64,000 nt of DNA from Cyanobacteria bacterium FACHB-502. Its GTDB lineage: Bacteria > Cyanobacteriota > Cyanobacteriia > Elainellales > Elainellaceae. A model generated the notes under the pieces. That model was not told where the DNA came from and did not search any database. It saw only the letters and a program-made list of their open reading frames with translations. Of the stretch, positions 1-64,000 are shown one piece after another (within the stretch, counting starts at the first letter, position 1; the number at the start of each line of letters is the position of its first letter). The stretch spans positions 124,001-188,000 of the forward strand of contig JACJNZ010000048.1 in NCBI GenBank assembly GCA_014695325.1, read 5' to 3'. The translations under genes were made by a program, and so were the position numbers.

Positions 1-200
1 GCTTTGCTCGCACCTTTGTTAACCCCAAAGTTAACCCTGAAGTACGAGAGTGCCCAAGCATCTAGCTTCCCGCTTCATGTTCTGTTAGATGCCTGACTTC
101 GCAGACTGAGCGAAGGTTGCTCGACTAAGCCAGCCACTCAGCAGATCGTCTGCACACTATCGACTGCACTTCATCGAATACTGAATTTGGGTAAGCTCTC

Positions 201-1817
201 ATGCCGAGTATGCAACTTCCCTGGTTAACTCTCCTGATTGTGTTTCCGCTCTTTGCGGCACTGCCAATTCCCTTTATTCCAGACAAATACGGCAAAACAA
301 TTCGCTCTTACACACTGGGCGCGAGTCTGGTTGAGTTTTCGCTAATTGTCTACGCTTTCTGGAAGCACTACGACTTGAGCAGTCCGGGCTTTCAGCTTGC
401 CGAGCAGTATTCCTGGGTTCCTCAGCTTGGGTTAAATTGGGCAGTCGCTGTCGATGGGCTCTCAATGCCGCTCGTGGTTTTGACAGGACTAGTGACAACA
501 CTAGCGATTTTCGCTGCTTGGAAGGTCGATCGTAAGCCCCGCCTGTTCTACTTCCTGATGCTGGTGATGTACAGCGCCCAGATTGGCGTCTTTGCGGCTC
601 AAGATTTGCTCCTCTTCTTTGTTATGTGGGAGTTGGAACTCGTTCCGGTCTATCTACTGATCTCAATCTGGGGTGGGCAAAGACGGCTCTATGCCTCGAC
701 GAAATTCATTCTGTACACGGCGACTGGCTCAGTTTTCATTCTGATCGCTGCGCTGGCAATGGCATTTTATGGTGATACTGTCACGTTTAATTTGCAAGAG
801 TTGGGGCTGAAGGATTACTCGCTCGGATTTGAGCTGGTGATGTACGCCGCACTGCTGGTCGCTTTTGGCGTGAAGCTGCCGATTTTTCCGTTCCACACCT
901 GGCTGCCTGATGCTCACAGTGAAGCTCCTGCTCCAGTCTCCATGATTCTGGCGGGGGTGCTGCTAAAGATGGCAGGCTATGCGCTGATTCGCTTTAACAT
1001 TGAAATTCTTGCCAACGCTCACGTTTATTTTGCTCCGGTACTTGCCGTTCTTGGTGTGGTGAGCATTATTTATGCGTCGCTGACCGCGTTTGCTCAAACG
1101 AATTTGAAGCGGCGGTTAGCCTATTCTTCGATCGCCCACATGGGGTTTGTGCTGCTAGGCATTGCTTCCTTTAACGAGTTAGGGATGAGCGGCGCGATGC
1201 TGCAAATGGTCTCCCACGGTCTGATTGCGGCGGCTCTATTCTTCCTGGCAGGCGTGACTTATGAGCGGACGCATACGCTGGACATGCAAGAAATGGGCGG
1301 CATGGCAAAAACAATGCCCCGAACCTTTGCCCTTTTTACCGCAGGCGCAATGGCTTCTCTTGCCTTACCAGGGATGAGCGGGTTTGTGGGGGAAATTGCT
1401 GTGTTTCTGGGATTCGCCACTAGCGATGCCTACACTGCTCCATTTAAGGTGGTGATTGTGACGCTGGCTGCGATCGGGGTCATTCTCTCGCCAATTTATC
1501 TGCTATCAATGCTGCGAACTGTTTTTTATGGTGCAGAAAATCAAGACCTGATGGCTGAAATTACGGTCTCTGATGCAAAGCCACGAGAAGCATTCATCGC
1601 GCTCTGCCTGATCATTCCAATTATTGCGATCGGGGTTTATCCCAAGCTGGTAACTCAGACCTATGATGCGAAGACCACGCAGGTTGCTGCTGAAGCGCGT
1701 CAAGGTTTGCCTCTGATTGCAGAACATCCCATTCGAGTGAACGTTCCTTTCATTGCCCCAACTGTCTTTGGTACAGAAGCAAAAGATTTGACCCAGGCAG
1801 TGCGAGTGCTCGACTAG
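201..1817 (+). CDS. ndhD: NAD(P)H-quinone oxidoreductase subunit 4 (NdhD)
   Basis: This is a proton-pumping membrane subunit of the cyanobacterial NDH-1 complex in the thylakoid membrane, which serves respiration and cyclic electron flow to plastoquinone. The 538-residue length is usual for NdhD. The protein is almost entirely hydrophobic helices and has the antiporter-like core of the NuoM/NdhD family, including the conserved stretches [18 protein letters not shown] (about residues 141-158) and [18 protein letters not shown] (about 231-248) with their charged residues. The overall match is closest to the NdhD1 type that pairs with NdhF1. The ATG at 201 gives a normal N-terminus. The 200 bases upstream show no gene I can assign, so whether ndhF precedes it cannot be told here. 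A strong terminator follows 43 bases after the stop. Confidence 0.96.
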
Positions 1818-1859
1818 GAATTCTTGATAAATTCAATGATTTGCGCTTAATGAGGTAAG

Positions 1860-1889
1860 AGGGTGGACAGGAGTTCACCCTTTTTCTTT
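1860..1889 (+). terminator. Intrinsic terminator of ndhD
   Basis: An 8-bp stem (1860-1867 with 1874-1881, one G-T pair) encloses a 6-base loop and is followed directly by a T-rich run. It lies 43 bases after the ndhD stop and fits a rho-independent terminator. Confidence 0.8.
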
Positions 1890-1896
1890 ATCAATA

Positions 1897-1913
1897 GACT
1901 TCTTGCACGAATC
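1897..1913 (+). repeat. Left terminal inverted repeat of the IS element
   Basis: These 17 bases are identical to the reverse complement of 2785-2801. The flanking TA (1895-1896 and 2802-2803) extends the match to 19 bases and is the probable target duplication. Confidence 0.9.
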
Positions 1914-2741
1914 AGGAAGCGAGAGCCAGCTCAAAGTTGAGGATGCCTGCGAGCAAATGCACCCTGCGCGTGAAGTGCCGTCGCCGATTGCGATAGCGCC
2001 CCGATAAGATGCGGAAACGCTTCAGCCGACGAATGCTGTGCTCCACCTTGACCCGCAGCCGGGCTAAAGCACGATTGGCTTGTTGGTCCGCATCACTCAA
2101 GCGTTGTTTCCGGGGCTTCTTCTGCGGCGTAATACTGTTAGCGTGAAGTTTAGCAATGCCTTGATAGCCCTTGTCTGCTAAACACAGCATCCCCTCACCC
2201 AAGTGCACGCCACTGTGCTTAAACAAGCGCAAGTCATGGGTACGACCTTTGCCCGTGGCAACGGCGAGAAACTGCCCCTGAGCTAGGTCAATCACCACTT
2301 GGGCTTTCAGCGTGTGCCGTTTGTGCTTGCCGCTCTAGTAGGCACGCTGTTTTTTTGGGGACGCTCAATTGCCACCTCTGTGACATCTACCACAACCGCC
2401 TCCCACTCCGTCTCGGCTTGGCGCAGTTGCCGTTTGCCCGGCAGACGAAATTGTCCCGACTTCACCAACAACGCTTCTACTTTGTCAATCGTGCGGCACA
2501 CAGTCGCTTCCGACACCCCGAACTCTAACCCAATGTCAAACTGGGTGCGGTAGTGTTGCCAGTAATACAACGTCATCAGCAACTGGTCTTCCACGCTAAG
2601 GCGATTTTGTCCGCCGCGCTTCCCCTGTCGGTTTAAGTCGGGGCTGAGGACAATAACCATCGCTTGGAACGTTTCTCGCTTCACTCCACATGCCCGGCGA
2701 AAGGCAACTGGGTTGAGGGTTTGGATTTGCGGGTAGAGCAT
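1912..2741 (-). pseudogene. IS5-family DDE transposase, two frames plus an in-frame amber codon
   Basis: The first frame (2741-2307, 144 aa) holds the helix-turn-helix N-terminal part and the first catalytic Asp in the motif DVTEVAIERP. The second frame (ending at 1912) holds the second Asp in LADKGYQG and the catalytic Glu in VEHSIRRLKRF, so the DDE triad is present across both frames. The frames meet at an A7 run (2350-2356 on the plus strand) containing the zero-frame slippery heptamer A AAA AAC, a classic -1 frameshift site, so two frames are normal for this group. After the shift, however, the expected YYSGK motif reads TAC TAG AGC GGC AAG, giving a TAG stop at 2335-2337. A single base change therefore appears to have disabled this copy. 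Suppression or a sequence error at that base are the alternatives. Confidence 0.82.
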
Positions 2742-2784
2742 GAGTCATTTCAGTAGGGCTGATCTACTTTCAGCTCTTCTCTTC

Positions 2785-2801
2785 GATTCGTGCAAGAAGT
2801 C
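2785..2801 (-). repeat. Right terminal inverted repeat of the IS element
   Basis: This is the exact inverted copy of 1897-1913. The transposase reads leftward from just inside this end. Confidence 0.9.
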
Positions 2802-2803
2802 TA

Positions 2804-3110
2804 ATCTATTCTGTCAATTTATTTAGATTGCAGGGCATTGCTGAATGGAAATAGGATTCTCGGATAGGGAGTTCTGCGCTAGGGGGGTGTAAACTACCCT
2901 TACCGAATTCATCCGTTGGATCAGCAGCCCGATTGCAACGCGAAGCGAATTATACCCGTCTTGAGATTAAGGCTCAGAGTTCAGGGTTATTACCAAGTAC
3001 AGGTATTAAAATCTGATGAACTTCATCTTATTTCAGTAATTCTATGGCTGCCAAAGTCGATTAAGATAAGCAACAGTACATAAAGCTGTTAAGGTTTATC
3101 GCATCCATCT
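2804..3110. other. Intergenic stretch downstream of the IS element
   Basis: This is AT-rich sequence between the insertion and the small secreted-protein gene. I see no gene or RNA in it. It presumably carries the promoter of the gene at 3111. Confidence 0.5.
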
Positions 3111-3368
3111 ATGGGTAGAAAATCAAAGTCACTCAAGCCCCACCGACTCTACTTCTATGTATTCTGCTGTAGCGTCATGGGCGTTGTGCTGGGTGCAACT
3201 GCGAGTCAAGCAGAAATCAATGAGTGTATGACCAGTAGTGCAGTCGATAATTCCTGTCTAACCAAAAGCCCAGTTGTTAAAAAGCTGGAAGGCATGGGCA
3301 TGGGTTTTTTTGCAGGAGCTGGTGCGGCGATCGGGTCTACCTGGAAGTTTTGGCTCAAGGAAGAATAA
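3111..3368 (+). CDS. Small secreted or membrane-associated hypothetical protein
   Basis: This is an 85-residue protein of unknown function. A basic N-terminus (MGRKSKSLKPHR) is followed by a hydrophobic stretch (about residues 14-32) ending in ATASQA, which looks like a signal peptide with an AxA-type cleavage site near residue 34. The mature part contains two cysteines (in INECMTSS and DNSCLTKS) that could form one disulfide, and a glycine-rich hydrophobic segment (MGMGFFAGAGAAIGS) that could insert in or lie on a membrane. The gene stands alone and faces the amidase gene, with only 14 bases between their stops. I do not recognise the family. Confidence 0.65.
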   Translation: MGRKSKSLKPHRLYFYVFCCSVMGVVLGATASQAEINECMTSSAVDNSCLTKSPVVKKLEGMGMGFFAGAGAAIGSTWKFWLKEE

Positions 3369-3382
3369 TCGCCGACCCGCTG

Positions 3383-4783
3383 CTAATCCGGGATTGAAAC
3401 AGGTGCGGCTGTAATTCCTTTTGCTTCTAACATCGCTGCTGCTCTTAAGAGCAGAGCCTCTTGATAGGGAGCAGCAATTATTTGCACTCCGACGGGAAGC
3501 TGATCAGGGCGGTGAATGGGAACCGAGAGAATCGGTAGCCCAATAAAGGAAAGCGGCTGTGTGTAGAGTCCTAGATTTGGACGAACTAGCATTTCAACCC
3601 CGTCTAAAACCATTTTCTCTTGACCAATCAGGGGTGCAGCGCAGGGCGTAGTCGGCGCAAGAATTAAATCGACCTCTTGAAAAATTTCCCTTACCTGATC
3701 GCGATACCAGCGGCGAAATCGCTGTGCCTGGAGATACCAGGTGTTTGAAATCATTGCTCCTGCTAAAAATCGATCGCGTGTTGCCGGATCAAAGTCCTGC
3801 GGGCAAGTTTTCAGGCGGGGTAAATGCAGGTTGCTTCCCTCAGAAGCCGTAATCACGTAAGCGGCAGCTCTGGCTCGCTGTGCTTCAGGAATTGCGACTT
3901 GCTGAGTTGCCGAAAGAGCCTCAGCCACCTGAGCCACAGCAGCAAAGACTTCGGGTTCACCACCCTGAGCGAAATAGCCGTCTGCGATAGCAATGCGTAA
4001 GCCGTCAATGCCGCGATCGAGCTGAGGCAGACAAGCCTGGGGAGGACGCAGCGTACAAACAGGATCGGTGGGGTCTGCGCCCTGCATTAGGTCAAATGCC
4101 GCTGCAATATCTCGAACCGATCGCCCAAAGGGTCCAATATGGTCAAAGCTGCTGGCAAACAGAAAAACGCCTGCGCGGGACAGTCTACCGTAGGTCGGCT
4201 TTAGCCCGTAGATGCCGCAAAATGCCGCAGGAACGCGAATTGAGCCATTGGTATCGGAACCTAGCGTGAGCGGAACCAGTCCGGCAGCAACCGCAGCCGC
4301 AGATCCCCCAGAGGAGCCTCCAGCAACCCGGCGCAGATCATGGGGGTTGTGCGTTGCACCATAATGACTATTTTCCGTTACAAAGCCATAGGCATATTCA
4401 TCCATATTGAGTGTGCCCAACAGGATTGCCCCTGCCCGTCGTAATGCCGCTACTGCATTGGCATCCTGGCTTGCCACAGGACGATTTCGATTAATTTTTG
4501 AGCCTGCCAGGGTCGGCAGCCCGGCGACATCAAACAGATTTTTGACGGCAAAAGGGACACCCGCCAGCACTCCAGGGTCTCCCCCGTTGGCAATTGCCCG
4601 ATCGATCGCGTCGGCATCGGCTAATGCTTGATCTGTCAGGACTTGTGTAAAACTGTTGAGCTTGCTGTCCTGCGCGGCAATCTGGGCGAGGGCTGCTTCT
4701 GTTACTGTCCGGGCTGAAACAGTTTCCGATCGCACGGCATCAGCGATCGTCAGCGCATCGGCTTGCTGAAACTCAAACGTCAT
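3383..4783 (-). CDS. atzE: Amidase-signature hydrolase, AtzE-like
   Basis: This 466-residue amidase-signature enzyme has the Ser-cisSer-Lys machinery in order: Lys81 in VPFAVKNLFD, the GGSSGGS loop at 155-161, and the nucleophile Ser181 in SDTNGSIRVPA. The family includes GatA, allophanate hydrolase and AtzE. AtzE (1-carboxybiuret amidohydrolase) needs the small partner AtzG, and a small AtzG-like gene lies immediately upstream with an ATGA overlap, which is the main reason for the AtzE call. No GatB or GatC lies nearby, so a tRNA amidotransferase role is unlikely. If the call is right, the enzyme removes ammonia from carboxybiuret or a related small amide, feeding allophanate and urea nitrogen metabolism. 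The true substrate is not shown by sequence. The gene symbol rests on the pairing and should be treated as provisional. Confidence 0.75.
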   Translation of the reverse strand: MTFEFQQADALTIADAVRSETVSARTVTEAALAQIAAQDSKLNSFTQVLTDQALADADAIDRAIANGGDPGVLAGVPFAVKNLFDVAGLPTLAGSKINRNRPVASQDANAVAALRRAGAILLGTLNMDEYAYGFVTENSHYGATHNPHDLRRVAGGSSGGSAAAVAAGLVPLTLGSDTNGSIRVPAAFCGIYGLKPTYGRLSRAGVFLFASSFDHIGPFGRSVRDIAAAFDLMQGADPTDPVCTLRPPQACLPQLDRGIDGLRIAIADGYFAQGGEPEVFAAVAQVAEALSATQQVAIPEAQRARAAAYVITASEGSNLHLPRLKTCPQDFDPATRDRFLAGAMISNTWYLQAQRFRRWYRDQVREIFQEVDLILAPTTPCAAPLIGQEKMVLDGVEMLVRPNLGLYTQPLSFIGLPILSVPIHRPDQLPVGVQIIAAPYQEALLLRAAAMLEAKGITAAPVSIPD

Positions 4784-4983
4784 GGTTCAGGAGTAAAAAT
4801 AGGGGCAACTTCGATTTCGTCGGGAATCGGAAATTCCATCACGGACTGAGCAATTTGCTGAGTGCGCGCCAAGTTTGCGATGACCCCTGGACGATATTCT
4901 GGAGCGATCGGTAGGTCGATTAGTTGAGACATCAAGCTGACAAGGGTATCCAGATCAAGAGAATTTGCGGTTGGATCGGTCAT
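4780..4983 (-). CDS. atzG: AtzG-like small subunit (DUF4089 type)
   Basis: This is a 67-residue protein beginning MTDPTANSLDLD. Its pattern of helices and the segment PEYRPGVIANLART resemble the small AtzG/DUF4089 proteins, which are distantly related to GatC and wrap around their amidase partner. The frame is open further upstream to 5052, but the ATG at 4983 gives the usual family length and removes an unlikely extension. Its stop overlaps the amidase start as ATGA (4780-4783), indicating translational coupling and probably a stoichiometric complex. The assignment is from family resemblance, so moderately sure. Confidence 0.7.
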   Translation of the reverse strand: MTDPTANSLDLDTLVSLMSQLIDLPIAPEYRPGVIANLARTQQIAQSVMEFPIPDEIEVAPIFTPEP

Positions 4984-5315
4984 AAGCAGTGAGCGATAAA
5001 GGAAAATTGCGGCTAATTGTTCTTTGCTGGCTGAGCCTAACCTTGCAGGCAACGGTACAGCAGAATGAGGAGAAAATCAGTTTTGAACTGCTGAATTTCA
5101 ATCGAGCTAGCATGAGAGGAAAATAGCCTGAAACTAAAAGCAGGTCAAGGGTCAACAGAAACAGCAGTTCTGGAATGAACGCTAACGCCTATTAGCAGCG
5201 AACATTGCAAGGCGCGCTCTATTCTCAGAATGTTCTGACTATCATTCATCGATGAATTGCACTTCAGCTACCGGGCACTCATCGTGCAATCGATCGCAGC
5301 ATTCTTCCAGGACAA
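4984..5315. other. Divergent promoter region between atzG and the serine hydrolase
   Basis: About 330 bases separate two genes that point away from each other. It must hold both promoters. I could not identify a clear -35/-10 pair or a repressor palindrome, and I see no other gene. Confidence 0.5.
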
Positions 5316-6566
5316 ATGATTAAATTTCTCGCAGCCTCAATTCACTGGTCTACGATGTTGTTCCCTGTCCACCTTTCTATCGCATCCGCTCCCGTCATGA
5401 TGTCACAACAACCAAAGATTTCACCCCAAGCAGCCCTTGAGCGATTGTTTACTGCTCCTGAGATTGAGCGGCAATGGTTTGCAGATTCTTTTTTAAGTCA
5501 GGTTCCAGTTTCACCAGAGCAAATCATCCGCGATTTGCAGAACCAGCTAGGAACATTTCAGAGCCTACAGTCCGAAGGAGAAGGCTACCGAGTCGTGTTT
5601 GAGCGGGGAAGCTTGGCGGCACTGATTCGGCTGGACGAAACAGAAAAAATTAGCAGCCTTTGGTTTCATGACATTCACTCGAATGCGATCGCCCTACCTG
5701 ATGCGATCGAACAGTTCCAAGCCCTACCCGGTCAGGTAAGCCTGCTGGTTGTTGAAACAACGGAAACCCCGACAGGGAGTGGGGTTGAATTAGCCTCCCT
5801 TAATGCAGACCAGCCGATGGCAGTAGGTTCTACTTTTAAGCTTGCGATTCTGGCTGCATTACATCAGGAAATTCAGGCAGGGCGTTACTCCTGGGCAGAT
5901 GTTGTCGCACTTGAGCCTCAAGACAAAAGCTTACCGAGCGGCATTTTACAGAACTGGTTTGATGGCGCACTGCTGACCGTTCAAACCCTGGCAACACTGA
6001 TGATTTCTCAAAGCGACAATACGGCAACCGATCTGCTAATTCGCTGGGTGGGTCGAGAGAAAGTGGAGGAATTTGCGCCGCGCAATCGTCCATTTCTGAC
6101 CACCCGTGAAGCGTTTGTTCTCAAAGCTGCTCCAAATGCGTCGCTGCTAACGCGCTATCGAGCTGGCAACGAAATTGAGCGACGGCAGCTGTTGTCGGAA
6201 CTCGTACAAGTATCCCTCCCTGAGGTCACCAGTCTCAGCGATCGTCCGACTGCACTTGATGTCGAATGGTTTTTTACCGCCCGTGAACTGTGCAGCTTGA
6301 TAGGTCAGGTATCCGATCTGCTACTAACGAGGGTCAATCCAGGTATCAGTCCTGCTGGATGGTCGCAGGTGGCGTATAAAGGTGGCTCGGAACCAGGAGT
6401 GTTAAATCTGACGCATGAATTAGTCTCTCAGACGGGCAAACGCTACTGTGTGTCTGCAACCTGGAATGATGCGGATGCTCCTCTCGATGAGAATCATTTC
6501 TTCACGCTTTACAGCAGCATGGTATCTGGACTGCAAGATGCTGGACTGCAAGATGCGAACCGTTGA
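5316..6566 (+). CDS. Class A beta-lactamase-fold serine hydrolase
   Basis: This 416-residue protein has an N-terminal hydrophobic segment (about residues 5-30) that may be a signal or anchor, then a region of about 110 residues of unclear fold, then a penicillin-recognising serine hydrolase domain. The diagnostic motifs are all present: Ser172-x-x-Lys175 in GSTFK, Ser233-Asp234-Asn235 in ISQSDNTATD, and Lys355-Gly-Gly in AYKGGSEPG. The stretch RPFLTTREAFVLK is seen in beta-lactamase2-type hydrolases rather than true resistance enzymes, and I see no clear omega-loop ExxLN, so deacylation as in real class A lactamases is doubtful. A role on peptidoglycan or another acyl ester is more likely than antibiotic resistance. 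The last residues contain a short duplication (GLQDAGLQDAN). It is divergent from the atzEG pair, and a common function is not evident. Confidence 0.82.
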   Translation: MIKFLAASIHWSTMLFPVHLSIASAPVMMSQQPKISPQAALERLFTAPEIERQWFADSFLSQVPVSPEQIIRDLQNQLGTFQSLQSEGEGYRVVFERGSLAALIRLDETEKISSLWFHDIHSNAIALPDAIEQFQALPGQVSLLVVETTETPTGSGVELASLNADQPMAVGSTFKLAILAALHQEIQAGRYSWADVVALEPQDKSLPSGILQNWFDGALLTVQTLATLMISQSDNTATDLLIRWVGREKVEEFAPRNRPFLTTREAFVLKAAPNASLLTRYRAGNEIERRQLLSELVQVSLPEVTSLSDRPTALDVEWFFTARELCSLIGQVSDLLLTRVNPGISPAGWSQVAYKGGSEPGVLNLTHELVSQTGKRYCVSATWNDADAPLDENHFFTLYSSMVSGLQDAGLQDANR

Positions 6567-6666
6567 GCCGATCGTTAAGCGGGAGGAGATATGACCAAAA
6601 GGGCTAGTGGAATTTTGCAAATGATTCCCGTAGCATTCCAAAGCGAATATCAGACAGCTATGCGAT

Positions 6667-7134
6667 CTACTGATTAGGCTGGCGTTCGACGATCGCTTCC
6701 ATCGTACTGTCTAGCTGATGCCCCGCCATAATGCTGCTGGAAAGGCAATAGCGATCGGGAGTGAGCTGATGCAGCGTCTCAAATCCGGTGCGTCTTCGCT
6801 TGTCGCCTAATGCCCAATAGCGTTGCACGATCGATTCGGGGGCAACCCAGCCTTCGCCTTCGACTCGTCCCAGCAAACTGTGCTGAAGCACAAACGTGTA
6901 CTGTCGATCGCCTGTGTTGAGCCGTCCGCGATACTGAAAAGAAATCTCGTCCCGATCGCCCCCAGGAAACATGAGCTTTGTGACCATTGTGAACCAGTCA
7001 TCTCGGCTCCAGGCAACCAGAATTTTTCCCTTGACGGTGACAGGCATTGCATTGCGATCGATCCAGTTGCCCTGCAATATCCAGCGTCCTGATTCCAGCA
7101 AAAACGTGTGAGTCACAAGATTTGTTCCTATCAT
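6667..7134 (-). CDS. Conserved hypothetical protein
   Basis: This is a 155-residue soluble protein without signal peptide or membrane helices. The alternation of short hydrophobic and polar strands (for example SGRWILQGNWIDR, RDEISFQYRGRL, RQYTFVLQHSLLGRVEGEGW) suggests a small beta-barrel, perhaps of lipocalin or fatty-acid-binding type. That fold is inference. Its stop and the stop of the serine hydrolase face each other 100 bases apart. It lies 43 bases downstream of anmK on the same strand and may be co-transcribed with it. I cannot assign a function. Confidence 0.7.
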   Translation of the reverse strand: MIGTNLVTHTFLLESGRWILQGNWIDRNAMPVTVKGKILVAWSRDDWFTMVTKLMFPGGDRDEISFQYRGRLNTGDRQYTFVLQHSLLGRVEGEGWVAPESIVQRYWALGDKRRRTGFETLHQLTPDRYCLSSSIMAGHQLDSTMEAIVERQPNQ

Positions 7135-7177
7135 CCTGCCCCGCAGCTGCCGATCGAGTTGCAGACAGCAATCTATG

Positions 7178-8365
7178 TTAATAACGCGCTGGGGCGAATG
7201 CCATGTGGATTTCCCCTAAGGGAACGGCTTGCCGCGCTCCTGTCACTTCCGGGAGATTACCGGGAATGCTCTGGGTACGCCAGTAAGCAAGTACCGCGAA
7301 TGCGCTTGCCTCTTTATAATCAGCATCCAGGTTAAGCTGATCTGTTGTACTAATCAAGAGTGACTCCAGATTAGCCTGTAATCTCCGTTTCAAGTAGGAA
7401 TTACGACTGCCGCCGCCGCAGAGAACAACCTCATCAGGTAGGCACGGCAGAAACCGATGATAACTGTCAGCGATCGACACAGCAGTGAGTTCGGTCAATG
7501 TTGCTAAAATGTCTGCCTGAGAGAGCGAGTAGGCAGCAGCATCGTTCAAGCATTGCTGGAGATAATCAACCCCAAAAAGCTCACGTCCGGTTGATTTTGG
7601 AGGCGGCATCTGGAAAAAATCCTGCTTCAGCCATTCAGTTACAAGTGCATGACAGGGTTTGCCCTGAGCTGCCCAAGCACCATCCACGTCGTAGTGTTGT
7701 TGACCGTTGGAAAACTGCTGCACAGCGAGATCAATCAAAACATTGCCTGGTCCGGTATCCCAGCCGTAAGTTGTTTGAGCTAGCGCATGCTTAGAGGCAG
7801 CCGCAGGCAAATAGGCTACGTTTCCAATGCCACCAATATTTTGAATACAGCGATCGCGAGTTGAGTGGCGCAGCAAAACGGTATCGATCGCCGGAACGAG
7901 TGGCGCGCCCTGCCCCCCAGCGGCAATATCAGCAGCCCGGAAATTACTAACGGTCGTAACGCCTGTTAGCCATGCAATCAATGCGCCTCGTCCAAGCTGA
8001 AGACTGTAGCCCAAATTCTGGATGGCTGAGGGGTGGGGTAAAGCCAGATCGAGCGCAGGCGGGCGATGGAAAACGGTTTGTCCGTGGGAGCCAATCAGTT
8101 CGGCTGGTGGCAAGCCGTGCTGAATCTCAATTGCAGCCTGGGCAAACTGCGTGGCGATCGCATCGTCAAGATCAGCTAGATCTGTCATCGCAAGCGGTTC
8201 CCCTGCACAAACTGCAAGGATTTTCTGGCGCAGGGCTTTAGGATAAGGATAAGTTTTCCCGGCTAATAATTCGAGCTGCAAGCTGAGCGGTGTTCCAGAA
8301 ACTTCGACAAGAGCGGCATCAATTCCATCGACCGATGTACCGCTGATCAAGCCAATCACTCTCAT
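7178..8365 (-). CDS. anmK: Anhydro-N-acetylmuramic acid kinase
   Basis: AnmK phosphorylates and opens 1,6-anhydro-N-acetylmuramic acid released during murein turnover, giving MurNAc-6-phosphate for recycling. The N-terminus [20 protein letters not shown] is the hallmark ATP-binding start of the family, and further matches include [11 protein letters not shown] (about residues 93-103), [27 protein letters not shown] and [11 protein letters not shown]. The 395-residue length is normal for the family. The 3' end runs close to the small hypothetical gene (43 bases). A peptidoglycan-binding protein lies 48 bases upstream on the same strand, consistent with a wall-related neighbourhood. I saw no murQ partner in the window. 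Confidence 0.95.
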
Positions 8366-8413
8366 GCAACTTTAGAGCGCAGCGAAAACAGTTGTCTGCG
8401 AATGGCTTTTATC

Positions 8414-8875
8414 TTACGAGGTTTTTTGCAAGTTATTCCGTAGTGCTGCCCAGGTGAGAGAATTTACAATTCCATCTGCAGGAAGATTATGCTTTAACTG
8501 AAAATCAATAACCGCTTTTTGAGTGACAGAACTAAATCGTCCATCAACTTCAACATCTAGATAGCGATGCCTTCTAAGAAGCCATTGAAGCTGCATGACT
8601 GCAAGGGGCTTACGAATCCCTTTATACAGTTCAGAATCGTCTGTGACAGAGTAAACCAGCATTTCCCGGAGTGCCTTCCAGGTTTCCAGATTAACAATGC
8701 CGCTTGCCTCCAGGTCGTACTCTTGCTGAAACCGAATCACAGCCTCGTTGGTCGATTCATCAAAGAACTCATCGAGCGCGACTAAACTAAATCCGTGCAG
8801 GCGCAAAAGCCTTTGTAGCTTTCCAATCTGAGAACCTCGATCACCTTTTGCCAATCGCATATCTGTTGCTTTCAC
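8414..8875 (-). CDS. Protein with two peptidoglycan-binding (PG_binding_1) domains
   Basis: This 153-residue protein consists of two copies of the three-helix peptidoglycan-binding domain: about residues 8-70 (GDRGSQIGKLQRLLRLHGF ... FDESTNEAVIRFQQEY ... GIVNLETWKAL) and about 90-150 (AVMQLQWLLRRHRYL ... FSSVTQKAVIDFQLKHN ... GIVNSLTWAAL). Both carry the usual FQ..hxL..DGIV..tTW pattern. There is no catalytic domain and no signal peptide that I can see, so how it would reach the wall is unclear. It may be an accessory subunit, or may bind something else in the cytoplasm. It lies directly upstream of anmK on the same strand. Confidence 0.85.
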   Translation of the reverse strand: MKATDMRLAKGDRGSQIGKLQRLLRLHGFSLVALDEFFDESTNEAVIRFQQEYDLEASGIVNLETWKALREMLVYSVTDDSELYKGIRKPLAVMQLQWLLRRHRYLDVEVDGRFSSVTQKAVIDFQLKHNLPADGIVNSLTWAALRNNLQKTS

Positions 8876-9589
8876 AGCGATAAATTCCCCTTACTGCTTG
8901 TATCATTCCCAAATCTAAATAGACGTTTTCAAGCTACTCTATTTCATTTCTTAATCTGCTGCAAAACTAATTTTATTTAGCTAAAAAAGCTTTAATTTCT
9001 TCAGATTGAAGCCTTTAGTTTTAACAGGAGTAAATAGTCTATTAGTTAGCTAAGGAAGAAAATGAAGCAGAAAAACTCCTGACTTTGCCAGTTATGTTGG
9101 GTTAAATGAGTAACCAATGACCTGCCAAAGCCAGGGGTAGTCGGTGTCGTTCGCTCAGTTATGAGTTAACCCCATAATAGGGAGTTTATTAGTAGAACTC
9201 TTCATAGGATTAGCCTAATTTTATCAGTGAGATGGAAGTGTAAATTGTTACAAGCAAGAAAGCTTTTTCATTCAATTCGCGCTTAAAAGCGGTTGACAGA
9301 TTGACCACTGTATCTTAAAAGATGACGAAAAAGCAGAAATAGGTATCCCGTCATCAAGCTGGCTAGCATCCTCTCATTGCTGCTTTACTTTCTTTTCATG
9401 ATTTAATTCAGCAGAACAACGATTGGGATCACCAGTAAGCGGAGGAACTGGAAATAGCAAAGCAAAATGAGCAGAGATAACCCAGCTTCGCGGAACTTTA
9501 CTTTCAAAAAGAATCAGGTGCAGCAAACCGATCGGCCGAATACCCTCTAAAATGGATCGGATTTTAATGATGACCCTGGCACAATTGCT
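8876..9589. other. 714-base intergenic region between divergent genes
   Basis: No convincing gene is present. The 7-base arms GGGTTAA (9099-9105) and TTAACCC (9166-9172) could close a structured RNA of about 75 bases; this is weak. A candidate promoter lies at 9293-9321. The length is unusual for this compact window, so an sRNA or long carB leader is possible. Confidence 0.4.
9293..9321 (+). promoter_or_regulatory. Candidate sigma-70-type promoter upstream of carB
   Basis: A perfect TTGACA (9293-9298) is followed after 17 bases by TAAAAG (9316-9321), four of six matches to TATAAT. It would leave a leader of about 260 bases before carB. It is judged from consensus only. Confidence 0.35.
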
Positions 9590-12500
9590 ATGCCCCGCCG
9601 TAACGATCTCCGTAAGATTCTGCTAATTGGTTCTGGTCCGATTGTGATTGGTCAAGCCTCTGAGTTTGACTATTCAGGAACACAAGCCTGTAAAGCCTTG
9701 CGCGAAGAGGGCTATGAGGTGGTGCTGGTCAACTCTAACCCAGCCACGATCATGACCGACCCGGAAACTGCCGATCGCACCTATATTGAGCCGCTTACGC
9801 CAGAAATTCTGGAAAAAATTATTGAGCAGGAGCGACCGGACGCAATTCTACCCACGATGGGCGGTCAAACCGCTTTAAACCTGGCAGTATCGTTAGCTAA
9901 AAACGGAACCCTTGATCGCTACAAAGTCGAACTAATCGGGGCAAAGCTTCCGGCGATCGAAATGGCGGAGGATCGCAAGCTATTTAAAGAAGCAATGGAG
10001 CGGATTGGGGTCGAGGTGTGTCCTTCAGGTCTGGCAAATACACTGCCAGAAGCCCGTGCAATCGGGCAGCAAATTGGTTCCTATCCCTTAATTATTCGTC
10101 CGGCGTTTACTCTGGGCGGCACGGGCGGGGGGATCGCCTACAACCAGGAGGAATTTGAAGAGATTGCTCAGTCGGGAATTGATGCGAGTCCGGTTTCGCA
10201 GATTTTGATCGAAAAATCGCTGCTGGGCTGGAAGGAATATGAGCTAGAGGTCATGCGCGATCTGGCAGATAACGTAGTGATTATCTGTTCGATCGAAAAC
10301 CTTGACCCCATGGGAGTTCACACGGGGGATTCGATTACCGTTGCGCCTGCACAAACCTTAACGGATAAGGAATATCAGCGTTTGCGGGATGCCTCGATTA
10401 AGATTATTCGCGAAATTGGCGTGGAAACAGGTGGCTCCAACATTCAGTTTGCCGTTAATCCTGAAGACGGAGCTGTGGTGGTGATCGAAATGAATCCGCG
10501 GGTGTCTCGTAGTTCTGCCCTGGCTTCTAAAGCAACCGGATTTCCGATCGCTAAAATGGCAGCCAAACTTGCCGTTGGCTATACGCTTGATGAAATTCCC
10601 AACGACATTACCAAGAAAACTCCTGCCAGCTTTGAACCCACGATCGATTACGTGGTAACGAAAATTCCCCGTTTCGCCTTTGAAAAATTCCCCGGTTCTC
10701 AGGCAGTTCTGACGACGCAGATGAAATCTGTGGGCGAAGCAATGGCGATCGGTCGCACCTTCCATGAGTCGTTTCAAAAGGCACTGCGATCGCTAGAAAC
10801 CGGACGGGCAGGCTGGGGCTGCGATAAAGCCGAAAAACTGCCGAGCCTAGAGCAAATTCGCGCCGGACTTCGTACCCCGAACCCAGAACGCATTTTCACC
10901 GTGCGCCACGCGATGCTGATGGGCATGACCGTCGAGGAAATTTATGAGCTAACGGCGATCGATCCCTGGTTTCTCGACAAAATGCAGCAATTGCTCGACA
11001 CTGAGAAATTCCTGAAGAAAACGCCGCTTGATAAATTGGCCCGTGAACAGCTTTACGCCGTGAAGCAGCAGGGCTTTAGCGATCGACAAATCGCTTACGC
11101 AACTAAGACAACCGAAGATGAAGTTCGCTCCTACCGCAAATCTTTGGGCGTGATCCCGGTTTACAAAACGGTTGATACCTGCGCGGCAGAATTTGAGGCA
11201 TTTACGCCCTACTACTATTCCACCTACGAGTCAGAAGTTCTGTTGCTGGGTGAAGAACAGGAAATTGATAAGACGGTTGAATCAGAAGTCTTGCCGTCGC
11301 AAAAGCGTAAGGTAATGATTCTGGGTGGCGGACCGAACCGCATCGGTCAGGGCATTGAGTTTGATTACTGCTGCTGTCATGCTTCCTTTGCGCTGCAGGC
11401 AGACGGATTTGAGACGATTATGGTGAACTCTAACCCAGAAACAGTCTCAACCGACTATGACACGAGCGATCGGCTTTACTTTGAGCCATTGACTAAAGAA
11501 GATGTGCTCAACGTCATCGAAGCCGAGCAGCCCGAAGGCATCATTATTCAATTTGGAGGACAAACGCCGCTCAAGCTGGCAGTGCCCCTGAAGCAATCCC
11601 TGCAAACCCTCAACACCAAAATCTGGGGAACTTCGCCCGATTCGATCGACATTGCCGAGGACCGTGAGAAGTTTGAAAAGATTTTGCGCGAGCTGGAGAT
11701 TAAGCAGCCCCCCAACGGCCTTGCCCGCAGCTATGAAGAAGCAGTGCAGGTGGCTCAGCGCGTTGACTACCCGGTGGTCGTGCGTCCGAGCTACGTGCTA
11801 GGCGGTCGGGCAATGGAAATTGTTTACTCCAACGAAGAACTCGATCGCTACATGACCTATGCAGTGCAGATTGAGCCAGATCACCCCATCCTGATCGACA
11901 AGTTCCTGGAAAATGCGATCGAAGTGGATGTGGATGCAATCGCTGACCACACCGGGCGGGTCGTGATTGGTGGTGTAATGGAACACATTGAGCAGGCAGG
12001 CATTCACTCTGGTGACTCGGCTTGCTCAATTCCAACCATTTCGCTGTCTGAGGCAGTGCTGGAAACGATTCATACCTGGACGGTGCAGCTTGCAAAAGCC
12101 CTGAACGTCGTTGGACTAATGAACATTCAGTTTGCAGTTCAGGGGGAACAGGTTTATATTCTGGAGGCAAATCCGCGGGCGTCTCGCACCGTTCCGTTTG
12201 TCTCGAAGGCGATCGGCGTACCCCTGGCAAAAATGGCTTCCCGAGTTATGGCGGGGATGACGCTTGAATCGTTGGGCTTTACCGAAGAGATCATTCCCAA
12301 ACACATTGCGGTAAAAGAAGCCGTTCTTCCGTTCTCGAAGTTTCCCGGCACAGACATTATTCTGGGGCCAGAAATGCGATCGACCGGAGAGGTGATGGGC
12401 ATTGATACAAACTTCGGCACTGCTTTTGCTAAAGCAGAATTAGCCGCCTCCCAAGAGCTTCCGCTTAGTGGAACGGTGTTTGTCTCTATGAACGATCGCG

Positions 12501-12895
12501 AAAAGCTAGCTGCGGTTCCGGTCGTCAAAGATCTGATTGAACTGGGCTTCAAGATTATTGCAACGGCAGGAACGCGCAAAGTTCTGCAAGAACACGGGCT
12601 GGATGTTGATCTGGTGCTTAAACTGCACGAGGGCCGTCCTCATGTGCTGGACTCGATTAAAAACCAGCAGGTGCAGCTCATTATCAACACTCCGATTGGC
12701 GAAACTGCTCAGCAGGACGATCGCGTGATTCGCCGCACTGCGCTTTCGTATAAAATTCCGATTGTCACCACGATCGCGGGAGCAACGGCAACGGCAGCCG
12801 CAATTCGATCGCTTCAGTCAGAAACCTTGCATGTAAGAGCATTGCAGGACTATATGAAGCAGGACTATATGAAGCAGGACTGTATAAAACAGTAG
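9590..12895 (+). CDS. carB: Carbamoyl-phosphate synthase large subunit
   Basis: CarB makes carbamoyl phosphate from bicarbonate, ATP and ammonia delivered by CarA, supplying arginine and pyrimidine synthesis. The 1101-residue protein shows the expected internal duplication. The first carboxyphosphate half begins [20 protein letters not shown], and the second, carbamate half begins near residue 575 with [20 protein letters not shown]. Each has an ATP-grasp domain (GGTGGG and GGRAM motifs). The last 140 residues form the allosteric MGS-like domain ([18 protein letters not shown]). The ATG at 9590 starts a normal [16 protein letters not shown] end. The protein is about 25 residues longer than the E. 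coli enzyme, mostly because of a short tail repeat at the C-terminus (QDYMK repeated). carA is not in the window. Confidence 0.97.
12844..12888 (+). repeat. Three 15-bp tandem repeats at the 3' end of carB
   Basis: The unit gcaggactatatgaa occurs at 12844-12858 and 12859-12873, and a third copy with two changes is at 12874-12888. It encodes a repeated five-residue tail ending five bases before the TAG. It probably arose by replication slippage and lies beyond the regulatory domain. Confidence 0.85.
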
Positions 12896-13079
12896 AAGGG
12901 GGAACCCGGCAGCAGAACAGCGAGGTAAGGCAGGGCATACCTCAGGCCCTTGTTGAGCAAAAGCACAAGTGCAAGCAACCGGAGATAGCTTTGAAGGTCG
13001 TGGGGGCAATTTGCCCCTATTCACGGCTTTGGCTTTTCCTCAAGCTTTCGCTTGGTCTCACAGTTCTACTTGCACAAGG

Positions 13080-14348
13080 CTACTGTGCAGAAATCATTGC
13101 TTCTGGAGATGGTGGGGCTGAAGTTTCCAGAACTGCGCCAAATAAAGCTGCCAGTTTTCTTGCTTCGATCGCAACATCGTGCTGGAATGCAACTTGTTCT
13201 GCCCCTGCCTGCCCCATTTTCTGTAATACTTCTGGAGGAGATTGCAGTACAGCTCGAATTGCTGCCGTAAGAGCTTCTACAGAACCCGCAGGTACAAGCC
13301 AACCGCTGACTTCAGGTATTACTAATTCAGGGATTCCGGCAATGTAAGTGCTGATCACAGGGCGATGCAGTGCCAAAGCTTCCATGATTGCCACAGGTAG
13401 CCCTTCAGAGAAACTGGGCAGCACAAAGGCACGGGATGCCAGGACTTCCTGACGCACGGAGGAGTTGCTCATCCACCCAGCGATCTCAACGTAATTTTTC
13501 AGATTCGATCGCGCAATCAACTCTTCAATCTGTTGCCGTAAAGCTCCGTCTCCCACTAAAACCAGTTTCAGCGAAACTCCTTCTGATACGAGTTGGCGAA
13601 CGGCTTCAACCAGCAGTAATTGTCCTTTGTCTTCGCACAAACGCCCAACACACACCAGGCGAGGCTCCAATGGAGTTGGCGTTGCAGGCTGAGCCAGAAA
13701 GTCTCGATCGACTCCACAATGAACCACAAAAATTTTCGACCATTGCGACTGAGCGCACCAGCGAAATAGCTGACTTTTGCCAAACGAACTTACTGTCACC
13801 ACGAAAGCCGAGCGTTTGATCTTCTCCACGATCGAGAGTGCGGCGATCGTGTCAAACTCTTCGGGACCGTGAATCGTAAAACTGTAGGGCGGACCGCCGA
13901 TCGCAGCGCACAGCATCGCTACGGTGGTTGAGTTTGTTCCAAAATGGGCGTGAACGTGCTGAACTCCCGCTTCGGCAAACCATTGCAGTAAAATACAGGC
14001 TTCTAACCAGTAGATCAGATGGCGAAGGATGCCGCGATCGGAGGCTCGACCCAGCTTCCAGGCTAATCTCAATCCCCCCAAGACCCCGATCGGCTTTGTG
14101 AGTAGGGTCCGAAGCAAGCTGAGCAGCAGGGTGAGCCGATTTTCTTCCAGGAGCGTTCGGGTGAGTTCTGCTTCCTTTTGGTCGAGCGGATCAACGAGTT
14201 CTGCTTGGCACGATCGAATCGAGTATCGCAAAACCTCAATTCCACAGGCTTCAACTCCCGCAATTTCGCGCCGAATAAAGCTGTGGCTCACCTTGGGATA
14301 CTGATTTACGAGGTAGGCAATCCTGAGGGGTGCTCCCATATTTTTCAC
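13080..14348 (-). CDS. GT4-family glycosyltransferase
   Basis: This 422-residue GT-B enzyme would transfer a sugar from a nucleotide-sugar donor during polysaccharide assembly at the cytoplasmic membrane. The N-terminal domain starts PLRIAYLVNQYPKVSHSFIRREI, typical of colanic-acid WcaL-like GT4 enzymes. The C-terminal donor-binding domain has LVCVGRLCEDKGQLLLVEA (about residue 231 onward) and the retaining E-x7-E motif in PSFSEGLPVAIMEALA (about 315-330). It is the last gene of a minus-strand cluster with a Wzy-like polymerase, a second GT4 and a flippase. The gene ends about 185 bases from the carB stop, convergently. The sugar and linkage cannot be deduced. Confidence 0.88.
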   Translation of the reverse strand: MKNMGAPLRIAYLVNQYPKVSHSFIRREIAGVEACGIEVLRYSIRSCQAELVDPLDQKEAELTRTLLEENRLTLLLSLLRTLLTKPIGVLGGLRLAWKLGRASDRGILRHLIYWLEACILLQWFAEAGVQHVHAHFGTNSTTVAMLCAAIGGPPYSFTIHGPEEFDTIAALSIVEKIKRSAFVVTVSSFGKSQLFRWCAQSQWSKIFVVHCGVDRDFLAQPATPTPLEPRLVCVGRLCEDKGQLLLVEAVRQLVSEGVSLKLVLVGDGALRQQIEELIARSNLKNYVEIAGWMSNSSVRQEVLASRAFVLPSFSEGLPVAIMEALALHRPVISTYIAGIPELVIPEVSGWLVPAGSVEALTAAIRAVLQSPPEVLQKMGQAGAEQVAFQHDVAIEARKLAALFGAVLETSAPPSPEAMISAQ

Positions 14349-14459
14349 TAAATTAGTATTTGCTGACGGTGTTCATGCTGGGTCAAAACAGGATGCCGTA
14401 AATCGGTTACTACATTGGTTTTCACTCAGGTTGTCCTGTCAAGAGAGCCAAGCTAAAAA

Positions 14460-15872
14460 TTATTGCTGCTGTGCCAGTACCCTTCTAGCAACAGACCGTT
14501 GATGGCTTGTAGGAGAGCGGAGCTTTTCGGGCTTCAGCACTAGACCCGCAACCCCTCCGATCGCCAGCACATAGATTGGATTCAAGAGCGCGTTGAACAA
14601 ACTATCCACCATATATAGACTAATCACGACTAGTAAAGCAGCCGTTGGAGCAACTTTGGGATGTGACCACAATCGAGCCGGATAGCGCAGCCAAGTTAGG
14701 GCAGTCACAGGTAAGAGCATCGAGAGCGTCATACTGGCTAATCCAACGGTTCCGTGATGCCCAAAGGCAATAATCCACAAACTATCCTGAACGGTCATCT
14801 TGCCATAATTGTCGATTGGTACGCGGGCGCGTCCCCAGCCACCCCAGCCAAACCAGATCCGCTCTCTGGCTTTGTCGGTGAGAAGCTCTTCATTATTGAA
14901 TCGAAATTCGAGCGACTGAACTCGATCGGGCGGCAGAAAGCCTGAGAGTGCTTCAATAATTTGATCTGTTACATAAGCTGCAGACTCCGCATTGACAAGG
15001 AGATAGCCACAAATCAGTGCGGATAGGGCATAAAGAGGCAGGGCAGTGCGAAAATAGCGCGACGAAACGAGTAAGCCGAGTCCTGCCACTAAAAGAAAAT
15101 AGGCTCCGGTCGAGCGCATTAAAACAAACGTGACAAACAGTGCACCAATCAGCCAATCCATCGGAATGCCCCAAAGCTGCTTCAGCGTGCCCGATCGCCA
15201 GAGCCAGATGCCAATCAGCGTTGCTGCCATCATGAACGCAGCTACGGTTAGACCATGCCGCATAAACACGAGCGGTCGAAATCCGCCCAAACGCATTGCC
15301 TGTCCAAAATCTGCAAACGCGATATCACCGTAAATGATTCTATGGAGCTGAGGACTCATGCGCGACTCGAATAGGCACAGCGGGGCGTAAACCAGACCAC
15401 CCACAAAAAGCCCGATCGCAAGTTGCTTTAGCCCGGTCAAACTGTTTAGATAGATCCGTCCCAAAAAGTAAGGAATACCCCAGGTCACGGTTTGATCCAG
15501 AACTGCTGCCACGCCGTCGTAGGGTCCTAGCTCGTTCGTCATGGAAGAGATAAACGGGCAAAGACACCAGATTGCCATTGGCAAATCGACCCAGCCAAAC
15601 CGGAATGAGCTAAAGCGACCAACATCAAAAATAAAAGTTGCCAGCAGCACTCCATAACACGTTGCTGACATCTTAGTGTAGTCAGGCAGCCCCGGCAGAG
15701 TTAGCGATGCTTCAGGAAGAAACATCCAGGCAGTGAGGAAGCTAATCACAACTGCCTTTTGCGCCGGAAAGCGAGTGAAGAGATACAGCACGATCGGAAT
15801 CCAGGCAAACATGACGAGCGGGACAGTGAGGGCAACGTGCCCGCCCGGATTATAAGTTAGCGTAAGCTCCAT
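14460..15872 (-). CDS. O-antigen ligase/polymerase (Wzy)-like membrane protein
   Basis: The 470-residue protein has about ten to twelve predicted membrane helices and a large periplasmic loop between about residues 300 and 350 (SGFLPPDRVQSLEFRFNNEELL). This layout is typical of Wzy/WaaL-type enzymes, which polymerise or ligate undecaprenyl-linked oligosaccharides. The segment KARERIWFGWGGWGRARV matches the short charged-aromatic motif preceding the last helices in cyanobacterial O-antigen polymerase-like proteins. It lies between two GT4 genes and shares their strand, with gaps of about 100 bases, so one transcript is likely. The family call is from topology and context more than from catalytic residues. 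Confidence 0.8.
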   Translation of the reverse strand: MELTLTYNPGGHVALTVPLVMFAWIPIVLYLFTRFPAQKAVVISFLTAWMFLPEASLTLPGLPDYTKMSATCYGVLLATFIFDVGRFSSFRFGWVDLPMAIWCLCPFISSMTNELGPYDGVAAVLDQTVTWGIPYFLGRIYLNSLTGLKQLAIGLFVGGLVYAPLCLFESRMSPQLHRIIYGDIAFADFGQAMRLGGFRPLVFMRHGLTVAAFMMAATLIGIWLWRSGTLKQLWGIPMDWLIGALFVTFVLMRSTGAYFLLVAGLGLLVSSRYFRTALPLYALSALICGYLLVNAESAAYVTDQIIEALSGFLPPDRVQSLEFRFNNEELLTDKARERIWFGWGGWGRARVPIDNYGKMTVQDSLWIIAFGHHGTVGLASMTLSMLLPVTALTWLRYPARLWSHPKVAPTAALLVVISLYMVDSLFNALLNPIYVLAIGGVAGLVLKPEKLRSPTSHQRSVARRVLAQQQ

Positions 15873-15971
15873 ATCGGTTTCTCCATCACTGCTAGTCGCT
15901 CACTACCTAAAGATTTCTTGCACTTGTGTCCTAAAATCTCGTGTCCTAAAATCATTTATTCACTCATTGTT

Positions 15972-17108
15972 TCAATGCAACAGGCTCTCTGCCTGAGAGG
16001 ATTTAGGTTGCGAGGTTCGATTCGGCACGGTCTGATGTTTCATGCTGTGATTTAGTGCGGCTTCAAATCGATCGGTTGCATCCTCCCAGGTATAATCAAC
16101 AGATTTTTGGTATGCTGCATTCGACAGCAGTTGCCATTCTGCATCTGACATTTGACAAACCGCAATAATTGCCTCTGCCATTGCTTCTGGGCTGTTATGG
16201 GGAACGAGTAATCCTGCACCGTCTGCCAGCAGTTCTGGTGCGGCTCCGGCTGGCGTACCAATGACCGGAGTCCGGCAAGCCATTGCTTCTAAAATTGGCA
16301 GACCAAAGCCCTCGGTGCAGCTCCCAAACAGCCAGGCATCGCACCCAGCATAGTGATCACGCAGCTCGTCCTGAGTCGGTTTGTAGGTAAAGGTCACTTT
16401 TGCAGGTGGGATTCGTTCTGCGGGTAGCTTTGACTCGCCAAATGCTAGCAGTCTCAGTTGTGAAACTTTGCTGGCCGCAATTTTAAACGCTTCAAGCACC
16501 AGGTCTGAACGCTTCCAAGGCGTTGTGGAGTAAATCATGCCAACGGTTGGAACAGATTGCTTGTGGCGCGGGGGAGCGTAAAACTGCCTTGAATCTACGC
16601 TGTTGGGCACAAGCGAAACGCTGCTATTGCCGTACCGATCGCGCATCAAATCTTGTAGCCACCGCGCTACCACAATTTTTTGGAGAGGCAGGGAGTATGT
16701 GGATACAGCTTCTGCTTGAGGCAAGTAGTCAAAAACTTCATGATGCTGAATGAAGTGAATCTTGGCGCCCTTAGCCGGAGAAAACTTTGCAACCCAATGA
16801 GCCGTCTCCCACCAGGTTGCAATTACAACATCTGCATCAGACACATCTTCATCCTGGACTGGACGAAACCGTTCGAGCAGCTTACAAGTCACGCCGATGT
16901 TGTCAAAATGGGACGGCGGTTTTCTAGCTGGAATCAAACCTTTTCCGGCTAGCACTGAGCGAACCTGATCGCGGAGCGTCGGAATTTTAGAAGGGCGAGA
17001 AACAACAGATACTTCATGTCCGCGCTCCTGAAGCTTTTTTGCATAGGTTGCAATCACCCGGTCACCGCCCGCAAGCGACAGCCCACCCATCACAAAGGTA
17101 ATCTTCAT
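15972..17108 (-). CDS. GT4-family glycosyltransferase
   Basis: This is a 378-residue GT-B glycosyltransferase. The start MKITFVMGGLSLAGGDRVIA is the glycine-rich first strand and loop seen in GT4 enzymes. The donor domain includes VGMIYSTTPWKRSDLVLEAF (about 190-209) and the E-x7-E motif in GSCTEGFGLPILEAMACRTPV (about residue 264 onward), followed by GTPAGAAPELLADGAGLLV. It is placed between the flippase and the polymerase genes, so it probably adds one sugar of the repeat unit. The last 30 residues are polar and low in structure. Substrate is unknown. Confidence 0.88.
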   Translation of the reverse strand: MKITFVMGGLSLAGGDRVIATYAKKLQERGHEVSVVSRPSKIPTLRDQVRSVLAGKGLIPARKPPSHFDNIGVTCKLLERFRPVQDEDVSDADVVIATWWETAHWVAKFSPAKGAKIHFIQHHEVFDYLPQAEAVSTYSLPLQKIVVARWLQDLMRDRYGNSSVSLVPNSVDSRQFYAPPRHKQSVPTVGMIYSTTPWKRSDLVLEAFKIAASKVSQLRLLAFGESKLPAERIPPAKVTFTYKPTQDELRDHYAGCDAWLFGSCTEGFGLPILEAMACRTPVIGTPAGAAPELLADGAGLLVPHNSPEAMAEAIIAVCQMSDAEWQLLSNAAYQKSVDYTWEDATDRFEAALNHSMKHQTVPNRTSQPKSSQAESLLH

Positions 17109-17248
17109 CTATTCCCTCTTATCCGCATCAGTGGTTGAACAATTGACTCGTCTTCTGGGCGGCGGCGCAATGAGAATTGAATTCAGTTTGTCGCTGCACC
17201 CCCGCCACTTGTCATTCATCAATGCCAGAGCCTTACAAACCAATCAAG

Positions 17249-18580
17249 TTATAAACCAAAGAAGGAGCGTACTCCAAACATAATGGTCAGGGTGGTCAAA
17301 AAGACAGCCGTAGCGAGGATATCTTGCCGGAAGGCACTAATCTGTTCGCGCCATAGTGCATAGCTAACCAGAATCCAGATCGGAATGTTGCTGACCGCAA
17401 CGCTGACTACAGCTCCCACAGCTCCATAAAGCGAGAAGCCAATTGGAATGCCAATGGCATAAAAAAGGAAACTGAGAAAAGAACCAAAGGCGTTATATCT
17501 CGGTTTTCCGATCGCGAACAGAACTGGATCGATCGTCTGGGTCAGCATGAGGGGCCAGGTTCCCAGTGAAATCAGGGGAAGCATCCAACCTGCTGCCGCG
17601 TAGCGATCGTCGTAGAGAAAGCTGACCAGCAAATTCCCAAAGCTAATGAATATTGCCAGCCCCACTGCCAGAACGAGCAAAATCGGCTGACGATTTCGCA
17701 AAATCTTCTGCCGAAATTCAGAGCGGGGTAGCTCAGTCATTCTGGAGTAGGTCGGAAAGATCACTTTATTACTGACTGCCAGCAGCAACGATCGCGGCAT
17801 ATCTGCTAGCGCAAAGGCAATGCCATAAACGCCCAGCATTTCAAGGCTAAACAGCTTACCCAGGATCAACCGATCGGATTGGTTTGCTAGAAAAGTCATC
17901 ACGGTGGAAATAAAGATCCACTTGCCAAAGCCAATCAGCTCTCTAACTGCACTGCGATCCCATGTCAGGCGATTGGGTTTACCTTTGTTGAGCTGGTGAC
18001 TCCGAATGAGATGAAATATCGAGGAACTAAGACTACCCCCTACCAATGCCCAGACTGAAGGATAAAGCACCGCCCAGATGAGCATCACGGCTAATGAAAT
18101 GACCTGCCCTGACAACTCGTAGATTGCAAGCTGCTTAACGGACAAATGGCGATTGAGGGTGAAAATGGCGGTTGAGTTGAAACCTCCGAGAGCCGAGCTT
18201 AGCCCAACGATCGGTAGCAGCAAAGCAAGACGCGGCTCGTTGTAAATTTGGGAAGCTGGAAAAGCAAGAACTAGACAGCCTAACCACAGCAGAAAACCGC
18301 GGATGATTTGCATCGTCCAGGCAGTATTCAAAAAGTCAGGCTCGTCGCCTCGCTTATTCTGAACAATGCTGGTATGGATTCCCAAGTCTGAGAATAGAAC
18401 TAAGCCAGTAATAAAGACATATACCAGGCTCATCAGCCCAAACAGCTCCGGCAAAAGCAGGCGGGTGAGGATAACGTTGCTACCAAAGCGTAGCAGTTGA
18501 CTGATTCCGTAGGCGGTAACCGTCCAGATCGCCCCCCGAATTGCCTGCTTTTTAATCGAGTTCGTGCTAAGGGATGCCAT
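17249..18580 (-). CDS. Wzx-like lipid-linked oligosaccharide flippase
   Basis: This is a polytopic protein of about 443 residues with twelve or more hydrophobic helices, belonging to the MOP superfamily (Wzx/RfbX polysaccharide exporters). The N-terminal region (KKQAIRGAIWTVTAYGISQLLRFGSNVILTRLLLPELFGLMSL) is typical of the family. It would move undecaprenyl-linked repeat units across the inner membrane for the polymerase encoded two genes downstream. The frame is open to 18658, but I prefer the ATG at 18580 (MASLSTNSIKKQ), because the longer form adds 26 polar residues before the first helix. It is the first gene of the cluster, and the promoter should lie in the 425-base gap before argC. 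Confidence 0.85.
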   Translation of the reverse strand: MASLSTNSIKKQAIRGAIWTVTAYGISQLLRFGSNVILTRLLLPELFGLMSLVYVFITGLVLFSDLGIHTSIVQNKRGDEPDFLNTAWTMQIIRGFLLWLGCLVLAFPASQIYNEPRLALLLPIVGLSSALGGFNSTAIFTLNRHLSVKQLAIYELSGQVISLAVMLIWAVLYPSVWALVGGSLSSSIFHLIRSHQLNKGKPNRLTWDRSAVRELIGFGKWIFISTVMTFLANQSDRLILGKLFSLEMLGVYGIAFALADMPRSLLLAVSNKVIFPTYSRMTELPRSEFRQKILRNRQPILLVLAVGLAIFISFGNLLVSFLYDDRYAAAGWMLPLISLGTWPLMLTQTIDPVLFAIGKPRYNAFGSFLSFLFYAIGIPIGFSLYGAVGAVVSVAVSNIPIWILVSYALWREQISAFRQDILATAVFLTTLTIMFGVRSFFGL

Positions 18581-19005
18581 AGTAATACTTCTATAAGTCT
18601 GATCGGGCAGGTAGCTTGCTTTTTGAGGAACCAATACTCCTTCGCCAAATTTAGGCAAAATGAGAGCTTTAACAGCGACCTATCGGAAGACCAGTGACAA
18701 TCAGCTAATACCGCGAATGGCATCCGCAGCGAACGAGTTAAGACTCAGAATGAGACAAAACCGTCGCTTTTAAATGTCAAAGCGCAGGGACTTGCTGAAT
18801 GTCTTGGATTACTAGTTCCTTAACTTATGAAATCCCAAAAGCGTGATTCTGACGATCGATTTTCAGTAGCTTTACTTTTTCTTGTTAGGAAACGGTGATT
18901 GTTTAGGGGATCGATAAAGCAATATTTATGTTCTGTTCGCAATTTAACCGTGCTTTCCCAGCCGGGCGCAGGAAAAGCAAAGTCAGTAAATTTACCAATC
19001 CTAAA
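18581..19005. other. Intergenic region upstream of the polysaccharide cluster
   Basis: It probably contains the promoter for the minus-strand cluster and the end of the argC transcript. I see no gene or convincing hairpin. Confidence 0.45.
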
Positions 19006-20064
19006 TTAGGGATAGAAGCTGAGTTGAGGAAGTCCGAGCGTTTCTTCCCAGCCCATCATCAAGTTAAGGCACTGAATTGCCTGCCCTGCCTGCCCTTTCA
19101 GCAAGTTGTCGATTGCAGATATCACAATCACGCGATCGGTACGAGGATCAACCTCAATGCCGATATAGCAAAGATTTGTACCGCACGCCCATTTAGTTTG
19201 CGGGTAGACTCCACTGGGCAGCACCCGCACCCAGGGAGAGGAACGATAAAACGCCTGATAAATCGTAATCAGGTCATCCCGCACGAGTCCTGGATCGCGC
19301 AGGGTTGAGTAGACCGTCGCCAAAATTCCTCTCACCATCGGAATGAGGTGCGGCGTGAACTGAATGAGAACCTCGTGCCCTGCCAGATCACTGCAAACCT
19401 GCTCAATTTCCGGGGTATGGCGATGCCGCCCCACGTTATAAGCTCCCAGCGATTGATCGGCTTCTGCCAGCAGCAAATTAGTTTTGGCTTGTCGCCCGCC
19501 GCCGGATGTGCCTGATTTTGCGTCGATAATGGCAGACTCCGGCACGACTAACCCCTGCTTTAGGAGTGGTGACAGTGCCAGCAGGCTTGCGGTGGGATAA
19601 CACCCCGGACAGCCCACAAGCTGCGCGTCGGCAATGCGATCGCGATACAGTTCGGGCAGCCCATACACCGCCGTTTCAGCAATGTCTCGATCGGTACGCT
19701 GCCTGCCGTACCAGGTTTCATAGGTATCCAGATTGCTAAAGCGATAGTCTGCCGATAAATCCAGCACTTTGCAGCCTTTTGCAAGCAGCGCAGGAGCCAT
19801 CTCACAGGCTAGACCATTGGGCAGCGACAGAAAGACGACTCGACAGCGATTGCCAATTTCGTCCAGGTCGATCGGCTCGATCATCAGCTTCGTGTAGTGT
19901 CCTAGATGAGGATACAGCTCTGAGAACGGTTTACCCGCGCTGCTTTCCCCACCCAGATAAACCAGTTCCAGCTTGGGATGATCAGCCAACAACCGCACGA
20001 GCTGAACGCCCCCATAGCCCGATGCGCCGATAATGCCAACGGGTATCCGTTCTGAATCCCCCAT
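19006..20064 (-). CDS. argC: N-acetyl-gamma-glutamyl-phosphate reductase
   Basis: ArgC carries out the NADPH-dependent third step of arginine synthesis, reducing N-acetylglutamyl phosphate to the semialdehyde. The N-terminal nucleotide fold starts with [18 protein letters not shown] (residues 9-26). The catalytic cysteine is Cys155 in [16 protein letters not shown], and the family stretch [12 protein letters not shown] follows. At 352 residues the length is normal. The gene stands alone; the nearest arginine-related gene is carB, 6 kb away and on the other strand. Confidence 0.97.
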
Positions 20065-20604
20065 GATGCTCTGTTACTCCAAATTTAAGAGAAATACAAT
20101 TTGGTAAAAATACAATAGGGTAACTCGATAAGCTACGTCTATCAAAAGCAAAATTTTAGTCTGAATCCGGTTTCGTTGCCGAAAAACAAAAAGGCAAATT
20201 CGCACTACTGCTGCTTACAATACGAGCCGGCTGTATTTGGCTTGATTAACCCGACTGACTCAGGGGATGTGCAAGTTGGCAACTTAGATCTCAGCAGCTC
20301 AAACTTTAGCAGCCTAGACGATAGGGATTTCTCGCAGGGTTGGCACTCTGCTTGCCCCAATTGGACGGAGAAGAGGCCTATCCCATAAGAGAATTACACA
20401 GAAATTGAAAGAGCTGCACGGGGTGTTACTGGAGATCGGCGATCGTACTGGCTGAACTGAATTAAATAAATTTAACATTAGAGTATAGAGGTGAGCCTGC
20501 AAATTGGGGAAAGCGATACAAAAGGACTGCTGTACGATTTTCATTGGCAGCCTCCCCTGTACTCATCAACTAATGACTGAATTCATTCAAAATTGGGGCG
20601 ATTA
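20065..20604. other. 540-base region between divergent argC and ribBA
   Basis: It must hold both promoters. I looked for an FMN riboswitch ahead of ribBA and do not see its conserved elements. A short dyad (aagttggcaactt, about 20272-20286) is present. A 70-codon plus-strand frame at 20176 lacks a convincing start and family resemblance and is not called. Confidence 0.45.
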
Positions 20605-22377
20605 ATGGTGGAACCGCTACATGGGCAAGAGCATTCTTTTTCAGGTTCAGACACGGCGTTTCAGTTTGATTCGATCGAGGCGGCTCTGGCAGATCTGAAG
20701 GCAGGACGATCGATCGTTGTGGTAGACGATGAAAACCGCGAAAACGAAGGCGACATTATTTGTGCGGCTCAGTTTGCCACACCGGACATGATTAACTTCA
20801 TGGCGGTTGAAGCACGAGGATTGATTTGCTTGGCAATGACGGGCGATCGGCTAGATGAGCTAGATCTGCCCCTGATGGTGAGTAGCCGTACCTTTGAAGA
20901 CAGCAACGAACAAACCGCTTTTACCGTCAGCATCGACGGAGCGTTGCATTTGGGAGTTTCGACAGGCATTTCGGCAGACGATCGCGCCCGTACCATTCAG
21001 CTTGCGATTAATCCAAATACGAAACCGGAGGATCTGCGTCGTCCCGGTCACATTTTTCCGCTGAGGGCAAAAGAGGGCGGCGTTTTGAAGCGGGCAGGGC
21101 ACACCGAAGCGGGCGTTGATCTGGCGCGGCTGGCAGGACTGTATCCGGCAGGGGTGATTTGCGAGATCCAGAATCCGGATGGCTCAATGGCGCGATTGCC
21201 GCAGCTGATCGACTATGCTCAGCATCACCAGCTCAAAATTATCAGCATTGCGGATTTAATTAGCTATCGGCTCCAGCATGAGCGGTTTGTGCAGCGGGAG
21301 GCTGTTGCCGAGCTACCCACTCAGTTCGGGCATTTTCAGGTGTATGCCTACCGGAATCAGCTCGATAACTCAGAGCATTTGGCGATCGTGAAAGGCGACC
21401 CAGCGACCTTTAAAGACAAGACCGTGATGGTGCGGGTTCACTCGGAATGCCTGACCGGAGACGCGCTTGGCTCCCTACGATGTGATTGTCGGATGCAGCT
21501 TCAGGCTGCCCTAAAAATGATCGAGAATGCAGGCGAGGGCGTAGTCGTTTATCTGCGGCAAGAGGGTCGTGGAATCGGGCTAGTCAACAAGCTCAAGGCA
21601 TACTCGCTGCAAGACATGGGGCTGGATACGGTTGAGGCAAACGAAAAGTTGGGATTCCCTGCCGATCAGCGAAATTACGGCATTGGCGCACAGATTCTTA
21701 ATGATGTGAAAGTGCAGAAGTTTAGCCTGATTACCAATAATCCGCGCAAGATTGCCGGATTGAAGGGCTACGACTTAGAGATGGTCGATCGGGTGCCGCT
21801 GCTCATTGAGGCAACGACCTACAATGCTGATTACCTGGCAACCAAAGCCGAAAAGCTAGGACATTTGCTGCTAAGAACTTATCTGGTCACGGTGGCGATT
21901 CAGTGGCAGGACGATTCTTCGATCGGAGACACTTCGACCCATCGCCTTTCTGTTACCGATCGCTATGAGCGACTGGAAAAAATTCGTGCCTTGACGCAAA
22001 GTCAGGATTTGTTGCTGCAAGAAGAAGCCCGCTCGCTGGCGATCGCCCTCTTTGGGAATTCATCGCTGATTTTTCATCTGGGCTTTGACCAGGTCGATCT
22101 GTCTCCTCCAAACTGGTATCAGCAGCCAGATCACCCTTATGTCAAAGCGATCGGCAAAATTCTAGATGAGCTAACAGGCTGGCGATCGGTCAAGCAGCTT
22201 GAATTCCTGATTGCCACAGGACAAGATCCGCTTAGCAACCTTCAGGTAAAGCTCGACCGTCAAATTTTCCGCCTCGATCGGGCACATCCTGAAACTAACG
22301 TGATGCCGTCGCAGGTCTGCAAGCAGCTTGAGACTCAGCGAATTTTTGTGTTTTCAGAGCATCCGGTGATCGATTAA
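20605..22377 (+). CDS. ribBA: Bifunctional 3,4-dihydroxy-2-butanone-4-phosphate synthase / GTP cyclohydrolase II
   Basis: RibBA provides both entry reactions of riboflavin synthesis. The RibB half (about residues 20-215) contains [17 protein letters not shown] and [25 protein letters not shown]. The RibA half (about 220-425) has the zinc-binding cysteines in [20 protein letters not shown] and the catalytic stretch [13 protein letters not shown]-terminal extension of about 165 residues follows, beginning near [12 protein letters not shown]; extensions of this sort occur in cyanobacterial RibBA and their role is unknown. I chose the ATG at 20605 over a TTG at 20593, since GGGGCG lies just ahead of it. 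It faces dxr, whose stop is about 90 bases away. Confidence 0.96.
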
Positions 22378-22469
22378 AGGATAGTGCGGGTTTTGCTCCC
22401 CGTGTTCATTCTGGCAACTGCGATCGTTCGTGCTCTGATGCTGTCTGGATTTGAGCGATTAAACGAGGA

Positions 22470-23654
22470 CTAGGCAACATTGATCGATCGGGCGGTTTCG
22501 CTGGCGGCGAGGACTTCTTGGCGTGCCCAGCGATCGGCTTCCAGAATATCCTCCAGCGTTGGGGCGGAGCGGTGGTGTGACTGGTGACGATCGCACACCG
22601 TTTCGATTAGGTGGGGGATGTCGAGGAAGCGAATTTTTTCTTCCAGGAATAGCGCGACTGCCTGTTCGTTTGCCGCATTTAGGACTGCTGGCATGCTTCC
22701 GCCCGATCGCCCGGCTGCATAGGCAAGTTGCATACAGGGGTATTTCTCGTGATCGGGAGCGCGGAAGGTGAGGCTGCCTGCTTTCACAAGGTCGAGCCGT
22801 TCCCAGTCGGTGTAGATTCGCTCTGGGTAGGAGAGGGCATAAAGCAGGGGCAAGCGCATATCTGCCCAGCCCAACTGTGCCAGCACCGAGGTGTCTTGAA
22901 GCTCGATCAGCGAGTGGATAATGCTTTGCGGATGGATGACGATCTCAATGCCGTCATAGTCCATGCCAAACAGATAGTGTGCTTCGATCACTTCTAAGCC
23001 TTTGTTCATCAGGGTGGCAGAGTCAATCGTGATTTTGCGTCCCATCGTCCAGTTTGGGTGCTTCAGCGCGTCTGCAACTGTCACTGAAGTCAGCTTTTCG
23101 ACAGGCAGATCGCGGAATGCTCCACCGGAAGCCGTCAGCAGAATTTTTCGCAGTCCGCCAACCGGAATGCCCTGAAGACACTGGAAGATTGCTGAATGCT
23201 CGGAGTCTGCCGGAAGCAGTTTGACCCCATGCTTTTCAACTAACGGCAATACTACAGGACCGCCTGCGATCAGGGTTTCTTTGTTCGCTAGCGCAATGTC
23301 CTTCCCTGCCTGAATTGCAGCGATCGTTGGTAGTAAACCCGCACAGCCCACAATACCCGTGACGACTGCTTCTGAATCTCCGTACCGTGCCGCTTCCACG
23401 ACTCCGGCTTCACCGCTCACCAGAATTGGCTGGGGATCGAGATCTGCAATCGCTTCCTTCAGGGTGGGCAAGTGTGCTGCGTTGCCGATCGCGACTATCT
23501 CTGGGCGAAATTGCCGCACCTGCTGCGCCAACAGCTCGACATTGTTTCCAGCCGCCAGCCCGACAATCCTAAACTGATCGGGATACTGCGCCACGATATC
23601 GAGAGTTTGAGTGCCAATAGATCCCGTTGATCCCAGGAGAGTAATTGCTTTCAC
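22470..23654 (-). CDS. dxr: 1-deoxy-D-xylulose 5-phosphate reductoisomerase
   Basis: Dxr makes 2-C-methylerythritol 4-phosphate, the committed step of the non-mevalonate isoprenoid pathway that feeds carotenoids, phytol and quinones. The NADPH-binding motif [14 protein letters not shown] is at residues 8-21. Further family stretches are [12 protein letters not shown] (about 122-133), [14 protein letters not shown] with the metal-binding Asp and Glu, and TASGGAFRD. At 394 residues the length is typical. It appears monocistronic and convergent with ribBA. Confidence 0.97.
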
Positions 23655-23749
23655 GATCGGTTCACAATGAGCAGCAATCTAACTATAGGACGAGAGGGGA
23701 TCGAAGCGAGAGAGGAGTCAGAGGATGTTTGAAACGTCATGAATGTCCT

Positions 23750-23810
23750 GCATTGCCCCCTAGATCCTCAATGAATGGGGAACTTTGAAACTTAAGCAGC
23801 TCTGGCTGCC
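23750..23810. repeat. Diverged copy of a hairpin repeat downstream of the SelD fusion gene
   Basis: The stretch gccccctagatcctcaatg (from 23755), followed by gaatggggaactttgaa, matches the first hairpin of the element at 28245-28328 (pattern CCCTAnATCC, short loop, GGGG, ACTTTGA). A second small hairpin, GCAG-ctctgg-CTGC, follows at about 23796-23809, repeating the two-hairpin order of the other element. It may also terminate the minus-strand selD transcript. Confidence 0.6.
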
Positions 23811-23887
23811 CTGTAATGGGAGCGATTGAACGAGTAGGATGGGGTGTGCAGCATAACTTATATGCATTAGCCGGGATTCGAGGTTGC

Positions 23888-26287
23888 CTAGTAGGGCATT
23901 GTATTGGTGATGCGAATCGGTGTAGCGGCATTTTCGGGAGTCGCAGAAATAACCTGTCCGACAATTCGGCCGTCTGAATAGCCTGCGTTTTTCAAAGCCG
24001 CCAGACAGTCCCTCGCCTGATCGCCTGGTACGCTTGCTAATAGTCCACCTGAGGTTTGCGGATCACATAGCAGGGGGTAAAGGGGATGATGGACGGGTGG
24101 ATTTTTGATGAAGCGACTCGCGCCAAAGTTTTGTGGGTGCAGTGAACTGAGAAAGCCTTGCTGCACTGTTTCTTTTGCGCCTTCTAGAATCGGCAGTGCG
24201 TTGAGGTCGAGATCGATCGCCACCCGAGAAGCATTAACCATTTCTATTAAATGTCCCAGTAGCCCAAAGCCAGTGATGTCCGTGCAGGCTGTTGTGTTGG
24301 ATTGCCGTAGAGGTTCGATCGCAAATTGATTGGATAAACGCATCGAGTCGATCGCCCCTTCAATCCAGCGTCCTTTTGCCCGAAGCTGCATATTTGCCGC
24401 AAAAAGCGTTCCTGTTCCCAGAGGCTTGGTGAGAATCAGAGCCTGTCCGGGCTGCATCCCGCCTTTTTTCCAGAGCTGATCTGCTGTTGCTAAGCCGTTG
24501 CAGCTTAAGCCAAACGCTAGTTCTCCGCCTTCGATCGTGTGTCCGCCGATGAGCACGGCGTTTGCCTGGTGCAGCACTTCGATCGCCCCTGAAAGCACTT
24601 GATACAGCGTTTCTTCCTGCTTGGTAGTGGTTCCATAAGGAAGGGTGACGATCGCCAGCGCACTTTGAGGCATTGCCCCCATTGCAAACAGATCGCTCAG
24701 CGCATGATTTGCCGCAATTTGCCCGAAGATAAAGGGGTCACTGAGGAGCGATCGAAAGTAGTCTACGGTCTGCACCATAACCTGACCCGACGGAACACTA
24801 ACCACCGCCGCATCATCGGGGGCATCGAGTCCAATCAAAATATCGGGGCGATTTAGAACGGGGGGACGCGATTGATTGATTCGGTTCAGAGCAAGCTGAA
24901 GCACCGAACTGCCTACTTTTGAGCCACACCCCGCGCAGTGCATCGAAGGAGGGACATCGGCAGCAAAAGGTTTCGCATCTATCGACATCATCGGTTCTAG
25001 ACTCGTGAATTTCTCCATAAACCGTCGATCGATCGAATCTTTCCACTTCCAGAAAATTGGATGAGGACCAAAGCTGAGATTTCCACGGGAGGCAATTGCT
25101 GTTCGCTTTAACTGACCTGCTTCTGGAGAATCGCCCGTTCCTACCAGAATCAAAAATTCTTTTTGCGGTTTGAACGGCTGCGGATCTTTGCCCTGCAACA
25201 CGCGCCGCAGATTATTTGCCAGAGGTTTGCCCTGTCGCACCGCAAACACGCCTGCTTTTGGACGGGGATGATTCACCATGCTCGCCACATCACCCGCTGC
25301 AAACACCTGAGGATGGGAGATCGATCGCAGCCGATCGTCTACCAGCAGGAAGCCGCGATCGTCTGTTTTCAGCCCAGAATCCGTTAGCCATGAAGCTGCC
25401 GAAGCTTGCGTCACCCAAAACACTTCTGTAACGGGGATCGTTAGACCAGATTCGCAGTGAATTTCTTTTAGCGTCTGGCTTGGCTGAGCTGGGGAATCAG
25501 GGGTTGAATTTGAGAGCGTTACACTGCCTCCTCTGTTCTCTTTTCTGCCTTCCAAACCTGGGGGACTTTGAGCAGGTACGGCCCGAATTTCACAGACTGT
25601 TTCGCTCAGGTGCAGGTGAATGCCTCGATCGCGCATCACACGCTCAAGTTGCCGTCCCAATCGAGGATGCCTTTCTGGGACAAGCCGATCGCCCTTATGG
25701 AACAAATGCAGTTCGGGAATCGAGGGCTGTCCAGATGTTTGTTGCATTTGCCGTAGCCGTGCCTGAAGTCCCAAGATTAGCTCCACGCCACCCGCTCCGC
25801 CACCGACCACTGCCAATCGCATTGAAGAATCAGACTGTTGCCCAATTCGCTCGATGACCTGATCCCATCGCTGCAAAAACTGAGAAATCGGCTTTACCGG
25901 AATCGCGTACTCCGCCGCCCCCGGAACTGTGACTGCGGCAGGCGTACTGCCAATATCGATTGACAAAAGATCAAAGGCGATCGGCGGACGATTCGCAAAC
26001 AAAACGCAATTTTCTTTCAGGTCTAACCCAATGGCGCGATCAACAATCATCTGCCCCTGAGCCAACTCACAAAGCGGACGCAGATCGATATGGCATTCGT
26101 CGAACTGGTATGCCCCTGCGATATAACCCGGCAGCATTCCCGAATAGGGCGTATGCGACACATCAGCAATCAGCGTCAACTGCACTCCCGGAACCGGGTT
26201 CATGCCGAATTGTTTTAGGACGATCGCATGGCTATGCCCCCCGCCGATGAGTACGAGGTCTTTGAGGATTGGCGACGACTGCATCAC
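23888..26287 (-). CDS. selD: NADH-dehydrogenase-like / selenophosphate synthetase (SelD) fusion protein
   Basis: The 799-residue protein joins two enzymes. Residues 1 to about 440 are a pyridine-nucleotide-disulfide oxidoreductase of the NDH-2 type, with FAD motif LVLIGGGHSHAIVL (11-24), NAD motif RLAVVGGGAGGVELILGL (157-174) and the second FAD motif VFAAGDVASM (about 328-337). Residues about 447-799 are selenide, water dikinase, which makes selenophosphate from selenide and ATP. Its nucleophile is Cys454 in MHCAGCGSKVG, and GLDAPDDAAVV and the LCDPQTSGGLLASV end are conserved. Compared with E. coli SelD (AGCGCK) the second cysteine is a serine. Selenophosphate here most likely serves 2-selenouridine in tRNA. 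The oxidoreductase half may prepare the selenium substrate, which is inference. Gene fusions of this kind are known in cyanobacteria and some other groups. Confidence 0.93.
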   Translation of the reverse strand: MMQSSPILKDLVLIGGGHSHAIVLKQFGMNPVPGVQLTLIADVSHTPYSGMLPGYIAGAYQFDECHIDLRPLCELAQGQMIVDRAIGLDLKENCVLFANRPPIAFDLLSIDIGSTPAAVTVPGAAEYAIPVKPISQFLQRWDQVIERIGQQSDSSMRLAVVGGGAGGVELILGLQARLRQMQQTSGQPSIPELHLFHKGDRLVPERHPRLGRQLERVMRDRGIHLHLSETVCEIRAVPAQSPPGLEGRKENRGGSVTLSNSTPDSPAQPSQTLKEIHCESGLTIPVTEVFWVTQASAASWLTDSGLKTDDRGFLLVDDRLRSISHPQVFAAGDVASMVNHPRPKAGVFAVRQGKPLANNLRRVLQGKDPQPFKPQKEFLILVGTGDSPEAGQLKRTAIASRGNLSFGPHPIFWKWKDSIDRRFMEKFTSLEPMMSIDAKPFAADVPPSMHCAGCGSKVGSSVLQLALNRINQSRPPVLNRPDILIGLDAPDDAAVVSVPSGQVMVQTVDYFRSLLSDPFIFGQIAANHALSDLFAMGAMPQSALAIVTLPYGTTTKQEETLYQVLSGAIEVLHQANAVLIGGHTIEGGELAFGLSCNGLATADQLWKKGGMQPGQALILTKPLGTGTLFAANMQLRAKGRWIEGAIDSMRLSNQFAIEPLRQSNTTACTDITGFGLLGHLIEMVNASRVAIDLDLNALPILEGAKETVQQGFLSSLHPQNFGASRFIKNPPVHHPLYPLLCDPQTSGGLLASVPGDQARDCLAALKNAGYSDGRIVGQVISATPENAATPIRITNTMPY

Positions 26288-26397
26288 AATTACAGAAACA
26301 CGTCAGTCTCTACCGTAGCGTTGAATTCGGTGGGTGAGGGGGCGATCGGTGGGTGAGGAGATGGGAAGAGCTTTACAAGCTTGGGTAACTCAAAATT

Positions 26398-26795
26398 CTA
26401 CAGTAATGACTCTGATGAGTTCTCTATATCCTGCTTAAACTTCTGCTGAATCTCATCCGGCAAAGTTTCCAACGTAAAAGGCTGTACCTCACCCTGATAC
26501 AGGAGTTGCTTAATCACCTCATACTTAGAACTTAGCTCTTTATTAAGCTGCACCCAGAGCCGCAGCCCTTCTCGAACCCAAATTTTTAGTGCTTCTTCAC
26601 TGGGAAAGCTGGAGTTATACGGATATTCATCTTCATAGGTGTTGTTATAAACTTCCTGCCATCCTAGAAGACGCTGGAGTGTTTCTTGCCTAATGGGAAG
26701 CTGAGCAGGGTCAAAGTCTCCAAACCTAAGCCCATCGTCATACCAAGTGGGCCAGCGCTACTACAATCAACCTTCAACTCAAATCTGAAAGCCAT
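26398..26795 (-). pseudogene. Frameshifted small conserved-type protein
   Basis: Reading left from an ATG at 26795 gives MAFRFELKVDCSSAGP. A different frame then continues TWYDDGLRFGDFDPAQLPIR through about 115 codons to the TAG at 26398-26400. The second frame has no start codon of its own and a stop just upstream at 26758-26760, yet it has clear protein character (charged helices, WVREGLRLWVQLNKEL). The two join if one C is restored to the CCC run at 26749-26751 (minus strand), giving about 132 residues. So this is a small gene broken by a one-base deletion, or an assembly error in a short homopolymer. Function is unknown. It sits between the SelD fusion gene and pyrH. Confidence 0.7.
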
Positions 26796-26947
26796 TGCCA
26801 CCGCCCCAAACCTACAGAAAAACTCACCCTATCCCCTCATTATCCCTATCTTCCCAACTCCTCACCCATCCCTCCATCCACTCTTCACCCCCTCCCCACC
26901 TCTGCTATCTTTAGTTGGAAGCGTCTTGAGCAAAAAGAAATATTTTC

Positions 26948-27676
26948 ATGGGACTTACTTACCAGCGCGTTTTGCTGAAGCTGAGCGGCGAGGCACTGAT
27001 GGGCGATCTGTCTTACGGGATTGACCCGTCTGTGGTTCAGAGTATTGCAGAAGAAGTAAAAGAAATTGTTTCAGCAGGGGTGCAGACCGCGATCGTTGTA
27101 GGGGGCGGCAATATTTTTCGGGGTGTGAAAGGGGCAGCCGCCGGAATGGATCGGGCAACCGCAGACTATATCGGCATGATTGCGACCGTTATGAATGCGA
27201 TGACCTTGCAGGATGCCCTGGAACGGCTCGAAGTTCCCACACGGGTGTTGAGTGCGATCGAGATGCAGGAAGTAGCAGAACCCTATATTCGGCGGCGGGC
27301 GATTCGTCACCTGGAGAGAGGGCGGGTCGTGATTTTTGGAGCAGGGTCAGGAAATCCGTTCTTTACCACTGATACAACGGCTGCCCTGAGAGCGGCTGAA
27401 ATCAATGCAGAAGTGGTGTTTAAGGCAACTAAGGTGGACGGGGTGTATGACTCCGATCCCAAGAAAAATCCGAAGGCGCGTCGCTACCAAAGCCTGACCT
27501 ATAGCCACGTTTTAACCGAAGACCTGAAGGTGATGGATACCACTGCGATCGCCTTGTGTAAAGATAACAATATCCCCATTATTGTGTTTGACCTTTCCGT
27601 GGCGGGCAATGTTCGTCGAGCAGTGATGGGAGAGTCGATTGGAACGATTGTTGGAGGGTCTTGTGAAATTAGCTGA
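26948..27676 (+). CDS. pyrH: Uridylate kinase
   Basis: PyrH phosphorylates UMP to UDP, the gateway to UTP and CTP. It is of the bacterial amino-acid-kinase fold and acts as a hexamer. The start [16 protein letters not shown], the glycine loop [10 protein letters not shown] (about residues 50-59), [13 protein letters not shown] and [20 protein letters not shown] are all characteristic. The 242-residue length is normal. The gene overlaps the start of frr by 14 bases, and the two form the widespread pyrH-frr pair. Confidence 0.98.
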
Positions 27677-28211
27677 CGTTGAAAGCCACATGCAGAAAGC
27701 CGTTGAGGCAACTCAACGATCGTTTAACACCATCCGAACTGGACGCGCCAATACTTCTTTGCTCGATCGCGTCACGGTTGAATACTACGGCACTCCAACC
27801 CCGCTCAAATCGCTTGCCAACATCAACACACCAGATGCCAGCACGATCACCATTCAGCCTTACGATCGTAATACGATGAACCTGATCGAAAAGGCAATCA
27901 GTCTATCGGACATTGGCTTAACGCCCAATAACGACGGCTCCACAATTCGCCTGAACATTCCGCCTCTAACGAGCGATCGGCGTAAAGAGCTGGTGAAAAT
28001 GGCGGCAAAAATGGCAGAAGAAGGCAAAGTCTCGATTCGCAATATTCGTCGAGATGCGATCGACTCAATCCGCAAGCAGGAAAAGAGCGGCGATGTTTCG
28101 GAAGACGAAGCGCGGGATACGCAAGACAGCGTTCAGAAGCTGACAGACAAATTCATTCAGAAGATTGAGCAGATTCTTTCCGAGAAAGAGTCCGACATTA
28201 TGACGATTTAA
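27663..28211 (+). CDS. frr: Ribosome recycling factor
   Basis: Frr dismantles the post-termination ribosome together with EF-G. The 182-residue protein contains the expected [23 protein letters not shown] (about residues 22-44) and [26 protein letters not shown] stretches that form the long three-helix bundle. I place the start at the GTG at 27663 ([18 protein letters not shown]) because GGAGG lies nine bases ahead of it and this gives the usual length. The frame is open 24 bases further upstream. The start lies inside the pyrH end, so translation is probably coupled. Confidence 0.97.
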
Positions 28212-28244
28212 GAGGGTGATTCGGAAGAATCAGAGGTTCTACAT

Positions 28245-28328
28245 CGCTCCCTAAATCCCCCAGTTTTGGGGGACTTTGAGATGCTTCCAGGAAACGATGT
28301 GCTTCCTGGAATTCAAGTTTAGGGGGCG
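28245..28328. repeat. Nested-hairpin (three-way junction) repeat element
   Basis: The outer arms 28245-28255 and 28318-28328 pair over 11 bp with one G-T. Inside are two hairpins: CCCCCA-gttt-TGGGGG at 28257-28272 and TTCCAGGAA with TTCCTGGAA at 28285-28293 and 28303-28311. The whole would fold as a small cloverleaf. Diverged relatives are at 23750-23810 and 57707-57730. It lies between the convergent frr and AMIN-protein genes and could terminate both. It looks like a short non-coding mobile repeat of MITE or REP type. Confidence 0.75.
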
Positions 28329-28356
28329 AATTGGATAATGAAAATTTTTTCAAACA

Positions 28357-30327
28357 TCAGCCGCCAATGCCATATCCTGGCTGGCGCAAATCCTCGAATA
28401 GCCGCACTTCGACCACGCGATTGGGTTCGATAATGGCGGGCTGTGGTGCAGTCAGATAAGTTGTTGCTGCACTGGTTGTTGCACCTGCCGCGATTCCGGC
28501 AATCAGTCCAACTCCGGTGACGGCTCCCAAAAGCGTTCCTGCGACTGCGCCGACCGCCGAGTTTTGCATCATCTGGTTGCTGGAGAGCTGCCGATCGCCC
28601 GATAGTTTATTCGATCGTCCGTTTAGCAAAAAACTTTCCCCATCGATGCTAATTGCCTGAGCGATAAACTCGCTGCCTGAACTGCCTGTTTCAAATCGCC
28701 CAATCACCTGACTACCCGCAGGCACAATAATTTGGCCTTCCTGATTCCGCACATCGCGATCGACCACCAGCACTTCCTGAAGTGGGTAATCGCTCGACAG
28801 ATTAAGCGTTTCTTCACCCTGGTATCGCAGACTTAGGACCGTTCCCGAAGGCAGCAATACGCCTGAAGTTGAATTGACCGCCACCACAGTTTCACGGAAT
28901 CCTTCCTGCGGAGTTTCGCGAGCAGTGGTTCTGGAGGCTGTGCTGGTCGATTCTGATCCCGGTAGCGGTTGCCCAAACTCGATCGCGCTGGTATCACGAG
29001 TCCGAGCAGGGGATGGGCTGGAAGAATTTAGGGCGGGGACGCGAACTGAACGCTCTGCTGGCGGCGTCCATGTGGCAGGAGGCAGTTCGGTGGGCAGCGA
29101 TTCTGGTTCAGCAGGAGGTAGTTCGGTTGGAATAGCAGCGGTAATCGCTTCAGTCGGATTTTCATTTGCTCTGACAGGCTGTTCAGTCGCTTCAGCTTTA
29201 GAGGTCTCAGTTTCAGAAGCTTGAAGGGCAGGAGCCGGATTCCCTGAGGTTTGAGAGGCAGGAGTTTGAACTTCAGCGTTCTGAATCTCAGTGGCTTGAG
29301 CGGTGGTTTGAGGAACAGAAGTTGGATTCTCTGAGGGCTGAGTGGTAGAAGCTTGATTCTCAAAAGCTTGAATTTCAGAAGCTTGGATCTCAGGAGCCTG
29401 ACCTTCAGCAGTTTGAGGAGCAGGAGTCAGATTTCCTGGAGGAGCAGATAGAACTGGGTCTGGAGAGGCGGGGTCTGGAGAGGCAGCAACAGCAGACAGC
29501 TCGGGAACCGAAACTGTGGGGGGAGTGATTCGCGCAGAGCGCATTTCTGAAGGAACTGCGGCAGCCTCAGCTGGGGGAAGTTCTACAGGAATTTCTGTTG
29601 CGCCTGGCTCCAGAGGGGGCAGGTCTGAAGTTGCTTCATTTGCTGCTGCTAGATTTGGAGTTAAACCTGCTGATGTTGAATTAGCGGCTGATGAATCTGC
29701 TATCACCTCAGGAGCCGCATTGACAGGAGAAGCATCAGGAGCTTGAGGCGAAGGGGAATTTACAGCAGCAGTCTCCCTTTCGGGGGACTGGGAAGCGATA
29801 CTTTCTTCGGGGAAGGGCGAAGCGACTGTCTGAGCCGGAGCAGGGTTTGCCCCTGCCAGAACTGGGCGCAGCACCCATCGATCGCCGCTTTGCTGGAGGT
29901 CAACCTGCTGTGGAGCTAGAACGGTTCCCGCAGCTAGCTGCATCACGATTCGGGTGACTCCGGGCTGAAACTGAGCGATGCGAATTTGCTGAACTGCGCC
30001 GGGAAACTGCTTTTCGGTTTGAAGTGCGCCGACATCAGTGTTAGGCAGATCGATCACAATGCGGGCAGGCTGAGCCGCCAAGAAATAGCGTGGCGTTGCG
30101 CCAGGAGGAAGATTGACTGACAGCGCGGCTGATTCAGGGTCGTACTGCCATTGCAGCGAAGAAGCCTGGGCAATTGCCCCTCCGGGAAACTGCGAAGCAA
30201 ACGAAGCAGGCAACGCGATCGCGGCTCCAGTAAGTATCAGCCCTGTCCCCAATAACCCGACTGGTTGGGAAACACTCAGCCAAAACTGAGTCTGAACCTG
30301 CTGCACAAATCGCTTTTGCATAATCAC
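28357..30327 (-). CDS. AMIN-domain envelope protein with proline/glutamine-rich linker
   Basis: This 656-residue protein has an N-terminal hydrophobic signal (about residues 23-53) and an AMIN domain (about 58-150; ARIVIDLPNTDVG, RIAQFQPGVTRIVMQL), a module that targets proteins to the septum, pili or peptidoglycan. Next comes a low-complexity linker of about 330 residues rich in A, P, E, S, T and Q with short degenerate repeats of the form xxQASExQ (about 300-390). The C-terminal domain (about 484-656; LPSGTVLSLRYQGEETLNLSS, IIVPAGSQVIGRF, GAVAGTLLGAVTGVGLIAGIAAG) resembles the TrbI/VirB10-like barrel with a glycine-rich hydrophobic stretch. It may span from the periplasm to the outer membrane. 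The partner is not evident from neighbours. Confidence 0.8.
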   Translation of the reverse strand: MIMQKRFVQQVQTQFWLSVSQPVGLLGTGLILTGAAIALPASFASQFPGGAIAQASSLQWQYDPESAALSVNLPPGATPRYFLAAQPARIVIDLPNTDVGALQTEKQFPGAVQQIRIAQFQPGVTRIVMQLAAGTVLAPQQVDLQQSGDRWVLRPVLAGANPAPAQTVASPFPEESIASQSPERETAAVNSPSPQAPDASPVNAAPEVIADSSAANSTSAGLTPNLAAANEATSDLPPLEPGATEIPVELPPAEAAAVPSEMRSARITPPTVSVPELSAVAASPDPASPDPVLSAPPGNLTPAPQTAEGQAPEIQASEIQAFENQASTTQPSENPTSVPQTTAQATEIQNAEVQTPASQTSGNPAPALQASETETSKAEATEQPVRANENPTEAITAAIPTELPPAEPESLPTELPPATWTPPAERSVRVPALNSSSPSPARTRDTSAIEFGQPLPGSESTSTASRTTARETPQEGFRETVVAVNSTSGVLLPSGTVLSLRYQGEETLNLSSDYPLQEVLVVDRDVRNQEGQIIVPAGSQVIGRFETGSSGSEFIAQAISIDGESFLLNGRSNKLSGDRQLSSNQMMQNSAVGAVAGTLLGAVTGVGLIAGIAAGATTSAATTYLTAPQPAIIEPNRVVEVRLFEDLRQPGYGIGG

Positions 30328-30653
30328 CTCACAAGCCGCACGGCAAAGAACGCTATCTTTTCGAGCAGGAAAAAACGCGGCACACGATCGCTAAAGCGTC
30401 TGACTCGCGAAGTCCTTTGCCAGGGCATCACCAGTATTACAGCCGTGGGGCGGCTCAGCTTTCATGTGGTCGTGATAGGAGTAGGGGCAGCAAAAGACTG
30501 GCTCCCCTATCCCCCTCTATATGTAGCGTTTCATCCTGCCCTAAATCAATACAGCGTTTAGTGTAATGGCTTTGCTGCAAAATGGCACAGTTTCTTGGTT
30601 AAGGCTTGTTGAGCGTGGTAGGCAGGAAATTTACGAGCCTATCTTTTCCTGCC
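30328..30653. other. Intergenic stretch upstream of the AMIN protein gene
   Basis: It separates two minus-strand genes. It presumably holds the AMIN-gene promoter and the end of the next transcript. I see no gene. Confidence 0.45.
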
Positions 30654-31025
30654 CTAGCTTACGGCGCTTTCGATCAACCGCCATTGCCGATTCTCAGCGA
30701 TCGCCCGATTCACAGAGTCAAACATTGCGCGGCAGTGATTATTGCTCTTGAGAGGAAGTTCTTCGTTCTTCACCACAAAATTCATGCGGACAGCAGGATC
30801 TTGAACAGGTCGTTCGATCAGGACTTCAACCGTCACAAGCTGAGTATAAGAGACATGACCGGGCGCTTCTTTCGCGACCAGGTAGTCTTCCGAGTCAAAA
30901 ACAACATCCAAACTGCACGATCGCAGCGTCTCGCTGAGGGAATGGCGCAGCCGATTAGAAGCCGATCGCCATTCGGGGTGATCTAACGACACTGAAATAG
31001 TAAATAAGCTGGTATAACGAGCCAT
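30654..31025 (-). CDS. Conserved hypothetical protein
   Basis: This is a protein of about 123 residues with start MARYTSLFTISVSLDHPEW. An in-frame ATG at 31124 would add 33 residues, but their composition is unlike the rest, so I prefer 31025. The segment LIERPVQDPAVRMNFVVKNEEL and the C-terminal helix FDSVNRAIAENRQWRLIESA suggest a small alpha/beta soluble protein. There is no signal peptide or recognisable catalytic motif. It appears monocistronic. I do not recognise it. Confidence 0.65.
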   Translation of the reverse strand: MARYTSLFTISVSLDHPEWRSASNRLRHSLSETLRSCSLDVVFDSEDYLVAKEAPGHVSYTQLVTVEVLIERPVQDPAVRMNFVVKNEELPLKSNNHCRAMFDSVNRAIAENRQWRLIESAVS

Positions 31026-31507
31026 AGGCAACCCCGGCATCTTAACGTTTAACCATCCACTCCTACCCAATCGGAATTTTGTATTCCCGTCAAGACTGTT
31101 CCGGCACTGAATTAGTCGTTTCAATCGAATAGGCGGGTTATCTCAGGAAAGACTTATTCCTGCAAGTTTGCCTGCAAAGGTATGAATTGGGAATTTCCGG
31201 TTTGATGTACCTGAGCTCAATTGAGATTGAGTGAGTGGACTTTGTTTCGTTTCCTAGTTCGTTCCTTACCCCATTGCTGCTGGTTAGATGACGAAAACTG
31301 CTGGAAATAATGTGAACAAAACCAATCTTGGTAAAAGTGCCTTACTATATCCAGAGTTCAGTCTAACTTGACTAATTCCCGGACAATTTAGCCAAACCAT
31401 TTAAGAAGGATCTGCTTTTAGAGGGAGATCTCAAGCGACACACTCCTTGCTTTGATGCAGACGATTCTCTTAATTGTAGGCGATTCGTTGAAATTTGCAG
31501 CATTTGC
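31026..31507. other. 482-base region between divergent genes
   Basis: It should contain the promoters of the hypothetical gene (minus) and tmk (plus). I find no RNA gene, repeat or strong promoter match. Confidence 0.4.
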
Positions 31508-32278
31508 ATGAGTAGGAACACTCAATTTGAAACAGTGCCCGAAGATTTACCCAAAGATTTATCCGAAGATTTGCCTAGAGATTTACCCAGAAACTCGTTT
31601 GAGAAGCGACCCGGAAGGCTCGTTGTTTTTGAAGGTGTAGAGGGTTCAGGCAAAACGACGCAAATCAAAGCTGTGCATACCTGGCTGGTGGAAACTCATT
31701 GGCTCAATAACAGGCAGGAATCGCCGTTATTTTCCCAGTGTGTTGCGACTCGTGAACCAGGCGGGACTGGGCTAGGGCAGCAGTTGCGTCAACTCTTGCT
31801 TCATCCTGCCAGCGACGAGCCACTGCAAGACCGCACCGAACTTTTACTTTATGCAGCCGATCGCGCTCAGCACGTCGAGGGAATGCTGAAACCCTTACTA
31901 GCGCAAGGAGCACTAATTCTCTGCGACCGATACACTGATTCCACCATTGCTTATCAAGGCTACGGCCGACAACTGGATCGCCCCCTAATTGATCAGCTCA
32001 ATCAAATTGCCACAAGCGGGCTGCAAAGCGACCTCACCCTTTGGCTTGATCTAGATGTGGAGCTTGGCTTAGCTCGTGCCCAGCAGCGGGGCAGTCACGA
32101 TCGAATTGAGCAAGCCACGATCGAGTTTCATCACCGGGTGCAGCAGGGCTTTACCGATCTGGCCAAGACATTTCCCGATCGAATTATCCGCATTGACGCT
32201 AGCCAGCCTTCAGAGCAGGTGACACAGCAAATCCAAACGGTACTGATCGATCGATTGGGTAAGTGGGCGAAAGAGTGA
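31508..32278 (+). CDS. tmk: Thymidylate kinase
   Basis: Tmk phosphorylates dTMP to dTDP for DNA synthesis. The kinase core begins at about residue 36 (PGRLVVFEGVEGSGKTTQ, P-loop GVEGSGKT at 43-50). Other family motifs are ATREPGGTGLGQQLR, the DRY in ALILCDRYTDSTIAYQGYGR, and LWLDLDVELGLARAQQRG before the lid. The core length of about 220 is standard. In front of it is an unusual 35-residue acidic and proline-containing leader made of a repeated unit (EDLPKDLSEDLPRDLP). No ATG occurs between 31508 and the P-loop, so the leader is part of the protein unless a TTG at 31571 is used. Confidence 0.95.
   Translation: MSRNTQFETVPEDLPKDLSEDLPRDLPRNSFEKRPGRLVVFEGVEGSGKTTQIKAVHTWLVETHWLNNRQESPLFSQCVATREPGGTGLGQQLRQLLLHPASDEPLQDRTELLLYAADRAQHVEGMLKPLLAQGALILCDRYTDSTIAYQGYGRQLDRPLIDQLNQIATSGLQSDLTLWLDLDVELGLARAQQRGSHDRIEQATIEFHHRVQQGFTDLAKTFPDRIIRIDASQPSEQVTQQIQTVLIDRLGKWAKE
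31538..31585 (+). repeat. Four 12-bp repeats in the tmk leader
   Basis: Units of the form cccgaagattta run at 31538-31549, 31550-31561, 31562-31573 and 31574-31585 with one to three changes each. They encode the repeated four-residue DLPx pattern ahead of the kinase core. Confidence 0.8.
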
Positions 32279-32576
32279 CAAAAAGAGTGACAAAAGGGCT
32301 GACCCCAAAATTCTAAATAGCAGGACTGGTAAAGGCTAAGCTGCTCAATCAAAAATTCATTAGCGTGCCATTGGGTTGCCACATGGCCGCAATACGGTCT
32401 GTCTATAGTAGTCAATATCCGTCGATCGGTTCTTCCTTTCCAAGTTCTTTTCTTGTTGATGGCGTCGAGATAGCAGTGCCAGGGCTAATGGCTCGATCGA
32501 GGCAGGGGCATTTATCCGGCGAGGAGAACCGCTTCGCATCGTCATAAACTCACCCTATCTATGCAACAGGTGCGAG
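32279..32576. other. Intergenic region between tmk and the HtrA gene
   Basis: About 300 bases with no supported gene. A 60-codon plus frame at 32365 lacks protein character. The HtrA promoter is presumably here. Confidence 0.4.
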
Positions 32577-33947
32577 ATGGCAAAACAGCAAAATTCTGAT
32601 TCGACCCATCATTCTCCTGAGTCCAATTCGTCCACCTCATCCAGTCAAAACTTCACCATACCTATGTCTCAGTTCGATTATCCTGAAGCGGAAACGGCTT
32701 CCCGTCATTCTGAAACTCAACTTACTGAAACTCCCGCTTCTCATCGTTCCAATCGCGGCTGGAGAGCTTCTTTCGCTTCTGTTTTGCTGGGGGCTAGCGT
32801 CGCGACGACCGGAGCCTACATTGCCTGGAACCCAAGTTCGCCGCTGCGTCAGCAGGCACAGGCGCAGTTGCCGCCCACTTCGATCACCCAGGCGCAAAAT
32901 GTTCCCATCCGCGACCCCAATTTCATTACTTCGGTCGTGCAGAACGTTGGACCTGCCGTGGTGCGAATCGATGCTAGCCGCACGGTGAGGTCAGCAGTTC
33001 CCGAAGCATTCCGCGATCCGAGGCTACGGCAGTTTTTTGGTGGACGAGTGCCTCTTCAGGAGCCGTCTGAGCGAGTGCAGCGTGGAGTTGGCTCTGGTTT
33101 CATTGTCAGCCAGGATGGACAGATTATTACCAATGCTCACGTTGTTGCAGGTTCGGATACGGTCGAAGTCGTGCTTAAGGACGGGCGCAGAATAGAAGGC
33201 CGGGTGGTTGGCTCCGATCCCGTAACCGATGTGGCGGTTGTAAAAGTCGATGAAACGAATCTCCCAACTGTGAAGCTCAGTAACTCTGACCAGATTCAGC
33301 CCGGTCAATGGGCGATCGCGATCGGCAACCCGCTGGGGCTAGATAACACCGTCACGGCGGGCATTATCAGCGCGACCGGGCGATCGAGCAGTGATGTGGG
33401 CATTTCCGACAAGCGAATTGACTTTATTCAAACGGATGCTGCCATTAACCCCGGTAACTCTGGTGGTCCCTTGCTGAATGAGCGTGGCGAAGTCATTGGC
33501 GTGAATACCGCTATTCGTGCGGATGCTCAAGGAATTGGCTTTGCGATTCCGATTAATACCGTTCAGCGCATCTCGAATGAACTCATTACCAAGGGCAGCG
33601 TTCAGCACCCCTATTTAGGAGTGCAAATGGTAACCCTCACGCCAGCCGTAAAGCAGGACATTAACAGCAATCCAGAGAACGATCTGAACGTCACTGAGGA
33701 TGAGGGAGTTCTAGTAGTTCGCGTTGTGTCGGACTCTCCTGCTGCTAAAGCCGGAATTCGGGCAGGAGACATCGTTCGCAGCATCAATGGTCAAACCATC
33801 ACAAAGGCAAACGAGCTACAAAACGTTGTGGAGCAGAGCCAGGTGGGCAGCAATTTGCAGGTGCAGCTCAGACGGGCTGGGCAGGATGTTAACCTGACCG
33901 TGCAACCGGGAGCCTACCCCATTGATAGTTCTGACCAGCAGGGTTAA
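32577..33947 (+). CDS. HtrA/Deg-family serine protease with PDZ domain
   Basis: This 456-residue trypsin-like protease degrades or refolds damaged envelope or lumen proteins. A polar Ser/Thr-rich N-terminus (about 60 residues) is followed by one membrane anchor (RASFASVLLGASVATTGAYIAW). The catalytic triad is visible as His188 in ITNAHVV, Asp218 in DPVTDVAVVKV and Ser295 in NPGNSGGPLL. A single PDZ domain (about 360-445; ENDLNVTEDEGVLVVRVVSDSPAAKAGIRAGD) follows. One PDZ domain is the normal number for cyanobacterial HtrA/HhoA/HhoB, and I cannot say which of the three this is. A good terminator follows 40 bases downstream. Confidence 0.95.
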   Translation: MAKQQNSDSTHHSPESNSSTSSSQNFTIPMSQFDYPEAETASRHSETQLTETPASHRSNRGWRASFASVLLGASVATTGAYIAWNPSSPLRQQAQAQLPPTSITQAQNVPIRDPNFITSVVQNVGPAVVRIDASRTVRSAVPEAFRDPRLRQFFGGRVPLQEPSERVQRGVGSGFIVSQDGQIITNAHVVAGSDTVEVVLKDGRRIEGRVVGSDPVTDVAVVKVDETNLPTVKLSNSDQIQPGQWAIAIGNPLGLDNTVTAGIISATGRSSSDVGISDKRIDFIQTDAAINPGNSGGPLLNERGEVIGVNTAIRADAQGIGFAIPINTVQRISNELITKGSVQHPYLGVQMVTLTPAVKQDINSNPENDLNVTEDEGVLVVRVVSDSPAAKAGIRAGDIVRSINGQTITKANELQNVVEQSQVGSNLQVQLRRAGQDVNLTVQPGAYPIDSSDQQG

Positions 33948-33986
33948 TCCCATTTCGTTTTCTGACCTTTTTCCTGATAAGACACG

Positions 33987-34010
33987 AGGCGCGGCTTGCG
34001 CCTTTTTTTT
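33987..34010 (+). terminator. Intrinsic terminator after the HtrA gene
   Basis: The stem aggcgc (33987-33992) pairs with gcgcct (33998-34003) around a five-base loop, and eight T follow. This is a textbook rho-independent terminator, 40 bases after the stop. Confidence 0.85.
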
Positions 34011-34114
34011 GCTTACGCCGAATCTTGCGGTTGTCCACTTGCCGATCGTCCTTTCTCGATCGCTTCCCGGTATGATCAAAGACTTACTGACAAAGACACT
34101 ATTGCTCACCGCTC

Positions 34115-35098
34115 ATGTCTGACCTTCGCCATAATTGGACGACTGAAGAAATCCTCGATCTGCTCCAGCAGCCGCTGCTTGATCTGGTATTTCAGGCGCA
34201 AACGGTTCACCGTCGCCACAACCCGTCGAACTGCATCCAGCTTGCCACGCTGCTGAGCGTTAAAACCGGGGGCTGTCCAGAAAATTGCAGCTATTGTCCG
34301 CAGTCGGCGCACTATGAAACCACTGTTGAAAAGCAGCCAACGCTCACGATCGAAGAAGTCGTTTCTGCCGCGCATCGGGCAAAAGAGCTGGGCGCAACTC
34401 GCTTTTGCATGGGCTGGGCATGGCGGGAAATTCGCGAAGGAGTCGCCTTTGAAGCCATGTTAGAAATAGTGCGCCAGGTTCGATCGCTGGGGCTAGAAGC
34501 CTGTGTCACTGCTGGAATGTTAACTGACTCTCAGGCAGAGCGACTTGCCGCCGCCGGGCTCTCTGCTTATAATCACAACCTCGATACCAGCCCCGAATTC
34601 TACGACCAAATTATCACGACCCGCACTTATGGCGATCGGCTGGAAACGCTTGATCGAGTTCGCAAGGCAGGCATTACCGTGTGCTGTGGCGGCATTATTG
34701 GCATGGGTGAAAGTTTGGTTGATCGTGCCCGAATGCTGCAAGTGCTGGCAACCCTGACTCCCCACCCCGAAAGCGTACCGATCAATGCCCTCGTTGCCGT
34801 GTCGGGTACACCACTGGAGGAACAGCAACCGATCGACCCATTGGAATTGGTGCGAATGTGTGCCGTTGCCCGCATCCTCATGCCCCAAGCGCGAGTCCGT
34901 CTTAGTGCGGGTAGAACCAGCCTTAGCCGTGAAGCGCAGGTGCTTTGCTTCCTGGCGGGCGCAAACTCAATCTTTTACGGTGAAAAGCTGCTGACCACTG
35001 CCAACCCCGATCAGGATGCCGATCGCAAGCTGCTAGAAGACATCGGCGCAGTGCCGCTCGAACCCTTTGTTGACACCAATGCCCTATCGATAAATTAA
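34115..35098 (+). CDS. bioB: Biotin synthase
   Basis: BioB is a radical-SAM enzyme inserting sulfur into dethiobiotin. The iron-sulfur motif C-x3-C-x2-C is at Cys54, Cys58 and Cys61 in [16 protein letters not shown]. Also present are the SAM-binding region [35 protein letters not shown] and the YFGRAD-equivalent [16 protein letters not shown] containing the Arg that contacts the second cluster. At 327 residues the length is usual. Its last 15 bases overlap the end of the convergent deaminase-like gene. No other biotin gene is near. Confidence 0.97.
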
Positions 35099-36424
35099 AT
35101 CATCCAGTTCCGCATAGTCGGGCAGAGTCGTATCGATCGCCTTTCCATTCCGTAGCACAATGCGATCGACCTGGGGACGGGCAAACAGTTCGCTGTAGTA
35201 GCGTGCTCTGAATAAAATCAAATTCGCCGCCGCACCCGGATAAATTTCAGCGATTTGCGGCAGTTTCATCAGGGCGGCAGGAGTGGTGGTGACGCTGCGG
35301 CTCCAGTTGTCGTAAGGGGCATCAAGCTGGGCGATTCGGGTTGCCTGAGTGAACACTTCCAAGCCGTCATGATCGCCATAGCCATAAAACGGATCGCGGC
35401 AGTTGTCGCTGGCAAAGGCGACTGGAACTCCAGCTTGCTTCAGCTCATGCACCAGTGTAATCCCGCGCCACCGGGGAGTTTTTGTGGGCAGAACTGCCTC
35501 CTGCAAAGAACCGCCATTAAGCGCAGATTCCTGGTTGCGATCCTGCAAATACAGGTTGCACATCGGCAGACTCACAATTCCAATGCCTGCCTGCCGGACG
35601 CGATCGATCGTTTCTGTGGCATCCTTCGCCGCTTGAACTGCCAGGCTACAGCAGTGACCACAAACTATCTGTCCAGAAAACTGATGCTGAATCGCTGCTT
35701 CCGCAATGTGATACAGCGCATTGTTTGCCGGATCCCCGCTTTCGTCAGTGTGGATGTCGAGGTCGAGATTGCGCTCTTTTGCCAGGCTGAACAGGCGATC
35801 GATCTGCTGAGAGAGGTCAGGATGAGCAATCGTCACACCCCCAAGCACTCCGCCCGCTTCTGCCACTAAATCCGCCAACTTTTCTCCCTCCGGGGTCAGG
35901 TAATAGTCCAGAGGCACGAGAGACGCTGCTTGGAGTAACATGCGGTCTGCCCACTCCTGCCGCAGCACTTGAAATACTCCAAAGCTGATCGCTGCCTGTT
36001 CTCCATAAGCGTCGATGTGGGTGCGAATTGCCTGCGTCCCATGAGCATAGGCACACCGCAGCCCAAACTCCATGCGCCGATACACATCTTCTGCGTTCCA
36101 GTGCTTCTGGCTATCCGCAGCAACGGTTTGCAGCGCATCCTCAAACGATCCAGATCGATTGGGAGCACGTCCCCAGGTGTGTCCTTTGTCTAGATGCGTG
36201 TGCAGATCGATAAAGCAGGGAAACACGATGCCTTGCCTTAGATCGTATACAGGCGTTCCTTCTATTGATCGACCCTTCGCAGGCCCAATCTCGGCGATCT
36301 GACCCGATCGAATCAGCAAATCAACCTGCGCCAAATCACCCGATATTGGAAAGCTCACATCTTTTAAGAGGGCGATCGGCACACGCGCATTCGTCAACCA
36401 GTACTGTTCTGCATCAAATACCAT
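35084..36424 (-). CDS. Cytosine deaminase-like amidohydrolase
   Basis: This is a metal-dependent amidohydrolase of 446 residues, related to cytosine deaminase and to AtzC-type isopropylammelide amidohydrolases. The first metal motif is His75-x-His77 in [19 protein letters not shown], followed by [11 protein letters not shown] and [10 protein letters not shown] carrying further ligand histidines, and the catalytic Asp in [13 protein letters not shown] use the ATG at 36424 (MVFDAEQYW) and not the one 30 bases upstream. It is followed upstream by genes for a TauABC-like ABC transporter on the same strand, so the transported compound is probably its substrate: a pyrimidine or other ring amine. 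The exact substrate is unknown. Confidence 0.82.
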
Positions 36425-36509
36425 GAAAGCCCTATCCCTAGCACCACACGACACGCTCTCATTCCTTCACGGCTCACCAGCCTCATCCACCCATCCACCC
36501 ATCCACGCT

Positions 36510-37379
36510 CTAATTCTCCCGTCGCACCGCGCTCTCATGCCAGTTCCGCAGTAGATAATCCGACAAAACGGTCAGCACCACGAAAATCATCACGCCCAGC
36601 ATCGTTGTCATTAGCAGAGCCGCAAACATCAGGGGAATTTGTAGATTAAAGCTCGCCATCAGGATTTGATAGGCAATGCCTGATTGAGTTCCACCTGTGC
36701 CCGCGACAAACTCTGCCACCACTGCGCCAATCAAAGCCAGTCCGCCGCTAATCCGTAGTCCACTAAGGAAATAGGGCATCGCGCTCGGAAGCTGAAGATG
36801 CAGCAGCGCTTGCCAGCGAGAGGCTTTGTAAAGCTGAAATAGGTTAGTTAAATTGTGGTCTGCGCTGTTTAGCCCCACAGTTGTATTTGACAGAATTGGG
36901 AAGAATGCCACGATCCAGGCGCATACCGTCAGCGAAACTGCAGTCGAACTGTCGCCCGGCACAATTTGCCGCACCCAGAGAATGATCAGCGGGGCGATCG
37001 CGACGATCGGCGTGGTTTGCAGCACCACGGCATAGGGAAAGAAACTGCGCTCGATCCATTTGCTCTGGGTAAACAGCACTGCTACTAGCAGCCCGGAAAC
37101 CACCGCCGCGATAAAAGCAAAAATTGTAATCTTCAGCGTGATCAGCAGCGACGGAAACAGCGTACCCCACTCCTGAAATAGGGTTTGCAGCACCAGAATT
37201 GGACCCGGTAGCAGATAAGGCGGTGTATTCGTAACGCGCACGCCCACTTCCCAGAGGGTCAGCATTATCAGCCCTACGGCGATCGGGGCAAGAATTTGCG
37301 GGGACAGCAGACGATCGATCCACCGGGGCTTTTTGGGCTGTTGAGCAACCAAAGGAGCTTTTAGCGTATTGGAATTCAT
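36510..37379 (-). CDS. ABC transporter permease (SsuC/TauC/ThiX type)
   Basis: This is a 289-residue inner-membrane permease with about six helices and the coupling-helix segment (YKASRWQALLHLQLPSAMPYFLSGLRISGGLALIGAVVAEF) typical of the BPD_transp_1 family that imports nitrate, taurine, sulfonates or thiamine precursors. Its start overlaps the ATPase stop by four bases (ATGA at 37376-37379), so the two are co-translated. It lies between the ATPase and the deaminase-like gene. Selectivity is set by the binding protein and cannot be read here. Confidence 0.92.
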   Translation of the reverse strand: MNSNTLKAPLVAQQPKKPRWIDRLLSPQILAPIAVGLIMLTLWEVGVRVTNTPPYLLPGPILVLQTLFQEWGTLFPSLLITLKITIFAFIAAVVSGLLVAVLFTQSKWIERSFFPYAVVLQTTPIVAIAPLIILWVRQIVPGDSSTAVSLTVCAWIVAFFPILSNTTVGLNSADHNLTNLFQLYKASRWQALLHLQLPSAMPYFLSGLRISGGLALIGAVVAEFVAGTGGTQSGIAYQILMASFNLQIPLMFAALLMTTMLGVMIFVVLTVLSDYLLRNWHESAVRREN

Positions 37380-38176
37380 CGTGCTCCCTCGCTCATTGGT
37401 ACAGAGGGTAGATCGGCAGGCTGCCAGGGTTCAAGCTCTGGATCAGTGCCCATCGAGAGCGTTGTAGACAGGCGGCGGTAGTAGTTTGTAAAGGCAGCAG
37501 AGGCACGAAACGCTTCTGTACGGGGGTAAGGCGCATCGATCGCCACATCTGCCACGACCCGACCCGGACGCGCTGCCATCACCACGACGCGATTTGAGAG
37601 GTAAATGGCTTCGTAGATGTTGTGCGTCACAAAAATGACTGTCCACTGCATCTGCTGCCACAAATCGAGCAAATCGCTGTTGAGCTTGCTGCGGGTCATT
37701 TCATCCAGTGCGCCAAAGGGTTCGTCCATCAGGAGCAGTTCGGGTTTTGTCACCAGGGCACGGGCGATCGAGACGCGCATTTTCATCCCGCCAGACAACT
37801 CACGCGGATAGCACTTTTCAAATCCCCGCAGGTCTACGCGCTCGATTGCTTCGGCTACTGCTGATGCGGTCGCTCGTTTGGTAAGTCCTGCCAGCTTCAG
37901 AGGAAGGCGGACATTCTCCTCGACCGTTGCCCAGGGCATCAGAGCCGCTTCCTGAAACACATACGCCAGTCGGTGATTCGGATTACCCCAGGACACATTG
38001 CCCGTCGTCATTTTGCCCAAGCCTGCAATCAGCCGCAAAACGGTACTTTTACCGCAGCCCGAAGGACCAAGCAGACTGATAAATTGCCCCTGGGCGATCG
38101 CGAGATTCAGATCTTGCAGGGCAACCGTACCATTGGCGTAGACTTTGTTGACGTGACTGAGGGTGATTTCAGGCAT
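37376..38176 (-). CDS. ABC transporter ATP-binding protein (SsuB/TauB type)
   Basis: This 266-residue ATPase has Walker A GPSGCGKST (about residues 37-45), Q-loop YVFQEAALMPW, signature ELSGGMKMRVSIARAL and Walker B LLLMDEPFGALDE, then the switch histidine in IFVTHNIYEA. It energises the permease whose gene overlaps its stop codon. The sequence is of the nitrate/sulfonate/taurine class and not of the sugar or amino-acid classes. The gap to the binding-protein gene is 61 bases. Confidence 0.95.
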   Translation of the reverse strand: MPEITLSHVNKVYANGTVALQDLNLAIAQGQFISLLGPSGCGKSTVLRLIAGLGKMTTGNVSWGNPNHRLAYVFQEAALMPWATVEENVRLPLKLAGLTKRATASAVAEAIERVDLRGFEKCYPRELSGGMKMRVSIARALVTKPELLLMDEPFGALDEMTRSKLNSDLLDLWQQMQWTVIFVTHNIYEAIYLSNRVVVMAARPGRVVADVAIDAPYPRTEAFRASAAFTNYYRRLSTTLSMGTDPELEPWQPADLPSVPMSEGAR

Positions 38177-38237
38177 TCCTAAACAAGCTCCTGAACCGCA
38201 CTGTAGTTTGCAGATCGATCGTCAATCCTGGCTAAGG

Positions 38238-39338
38238 CTAGGACTTGTAGGCATCCACGCCTTTATTCACAAATTGCAGGGTATAGGCCTGGGTGTAGTC
38301 TGTTTCCTTTTTAAACACGCCCTGCGCCGACATGGTATCGAAGAAAGACTTCCAGCGATCGTCGGTCATCGCGCCAATGCCCTTCGCTTCAGCATCGCCC
38401 GAACTGACAATGCCGTATTCCTTCATCTTGGCAATCCCATAGGCAATTTTGTCGTCGGTCATTTTGGGATTGTCTTTTTTGATCAGCTCATTGCCCGGCG
38501 TGGGGTCGCCTTCCAGATAGCTGTACCAGCCCTTGATCGACGCATCCACAAATCGCTGGACTAAATCGGGATTTTGCTCGACCAGTTCCCGCTTACACTC
38601 GATCGTTGTGGAGTAGGGATCATAGCCGGAGTCTGCCAGCAAAAATACCAGCGGCTTAAAGCCCCCTTCTTTCTCGATGACCATCGGCTCCGAACTGAGA
38701 TAGCCCTGCTGCGCCGAGGTTTTATCTGCCAGAAACGGACCCGGATTGAAGTTATACGGACGCTTCTGGCTATCGGTATAGCCGTACTTGGCTGACAGGA
38801 AGGGCCAGAAGGTGACATTTGCCGCCGAGGAGATAAAGATCGGCTTGCCTTTGAGGTCTTCCAGTGTTTTCACGCCCTGATCCGGGTGAACAATCAGCAC
38901 TTGCGGGTCTTTCTGGAAAAGCGAGGCAACGGTGACTTTAGGAATGCCTTCTTCGATCGCTTTAATCGCGTCTGAGCCATAGCCCATAAAGAAGTCGATC
39001 GCTCCACCCATCAAGAGCTGAGTGCCGTTCACCTGCGGACCACCCATTTTGACCGTGACATCCAAGCCATAGTCTTTGTAAATTCCGGTAGCAACTGCCT
39101 GATAAAAGCCGCCGTGTTCTGCCTGAGCGTACCAGTTTGTGCCGTAAGTAATCTTGGTGAGTTCACTGCTTGCAGGGCTGGCAGCCGGAGAACTGGCAGT
39201 AGGCGATTCTGTTGCAGCGGGCGGTTGGCTACTCGCACAGGCAGTTACAATGCTGCTTCCGACCGTCAACGCGCCGTACTGCAAAAATTTGCGGCGATTT
39301 ATTCCAGCAAAGAAAAGTGAATCTCTTGAGCGACTCAT
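38238..39338 (-). CDS. ABC transporter substrate-binding lipoprotein (NMT1/ThiY-like)
   Basis: This is a 366-residue periplasmic binding protein. The N-terminus has a twin-arginine-like motif (NRRKFLQYG) and a hydrophobic stretch ending in a lipobox (IVTAC), so it should be a lipoprotein exported folded or by Sec. A Pro/Ser/Ala-rich linker leads into the NMT1/ThiY fold (ITYGTNWYAQAEHGGFYQAVATGIYKDYGLDV ... VKMGGPQVNGTQLLMGGAIDF). ThiY-type proteins bind pyrimidine thiamine precursors such as formylaminopyrimidine. With a deaminase in the same operon, uptake of a pyrimidine or other ring compound is a reasonable inference. It is the first gene of the operon. Confidence 0.88.
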   Translation of the reverse strand: MSRSRDSLFFAGINRRKFLQYGALTVGSSIVTACASSQPPAATESPTASSPAASPASSELTKITYGTNWYAQAEHGGFYQAVATGIYKDYGLDVTVKMGGPQVNGTQLLMGGAIDFFMGYGSDAIKAIEEGIPKVTVASLFQKDPQVLIVHPDQGVKTLEDLKGKPIFISSAANVTFWPFLSAKYGYTDSQKRPYNFNPGPFLADKTSAQQGYLSSEPMVIEKEGGFKPLVFLLADSGYDPYSTTIECKRELVEQNPDLVQRFVDASIKGWYSYLEGDPTPGNELIKKDNPKMTDDKIAYGIAKMKEYGIVSSGDAEAKGIGAMTDDRWKSFFDTMSAQGVFKKETDYTQAYTLQFVNKGVDAYKS

Positions 39339-39433
39339 GCCATTACCCTCTTAATCGGTAAATCCTGGTTTTAAAGAAACGTGAAGCGACCCTCACTTGA
39401 ACCTACTAAAACCAATGCTTGCTGATTGTACCT

Positions 39434-40411
39434 TCAGCTACTTTTTCCCTCAGAGCGATGCACTACCCACTCCATCACCTGGTCGCCCAGTCGTAGATTG
39501 CTCAGCCGATCGATTTCTCGAATTCCGGTGGGGCTAGTCACGTTTACTTCTGTTAGGTATCCCCCGATCACATCGATTCCCACAAAATACAGCCCATCGC
39601 GCTGCAACGTTGGAGCCAGTTCTGCACAAATTTGCCGATCGCGATCGGTCACTTCTGCTGCCGCCACACGCCCTCCGACTGCCATATTGCCGCGAAAGTC
39701 TTTTCCGGTGGGAATGCGATTGACCGCGCCGATCGGCTCGCCGTTGAGCAGAATCACCCGCTTATCGCCGTCTTTGGCTTCGGGCAGGTAGGCCTGTACC
39801 ATGATCGGGTAAGTCTGCTGCTGCGTACTGATCTCAACCAGCGAGTTGAAATTGCGATCGTCCGGCTGCACAAACAGAATACCTTCTCCTGCCTTGCCGC
39901 CCAAAGGCTTCATCACGGCTGCGCCCTGTTGCTCGACAAACTGGCGAATCACCTGTTTATCCTGCGCCACGATCGTCTCTGGAATCACCTTGGTGAATTG
40001 CAGCGCGTACATTTTTTCGTTGGCCGCTCTCAAGCCGCCGGGCGAGTTGACCACTAACGTTTTCCCCGGATCAACGTAATCCAGAATGTAAGTCGCGTAA
40101 AGATAAGGCACATTCACAGGCGGGTCGGTTCGCATAAATACCGCATCCATTGCTTCCAGGGGCAGCAAAACCTGTTCGCCCACCTGAAACCAGGGATTCT
40201 CTGCCTGCCAGCGTCCCTCGACCAGTTTGACTGGCTTCAGCTTGACCGATCGCAGCAATCCATACGCTTTGCCCGACGACACACTGAGCAGCTTTGCCTC
40301 CGTGATCCAAACCTCATGCCCTAACCCCTGTGCCGCCTCCATTAACGCCACACTCGTATCGTGACCGGGATCAAGGCGATCGATCGGGTCAATAATAAAT
40401 GCAAATTTCAC
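39434..40411 (-). CDS. gshB: Glutathione synthetase
   Basis: GshB joins gamma-glutamylcysteine and glycine. The start MKFAFIIDPIDRLDPGHDTS and the ATP-grasp stretches AVMKPLGGKAGEGILFVQPDD and YFVGIDVIGGYLTEVNVTSPTGIREI are characteristic, and 325 residues is the usual length. It is preceded on the same strand, 39 bases away, by the glutaredoxin gene, so both glutathione-system genes are probably on one transcript. Confidence 0.97.
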   Translation of the reverse strand: MKFAFIIDPIDRLDPGHDTSVALMEAAQGLGHEVWITEAKLLSVSSGKAYGLLRSVKLKPVKLVEGRWQAENPWFQVGEQVLLPLEAMDAVFMRTDPPVNVPYLYATYILDYVDPGKTLVVNSPGGLRAANEKMYALQFTKVIPETIVAQDKQVIRQFVEQQGAAVMKPLGGKAGEGILFVQPDDRNFNSLVEISTQQQTYPIMVQAYLPEAKDGDKRVILLNGEPIGAVNRIPTGKDFRGNMAVGGRVAAAEVTDRDRQICAELAPTLQRDGLYFVGIDVIGGYLTEVNVTSPTGIREIDRLSNLRLGDQVMEWVVHRSEGKSS

Positions 40412-40450
40412 AAAGACGACTCCGAAAGAGGGCAGAAAAGAGCGTTCCGA

Positions 40451-40711
40451 TTAAGCTTGCAGCATAGGGTCAAGCTTGCCACTTGCATTGAGGGCATACA
40501 GATCATCGCAGCCGCCCACATGCTGCCTGTCAATAAAAATTTGGGGAAGACTGCGCCGCCCGTTTGCCCGCTTCGCCATTTCCGCCCGAGCCGCCTCATC
40601 GCCATCAATGCAGTATTCTTCAAAGTCCACTCCCTTTTGCTTCAGGAGGGCTTTTGCCCGAATACAAAAAGGGCAGGTACTCCAGGTATAAATCTCAACT
40701 TCAACAGCCAT
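40451..40711 (-). CDS. grxC: Glutaredoxin 3
   Basis: This 86-residue thioredoxin-fold protein reduces disulfides using glutathione. The dithiol active site is Cys13-Pro-Phe-Cys16 in TWSTCPFCIRAKALL, with the cis-proline and glutathione-binding segment RRSLPQIFIDRQHVGGCDDL. CPFC is a common cyanobacterial variant of CPYC. It is the first gene of a gshB pair. Confidence 0.95.
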   Translation of the reverse strand: MAVEVEIYTWSTCPFCIRAKALLKQKGVDFEEYCIDGDEAARAEMAKRANGRRSLPQIFIDRQHVGGCDDLYALNASGKLDPMLQA

Positions 40712-41026
40712 AAGAAATGTCCGTTCCGCTGTGCTTGCAACAATTATCTTTATCTTCCCCTAGTGTAAGCCAATCGCGCGATGCAAGCTGGGTTTCAGGC
40801 AATGGGGCGAGAAATGGAGCGATCGAGCGCAGGTCGTTGAAACTCAGTTTTGCTGCAAGGAGAATGACGCGGTCTCGATCGCTTGGGGTAGTGCCCGGGC
40901 AGAGGGTCAGAGCAGCACTCCGGCAGGAATGTCGATCGAAACCCTAATTTCTTCAAAGGGTTTGCATCGATTTCAATCTAGTGAGCCATAATTGACGAAG
41001 TTTTTTGCTAGAGTGCTTGATCTCGT
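40712..41026. other. Divergent promoter region between grxC and the PPC-domain gene
   Basis: About 315 bases. Both flanking genes start here. No gene, repeat or clear operator is seen. Confidence 0.4.
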
Positions 41027-41500
41027 ATGCTCAAATCCTTGATGTTCAAGTCTTTCCTGCCGCTGATGGTTCCCGCAACGCTGGCGATCGGCTCATGGGT
41101 CGCTATCGCTCAAACGGCTGTCGCTCAAACTGCATCTTCCCAGTCTTCTCTCTATCGTCCAATTCCAATGCCGTCGAGCAATGAGGTCAGCGATAGCATC
41201 ACAGACCAGGACATTCCTACTGGCTTTGGCGGGTTTGCGCGAGACTATCTGGTGGACTTCAAGGAAGGCGATCAGGTCGTGATTGATTTGACTTCAGACC
41301 AGTTCGATACCATCCTGACTCTGATTGCGCCTGATGGCTCAACCGTTGCTGAGAATGACGATGGACCCGACGGCACGACAAATTCGCTGCTGTTTGCTCG
41401 CGTTACTCGCCCCGGCAATTACATTGTGCGCGTCAGTCCTTATGCTGGACAAGGTGTAGGTGCGTTCACGCTCAAGGTAACAAAGCTCCGCCCAATCTAA
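41027..41500 (+). CDS. Secreted protein with a PPC (pre-peptidase C-terminal) domain
   Basis: This is a 157-residue protein with an N-terminal signal peptide (hydrophobic about residues 8-30, cleavage likely after VAQT or AVAQ near 34). The rest is one beta-sandwich PPC domain: DYLVDFKEGDQVVIDLTSDQFDTILTLIAPDGSTVAENDDG, then PGNYIVRVSPYAGQGVGAFTLKV. PPC domains are usually attached to secreted proteases. Here it stands alone, which is common in cyanobacteria. It probably acts in the periplasm or outside. Partner unknown. Confidence 0.85.
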   Translation: MLKSLMFKSFLPLMVPATLAIGSWVAIAQTAVAQTASSQSSLYRPIPMPSSNEVSDSITDQDIPTGFGGFARDYLVDFKEGDQVVIDLTSDQFDTILTLIAPDGSTVAENDDGPDGTTNSLLFARVTRPGNYIVRVSPYAGQGVGAFTLKVTKLRPI

Positions 41501-41516
41501 TCGCTGCGATCGCAAG

Positions 41517-41599
41517 CTGTGGTTCTTCCATTCGCAACCCTATGGTACGGGGTACAATCTAGCGACCTAGTCTAGCTCTGAAGAACGGAGAACCACAGG
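41517..41599 (+). repeat. 10-bp perfect inverted repeat enclosing an 83-base possible structured RNA
   Basis: CTGTGGTTCT (41517-41526) is complementary to AGAACCACAG (41590-41599). The 63 bases between contain smaller dyads (accc with gggt near 41540-41556; ctag repeats near 41560-41572). It lies between the PPC-domain gene and tRNA-Phe. It could be a small RNA or a 3' UTR structure; there is no T-run. Confidence 0.4.
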
Positions 41600-41685
41600 T
41601 TTACAGTCAGCCGGAAAAGCAAACAAAAAGCTTGCCAATCTTTCCTAAAGTTTGCTAATTTAATTAAGCACACAAAGCACGCCCT

Positions 41686-41758
<73 letters not shown>

Positions 41759-42136
41759 TACTTTTCAGAGATCGACCAAAAAATCTTCACGAAGTTCGCT
41801 TACTTTGTACCAAGCAAATCATGGTTTGGGCAATGCGAGCTTGCAGTCAGATTGCTTAGTAGGGGGATTCAAATCCGGCGGATTCGTCAAAGGAAGCCAC
41901 ATCTGCTTGGTAATCCCTCTGCTCCTGATATTCGCCGATCGCGTGATAGACCGCTATCAGCAGAAATTTTCCGATCGTTCAAAGGATTGGCTTTACGAAA
42001 AAGCCTTCTACGATCTGGACAGAGATAGGCAGTAGCAGTAATCGAATACGCATTAAAGAACGCCAACTGCTTAGGGCAGCCAATGTTCTAAATTTGCCGT
42101 CATCCAACCCGGTTAAATTAGTGATATGCAGCGTTG
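41759..42136. other. 378-base region after tRNA-Phe
   Basis: No firm gene. A plus-strand frame at 41805-42035 (76 codons) ends in a charged, protein-like tail (RYQQKFSDRSKDWLYEKAF), so a small or decayed gene cannot be excluded. There is no clear ribosome-binding site. Confidence 0.35.
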
Positions 42137-43195
42137 TTATGGCGTAATTGCGACCTTAATCACCTTTCGATCGCGCATGTCACAAAACACTTGCTCCAGG
42201 TTTTTAAGCGGCTGCCGATCACTCACCATTAGTTCAAAGGGCAGGGTGTAGCTTGCCAGCATTGCTACCGCTTCGCGCACAAAGAAGGGAGTATTGTGAA
42301 ACACGCCTTTGAGGGTAAGTTCGCAGTAGTGAAGCTGCTCGGTGCTGACGGTGATGGACGTGTCGCGGGGACAGCCGCCGAAGAGATTAACTGTAGCTCC
42401 CGGACGGCCAGAGGCGATCGCCGTTTCCCAAACTTGAGGTGATCCGGTCGCTTCGATAATTACATCTGCACCCCAGCCATCGGTCAGTTCTTTTACAGCG
42501 GCAGGAATGTCTGTGACTTGACGGTGATTAAACGTGCGGACTGCGCCAAACTGTTTACCGATTTCCAGCCGTTGATTGCTGCCGCCAAACAGGAAAATTT
42601 CTGGGGGAGCCTGCCGCTGCTGATCTCGGTTGCCCGTGTAACCCAAGCTCAATGCTGCCACAAACATCAGCCCGATCGCTCCATCGCCCAACACAACTAC
42701 GCGGTCGCCCGGTTTCACATTTGATCGTGCGACGCCATGCAGTACACAGGCAAGCGGTTCAGTCAAAGCTGCCAGCGCATCGGGGAGTCCTTCAGGAATC
42801 GGGAGGAGGTTGTCTCGGACGATCGGGGCAGGGATTTTGAGGTACTCGGCGAATGTACCGTTGTTGAAGCACAGGTCAGTGCAGAGGGAATATTCCTGTT
42901 TTTTGCAGAAGAAGCACTCGTGACAGGGTGCAGAATTATTTGCCACAACGCGATCGCCCACCTTCCATCCCGTTATGCCTTCGCCCAGTGCCACAATTTG
43001 TCCGGCAGCTTCATGTCCAAACAGGGTCGGAGGCTTAAGCATTCGGGCATGACCACCCCTGCGCCAGACTTTGAGATCGGTGCCGCAGGTGGTTGCTGCG
43101 TTGACGCGAATGATGACTTCTCCCGGGGCGGGAGTTGGGTCGGCAACCGATTCGAGCCGCAAATCTTCCTGACCGTACAAAACTGCTGCTAACAC
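42137..43195 (-). CDS. Zinc-dependent alcohol dehydrogenase (MDR family)
   Basis: This medium-chain dehydrogenase of about 352 residues shows catalytic zinc ligands in TTCGTDLK and FGHEAAGQI, a four-cysteine structural-zinc lobe in CHECFFCKKQEYSLC, and the NAD-binding glycine motif VVLGDGAIGLMFVAAL. It resembles sorbitol or threonine dehydrogenase-like enzymes, and the substrate cannot be named. The frame is open to 43300, but the added residues do not look like family sequence. I prefer the GTG at 43195 (VLAAVLYGQEDLRLESV), which begins exactly at the conserved first strand. It appears monocistronic. Confidence 0.88.
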   Translation of the reverse strand: MLAAVLYGQEDLRLESVADPTPAPGEVIIRVNAATTCGTDLKVWRRGGHARMLKPPTLFGHEAAGQIVALGEGITGWKVGDRVVANNSAPCHECFFCKKQEYSLCTDLCFNNGTFAEYLKIPAPIVRDNLLPIPEGLPDALAALTEPLACVLHGVARSNVKPGDRVVVLGDGAIGLMFVAALSLGYTGNRDQQRQAPPEIFLFGGSNQRLEIGKQFGAVRTFNHRQVTDIPAAVKELTDGWGADVIIEATGSPQVWETAIASGRPGATVNLFGGCPRDTSITVSTEQLHYCELTLKGVFHNTPFFVREAVAMLASYTLPFELMVSDRQPLKNLEQVFCDMRDRKVIKVAITP

Positions 43196-43623
43196 GATGT
43201 TGCTGTCCCAAACACTGAACTTCCTGATTTTACGGGAATTTGGAAAGTACTGAAGCGATCGCAGCGGATATTGGAGGAGTATGAGAGGTACTCCATGCAT
43301 GATGCAGCAACGCTGGAGAGCAGTGTTTTTTGCGGAATTGACGAACTCTGTGCGGCGATCGCTCTACCAATGCTCGAATCGCTAGATTTAGTCCACCTCA
43401 CTTCCTTATCTTTGTGAAAGCCGAAATTCCTTCAATCTTCAAAGTTTCCCCGGATTGACTTGCATTTAATTGACCTGATTGATGGAACTAAAACCTTTAA
43501 CCACCAACAAAACAAAATTGTTGTTACACGGCAACTCAGAATTAATGAGCTAGAGAGGCAGTTCGGACGGTCATCGTCGTAAAATACTCAGGCTTGTGGC
43601 AGCAAATAACTACAGGAAAATTT
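43196..43623. other. Region between the dehydrogenase gene and mtnP
   Basis: About 430 bases between divergent genes. A plus-strand open frame runs from about 43198 to a TGA near 43419 and reads like protein in places (SQRILEEYERYSMHDAATL), but no good start or ribosome-binding site precedes it. The mtnP promoter should lie in the last 150 bases. Confidence 0.35.
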
Positions 43624-44496
43624 ATGGAACCGATCAAAATTGGCATTATTGGCGGCAGCGGCCTTTATAAGATGGAAGCACTCAAGGACGTTGAGGAAGT
43701 AGAAATTGACACGCCCTTTGGGAAGCCCTCGGATGCGCTGATTGTCGGAACGCTCGATGGAACCAGGGTGGCATTTCTGGCACGGCATAACCGCAATCAC
43801 ACGCTGACGCCGTCGGAACTTCCATTTCGGGCAAACGTCTATGCAATGAAGAAGCTCGGCGTGGAATATTTGATTTCAGCGTCGGCAGTCGGTTCACTGC
43901 GGGAGGAGGCAAAGCCCCTCGATATGGTGATTCCTGATCAGTTTATTGATCGCACTAAAAATCGCGCCTCGACCTTTTTTGGCGAAGGTATTGTGGCGCA
44001 TATTGCGTTCGGCGACCCGGTTTGTCACAAGCTGGCGGGCGTGTTGTCTGAGGCGATCGAGAGTCTAGACTTGCCCGATGTCACACTGCACCGGAGTGGA
44101 ACCTACGTTTGTATGGAAGGTCCGGCTTTCTCGACCAAGGCAGAATCCAATCTGTATCGAAGCTGGGGCGCAACGATTATTGGCATGACGAATTTGCCCG
44201 AAGCAAAGCTGGCGCGGGAAGCCGAAATCGCCTATGCCACCCTTGCCCTTGTCACCGACTACGACTGCTGGCATCCTGACCACGACAGCGTGACTGTCGA
44301 TCTCGTGATCGCCAATCTCACCAAAAATGCCGTGAACGCCCAACGAGTGATTCGAGAAACGGTGCGCCGTCTCAGCGAAACCCCGTTTGTCTCTGATGCT
44401 CACTCTGCTCTAAAGTACGCCATTATTACGCCCCTCGACAAAGCTCCTGTCGAAACCAAAGACAAACTCCATCTACTATTACAAAAGTACCTATGA
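43624..44496 (+). CDS. mtnP: S-methyl-5'-thioadenosine phosphorylase
   Basis: MtnP splits methylthioadenosine, a by-product of polyamine synthesis, into adenine and methylthioribose-1-phosphate for methionine salvage. The 290-residue protein starts [18 protein letters not shown] and carries [21 protein letters not shown] (phosphate and ribose contacts), [19 protein letters not shown] and [17 protein letters not shown]. The ATG at 43624 has AGGAAAA just ahead and gives the normal family start. The GTG/ATG options upstream do not. Its stop overlaps the start of the next gene by four bases (ATGA). Confidence 0.95.
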
Positions 44497-45575
44497 ATCG
44501 CTCATATCTTTTGGGATTATCTGCCATTGGGGTGCTGCTTACCACTTCACCTATGCTGCTGTCTGCGCCAGGAATGGTTCAGCCTGCGCTTGCTCAGCGC
44601 GTCGTTGAAGTCACACCGCCCAGCAACAGCACCAACGTTTCGCCCAATGCCTTTATCTCGGGGCAGTTCGACGCCTCTGGGACGATCGATGTCAGATCAG
44701 TTCGCATCTTTGTTAACGGCCAGGATGTGACGAGCCAAAGCTCGGTAACGCCCAATTTCTTTACCTACCGTCCTACTCAGAGCTTGCCCTCTGGAGTCAA
44801 TCAGGTGCGGGTGGAATATCGCAACAACAACGGCGAACAGCGGACGCTTGCCTGGTCTTTCTCGGTGCAGGGGCAGCCGCTTCAGCTTACATCTGTTACC
44901 ACTAATGCCGGAGTTGCACCGCTGAATACAGGTTCAACCCTGACTGTGACGATCAATGGCACTCCTGGACTGCAAGCCTCGGTGCTGCTGGTTCAGGATG
45001 GACGAACCGTACGTGAATTGCCTGCAACGGAGACTTCGTCGGGCGTGTATCGGGTCAACTACACAGTGCAGTCGGGCGATCGCTCAGCGGAAACGGCAAT
45101 CCTGGCACGTCTGCGTCGTCAAACCCAATCCGTTTATGGGGCAGTGGCTCAGCCTATTGCCTTTAATACCTCGGTCGGAACACCTCCAGGGGGAAATACG
45201 GGCGGCAATCCCGGAGGAAATACAGGTGGCAACACGGGCGGTAATACTGCCGAACTTCAACCCCGATTCACCAACTATCAGGACGGCGGACGAGTCGGTA
45301 GAAACGGCTTTACGCTGGTGGGTCAAACCCGACCGAATGCGAGAGTTCAGGTAAATATCCTGGGCAGCGCGACCGTCCTCGGCGTTCCCGTAGGTGGGGA
45401 AGTGATTGTTGATCGGGAATTTACCGCAGACAATAACGGACGGTTTGAAGTGACAGTTCCGCCGCCCAGAATTGCGGTTCCGGGATTACGCTATCGAATT
45501 CGGGCAACGGCGATCGAGGGCAACCAGGCCAGCCAGACGACCGAGATTATTTTGCGCCAGCAAATCGAACGTTAA
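44493..45575 (+). CDS. Secreted protein with Ig-like domains and a Gly/Asn linker
   Basis: This is a 360-residue exported protein. A signal peptide occupies about residues 1-35 (ending PALAQ). Two or three beta-sandwich, Ig-like segments follow (about 36-125, [24 protein letters not shown]; about 126-225), then a flexible linker [20 protein letters not shown] (about 232-251), and a final beta domain (about 255-360) with [17 protein letters not shown]. The domains suggest binding to surface polymers or self-association. Translation is coupled to mtnP by an ATGA overlap, which is odd for such different products. The 3' end carries a tandem repeat that duplicates its stop codon. Confidence 0.82.
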
Positions 45576-45648
45576 GTGCGCCAGCAAATCGAACGTTAAG
45601 TGCGCCAGCAAATCGAACGTTAAATGCGCCAGCAAATCGAGCACTAGA
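45553..45648 (+). repeat. 24-bp tandem repeat (three full copies and a partial) spanning the stop codon
   Basis: Units begin tgcgccagcaaatcgaacg at 45553, 45577 and 45601, with a diverged fourth at 45625. The first unit contains the last seven codons and TAA of the Ig-like gene, so each further unit repeats that RQQIER-stop sequence, preceded by GTG or ATG. It is a slippage-type duplication of a gene end. Confidence 0.9.
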
Positions 45649-45691
45649 CTGAAACCGCCGCTCAACTTCTGCATTTTCAGGAAGACAAACC

Positions 45692-46240
45692 ATGCCAAAA
45701 CTCCAATCCCGGATGCTGACCCTGATTGCAGGACTTCTAAGCGCAATCATGCCGCTGGCTGCAACAACTGCACTGGCTGCCGGACGGGTGACGTGGAAGT
45801 ACAAAATCTTTCGGGGGTCGGTTCCGGTTGAGGAGTTGACGGCTCTGGCGGAGCAGGGTGAGGTATCACCAACGCTGGAAAGGCTGATGAAGCGATCGGG
45901 ACAAAACCCGACTGATGTGCAGGAAGCCCTGAGCCGGGAGGTTAGGGTCGATCAGGTTACGCTCGATCGCTTTTTGAACAGTCCGCTGGGTGAGGTTACC
46001 CTACGGCAGCTAAGTGATTACGTTCATACCCCATCCCGGACGGCCGATACTCAGGCAATGCGGGCGGCTCTCGTTCTATCTGCCAGCGAGGACGATCGAA
46101 TTAGCCTGATCGAAGTGGTGCAAAATTACCCGGCGGGCGCAGTCGTGGTCGAAGGCGATCGAATTGCAGAAGCCGCCGAGCTGCTAAATACCCTCCAGGG
46201 AGGGCTGCAAAATCTCCTGGAGGGCTTTCGCTTATTCTAA
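45692..46240 (+). CDS. Secreted DUF1400-type protein
   Basis: This is a 182-residue protein with a signal peptide (hydrophobic about 10-30, LAA cleavage). The mature part (VTWKYKIFRGSVPVEELTALAEQGEVSPTLERLMKRSGQ) matches the DUF1400 region that in cyanobacteria is found alone or in front of alpha/beta hydrolases. No hydrolase domain follows here, and the 182 residues appear to be only the N-terminal module. The gene end (46191-46226) contains a long inverted repeat, ccctccagg with cctggaggg. Function is unknown. Confidence 0.72.
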   Translation: MPKLQSRMLTLIAGLLSAIMPLAATTALAAGRVTWKYKIFRGSVPVEELTALAEQGEVSPTLERLMKRSGQNPTDVQEALSREVRVDQVTLDRFLNSPLGEVTLRQLSDYVHTPSRTADTQAMRAALVLSASEDDRISLIEVVQNYPAGAVVVEGDRIAEAAELLNTLQGGLQNLLEGFRLF

Positions 46241-46323
46241 TTTGCTCGTTTGAACCAGTTTCTCTCTTTGAACTCGTTTCTCTTAATAAGAGCAGCTAGG
46301 TAAGAGCAGTCTTGTGCGATCGT

Positions 46324-46343
46324 CTCCAGCTCCATTTCTGGAG
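46324..46343 (+). terminator. Weak hairpin between convergent genes
   Basis: CTCCAG pairs with CTGGAG around an eight-base loop, followed after about 20 bases by runs of T (gcttttttacaagctttt). It could end the DUF1400-type gene transcript, though the spacing to the T-run is longer than usual. Confidence 0.35.
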
Positions 46344-46381
46344 GCTCATTCTTATTGCAAGCTTTTTTACAAGCTTTTATA

Positions 46382-46579
46382 TTAGTAGGCTAAAGTTTCC
46401 AGGGTCTCGCGCAGGTAGCGGCTAACGAGCTGGTCAAGGGTCTGCTCAGCAGTATGGAACGTCAGCGATCGTTCTGCCTGCCACCGGTGGAAACCAGAAC
46501 TGGCTGTAATGGCTTGCTTGAGGTTGTCCCAAATCAAATCATCCGAAAACGAAGCGGGGGCGGACGAAGGAGAAGTCAT
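46382..46579 (-). CDS. Small conserved-type hypothetical protein
   Basis: This is a 65-residue soluble protein, start MTSPSSAPASFSDDLIWDNL at 46579. An in-frame ATG 12 bases further upstream is possible. The sequence is one polar leader and two or three amphipathic helices (WDNLKQAITASSGFHRWQAER, TLDQLVSRYLRETLETLAY). It has no cysteines or known motif. It stands alone between convergent and divergent neighbours. I do not recognise it. Confidence 0.6.
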   Translation of the reverse strand: MTSPSSAPASFSDDLIWDNLKQAITASSGFHRWQAERSLTFHTAEQTLDQLVSRYLRETLETLAY

Positions 46580-46786
46580 AGTTACCTGCAAAACTGCTGT
46601 GAGTGTGAGAAATAAGGCGATACCTACTCACAGCATAGCGTAGCCCTACTGATTGGCTGTGCTGTAGAACACGGATCTCAGCCTTTTGCAGGGCTTTTTA
46701 CATGAAACTGGGCAGAATCAAGCCTGAGAAATACAGGCTTCTGTATCTTTTCTGATAAAAGTGATAAGGGAAGCGAAAGGTCCTTT

Positions 46787-47455
46787 ATGGCTGACTCACA
46801 CCCCGAAATTGATCTCGCTGGCTTTATCGAGCATGCCCTGCTAACTCCAACGGCAACCCCTGAGGATGTCTCACGCTGTTGTGCAGAAGCCGATCGCTAT
46901 AAGTTTGCGACAGTTTGTGTCTATCCTACCCATGTGAAGCAGGCAGTCGAGATCCTGCGTAATAAGTTTCCTAAAATTTGCACGGTGATCGGGTTTCCGG
47001 CAGGTGCAACGACTTCGGCAGTCAAGCTTTATGAGGCTCAGGAAGCCGTCGAAAACGGAGCCAGCGAGCTGGATGTGGTGCTCAATTTAGGCTGGCTAAA
47101 GGTCGGCAAAACCAACGAGCTGCACCATGAACTGGCAGAAATCTGTGAGTTAGGCCAGCCTGTGAAGGCAATTTTGGAAATGGCACTGCTGATCGACGAC
47201 GAAAAAAAAATGGCAGCCGATGTTTGTTTAGATGCAGGAGTGGCTTACCTGAAAACGAGTACGGGCTGGTTTGGCGGCGCAACGATCGAGGACGTTAAGC
47301 TGCTTAAGCAGTTCACTAAAGACCGGGTAGGCATCAAAGCAGCGGGGGGAATCCGTACCGTTGAGCAAGCGATCGACCTGATTGTGGCAGGCGCAACCCG
47401 GTTGGGCACTTCGCGAGGCGTCGAACTCATGCGCCAACGCGATACCCTGAAGTAG
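46787..47455 (+). CDS. deoC: Deoxyribose-phosphate aldolase
   Basis: DeoC cleaves 2-deoxyribose-5-phosphate to glyceraldehyde-3-phosphate and acetaldehyde, in deoxynucleoside salvage. The Schiff-base lysine is Lys156 in [11 protein letters not shown]. Other family segments are [19 protein letters not shown] and [19 protein letters not shown], and the length (222) is normal. The next gene, recO, starts 23 bases after its stop and is probably co-transcribed. Confidence 0.97.
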
Positions 47456-47478
47456 GGGAGGCGACACGCGGAAGGACT

Positions 47479-48414
47479 ATGAGCGGAACCTACAAGGCGA
47501 TCGGAATTAATCTCAAGAGTACGCCCCTGGGTGAGTCCGATCGGCTGCTGACGATTCTGACCGAGGAATTGGGGCTACTGCGAGTGGTCGCGCCTGGTTC
47601 ACGCAAGCATAAGTCCAGTTTGGGTGGACGCAGCGGCTTATTTGTGGTGAATAATTTGCTGATTGTCAGCGGCAAGAATTTAGATAAAGTGATTCAGGCA
47701 GAAACCGTCGAGTCGTTTCCCGGGCTGAGCCAGGATCTGAAAAAGCTCACAGCAGCTCAATATCTGGCGGAGCTTGCCCTCTATCAAGCTCTCAGCGAGC
47801 AGTCTCAGGCAGATTTATTTCACTTGCTGTGCGAACATTTGACCCGACTGGAAACGCTATCCGGAATTGTGACGCTGCCCTGTCTGGTTCACGCCATGTT
47901 TCATCTGCTGGCCCTTGCCGGAATTGCGCCTCAGGTGTTTCGCTGCGGTGTCACTCAAAAAGAAATTACTCCTGATTTTTCTGACCCAGATTGGCGCACG
48001 GGCTTTAGCAGTGTTGCGGGTGGTGTGGTGCTGCTGTCGGAGTTGGCCAATCTGCGTCTCGACACGGCTCCTCCGCGTAAAGCCCCGTCTGGTGCGCCGA
48101 AGATTCTTTCAGATCACCCCCACGAGGGAACTGCTTCGCATCGCACTACAAATTTCACCCAAACTCCCCCAGAGCTACATGCCCAAATCACTGCGATCGA
48201 GCTATACCTGCTTCAGCAGTTGACGAAACCCGACTTGCTAGAAACACTGATGCAGGCTGACCCTCCCGCCTTTGCTTCTAATCAGATTTGGCTTCCCATC
48301 GAGCGGATTCTGCGTCACTATGCTCAATATCACTTTGACCGACCGATTCGCTCGGCTACCCTGATTGATCCCTGTTTTGCTCCGGCTAGTGACCTTTCTC
48401 TCCAGAAACTATGA
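47479..48414 (+). CDS. recO: DNA repair protein RecO
   Basis: RecO loads RecA on gaps with RecR and anneals single strands coated with SSB. The N-terminal OB-fold is clear (YKAIGINLKSTPLGESDRLLTILTEELGLLRVVAPGSRKHKSSLGGR), followed by an all-helical C-terminal region. At 311 residues it is about 60 longer than average because of a polar insertion (about residues 195-235) with SGAPKILSDHPHEGTASHRT. The zinc-binding cysteines of some RecO proteins are absent. It overlaps the MFS gene by four bases. Confidence 0.93.
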   Translation: MSGTYKAIGINLKSTPLGESDRLLTILTEELGLLRVVAPGSRKHKSSLGGRSGLFVVNNLLIVSGKNLDKVIQAETVESFPGLSQDLKKLTAAQYLAELALYQALSEQSQADLFHLLCEHLTRLETLSGIVTLPCLVHAMFHLLALAGIAPQVFRCGVTQKEITPDFSDPDWRTGFSSVAGGVVLLSELANLRLDTAPPRKAPSGAPKILSDHPHEGTASHRTTNFTQTPPELHAQITAIELYLLQQLTKPDLLETLMQADPPAFASNQIWLPIERILRHYAQYHFDRPIRSATLIDPCFAPASDLSLQKL

Positions 48415-50117
48415 TGCGATCGTTTGACAATCTCCCAACTTCAGCGTCCATTTCTCGATCTAATCCGCTTAATCCTGGGATTGGAGAAGGGTGTGGAGGC
48501 ATGGCAGCGGACTCAGGACAGTTGGGCCTGGGACAGCCGCATCTGGGACAAGTCAACCGTCAGAATTCCAGTCCTTCTTCGTCTCGGCTACCGGACTATG
48601 TGCTATGTGCCGATGGAGACGATCGTTTTGATCCATCTGCTGACCTCGGTGTCATTTCGCAGTCTACCGTTTCGGACTCGTCGCAGAAAACCTGGGACGG
48701 TCAAACTCACCTCGGTCGGTCTGAGCAGGGAAACAAAGCAGCAGGAAATCACTTAAACGGCTCCAATGGTACTGGGGGGAACGGCAACGGTTCTCATGGC
48801 AGCGATCAGAGCCAGCAGGCAACCGCTTCGGAGCCGGGATTGGTGCCCGTGCTAAAGAACCGCGCCTTCCTTACCCTTTGGGGCGGGCAGGTGTTTTCTC
48901 AAATTGCTGACAAGGTTTATTTAGTGCTGATGATCGCTCTGATTGCCAATCGCTTTCAGGCAGCGGATCAATCGATTAGCGGTTGGGTATCATCGCTGAT
49001 GATCGCGTTCACGATTCCCGCTGTACTGTTTGGCTCGATCGCTGGGGTTTTTGTCGATCACTGGCGCAAGCGGGCAGTGCTGGTATCCACGAATCTGCTG
49101 CGGGGCGGACTGGTGCTAAGTGTGCCGTTTCTGCTCTGGATTTCGCAGGGCTGGAGTGCTTTGGGCGGTCTGCCTGTAGGATTTTTGATAGTGCTGGGCG
49201 TGACGTTCCTGGTCTCAACGCTGACGCAGTTTTTTGCTCCGGCTGAGCAGGCAGTGATTCCGCTGATTGTCGATCGCCGTCATTTGCTCTCGGCAAACTC
49301 GCTCTACACCATGACGATGATGGCATCGGTGATTGTGGGATTTGCCCTAGGAGAACCTTTGCTGGCTCTGGCAGATATGATTGCTGCACCGATCGCCGCT
49401 CAGTTTCACCTGCCTCCAGCGATCGGGAAAGAAGTTTTAGTAGGCGGCAGCTATGTGATTGCGGGACTGATGCTAATCTTCCTGCAAACGAATGAAAAGA
49501 CGATCGACTCCGACGAATCCCTACCTGATGTCTGGAATAACATTCGCGACGGGTTGCGCTATCTGAAGGAGAAGAGCCACGTTCGGGCAGCCCTACTGCA
49601 TTTGGTAATCTTGTTCTCGACCTTTGCGGCTCTGGCGGTGTTGGCAGTGCGCTTGGCAGAAGTCATGCCGGAAATCAAATCTTCCCAGTTTGGCTTTTTG
49701 CTGGCGGCTGGCGGCGTAGGAATGGCGATTGGGGCAGTGGTGGTCGGACAATTTGGGCAGCGGTTTACGCGCAGTCAGTTGAGCCTGTATGGGTCGATCG
49801 GCATGGGTGTTGCGCTTGCCCTGATTGCGGTGACGGCTCATCGTCTGATCATTATGCTGCCGCTGCTGGTGCTGCTTGGGTCTTGTGCGGCGATTGCCGG
49901 AATTCCCATGCAGACCGCTATTCAGGAAGAAACCCCAGAAGAGATGCGCGGCAAGGTGTTTGGGCTACAAAACAATGCTATTAACATTGCGCTGAGCCTG
50001 CCGTTGGCATTAGCAGGGGTAGCAGAAACATTCTTTGGGCTGCGGGCAGTGTTTCTGGGACTAGCCGTGCTGGTAATCGGGGGTGGAACGCTCACCTGGT
50101 CAATTTCTCGGAAGTAG
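48411..50117 (+). CDS. MFS transporter with a long polar N-terminal tail
   Basis: This 568-residue major facilitator protein has an N-terminal region of about 145 residues that is rich in Ser, Gly, Asn and Gln and without helices, followed by about twelve membrane segments (LWGGQVFSQIADKVYLVLMIAL is the first). The cytoplasmic GxxxDxxRR-type loop is visible as GVFVDHWRKRAVL. It resembles the MFS3/enterobactin-exporter-like group. The substrate is unknown. It overlaps recO (ATGA), suggesting translational coupling. The tail might be an annotation extension, but no ATG lies near residue 145. Confidence 0.88.
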   Translation: MMRSFDNLPTSASISRSNPLNPGIGEGCGGMAADSGQLGLGQPHLGQVNRQNSSPSSSRLPDYVLCADGDDRFDPSADLGVISQSTVSDSSQKTWDGQTHLGRSEQGNKAAGNHLNGSNGTGGNGNGSHGSDQSQQATASEPGLVPVLKNRAFLTLWGGQVFSQIADKVYLVLMIALIANRFQAADQSISGWVSSLMIAFTIPAVLFGSIAGVFVDHWRKRAVLVSTNLLRGGLVLSVPFLLWISQGWSALGGLPVGFLIVLGVTFLVSTLTQFFAPAEQAVIPLIVDRRHLLSANSLYTMTMMASVIVGFALGEPLLALADMIAAPIAAQFHLPPAIGKEVLVGGSYVIAGLMLIFLQTNEKTIDSDESLPDVWNNIRDGLRYLKEKSHVRAALLHLVILFSTFAALAVLAVRLAEVMPEIKSSQFGFLLAAGGVGMAIGAVVVGQFGQRFTRSQLSLYGSIGMGVALALIAVTAHRLIIMLPLLVLLGSCAAIAGIPMQTAIQEETPEEMRGKVFGLQNNAINIALSLPLALAGVAETFFGLRAVFLGLAVLVIGGGTLTWSISRK

Positions 50118-50194
50118 AATGTTGCAGAAGGGACAGGACACACTAAAATCCTTAATACAAGATTTAATGATCCTGATTAAGTGAATCCTGTTGA

Positions 50195-51346
50195 ATGCAC
50201 ATTGCCTGGATAGGAAAGAAATCTCCGTTTTGTGGCAACGTCACCTACGGTCGAGAAGTGACTAACGCGCTCTTAGACCGAGGCTACCGAGTCAGCTTTC
50301 TCCATTTCGCCCAAGAAGAGACGGGCGTGACGAACGAATGGGGAGATTGCCAGGAAGTCTCGATTCCTTTTCTTTATAAGTCCCAAATCTATACCATTCC
50401 TTCGCCGAAATCGAGTCGGGTGCTGACCGAAGCACTTCGCCAGCTAAAGCCCGATCTAGTTCATGCGTCGCTCACGCTGTCGCCCCTCGACTTTCTGCTG
50501 CCGGAAATCTGTCAGGAGCTAAACTTACCCCTGGTTGCTACCTTTCATCCCGCCTTTGCCCGTAAAGCGAGAAATTTTACCTCTGGGACTCAGCACCTTA
50601 CTTATCAGCTTTATGCCCCTTCGCTAGCAAACTACGATCGCACGATCGTCTTTTCTAAGCTTCAGCGCGATCTGCTCATTCGTCTGGGGGTTCCCAAGCA
50701 GCGGCTTGCCGTAATTCCAAACGGTGTGGATGCCGACAAATACTCGCCTGGGCTGTCCAAGCTAAAAGCAGAACTCAAGGCACAGCGTATCTTTGTTTAT
50801 CAGGGGCGCATCTCGGTCGAAAAGAACGTCGAAGCCATGCTGCGCGCCTGGAAGCAGGCAGAAATGAACTGCTACAGCAAGTTAGTGGTCGTAGGCAATG
50901 GTCCGCTGGCTCCGTCTCTTATGAGTACCTATGGCGAGGAGCAAGGTGTTATCTGGTTAGGCTTTGTAGCTGACGAGCGGCAGCGAATTCAAATCCTGCG
51001 CGGCTCGGATGTGTTTATTCTGCCGTCTTTGGTGGAAGGGCTATCTCTGTCGCTGCTGGAAGCGATGAGCTGTGGGGTTGCTTGCCTTGCCACTGATGCG
51101 GGTGCAGATGGTGAAGTGCTGGAAAAAGGCGCAGGAGTGGTTCTCAGTACGCAAAGAGTTGCGACTCAGCTTCAAACGCTTTTGCCCCTATTCCAGGATC
51201 ACCCAGAACTGACCATGCTCCTGGGGCGCAAAGCCCGTCAGCGTGTTCTCGATCGCTATACCCTCAGCCAAAACATTACCCAGCTTGAGGTGCTGTATCA
51301 TCAGGTGCTTCAAGAACAGCGCGTCTATCTCAGCAGTTCAAGCTAG
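50195..51346 (+). CDS. GT4-family glycosyltransferase, possibly DgdA-like
   Basis: This 383-residue GT-B enzyme starts MHIAWIGKKSPFCGNVTYGREV. The donor half contains RIFVYQGRISVEKNVEAMLRAW (about 198-219) and E-x7-E in PSLVEGLSLSLLEAMSCGV (about 278-296). From memory, its start and length resemble cyanobacterial digalactosyldiacylglycerol synthase DgdA, which adds the second galactose to thylakoid lipid. That link needs a database check, so I give no symbol. It lies 78 bases after the MFS gene. Confidence 0.8.
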   Translation: MHIAWIGKKSPFCGNVTYGREVTNALLDRGYRVSFLHFAQEETGVTNEWGDCQEVSIPFLYKSQIYTIPSPKSSRVLTEALRQLKPDLVHASLTLSPLDFLLPEICQELNLPLVATFHPAFARKARNFTSGTQHLTYQLYAPSLANYDRTIVFSKLQRDLLIRLGVPKQRLAVIPNGVDADKYSPGLSKLKAELKAQRIFVYQGRISVEKNVEAMLRAWKQAEMNCYSKLVVVGNGPLAPSLMSTYGEEQGVIWLGFVADERQRIQILRGSDVFILPSLVEGLSLSLLEAMSCGVACLATDAGADGEVLEKGAGVVLSTQRVATQLQTLLPLFQDHPELTMLLGRKARQRVLDRYTLSQNITQLEVLYHQVLQEQRVYLSSSS

Positions 51347-51699
51347 CGATCGGCTAGATAGACACAAGGAATGCTCATACCTAAAGGCGGCTAACCTTAG
51401 AGCGGCTAATTTTTAAGCAGCTTACTTTGGATTCTTGCCTGAATTTTCCCAGCACACCGATATAGAATCATTTCCACCAAACTATACAGAGAGCCAGCCT
51501 TTTCTAAGTTCAAAATGGAAAGGTAAGGCTGGTCGGGTGGAGTTGATGCTTCACGATTTATAGGAGTTTCTATTTTTAGAATTCCTGGTTAAATCAGAGC
51601 AATATCACTCGGTCGAGAGATGATTTTTTGAACTTTTGAGGTTGGGAAATGGTTGGTTTTCAAGCACTTTTGGGTTTATGTTAAGCGATGTAACAATAA
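51347..51699. other. Leader region before the RHH-Ycf46 block
   Basis: About 350 bases without a gene. The operator and promoter follow at 51700-51751. Confidence 0.45.
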
Positions 51700-51715
51700 T
51701 GCTGTCATGACAGCA
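51700..51715. promoter_or_regulatory. Perfect 16-bp palindrome, likely operator
   Basis: TGCTGTCATGACAGCA reads the same on both strands. A further half-site (TTGACAG at 51723-51729) coincides with the -35 box, eight bases away. The next gene encodes a ribbon-helix-helix-like protein, so autoregulation is plausible. Confidence 0.65.
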
Positions 51716-51722
51716 AGCCGTC

Positions 51723-51751
51723 TTGACAGTACCTGTTTTGCCGTTTATCGT
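51723..51751 (+). promoter_or_regulatory. Promoter of the RHH-like gene
   Basis: TTGACA (51723-51728, exact consensus) and TATCGT (51746-51751) are 17 bases apart. Transcription would begin near 51758, about 30 bases before the ATG. Confidence 0.6.
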
Positions 51752-51789
51752 GTCATACATACCCGGGTATTCAATAAATAGTCGTTGTT

Positions 51790-52134
51790 ATGCAAGACAA
51801 GCACAAAGTTACGCTATACCTTCCTCCAGACCTGCACCGCCAGCTCAAAATTCGTTCCGCAGTTGAATTAGAGCCGATGTCCACAATCGCAGAGCGTGCA
51901 ATTGTTTTCTATCTCACTCATTCTGAAGTAGTTGATGAGGTAGAAGCAGCTCACGGGCAAACTCACCGGGTTTACAGTTGCCCCGAATGTGCAAGTTTGC
52001 TCGTTCTGAAAGAGGGAGAGATGGCGGCTCTGAGCGGTCAAGCGGAGATTCCGTTAGACGAAGAAGCATCGGTAGAGCGACTTCCAAAGGGTTCTCCCGA
52101 TCAGCGAGGCGAGGGCGAACTGGTTCCCTGCTAG
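51790..52134 (+). CDS. Ribbon-helix-helix-like protein with CxxC motif
   Basis: This is a 114-residue protein. Residues 4-50 (HKVTLYLPPDLHRQLKIRSAVELEPMSTIAERAIVFYL) fit the CopG/Arc ribbon-helix-helix DNA-binding fold: one beta strand and two helices. A Cys-Pro-Glu-Cys pair follows (about residues 59-62), suggesting a half zinc-ribbon, and the protein ends in a Cys. The last 30 residues are acidic. It lies behind a strong promoter and a perfect palindrome and before ycf46. It is probably a repressor of its own operon. The zinc idea and target are inference. I do not know a name for it. Confidence 0.75.
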   Translation: MQDKHKVTLYLPPDLHRQLKIRSAVELEPMSTIAERAIVFYLTHSEVVDEVEAAHGQTHRVYSCPECASLLVLKEGEMAALSGQAEIPLDEEASVERLPKGSPDQRGEGELVPC

Positions 52135-52271
52135 GTTCTTCTTGTTATTAAAAGTTTGCTTGCTTCAGTAGTTTTGATTTGAACGTGAAATTGTCTTTTT
52201 CAGCGTTGGACTTCTGTTACCCAGTTTGGCAGTTGTCTACTCCTGACATCTGCACCGTCTCTTAATAGGTC

Positions 52272-53825
52272 ATGGTTATGAAAGAAGAACTTAATATTCT
52301 AGTTCAGGCTCAATATCCTCTGATCTACCTCGTCACGTCTGAGGAGGAGCGGGCAGAGCAAGCAATTTCATCGCTGGTGCAGACAAAGCCATCTCGAAGA
52401 ATTTTTGTCTGGACGATGACTCACGGAATTGTTGAGTATGGTCAACCCAGAAATGTTACTCAGCACAATACCGTTGCTCCTGAAGCGGCGATCGAGTGGG
52501 TAGTACGTCAAAAGGAACCCGGTCTCTACGTCTTTAAAGATTTGCACCCGTTCCTTGATTCGCCTGGTGTCACGCGCTGGCTGCGAGATGCGATCGCGAG
52601 CTTCAAGGATGCCCAGAAGACAATTATTCTCATGTCTCCAGTACAGACTGTGCCGATTGAGCTAGAAAAAGAGGTGGTGGTGGTAGATTATGCCCTGCCT
52701 TCTCTGGAAGAGCTGAATCAAGTACTCACTCATCAACTAGACCAAATTCAGCGTGAGCAGCGTGAGCGGGCTCGCCTGGGTCGCCCTGACCCGACTCGGA
52801 TTTCGACCGAAGCGCGTGAGAAGCTGCTGAAAGCAACGCTGGGTTTAACTCGCGATGAAGCTGAAAAAGTCTATCGCAAGGCATATGTAATGTCTGGGCG
52901 GTTGACGGAGACTGAAGTAGATATCGTTTTAACTGAGAAGAAGCAGCTTATCCGTCGCAATGGCATTCTGGAGTACATCGAAGAAGATGAAACCCTAGAT
53001 GCGGTTGGCGGACTAGAGGAGCTAAAGCACTGGTTGCGCCAGCGATCGAACGCCTTTACCGAGCGGGCAAGAGAGTACGGATTGCCTCAGCCAAAAGGGA
53101 TGCTGATTCTGGGTGTTCCGGGCTGTGGAAAGTCGCTCATTGCAAAAACAACTTCCCGCCTCTGGGGTCTGCCGCTGCTGCGGTTAGATATGGGACGAGT
53201 TTACGATGGCTCAATGGTGGGTCGATCAGAAGCAAATTTGAGAAATGCGCTAAAAACGGCTGAGTCAATCTCCCCAGCGATTCTGTTCATTGATGAAATT
53301 GACAAAGCGTTTGCAGGTAGTGCAGGGTCAGCGGATTCTGATGGAGGTACTTCCAGCCGGATCTTTGGTTCTTTCCTGACCTGGATGCAGGAAAAGTCAT
53401 CGCCTGTATTTGTAATGGCAACGGCAAACCGGGTTGAGCGTTTGCCTGGAGAATTCCTCAGAAAAGGACGATTTGACGAAATTTTCTTCGTTGATCTGCC
53501 GAACAATGAGGAGCGCAAAGAGATTTTCAAGATTCACCTGTCCAAGCGTCGGCGCGATATTAGCCGCTTTGACCTGGATCAACTGGTGAAGGTTTGCGAA
53601 GGGTTTTCAGGTGCGGAGATTGAGCAGGCACTTGTTGCTGCAATGTACGAAGCATTTGCCCAGGATAGGGAATTCACCCAACTGGACATTATTGCAGCGA
53701 TTCGAGCCACGATGCCGCTCTCCAAGACCATGAGTGAGCAGGTGACTGCCCTGAGAGATTGGGCAGGACAAAGAGCAAGACCTGCTGCTTCTTCAGTTGC
53801 TGAATATCAGCGGCTGGAGTTCTAA
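52272..53825 (+). CDS. ycf46: AAA ATPase, Ycf46 family
   Basis: This is a 517-residue soluble AAA protein. The N-terminal domain (about 1-235) is family-specific (ELNILVQAQYPLIYLVTSEEERAEQAISSLV). The ATPase module has Walker A LGVPGCGKSLIAKT (about 280-293), Walker B AILFIDEIDKAFAG, sensor VFVMATANRVERLPGEFLRKGRFDEIFFVDLP with two arginine fingers, and a C-terminal helical lid. Ycf46 is conserved in cyanobacteria and red-algal plastids and has been linked to stress and inorganic-carbon responses. Its remodelling substrate is unknown. A second ATG (52278) nine bases after AGG may be the true start. Ycf35 follows 165 bases later. Confidence 0.92.
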   Translation: MVMKEELNILVQAQYPLIYLVTSEEERAEQAISSLVQTKPSRRIFVWTMTHGIVEYGQPRNVTQHNTVAPEAAIEWVVRQKEPGLYVFKDLHPFLDSPGVTRWLRDAIASFKDAQKTIILMSPVQTVPIELEKEVVVVDYALPSLEELNQVLTHQLDQIQREQRERARLGRPDPTRISTEAREKLLKATLGLTRDEAEKVYRKAYVMSGRLTETEVDIVLTEKKQLIRRNGILEYIEEDETLDAVGGLEELKHWLRQRSNAFTERAREYGLPQPKGMLILGVPGCGKSLIAKTTSRLWGLPLLRLDMGRVYDGSMVGRSEANLRNALKTAESISPAILFIDEIDKAFAGSAGSADSDGGTSSRIFGSFLTWMQEKSSPVFVMATANRVERLPGEFLRKGRFDEIFFVDLPNNEERKEIFKIHLSKRRRDISRFDLDQLVKVCEGFSGAEIEQALVAAMYEAFAQDREFTQLDIIAAIRATMPLSKTMSEQVTALRDWAGQRARPAASSVAEYQRLEF

Positions 53826-53990
53826 CAAGCTTTCTCTCCTGGTTCCCAACAGGCGAGGAAAGGCTAGCAACAGAAGCTAGCAGTCTAGTCCAAAGAGCCG
53901 TATCCGTTGGCATTCCAACCGCTTAGCGATCGGCGTAAACACTTCCTAACGTTTGTCGTTTCTCTCAACTTCTCTACAGGAGGAAATCCA

Positions 53991-54341
53991 ATGTCTCACT
54001 TTAGCACTCTGCGTACCAAGATCACCGAATCTGAAATTTTGAAGTCCTCGCTGCGGGATCTGGGTATCTCCGTGAAGACGGAAGCTGATGTACGTGGCTA
54101 CAACGGTCAGCGCGTTCGTGCAGACATCGTTGCTGTTTTGGATGGCGAGTATGATCTGGGCTGGTCTCGCAATGCAGATGGTTCTTTTGACCTGATTGCT
54201 GATCTGTGGGGTGTTGCTAAGAAGCACAACCAGACCGAATTGATTAACTCGATCAACCAGAAGTATGCTGTAAACAAGACGCTGGCTGAAGTTAAGCGTC
54301 CTGGTCTGCAAAACGCTAACGTGAAGCTGGTTGTTCAGTAA
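53991..54341 (+). CDS. ycf35: Ycf35 / DUF1257 family protein
   Basis: This is a 116-residue soluble protein, start MSHFSTLRTKITESEILKSSL. The ATG at 53991 is set by an exact AGGAGG seven bases ahead (53978-53983), one of the strongest ribosome-binding sites in the window; the open frame before it does not look like coding. Conserved segments include VRADIVAVLDGEYDLGWSRNADGSFDLIADLWGV. The family occurs in cyanobacteria and red-algal plastids and its function is unknown. Placed behind ycf46 and followed by a terminator, it may be a partner of that ATPase. The strong site suggests it is made in larger amounts. Confidence 0.92.
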   Translation: MSHFSTLRTKITESEILKSSLRDLGISVKTEADVRGYNGQRVRADIVAVLDGEYDLGWSRNADGSFDLIADLWGVAKKHNQTELINSINQKYAVNKTLAEVKRPGLQNANVKLVVQ

Positions 54342-54379
54342 GTTTTATCAGCGTTCCCAATTCGGCGGGTTAATCCATT

Positions 54380-54399
54380 ACGGGTTAGCCCGTTTTTTG
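54380..54399 (+). terminator. Intrinsic terminator after ycf35
   Basis: ACGGG (54380-54384) pairs with CCCGT (54389-54393) over a four-base loop and is followed by six T. It lies 39 bases after the ycf35 stop. Confidence 0.75.
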
Positions 54400-54718
54400 C
54401 GATCGAACAAACGCTCTATTCAGAAACATTAAGCATCCTGCTAGGTGAAAGCTTTTCGGGAGCTGTAGGCGTACAATTTAATCAGCAAAAGCGCGGCAAA
54501 GAAGGCGTTCCTGATGGGGAAATTGTCCAAACACAATTCTCAAAGGTTGACAATGCAACAGATTTAGCTGCAAAGCCGGCAGGAAAAATTTGGGATAATT
54601 ATGCCTCCCTATCCTGGAGCAGTAATTGAATGAGCACAGCTCTTTTACTATAAAGAATGCAAAAAGAGGCAAAATATAATTCGCCTCTCGTTGAGATATT
54701 CGATGAAATTGAGCAGAA
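54400..54718. other. Gap holding a start-less protein-like frame
   Basis: A plus-strand frame with no ATG, GTG or TTG stays open through to a TGA at 54627-54629. It reads like protein near its end (GVQFNQQKRGKEGVPDGEI). It may be a gene remnant or chance. Nothing else is seen. Confidence 0.35.
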
Positions 54719-55873
54719 TTACGCTTGAGTTAATACCTGAGCAGCAGCAGCAACGCCAGCGCCAGGAGATGAGTTCTCGTAGTGCAGCTCTTGCAGTGCA
54801 GCTTCGATCGCACTTACTGCAGTCAGAATATCGCGATCGCTGACAAATCCCAGGTGTCCGACTCGGAAGATTTTGCCTTTGAGCTGATCTTGTCCGCCTG
54901 CCAGGATAATATCAAATTTCTTCTTCAGAATCGATCGAATCTGCTCAGCTTCGACATTGACTGGAGCAACGGCAGTAATCGCAGGGCTTGCATTCGAGTC
55001 AGCCGCAAATAGGGGCAGTCCCAAGGCTTTCATAGCAGCGCGGGTCGCCTCGGTATGGCGACGATGGCGAGCGAAGATATTTTCTAGCCCTTCTGCTTGC
55101 ATTAGCTTCAGAGCAACCTGAAGCGCGAAGAACATATTGACTGCGGGAGTAAAGGGGGTGCTGTTTTCTTTTGCAGATTTGCGATATTTGCCCAGATCCA
55201 GGTAGAAGCGCGGCAGTTTTGCGGTTTCGTATGACTTCCAGGCTCTGGAACTAACTGCGACAAATCCTAATCCGGGCGGCAGCATGAATCCTTTTTGTGA
55301 ACCAGATGCGACGACATCTAAGCCCCACTCATCGATCGGTACACTGGTTGCACCTAGACTGGTAACAGCATCGACCATGATCAGAGCTTCGCCGTGCGCT
55401 TTCACATACCGGCTGATCGTTTCCAGATCGTTCAATACCCCAGTTGATGTTTCGCTGTGGGTGACGATCACCGCTTTGATTTGCTTTTCGGTGTCGGCTT
55501 CGAGACGCTCCCGGAAAGCTTCAGGATCAACAGGCTTGCCCCATTCTGCGGTGACCTGCTCGACGTTGACGCCATAAACCTGACAAACTTTTGCCCAGCG
55601 TTCGCTAAATTTGCCGTTGTTGCCCACTAGGACTCGATCACCCGGACTCAGGAAGTTGATCATTCCGGCTTCCATTGCCCCGGTGCCGCTGGCTGCCAGA
55701 ATCAGCACATCGTTTTGCGTTTGATGCAGCCACTTCAAGCCCTCGACCACTTCTGCCATAATCTTGGCAAAATCGCCGCTGCGATGTCCGATTGGGTGCT
55801 TTGCCAGTGCCAGCAATACCTGTTCGGGCACAGGGGTTGGACCCGGAATCATCAACATTAACTTATCGTCCAT
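54719..55873 (-). CDS. Serine/alanine--glyoxylate aminotransferase family
   Basis: This is a 384-residue class V PLP-dependent aminotransferase. The PLP lysine is Lys194 in VASGSQKGFMLPPGLG. Other features are IPGPTPVPEQVLLALAKHPIGHRS, SGTGAMEAGMINFL, and the Asp in MVDAVTSLGATSVPIDEW that contacts the pyridine nitrogen. In a cyanobacterium the likely job is transamination of glyoxylate from photorespiration with alanine or serine. Some relatives were once named as the 42-kDa soluble hydrogenase subunit, which is misleading. It is a single gene. Confidence 0.9.
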   Translation of the reverse strand: MDDKLMLMIPGPTPVPEQVLLALAKHPIGHRSGDFAKIMAEVVEGLKWLHQTQNDVLILAASGTGAMEAGMINFLSPGDRVLVGNNGKFSERWAKVCQVYGVNVEQVTAEWGKPVDPEAFRERLEADTEKQIKAVIVTHSETSTGVLNDLETISRYVKAHGEALIMVDAVTSLGATSVPIDEWGLDVVASGSQKGFMLPPGLGFVAVSSRAWKSYETAKLPRFYLDLGKYRKSAKENSTPFTPAVNMFFALQVALKLMQAEGLENIFARHRRHTEATRAAMKALGLPLFAADSNASPAITAVAPVNVEAEQIRSILKKKFDIILAGGQDQLKGKIFRVGHLGFVSDRDILTAVSAIEAALQELHYENSSPGAGVAAAAQVLTQA

Positions 55874-56231
55874 TGCTCTGTCCTGCTGCTCTGATCTGTG
55901 GAGTTCGTTGTGATAAGATTCAAACCCTGATCATACAACTTTTAAGCCTATCCAATTTTTTGATGCTCAGAAGCTAACGTTGTCATTCTCTAAATTTCAG
56001 GCAGTCATGACGTTGCAAGGATGATAAGGGAATCGAGGGAATGTAGGAAGGCAAATGGGGTGCAGTTGGGAGATGGCTCTGGGAAGGAGCAGGAATCGGG
56101 GAAATAAGGGGAACTAGGATTAGCAATTCTGCCCAATGCATTTTGTCTGAAGTCAATTTTGTCTGAACTCAAGGTGCGATCGTCTAGATTGAAACACAAG
56201 CATGAAAGCGTTTGACGAACCAGGAAGAGGA
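55874..56231. other. Gap upstream of the aminotransferase gene
   Basis: Two minus-strand genes flank it. A purine-rich stretch (56017-56110) is present. I see no gene or RNA. Confidence 0.4.
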
Positions 56232-57578
56232 CTAAGCCTGATTAGTTCCTGCACCTGAATCTTTGCCCTGATCTTTTACATTTTGAGCGCGACGACGCAC
56301 CAGAAAATCGGGAAGTTCAACCGTTGTGAGCCGTAGCGGAGAAACGCTAGAAGAAGATTCTGCAGAATGAGCCATAACCGATTGAAATGACTGGAGCAAC
56401 TCCGGGGGCAGAGCATGAGCCGAGGCATGATGGGTAAGAAGCTGCTGAATTAAGGCTTTAATCTGAGCAATCTGTCCCTGCCCGCGATTGTAGTGATCTT
56501 TCCAATATTGCACAGCGGTTTCGTACTCTGTTCCCTGCTGTGCCTGATGCAAAATCTGCTCCTGCATTTCTGCCATGCGTTGTTCTAGCGTTGTGAGTCG
56601 TTCTTGGAGCAGCTCCCGCTCTGCTTCTAGCTCTTGCTGCTGTTGCTGCCAGCGGCTTTGCTGAATGGTGTACTGAACAAGTTGTTGCTCCAGATTTTCG
56701 ACCTGGCGGTGGGCGGCTTCTAGATCTCGTTCCAGAGTGGTTTTGCCCTGGCTCTCGGTAGGATGAATTACCTGCTGCCAGTGGGCAATACGCTGCTGCT
56801 GTTCGACCAGGGCACCCTGCATTCGCTTGAGCTGTGCTTCGAGCTGGGAATAGCTGCTCTGCTGCTGAAAAAGATGGTTTGAAAGCTCGTGAATCTGCTG
56901 TTGAGCGACTTCGAGCTGTCCCTGAAGGGTTACCGAAAGCGATCGTGCTGCCAGGGTTTCCGATTCGAGTTCAACGACGCGCTGTTGGCGTAGGTCCAGG
57001 GCGTCTTGTAAGTCCTGAATCTGCTTGGCAAGGCGGTGTCTCTGATTTTGATTTTCGAGCTGATCCTGTGCGAGCCGCAGCCGCAACCGCTCAACTTCCT
57101 GCTGCTGAAGCCGAGTCATGGCCTCGATCGACTGCAATAGCTCCTGAATCGCCTGATCGCGCTGCTGCGTTTCGATCCGCTGGGTTTCAATTGCCTGCTG
57201 CTGCTCCGAAAGCTGAAGTTTGAGTCGGGCGATCGCCTGCTGCTGCACCTGAGAAAATTCTTCGGTGATAGCAAGCTGTTTTTCAAGAATGCTTTGCTCC
57301 TGCACCTGGATTCTGACTTCATCCAGATAGGCGAGTGCCTGATCGAGAGCTTGCTCCAGGTGATGGATGCGAGTTGTCCGCTCTTGATCGAGGTCTCGCG
57401 CCTGCTCCAGCTCATTCAGCAATGCCTGATAGTCCGCAGCCGTGATCGACAACCCCGACTCTGCCAAACTGGTGGATTCGGATGAAATCGTCTCTGCTGG
57501 CATCGCGGAAGGATGAGGTATCATGCTGCGATCGTGTAGCGCATCGGACTGGGACACTCCCAACCTCCAGGGAATCAC
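56232..57578 (-). CDS. Large coiled-coil protein
   Basis: This is a 448-residue protein dominated by a coiled coil from about residue 45 to 390: long heptad-like helices very rich in Gln, Glu, Leu and Arg (LDQERTTRIHHLEQALDQAL, QQQAIETQRIETQQRDQAI, LEQQLVQYTIQQSRWQQQQQ). The C-terminal part has a short non-helical tail with VELPDFLVRRRAQN near residue 422, ending in a polar stretch. There is no signal peptide or membrane helix. It could be a cytoskeletal or scaffold protein. A second start (MIPHPSAMP, 18 residues in) is possible. I do not recognise a family. Confidence 0.78.
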   Translation of the reverse strand: MIPWRLGVSQSDALHDRSMIPHPSAMPAETISSESTSLAESGLSITAADYQALLNELEQARDLDQERTTRIHHLEQALDQALAYLDEVRIQVQEQSILEKQLAITEEFSQVQQQAIARLKLQLSEQQQAIETQRIETQQRDQAIQELLQSIEAMTRLQQQEVERLRLRLAQDQLENQNQRHRLAKQIQDLQDALDLRQQRVVELESETLAARSLSVTLQGQLEVAQQQIHELSNHLFQQQSSYSQLEAQLKRMQGALVEQQQRIAHWQQVIHPTESQGKTTLERDLEAAHRQVENLEQQLVQYTIQQSRWQQQQQELEAERELLQERLTTLEQRMAEMQEQILHQAQQGTEYETAVQYWKDHYNRGQGQIAQIKALIQQLLTHHASAHALPPELLQSFQSVMAHSAESSSSVSPLRLTTVELPDFLVRRRAQNVKDQGKDSGAGTNQA

Positions 57579-57706
57579 GCAGGAAAGAATCCGGTCAATA
57601 TCCGTCTAAAAGACGCTGCCAACAGTCTACCGGATGAATTCCAAAGTGGCACTTTTCCAATCTAAATTTCTTGAACTGCCACTCTTGGAGAATGTTTGAT
57701 TCAGGA

Positions 57707-57730
57707 TTAGGGGTTCTGAATCGCCCCTAA
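57707..57730. repeat. Hairpin related to the repeat at 28245-28328
   Basis: TTAGGGG (57707-57713) pairs with CCCCTAA (57724-57730) around ten bases. On the minus strand it reads tttaggggcgattcaga, close to tttagggggcgaattgga at 28318. It appears to be half of a diverged copy. Confidence 0.5.
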
Positions 57731-57796
57731 ATTTCCATTCGTCAGAGACTGATAAGCCAGGGACTTTAAAACCTAATCTGGAAGAGGTTCTGTCAG

Positions 57797-57827
57797 GAAA
57801 AAGAGAGCTTAAGCAGCAGGCTTAAGC
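57797..57827 (-). terminator. Terminator-like hairpin for the small DUF-type gene
   Basis: GCTTAAGC occurs at 57807-57814 and 57820-57827 with a five-base loop. On the minus strand it is followed by tctctttttcc. It lies about 45 bases after the gene at 57874-58140. Each arm is itself a palindrome, so a protein-binding role is possible too. Confidence 0.5.
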
Positions 57828-57873
57828 AACACTTACTTTCAGGTCAAACCACTTGTCCAGCACAAGCCCGGGC

Positions 57874-58140
57874 TTAGGATTGAGGCTGACACAGATCCGG
57901 TGGTAGTGAGTTTGCCGAAGTAGAGTTTAGCGACCAGCGGTAATCGATCGGCAGATTGGCTCGCTGGCAGCTCTCTTCGAGGTGCTTTTGCTGAGACAAG
58001 GCTTTTCGCAAAGTGATGATTAGCTCATGCACTTGCTCCTGCTGGGGAGATTGATATCCAACTGCTTGCATAGTTTGACGTTCAAGCAGTTGGAGCAATA
58101 ACTCGTAGTGGATATGCGAAGGAAGAGGAATAGGCTCCAT
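57874..58140 (-). CDS. Small cyanobacterial-type hypothetical protein
   Basis: This is an 88-residue soluble protein, start MEPIPLPSHIHYELLLQLLERQT. The middle is helical (QEQVHELIITLRKALSQQKHLEESC) and the tail is polar. It may be of the DUF5340 type found in cyanobacteria; that name is from memory. It follows trpC by about 90 bases on the same strand and may share its transcript. Function unknown. Confidence 0.65.
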   Translation of the reverse strand: MEPIPLPSHIHYELLLQLLERQTMQAVGYQSPQQEQVHELIITLRKALSQQKHLEESCQRANLPIDYRWSLNSTSANSLPPDLCQPQS

Positions 58141-58227
58141 GCAACCTGGGGATTAGGAATTGTAAAAAAGCTGCAACATGAATTAAGTATGCACTTAAAT
58201 CTTTAAACCTGCGAGTAAATCGCTCGC

Positions 58228-59121
58228 TCAGCGGCGCGAATTTACCAAAATCGCTTCAACGGCTTGCTGAAGATCGGGCTGCTTGACTAGCGATTCTCCG
58301 ATTAAGACTGCCCCTGCACCTGCCTGACGAACTCGCTCTAGTTCCGCTGAAGTATGCAGCCCGGACTCGCTGACTATTAGGATTTCACGCGCTCGAATTT
58401 CCTCGCTCCGTGCCGCTAGCAAATCTTCAGTCGTTTGCAGATCTACCGTGAAATTCTCCAGGTTGCGGTTGTTGATCCCCACCAGCGTCGCTCCTTCCAA
58501 AGCCAGGACGCGATCGAGTTCCGCCAGGGTATGCACTTCGATCAGAGCGGTCATGCCCAGAACTCGCGCAATTTTCAGGAAATACTGCAAGTCTTTGTCC
58601 GGCAAAATTGCTGCAATCAGCAGGATGGCATCAGCTCCGTTGTGTCGCGCCAGGTAGATTTGATAGGGATAAATGATGAAATCCTTACAAATCAACGGAA
58701 GATCGATCGCTTCTCGGATTTGCTTTAGATTCTCGAAGCTGCCCTGAAAGAATTTTTCGTCGGTTAGCACCGAGATACAAGCAGCTCCTCCTTGAGCGTA
58801 AGATTGGGCGATCGCCACTGGATCAAAATCTTCCCGCAGTATGCCTTTACTAGGAGAAGCCTTCTTCACTTCCGCGATCAGGGCAGGATGACTGGGAGCT
58901 GACTTGAGTGCAGCCAGAAAATCCCGGACAGGCGGCGCAGTTTTTGCCTGTTGCTGAAGCTCGATCAGGGGCAGACGCTCCCGCATTTTATCGACTTCTT
59001 TTTCTTTCTGCCAAACGATCTCTTCAAGAATATGGCGCGGCTCCGCATCTTGAAGCTGAGCTTGATAGCGGACAAACTCGACAGCGATCGTGGGGTTAGG
59101 TTGGCGGCGACGGATTTGCAT
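58228..59121 (-). CDS. trpC: Indole-3-glycerol phosphate synthase
   Basis: TrpC closes the indole ring in tryptophan synthesis. It is a TIM barrel with [23 protein letters not shown] (catalytic Lys), [67 protein letters not shown] and [16 protein letters not shown] choose the ATG at 59121 ([16 protein letters not shown], 297 residues). The frame continues 47 codons upstream, but these translate a low-complexity tract (Leu-Pro-Thr-Ser repeats) and are not real. Confidence 0.97.
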
Positions 59122-59365
59122 TGAAGGGAGTCGGTGAGGGGGTGTATGGGTGAGGGAAGGGTGAGGTAAGGGGTAAAAAATGGGCAGTAAAGAAGTGGGC
59201 AGTAAAGAAGTGGGCAGATGAAAGAAGCAGGGGGTAAAGGGTGATGAAATAAAGGCAGTCAAGGGAGCCAGGATAAAGAAGTAGGGAGCAGAATTGCCTC
59301 AGGAATCCAGCTTCCCCTCATCCACCGAGCCACCTACTTACTCCCTCACTGCCCCAATCCCTTCA
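59122..59365. repeat. Purine-rich low-complexity tract with 15-bp repeats
   Basis: The unit tgggcagtaaagaag is at 59181-59195 and 59196-59210, with a partial third from 59211. The flanks are G/A-rich runs of gtgagg/gaagggag type. Similar tracts lie at about 26320-26370, 26850-26905 (C-rich strand) and 36478-36506. No gene is seen. Confidence 0.7.
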
Positions 59366-60799
59366 TCAATGCGCGACAACTGCCCGCTTATACGCCTCAT
59401 CTAGCACTTCAGATAGCGTGGGATGGGTGTGAACAGTAAAGGCGAGGTCTTTGATCGATCGCCTTTCTGCGATCGCGTTGGCGGCTTCCTGAATCAGGTC
59501 AGAGGCGTGGAGTCCCAGGATGTGAACGCCCAGCACTTCTCCCGTATCTTCGCGGTAAATCACTTTTGCTATTCCATCAGTTTCGCCCTCGGCGATCGCT
59601 TTCGAGTTGCCTTTGAAGTACGACCGTGTCGTTGCCACTTTGAAGCCTTCGGCTTTGGCAAGTTCCTGGGCGGCGGGTTCGGTGAGCCCGACAAAGCTGA
59701 CTTCGGGATGGGTAAAGGCGGCGGCTGGAATGCTGCGATAGTCCACGATGCGCGACCGACCGCAGATGTTTTCAACGGCGATAATGCCCTGCGCCGAAGC
59801 CGCATGAGCTAGCATCATTTTTCCAGTGGCATCGCCGATCGCCCAGAGATGGGGCGCAGGCTGACCGTCTACAAGAACTTCTAAGCGATCGTTCACGGGG
59901 ATAAAGCCTCGGCGATCGAGTTCAACGCTGACAGCTTCCAACCCCAAATTTTGGGTGGCAGGGATGCGTCCGGTTGCAACGAGGCAAGCATCGACTTCCA
60001 GCACGTCAACGACTTCTTTGGTTTTCGCGTCTGCAAGTTCGATGACTACGGGCGAACCGGGGATCACTCGCTTTGCCAAGGTGCTGACTTTGGTTTCGAT
60101 ATCACGAGGGGCAATCAAAACGCGCTGTGCCTGCTTCGCAATGTCGGGATCAAAACCAGGCATCAGCTGATCGAGGGCTTCAATCATCGTCACTTCGCTG
60201 CCTAGCGCAGTATAAATATCAGCAAACTCCAGACCGATATAGCCACTGCCGATAATCGCGATCCAGTTAGGCAGGGATTCGAGCCTAACACCGTCATCGC
60301 TGGTAAAGACTGTTTTATTATCAATCTCGATTCCTGGCGGCACAAACGGCACAGAGCCCGGCGAGAGAATAATGTCTTTGGCGGTAATCGTCTTTTCGCC
60401 TGTGCTGGAGGTCACTGTGACTTTTTGCGGACCTGCAATTCGACCGCGCCCGCGAATCGTTTCAACCTTCAGCCGCTTCAGGCTATTCGTCAGGTCATCT
60501 CGAATTTTTGCAACCAGATTGTTGGCATGGGCGGCGATCGACTCCCGCTCGAATGAAACTTGTTGAACCTGAATTCCGAATGCTTTCAGGTGATGAGCAT
60601 TTCGCAGCTCCCGCACTCGCCCAGAAGCTGCCAGTAGTGCCTTTGAAGGAATACAGCCGCGGTTGACGCAGGTTCCCCCCATATCTTCTGCTTCAATAAT
60701 GGCAGTCTTTAGCCCACAGCTTACGGCATGCAGCGCGGCTCCATGTCCACCTACGCCCGCCCCAATAATCACTAAATCGTAGTCGAATTCGTGACTCAC
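59366..60799 (-). CDS. lpd: Dihydrolipoyl dehydrogenase
   Basis: This is a flavoprotein disulfide reductase, the E3 of pyruvate dehydrogenase and of the glycine cleavage system. FAD motif [18 protein letters not shown] is at the N-terminus. The redox pair is in [19 protein letters not shown] motif [17 protein letters not shown] and the dimer-interface His-Glu in HTHPTLSE near the end complete it. I use the GTG at 60799 ([12 protein letters not shown], 477 residues), because an AGAGGA sequence in the right position ahead of it would otherwise be inside the coding region that starts at an ATG 18 bases upstream. Confidence 0.95.
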
Positions 60800-61032
60800 T
60801 TCGCTCTTCCTCTGCAATGCTCAGTCTTCCATTTTCGGTGTTGAAGGGACGATTAGACAACTGTTTACCTAATTTACCTCAGCGATTTCGATGTTTTATG
60901 CAAGAGTCAGGCTTTTGCACGGTGAAAAGATCCGTAATCCTACGTGGCAGGGTGCGATCGGATCAGCAGCTTCTGGACGAATTCTAGGAATACGTTTTCA
61001 AAAACCATCAGCGATCGACAGAGATAGTTTCA
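60800..61032. other. Upstream region of lpd
   Basis: Probably the lpd promoter. No gene is seen up to the possible decayed gene at 61033. Confidence 0.4.
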
Positions 61033-61277
61033 ATGACTTCCGAATATCTTTACCAGAAGACAATTGAAGGGTTCCTCGGCTCTCTCAATCGCCTGGGAAA
61101 CAGCAGTTGGGGGAACAGCAGTCGGCTCGATTGTCAGTTTCACCCCAGGCAAGTGCGCCAAGGGCTTCTCAAGATACCCAGTCTGCTTCTTTGCTGAGCG
61201 AAAAAGAAACTCAAATTCTCGAAGAGGCGGTTGCAGATATAGAGCAGACCGTGAAAAAGCAGCCGAAATTGCTTTGA
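61033..61277 (+). pseudogene. Possible decayed gene with protein-like pieces in three frames
   Basis: An ATG at 61033 starts MTSEYLYQKTIEG. The second frame then reads GSSALSIAWETAVGGTAVG, which looks like a membrane or glycine-rich segment. The third frame ends SLLSEKETQILEEAVADIEQTVKKQP before a TGA at 61275-61277. No single frame is open throughout. Two +1 shifts would be needed. I rate this as a decayed gene, with chance as the alternative. Confidence 0.35.
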
Positions 61278-61328
61278 AGCAGCCTTCGAAATCGAATCCT
61301 CATCTCAGCCTTTCTAATCCTCGGTTTG

Positions 61329-62117
61329 CTACTCTCGCTTGAGTTCTCGCTGGCGACGTGCTTCATACAAAATCAAAGCGGCGGAGATTGCCACGTTCAG
61401 CGACTCTACGCCTGGCACAAGCGGAATTTGTATTGCTACCTCTGCAAATGCCGCGATATCTGGCGACAGTCCGGCTCCCTCGTTGCCCAGCAGAATCAGA
61501 CTGGGTAGGGTCAGGTCAATTTCCCAGTAAGTGAGGGTAGCAGTCGGCAGGGTGGCAACAATCTGAACCCCGTGACGCTGAAACTGAATCAGGTCGGATT
61601 TGAGATCGGGCGTAACAGTCATGGGCAGGCGAAACCACTGCCCAGCAGTTGCTCGCAGCACTTTGGGATGATCTAGATCCACACTGTCGGCGGTCAGCCA
61701 TAGCCCTTCTGCCCCTGCAGCGGCTGCCGTGCGAATAATCGTTCCCAGATTACCTGGGTCTTGCAGCTTGTCCAGAGCGATCGCTAGCCGCAGATCATAG
61801 CCGATTGGCGTAAGAGTATTTCGCCGCACCGTTGCCACAACGCCATCGGGATTCACAGTCGTGGCGATTGCCTGCAACACTTCTTCGCTGACTAACTCCG
61901 AGCGATCGGCTTGCTCACTCACCTGTTGCCAGAGTTGTGGATGAGCCGCCTGCCACTCAGGAGTACAGCACACGACGACTAGCTCAGCATGGGTCGCACA
62001 GGCTTCTTCAAGCAGATGGGTTCCTTCGAGCAAAAACACCTGCTGTTCTCGTCGCTCTTTTGCCCGGTGCAGTTTCCGAAGTTGCTTGACGAGAGGATTT
62101 TGCAAACTGGTCAGCAT
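61329..62117 (-). CDS. RNA 2'-O-methyltransferase, SpoU/TrmH family
   Basis: This is a 262-residue protein of the SPOUT class. An N-terminal RNA substrate domain (LTSLQNPLVKQLRKLHRAKERREQQVFLLEGTHLLEEA) is followed by the knotted SAM-binding domain with three family motifs: ALDKLQDPGNLGTIIRTA, LILLGNEGAGLS and IPLVPGVESLNVAISAALILYEARRQ. It modifies tRNA or 23S rRNA. Which position cannot be told. A gap of about 365 bases follows before tRNA-Leu. Confidence 0.92.
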   Translation of the reverse strand: MLTSLQNPLVKQLRKLHRAKERREQQVFLLEGTHLLEEACATHAELVVVCCTPEWQAAHPQLWQQVSEQADRSELVSEEVLQAIATTVNPDGVVATVRRNTLTPIGYDLRLAIALDKLQDPGNLGTIIRTAAAAGAEGLWLTADSVDLDHPKVLRATAGQWFRLPMTVTPDLKSDLIQFQRHGVQIVATLPTATLTYWEIDLTLPSLILLGNEGAGLSPDIAAFAEVAIQIPLVPGVESLNVAISAALILYEARRQRELKRE

Positions 62118-62481
62118 TTTGGGGCTTCTACTTCGCCTTGGTCGGCTGCTTGCAGAGAATTGCAGTATCGATCAGGCTATCATTTTCGCTCTGGAGTGGA
62201 CTGGGAATAGGCGAAATTTGTGGTGGCTATCGCGGCTGAAGGACGAGGTGCAGGATTTCTACCCCGTCGTGCTTCAATTCATCCTATCGATTCATCCGAT
62301 CGATAGGAGTGGATGTACAGCAACAGCCCCTACAATAAAGCATTAGGAAATCACTAATTCAGAGAAGCCAGCCCGGAGCAGGTTTCTCCAGGCTTGATCG
62401 CTTCAAGGCTAATTTTTTCCAGTTGGCTTATTCAGGCTCAAGATTCGCTTGAATTTAGCTTGAGCTTATTCTGGCTTAAAA
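62118..62481. other. Gap between the methyltransferase gene and tRNA-Leu
   Basis: Contains a direct repeat of aattcatcctatcgattcatccgatcgat type near 62276-62304 (tcat-ccgatcgat). No gene is seen. Confidence 0.35.
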
Positions 62482-62565
62482 TGCGGAACCCGGGACTTGA
62501 ACCCGGAAGTCTTTGCAGACACTAGAACCTGAATCTAGCGCGTCTACCAATTCCGCCAGTTCCGC
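62482..62565 (-). tRNA. trnL: tRNA-Leu (CAG)
   Basis: This is an 84-base class II tRNA on the minus strand. Acceptor arms GCGGAAC and GTTCCGC pair fully. The anticodon arm CTAGA-TTCAGGT-TCTAG gives CAG, reading CUG. A long variable arm and T-arm with GGTTCAAGTCC follow. CCA is not encoded. Confidence 0.95.
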
Positions 62566-62870
62566 ACGTTTCTTCGACCTCGCCTGTTCCTTGCAGACTT
62601 TCTGCTCGGTTCGGCGAACGGTTTAGCCTGCTGTGTGTCGCATCTCAACCGCGATTTCTAATCTTGCCTTAAAGTCTTTCATTCGTCAACTGGTTCGGCA
62701 ATTATTTTTGAAACGGACGAGTTCTGCAAACCTACGCTATACAAATCTGCGGCTCACCTTTACACTCGTTCTGGACATTTTGAAACTTTCCGCTAGAATC
62801 ATTACCAAATTTATTTCGTTTCTAGGTAACTTAGTTGCCAACCCCATTCGCTTATTTGGAGGACAGAGCC
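62566..62870. other. Leader region of murA
   Basis: About 305 bases, AT-rich toward the murA end. It should hold the murA promoter. No other gene is supported. Confidence 0.4.
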
Positions 62871-64000
62871 ATTACTTCCACTCTTAGCCTATCGAGCCAA
62901 TCTGCTCTACCCGAAGAAGACAAATCGATGCTGCAAATTTTGGGAGGGCACTCTCTTTCCGGAGAGGTCAGCATCAGTGGTGCGAAGAACTCTGCCCTTG
63001 TGATCATGGCAGGTGCGCTGCTTTGTTCAGGTGATTGTCGCCTTCGCAACGTTCCGTCTTTGATCGATGTCAGGCGGATGGGCGAAATTTTGTCTGCTCT
63101 GGGAGTAAAATTGGAGCGGCAGGGCAACGTGCTGGACATTAATGCCAGCCAGTTTGAAGTGACTAAAGCTCCCTATGAGCTGGTCAGTCAGCTTCGCGCC
63201 AGCTTTTTTATCGTGGGTCCGATGCTGGCGAGGTTGGGTGTCGCGAGAGTGCCGTTGCCGGGGGGATGTGCGATCGGGGCGCGTCCGGTCGATTTGCACG
63301 TTCGAGGTTTGCAGGCAATGGGAGCCGATGTGCAGATTGAGCATGGCACCGTTCATGCCCACATCAAGGGCGGCAAAAAACGGCTTCAGGGCGCAAGAAT
63401 TTACCTCGACTGTCCCAGTGTGGGCGCGACTGAAACCCTGATGATGGCGGCAACCCTGGCAGAAGGGGAAACGATTCTGGAAAATGCGGCTCAGGAACCC
63501 GAAGTGACTGATTTGGCGAACTTTTGCCGATCGATGGGAGCCAACATTCAGGGCGCGGGAACCAATACAATCGTGATTTCAGGCGTTCCCCAGCTTCATT
63601 CGACCGATTACCCAATCATCCCCGATCGCATTGAAGCTGGAACCTTTTTGGTGGCGGGTGCGATTACTCGATCGGAAATCAGCCTGTTCCCGATCGTGCC
63701 GGATCACCTGACGGCGGTGGTGGCGAAGCTGAAAGAAATTGGCGTGAAGGTGGTGCTAGAGGCTCCCGATCGGATGCGGGTAATTCCGACGCAGCAGCAT
63801 CGGGCGACCGATATTGAAACGATGCCTTTTCCCGGCTTTCCGACGGATATGCAGGCGCAGTTCATGGCACTCCTGACCCTGAGCGACGGCAATAGCATTA
63901 TCACCGAAACGGTGTTTGAAAACCGTCTGCGCCATGTCGCTGAGCTGAACCGGATGGGGGCTGATATTCGGGTGAAGGGCAATATTGCGATCGTGCGGGG
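62871..64000 (+). CDS. murA: UDP-N-acetylglucosamine 1-carboxyvinyltransferase, 5' part
   Basis: MurA transfers enolpyruvate to UDP-GlcNAc, the first committed step of peptidoglycan. The window shows the protein from [18 protein letters not shown] (UDP-sugar-binding Lys-Asn) through [13 protein letters not shown], which contains the catalytic Cys loop (the residue attacked by fosfomycin), to about residue 375. The gene is cut by the window end. Two starts are possible. The ATG at 62928 ([14 protein letters not shown]) aligns with the usual N-terminus. The ATT at 62871 adds 19 residues ([19 protein letters not shown]) and has a perfect GGAGG eight bases ahead. I set the feature from 62871 but either is open. 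Confidence 0.95.

Follow-up and report, generated by a model that had tools for sequence, protein, structure and literature searches.

A stress operon of Synechocystis consists of slr0373, slr0374 and slr0376. These genes are among those with the strongest blue-light induction in that cyanobacterium, and they rank as the top three of those classed as hypothetical or unknown. Inactivation of slr0374, whose product is named Ycf46 in the literature, reduces the activity of the carbonic anhydrase EcaB, and a published mutant ties this ATPase to the use of inorganic carbon. For the third gene, slr0376, a promoter of its own has been reported, and its mRNA is described as mainly monocistronic and as rising on depletion of RNase E or J. 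A 2009 comparison of model cyanobacteria had predicted an RNA element in the spacer between the ATPase and DUF1257 genes.

We analysed a 64 kb window (64,000 nucleotides of contig JACJNZ010000048.1 of Cyanobacteria bacterium FACHB-502; positions below are those of this whole stretch) and compared one block of it with that operon. The product of the first gene (ORF1) matches NCBIfam NF052617, the slr0373 family, with 156.6 bits against a curated cut-off of 100. Sequence comparison thus identifies the block as the orthologue of a known operon of another cyanobacterium, and the gene set is not new; as far as the Synechocystis operon is described in the papers examined, its three genes stand in the same order. 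The original prediction had pointed to a Synechocystis stress operon with a Ycf46-like gene, which the literature bears out, and every sequence item that it listed (palindrome, TTGACA promoter, ribbon-helix-helix-like and AAA reading frames, AGGAGG, terminator) is present in the window. What is newly delineated here is the predicted control region of the operon, which on alignment is conserved across cyanobacteria (Table 1). In the operon literature examined, which excludes the 2002 and 2015 primary reports, we found no account of this control region or its boxes, of a distinction between the slr0376 type and Ycf35, or of a link to the P-loop cysteine.

Table 1. Features of the block, with positions in the 64 kb window.
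Feature	Position	Strand	Sequence, basis or remarks
HLR1-like (RpaB-type) site, predicted	51677..51696	-	reverse strand TTGTTACATCGCTTAACATA, near KTTACAWW-N2-KTTACAWW
Predicted operator, three contiguous 8-bp boxes	51704..51727	+	GTCATGAC, AGCAAGCC, GTCTTGAC; consensus GTYWWRAC
Promoter	51723..51751	+	exact TTGACA (51723-51728), 17 bp, TATCGT; scan and conservation profile; kept as TTGACA / TAnnnT
Inverted repeat TACCC/GGGTA	51760..51769	+	TACCCGGGTA; close to predicted start site
slr0373-family protein (ORF1), 114 aa	51790..52134	+	RHH domain, then CPxC knuckle; NF052617, model, fold match
AAA ATPase, slr0374 (Ycf46-family) orthologue, 517 aa	52272..53825	+	PF00004; Walker A GVPGCGKS with Cys285
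Two tandem RNA hairpins directly after ATPase stop codon	53829..53883	+	consensus structure, 28 species
Strong Shine-Dalgarno AGGAGG	53978..53983	+	conserved as GGAGGAAA
DUF1257 protein, slr0376-type, 116 aa	53991..54341	+	PF06868; own clade
3' element: conserved GCGTTCCCAA, then intrinsic terminator	54351..54398	+	alignment and consensus fold, 34 species

The comparison set for promoter and cassette comprised 79 cyanobacteria, namely 78 fetched loci and the window. The order regulator, AAA ATPase, DUF1257 gene is identical in all 78 and in the window, so that the synteny anticipated for the three genes is conserved with no exception in the sample. The slr0373 family was also sought in 292 genomes of the phylum and exceeded the cut-off in 100; ORF1 and the cassette-type ATPase occur together in these 100 and no genome is discordant. 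Both are missing from the genomes of family f19 and from genome G095, in which a second, divergent ATPase is retained along with a DUF1257 gene. The cassette is retained or lost as one unit across the sample. Since cassette, promoter block, spacer hairpins and terminator are all conserved, the block stands above chance. A search for plasmid-borne relatives of ORF1 found none, and a reading of the block as a defence system was rejected, the PADLOC matches to IetA spanning the AAA domain only.

According to its model, ORF1 is a protein of the ribbon-helix-helix (RHH) fold, with a strand and two helices in the RHH arrangement, in agreement with the RHH-like first gene with cysteines that had been predicted. 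The model is confident over residues 1–50 and poor in the C-terminal part. Model and fold matching place residues 2–57 with RHH proteins, including PutA, CopG, Arc and NikR among the top structural matches (Z about 5–6), and sequence matches to CopG- and Arc-type proteins are weak. Five residues are invariant in 32 sequences: K6, T8 and Y10, on the presumed DNA-reading strand, and C64 and C67 of the CPxC motif.

Alignment of the promoters on the -35 hexamer reveals a sharp conservation edge about 46 bp upstream. Reading downstream, the elements are the minus-strand HLR1-like site, the three boxes, of which the third overlaps the -35 hexamer, the -10 element TAnnnT, and the TACCC/GGGTA repeat near the predicted start. 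The box array is self-similar at lags of 8 and 16 (permutation p 5e-5 for lag 8), and the lag-8 signal persists with the -35 hexamer excluded. The GTYWWRAC consensus was picked after inspection of the alignment; with a matrix made from box 1 alone, the registers of box 3 and box 2 rank next best among 115 offsets. Box 2 is weak, matching at 6/8 positions or better in 44 of 78 promoters, and the signal of box 3 is confounded with the -35 element. At 0–1 mismatch the array has a single site in its own genome, and a degenerate-pattern search of other genomes found a looser version almost only at the cassette promoter. These alignments and searches indicate an operator-like array that is conserved across the phylum and dedicated to the cassette promoter.

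The original prediction had placed the operator in a perfect 16-bp palindrome, TGCTGTCATGACAGCA, at 51700-51715. This palindrome straddles boxes 1 and 2, and its perfection is peculiar to this genome. A second perfect 16-bp palindrome lies at position 3439, and with two in 64 kb perfection alone is at chance level; genome-wide, the other two TGTCATGACA sites fall within a reading frame or on a start codon. The palindrome was therefore rejected as a stand-alone operator. What survives of the claim is an operator-like array dedicated to this promoter, of which the palindrome is just a part, the whole being longer, three boxes in extent and overlapping the -35 element. The arrangement resembles that of MetJ and other tandem-binding RHH repressors, in which an RHH fold is likewise combined with contiguous 8-bp pseudo-palindromic boxes. 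The met box is AGACGTCT, whereas the consensus here is GTYWWRAC, and ORF1 has no visible corepressor domain but a CPxC knuckle instead.

The HLR1 motif occurs within 2 mismatches in 62 of the 79 promoters, as against 6 of 790 shuffles, and a 10-bp repeat was detected in this part of the alignment. Its position, about -81 to -62 relative to a predicted, unmapped start, is mostly beyond the two published effect windows (an activating one from -66 to -45 and a repressing one from -38 to +23; PMC13421787, which is also the source of the consensus). The TACCC/GGGTA repeat is perfect in 62 of the 79 promoters, imperfect in 10 and absent from 7, with a centre of 0, 3 or 4 bp and a compensated form, TACCT..AGGTA, in three. 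In a promoter context it is found almost solely at the cassette promoter, and no known regulator matches it. Despite the 0 to 4 bp variation of its centre it holds its position between promoter and start codon; in family f12 (loci L042, L043, L051 and L066) it has been lost and the rest of the promoter kept. An RNA hairpin formed by TACCCGGGTA is not favoured because the arms are without a loop in most species.

The third gene had been taken for ycf35. It does encode a DUF1257 protein, as does the DUF2997-Ycf35-Fed7 operon described as ycf35 cluster g (PMC4284462), but the two proteins belong to different clades, and the Ycf35 of that operon has a longer C-terminus and a ferredoxin rather than an ATPase as neighbour. 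The true Ycf35 of this genome lies at G000 C23, between a DUF2997-like gene upstream and the ferredoxin gene (Fed7) downstream, neighbours that were recognised by sequence and order rather than by profile search. It is 36–38% identical to the window protein. Given this identity and a clade of its own, the label Ycf35 is unfit for the third cassette gene, which by these comparisons is a Ycf35 paralogue, not Ycf35. Its fold gives a good model with no clear structural relative, the best matches (Z about 6) being to unrelated families.

The cassette ATPase likewise forms a clade distinct from other copies. This genome has a second Ycf46-like ATPase, at G000 C34. The cassette proteins can thus be told apart from Ycf35 and from the second Ycf46-like copy, which is relevant for reading the plastid literature. 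Every one of the 79 cassette ATPases has a cysteine in its P-loop, whereas the 11 second copies that were sampled first all lack it. It is often present, too, in relatives from lineages outside the class, and its origin may therefore be unconnected with light. A 2026 PNAS proteome dataset gives the reduced fraction of the Slr0374 peptide 260–271, which contains Cys269, as 91.6% in light against 78.3% in dark; just 27 peptides, this one included, are listed there with a higher reduced fraction in light. Trypsin would release from the conserved P-loop the 12-residue peptide GMLILGVPGCGK, whose tenth residue is the cysteine; counted along peptide 260–271 this is position 269, and in 501-aa orthologues the P-loop cysteine is at 269. 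From this length and position we infer that Slr0374 Cys269 is the Walker-A cysteine, the PNAS text itself leaving the loop unmentioned. A shift of 13 points is modest, and most of the Cys269 pool therefore stays reduced. p97/VCP is likewise an AAA ATPase whose ATP-binding loop contains a cysteine, Cys522, and oxidation or modification of this pocket residue blocks its ATPase activity. In the cassette enzyme, which differs in being bacterial with a single AAA domain, a thiol switch at the Walker-A cysteine is plausible. The original prediction had the RHH protein sense a metal or redox change through its cysteines; the published redox evidence concerns the P-loop cysteine of the ATPase and not the RHH protein.

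Further conserved elements lie in the transcript. The spacer hairpins contain 17 pairs with compensatory change at 12 (28 species) and have no match in Rfam. The terminator stem found by scan spans 54380-54393, and comparison of species gives a longer conserved stem. In many species the motif TTCCCAA is present twice, once in the loop of the first of the spacer hairpins (53843-53849) and once ahead of the terminator (54354-54360).

Our favoured explanation, to which we give about an even chance, is that the RHH protein is an autorepressor acting on the boxes and thereby controls a pair formed by the AAA ATPase and the DUF1257 protein, with gating through the Walker-A cysteine and redox input from RpaB. 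RHH dimers would sit side by side on the three 8-bp boxes over the -35 element, in the manner of MetJ on tandem met boxes, and so repress the operon that encodes them, and RpaB at the upstream HLR1 would supply the photosynthetic redox signal. ATPase and DUF1257 protein would act as a pair, the DUF1257 message being made separately abundant through the hairpins of the spacer and the strong ribosome-binding site, in keeping with the mainly monocistronic slr0376 mRNA of Synechocystis and its rise on RNase depletion. The Walker-A cysteine would gate the ATPase: in light it would be reduced and ATP binding possible, whereas darkness or oxidative stress would oxidise the cysteine and prevent binding. 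DNA binding by the RHH protein at the boxes, the gating and the partnership are deduced steps. The assignment of the RHH protein to the boxes is a prediction, and the same promoter holds two more conserved elements, HLR1 and TACCC/GGGTA; the array and the inverted repeat might thus be sites of other regulators, with the RHH protein acting elsewhere or on TACCC/GGGTA. We consider this unlikely, as the near-uniqueness of the array to the cassette promoter fits a dedicated regulator and MetJ-like tandem binding by RHH dimers would call for just such a contiguous 8-bp register.

As Synechocystis slr0376 is reported mainly as a monocistronic mRNA, a single operator may fall short of controlling the block in full, and the promoter of its own reported for slr0376 counts against the favoured explanation. 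The separate transcript also suits a reading in which the ATPase and the DUF1257 protein share stress regulation alone, with no partnership between them, as do the facts that Ycf35 neighbours Fed7 rather than an ATPase and that, in this genome, Ycf35 and the second ATPase lie on different contigs. This seems improbable to us: the cassette pair is never split in 78 loci, and a third pair of AAA ATPase and DUF1257 genes, adjacent to each other in other genomes, belongs to a second, separate clade of both families, a recurrence that is the best support for the partnership and the reason for favouring it. A greater, though still doubtful, likelihood attaches to the view that CPxC is a structural metal site, the P-loop redox change a bystander effect and expression the sole means by which the cassette is controlled. 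The weak zinc-knuckle similarity of CPxC, the reactivity of P-loop thiols in other ATPases and the modest size of the Cys269 shift are in keeping with it; the small number of light-responsive peptides among which Cys269 is listed and the inhibitory modification of the equivalent cysteine in p97 speak against it and for the gated ATPase of our favoured explanation. An extended form of that explanation, in which the block would be a redox-gated remodelling unit that is self-regulated and inherited all-or-none, with a dedicated RHH repressor, MetJ-like boxes, a light-dependent Walker-A thiol switch and a DUF1257 adaptor, is put forward tentatively and is itself on the unlikely side. The analysis leaves three components of the operon open to experiment: a delimited candidate operator, one cysteine and a putative partner protein.

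Relatives of both downstream genes occur in phages. Near full-length Ycf46-like ATPase relatives (about 30–38% identity) are found in phages of Mycobacterium, Pseudomonas, Rhizobium and others. Among cyanophages, a DUF1257 gene of a Microcoleus phage is near the cassette type, and one of the Prochlorococcus phage P-SSM2 is near Ycf35 (loci L134 4001-4354 and L133 4001-4381).
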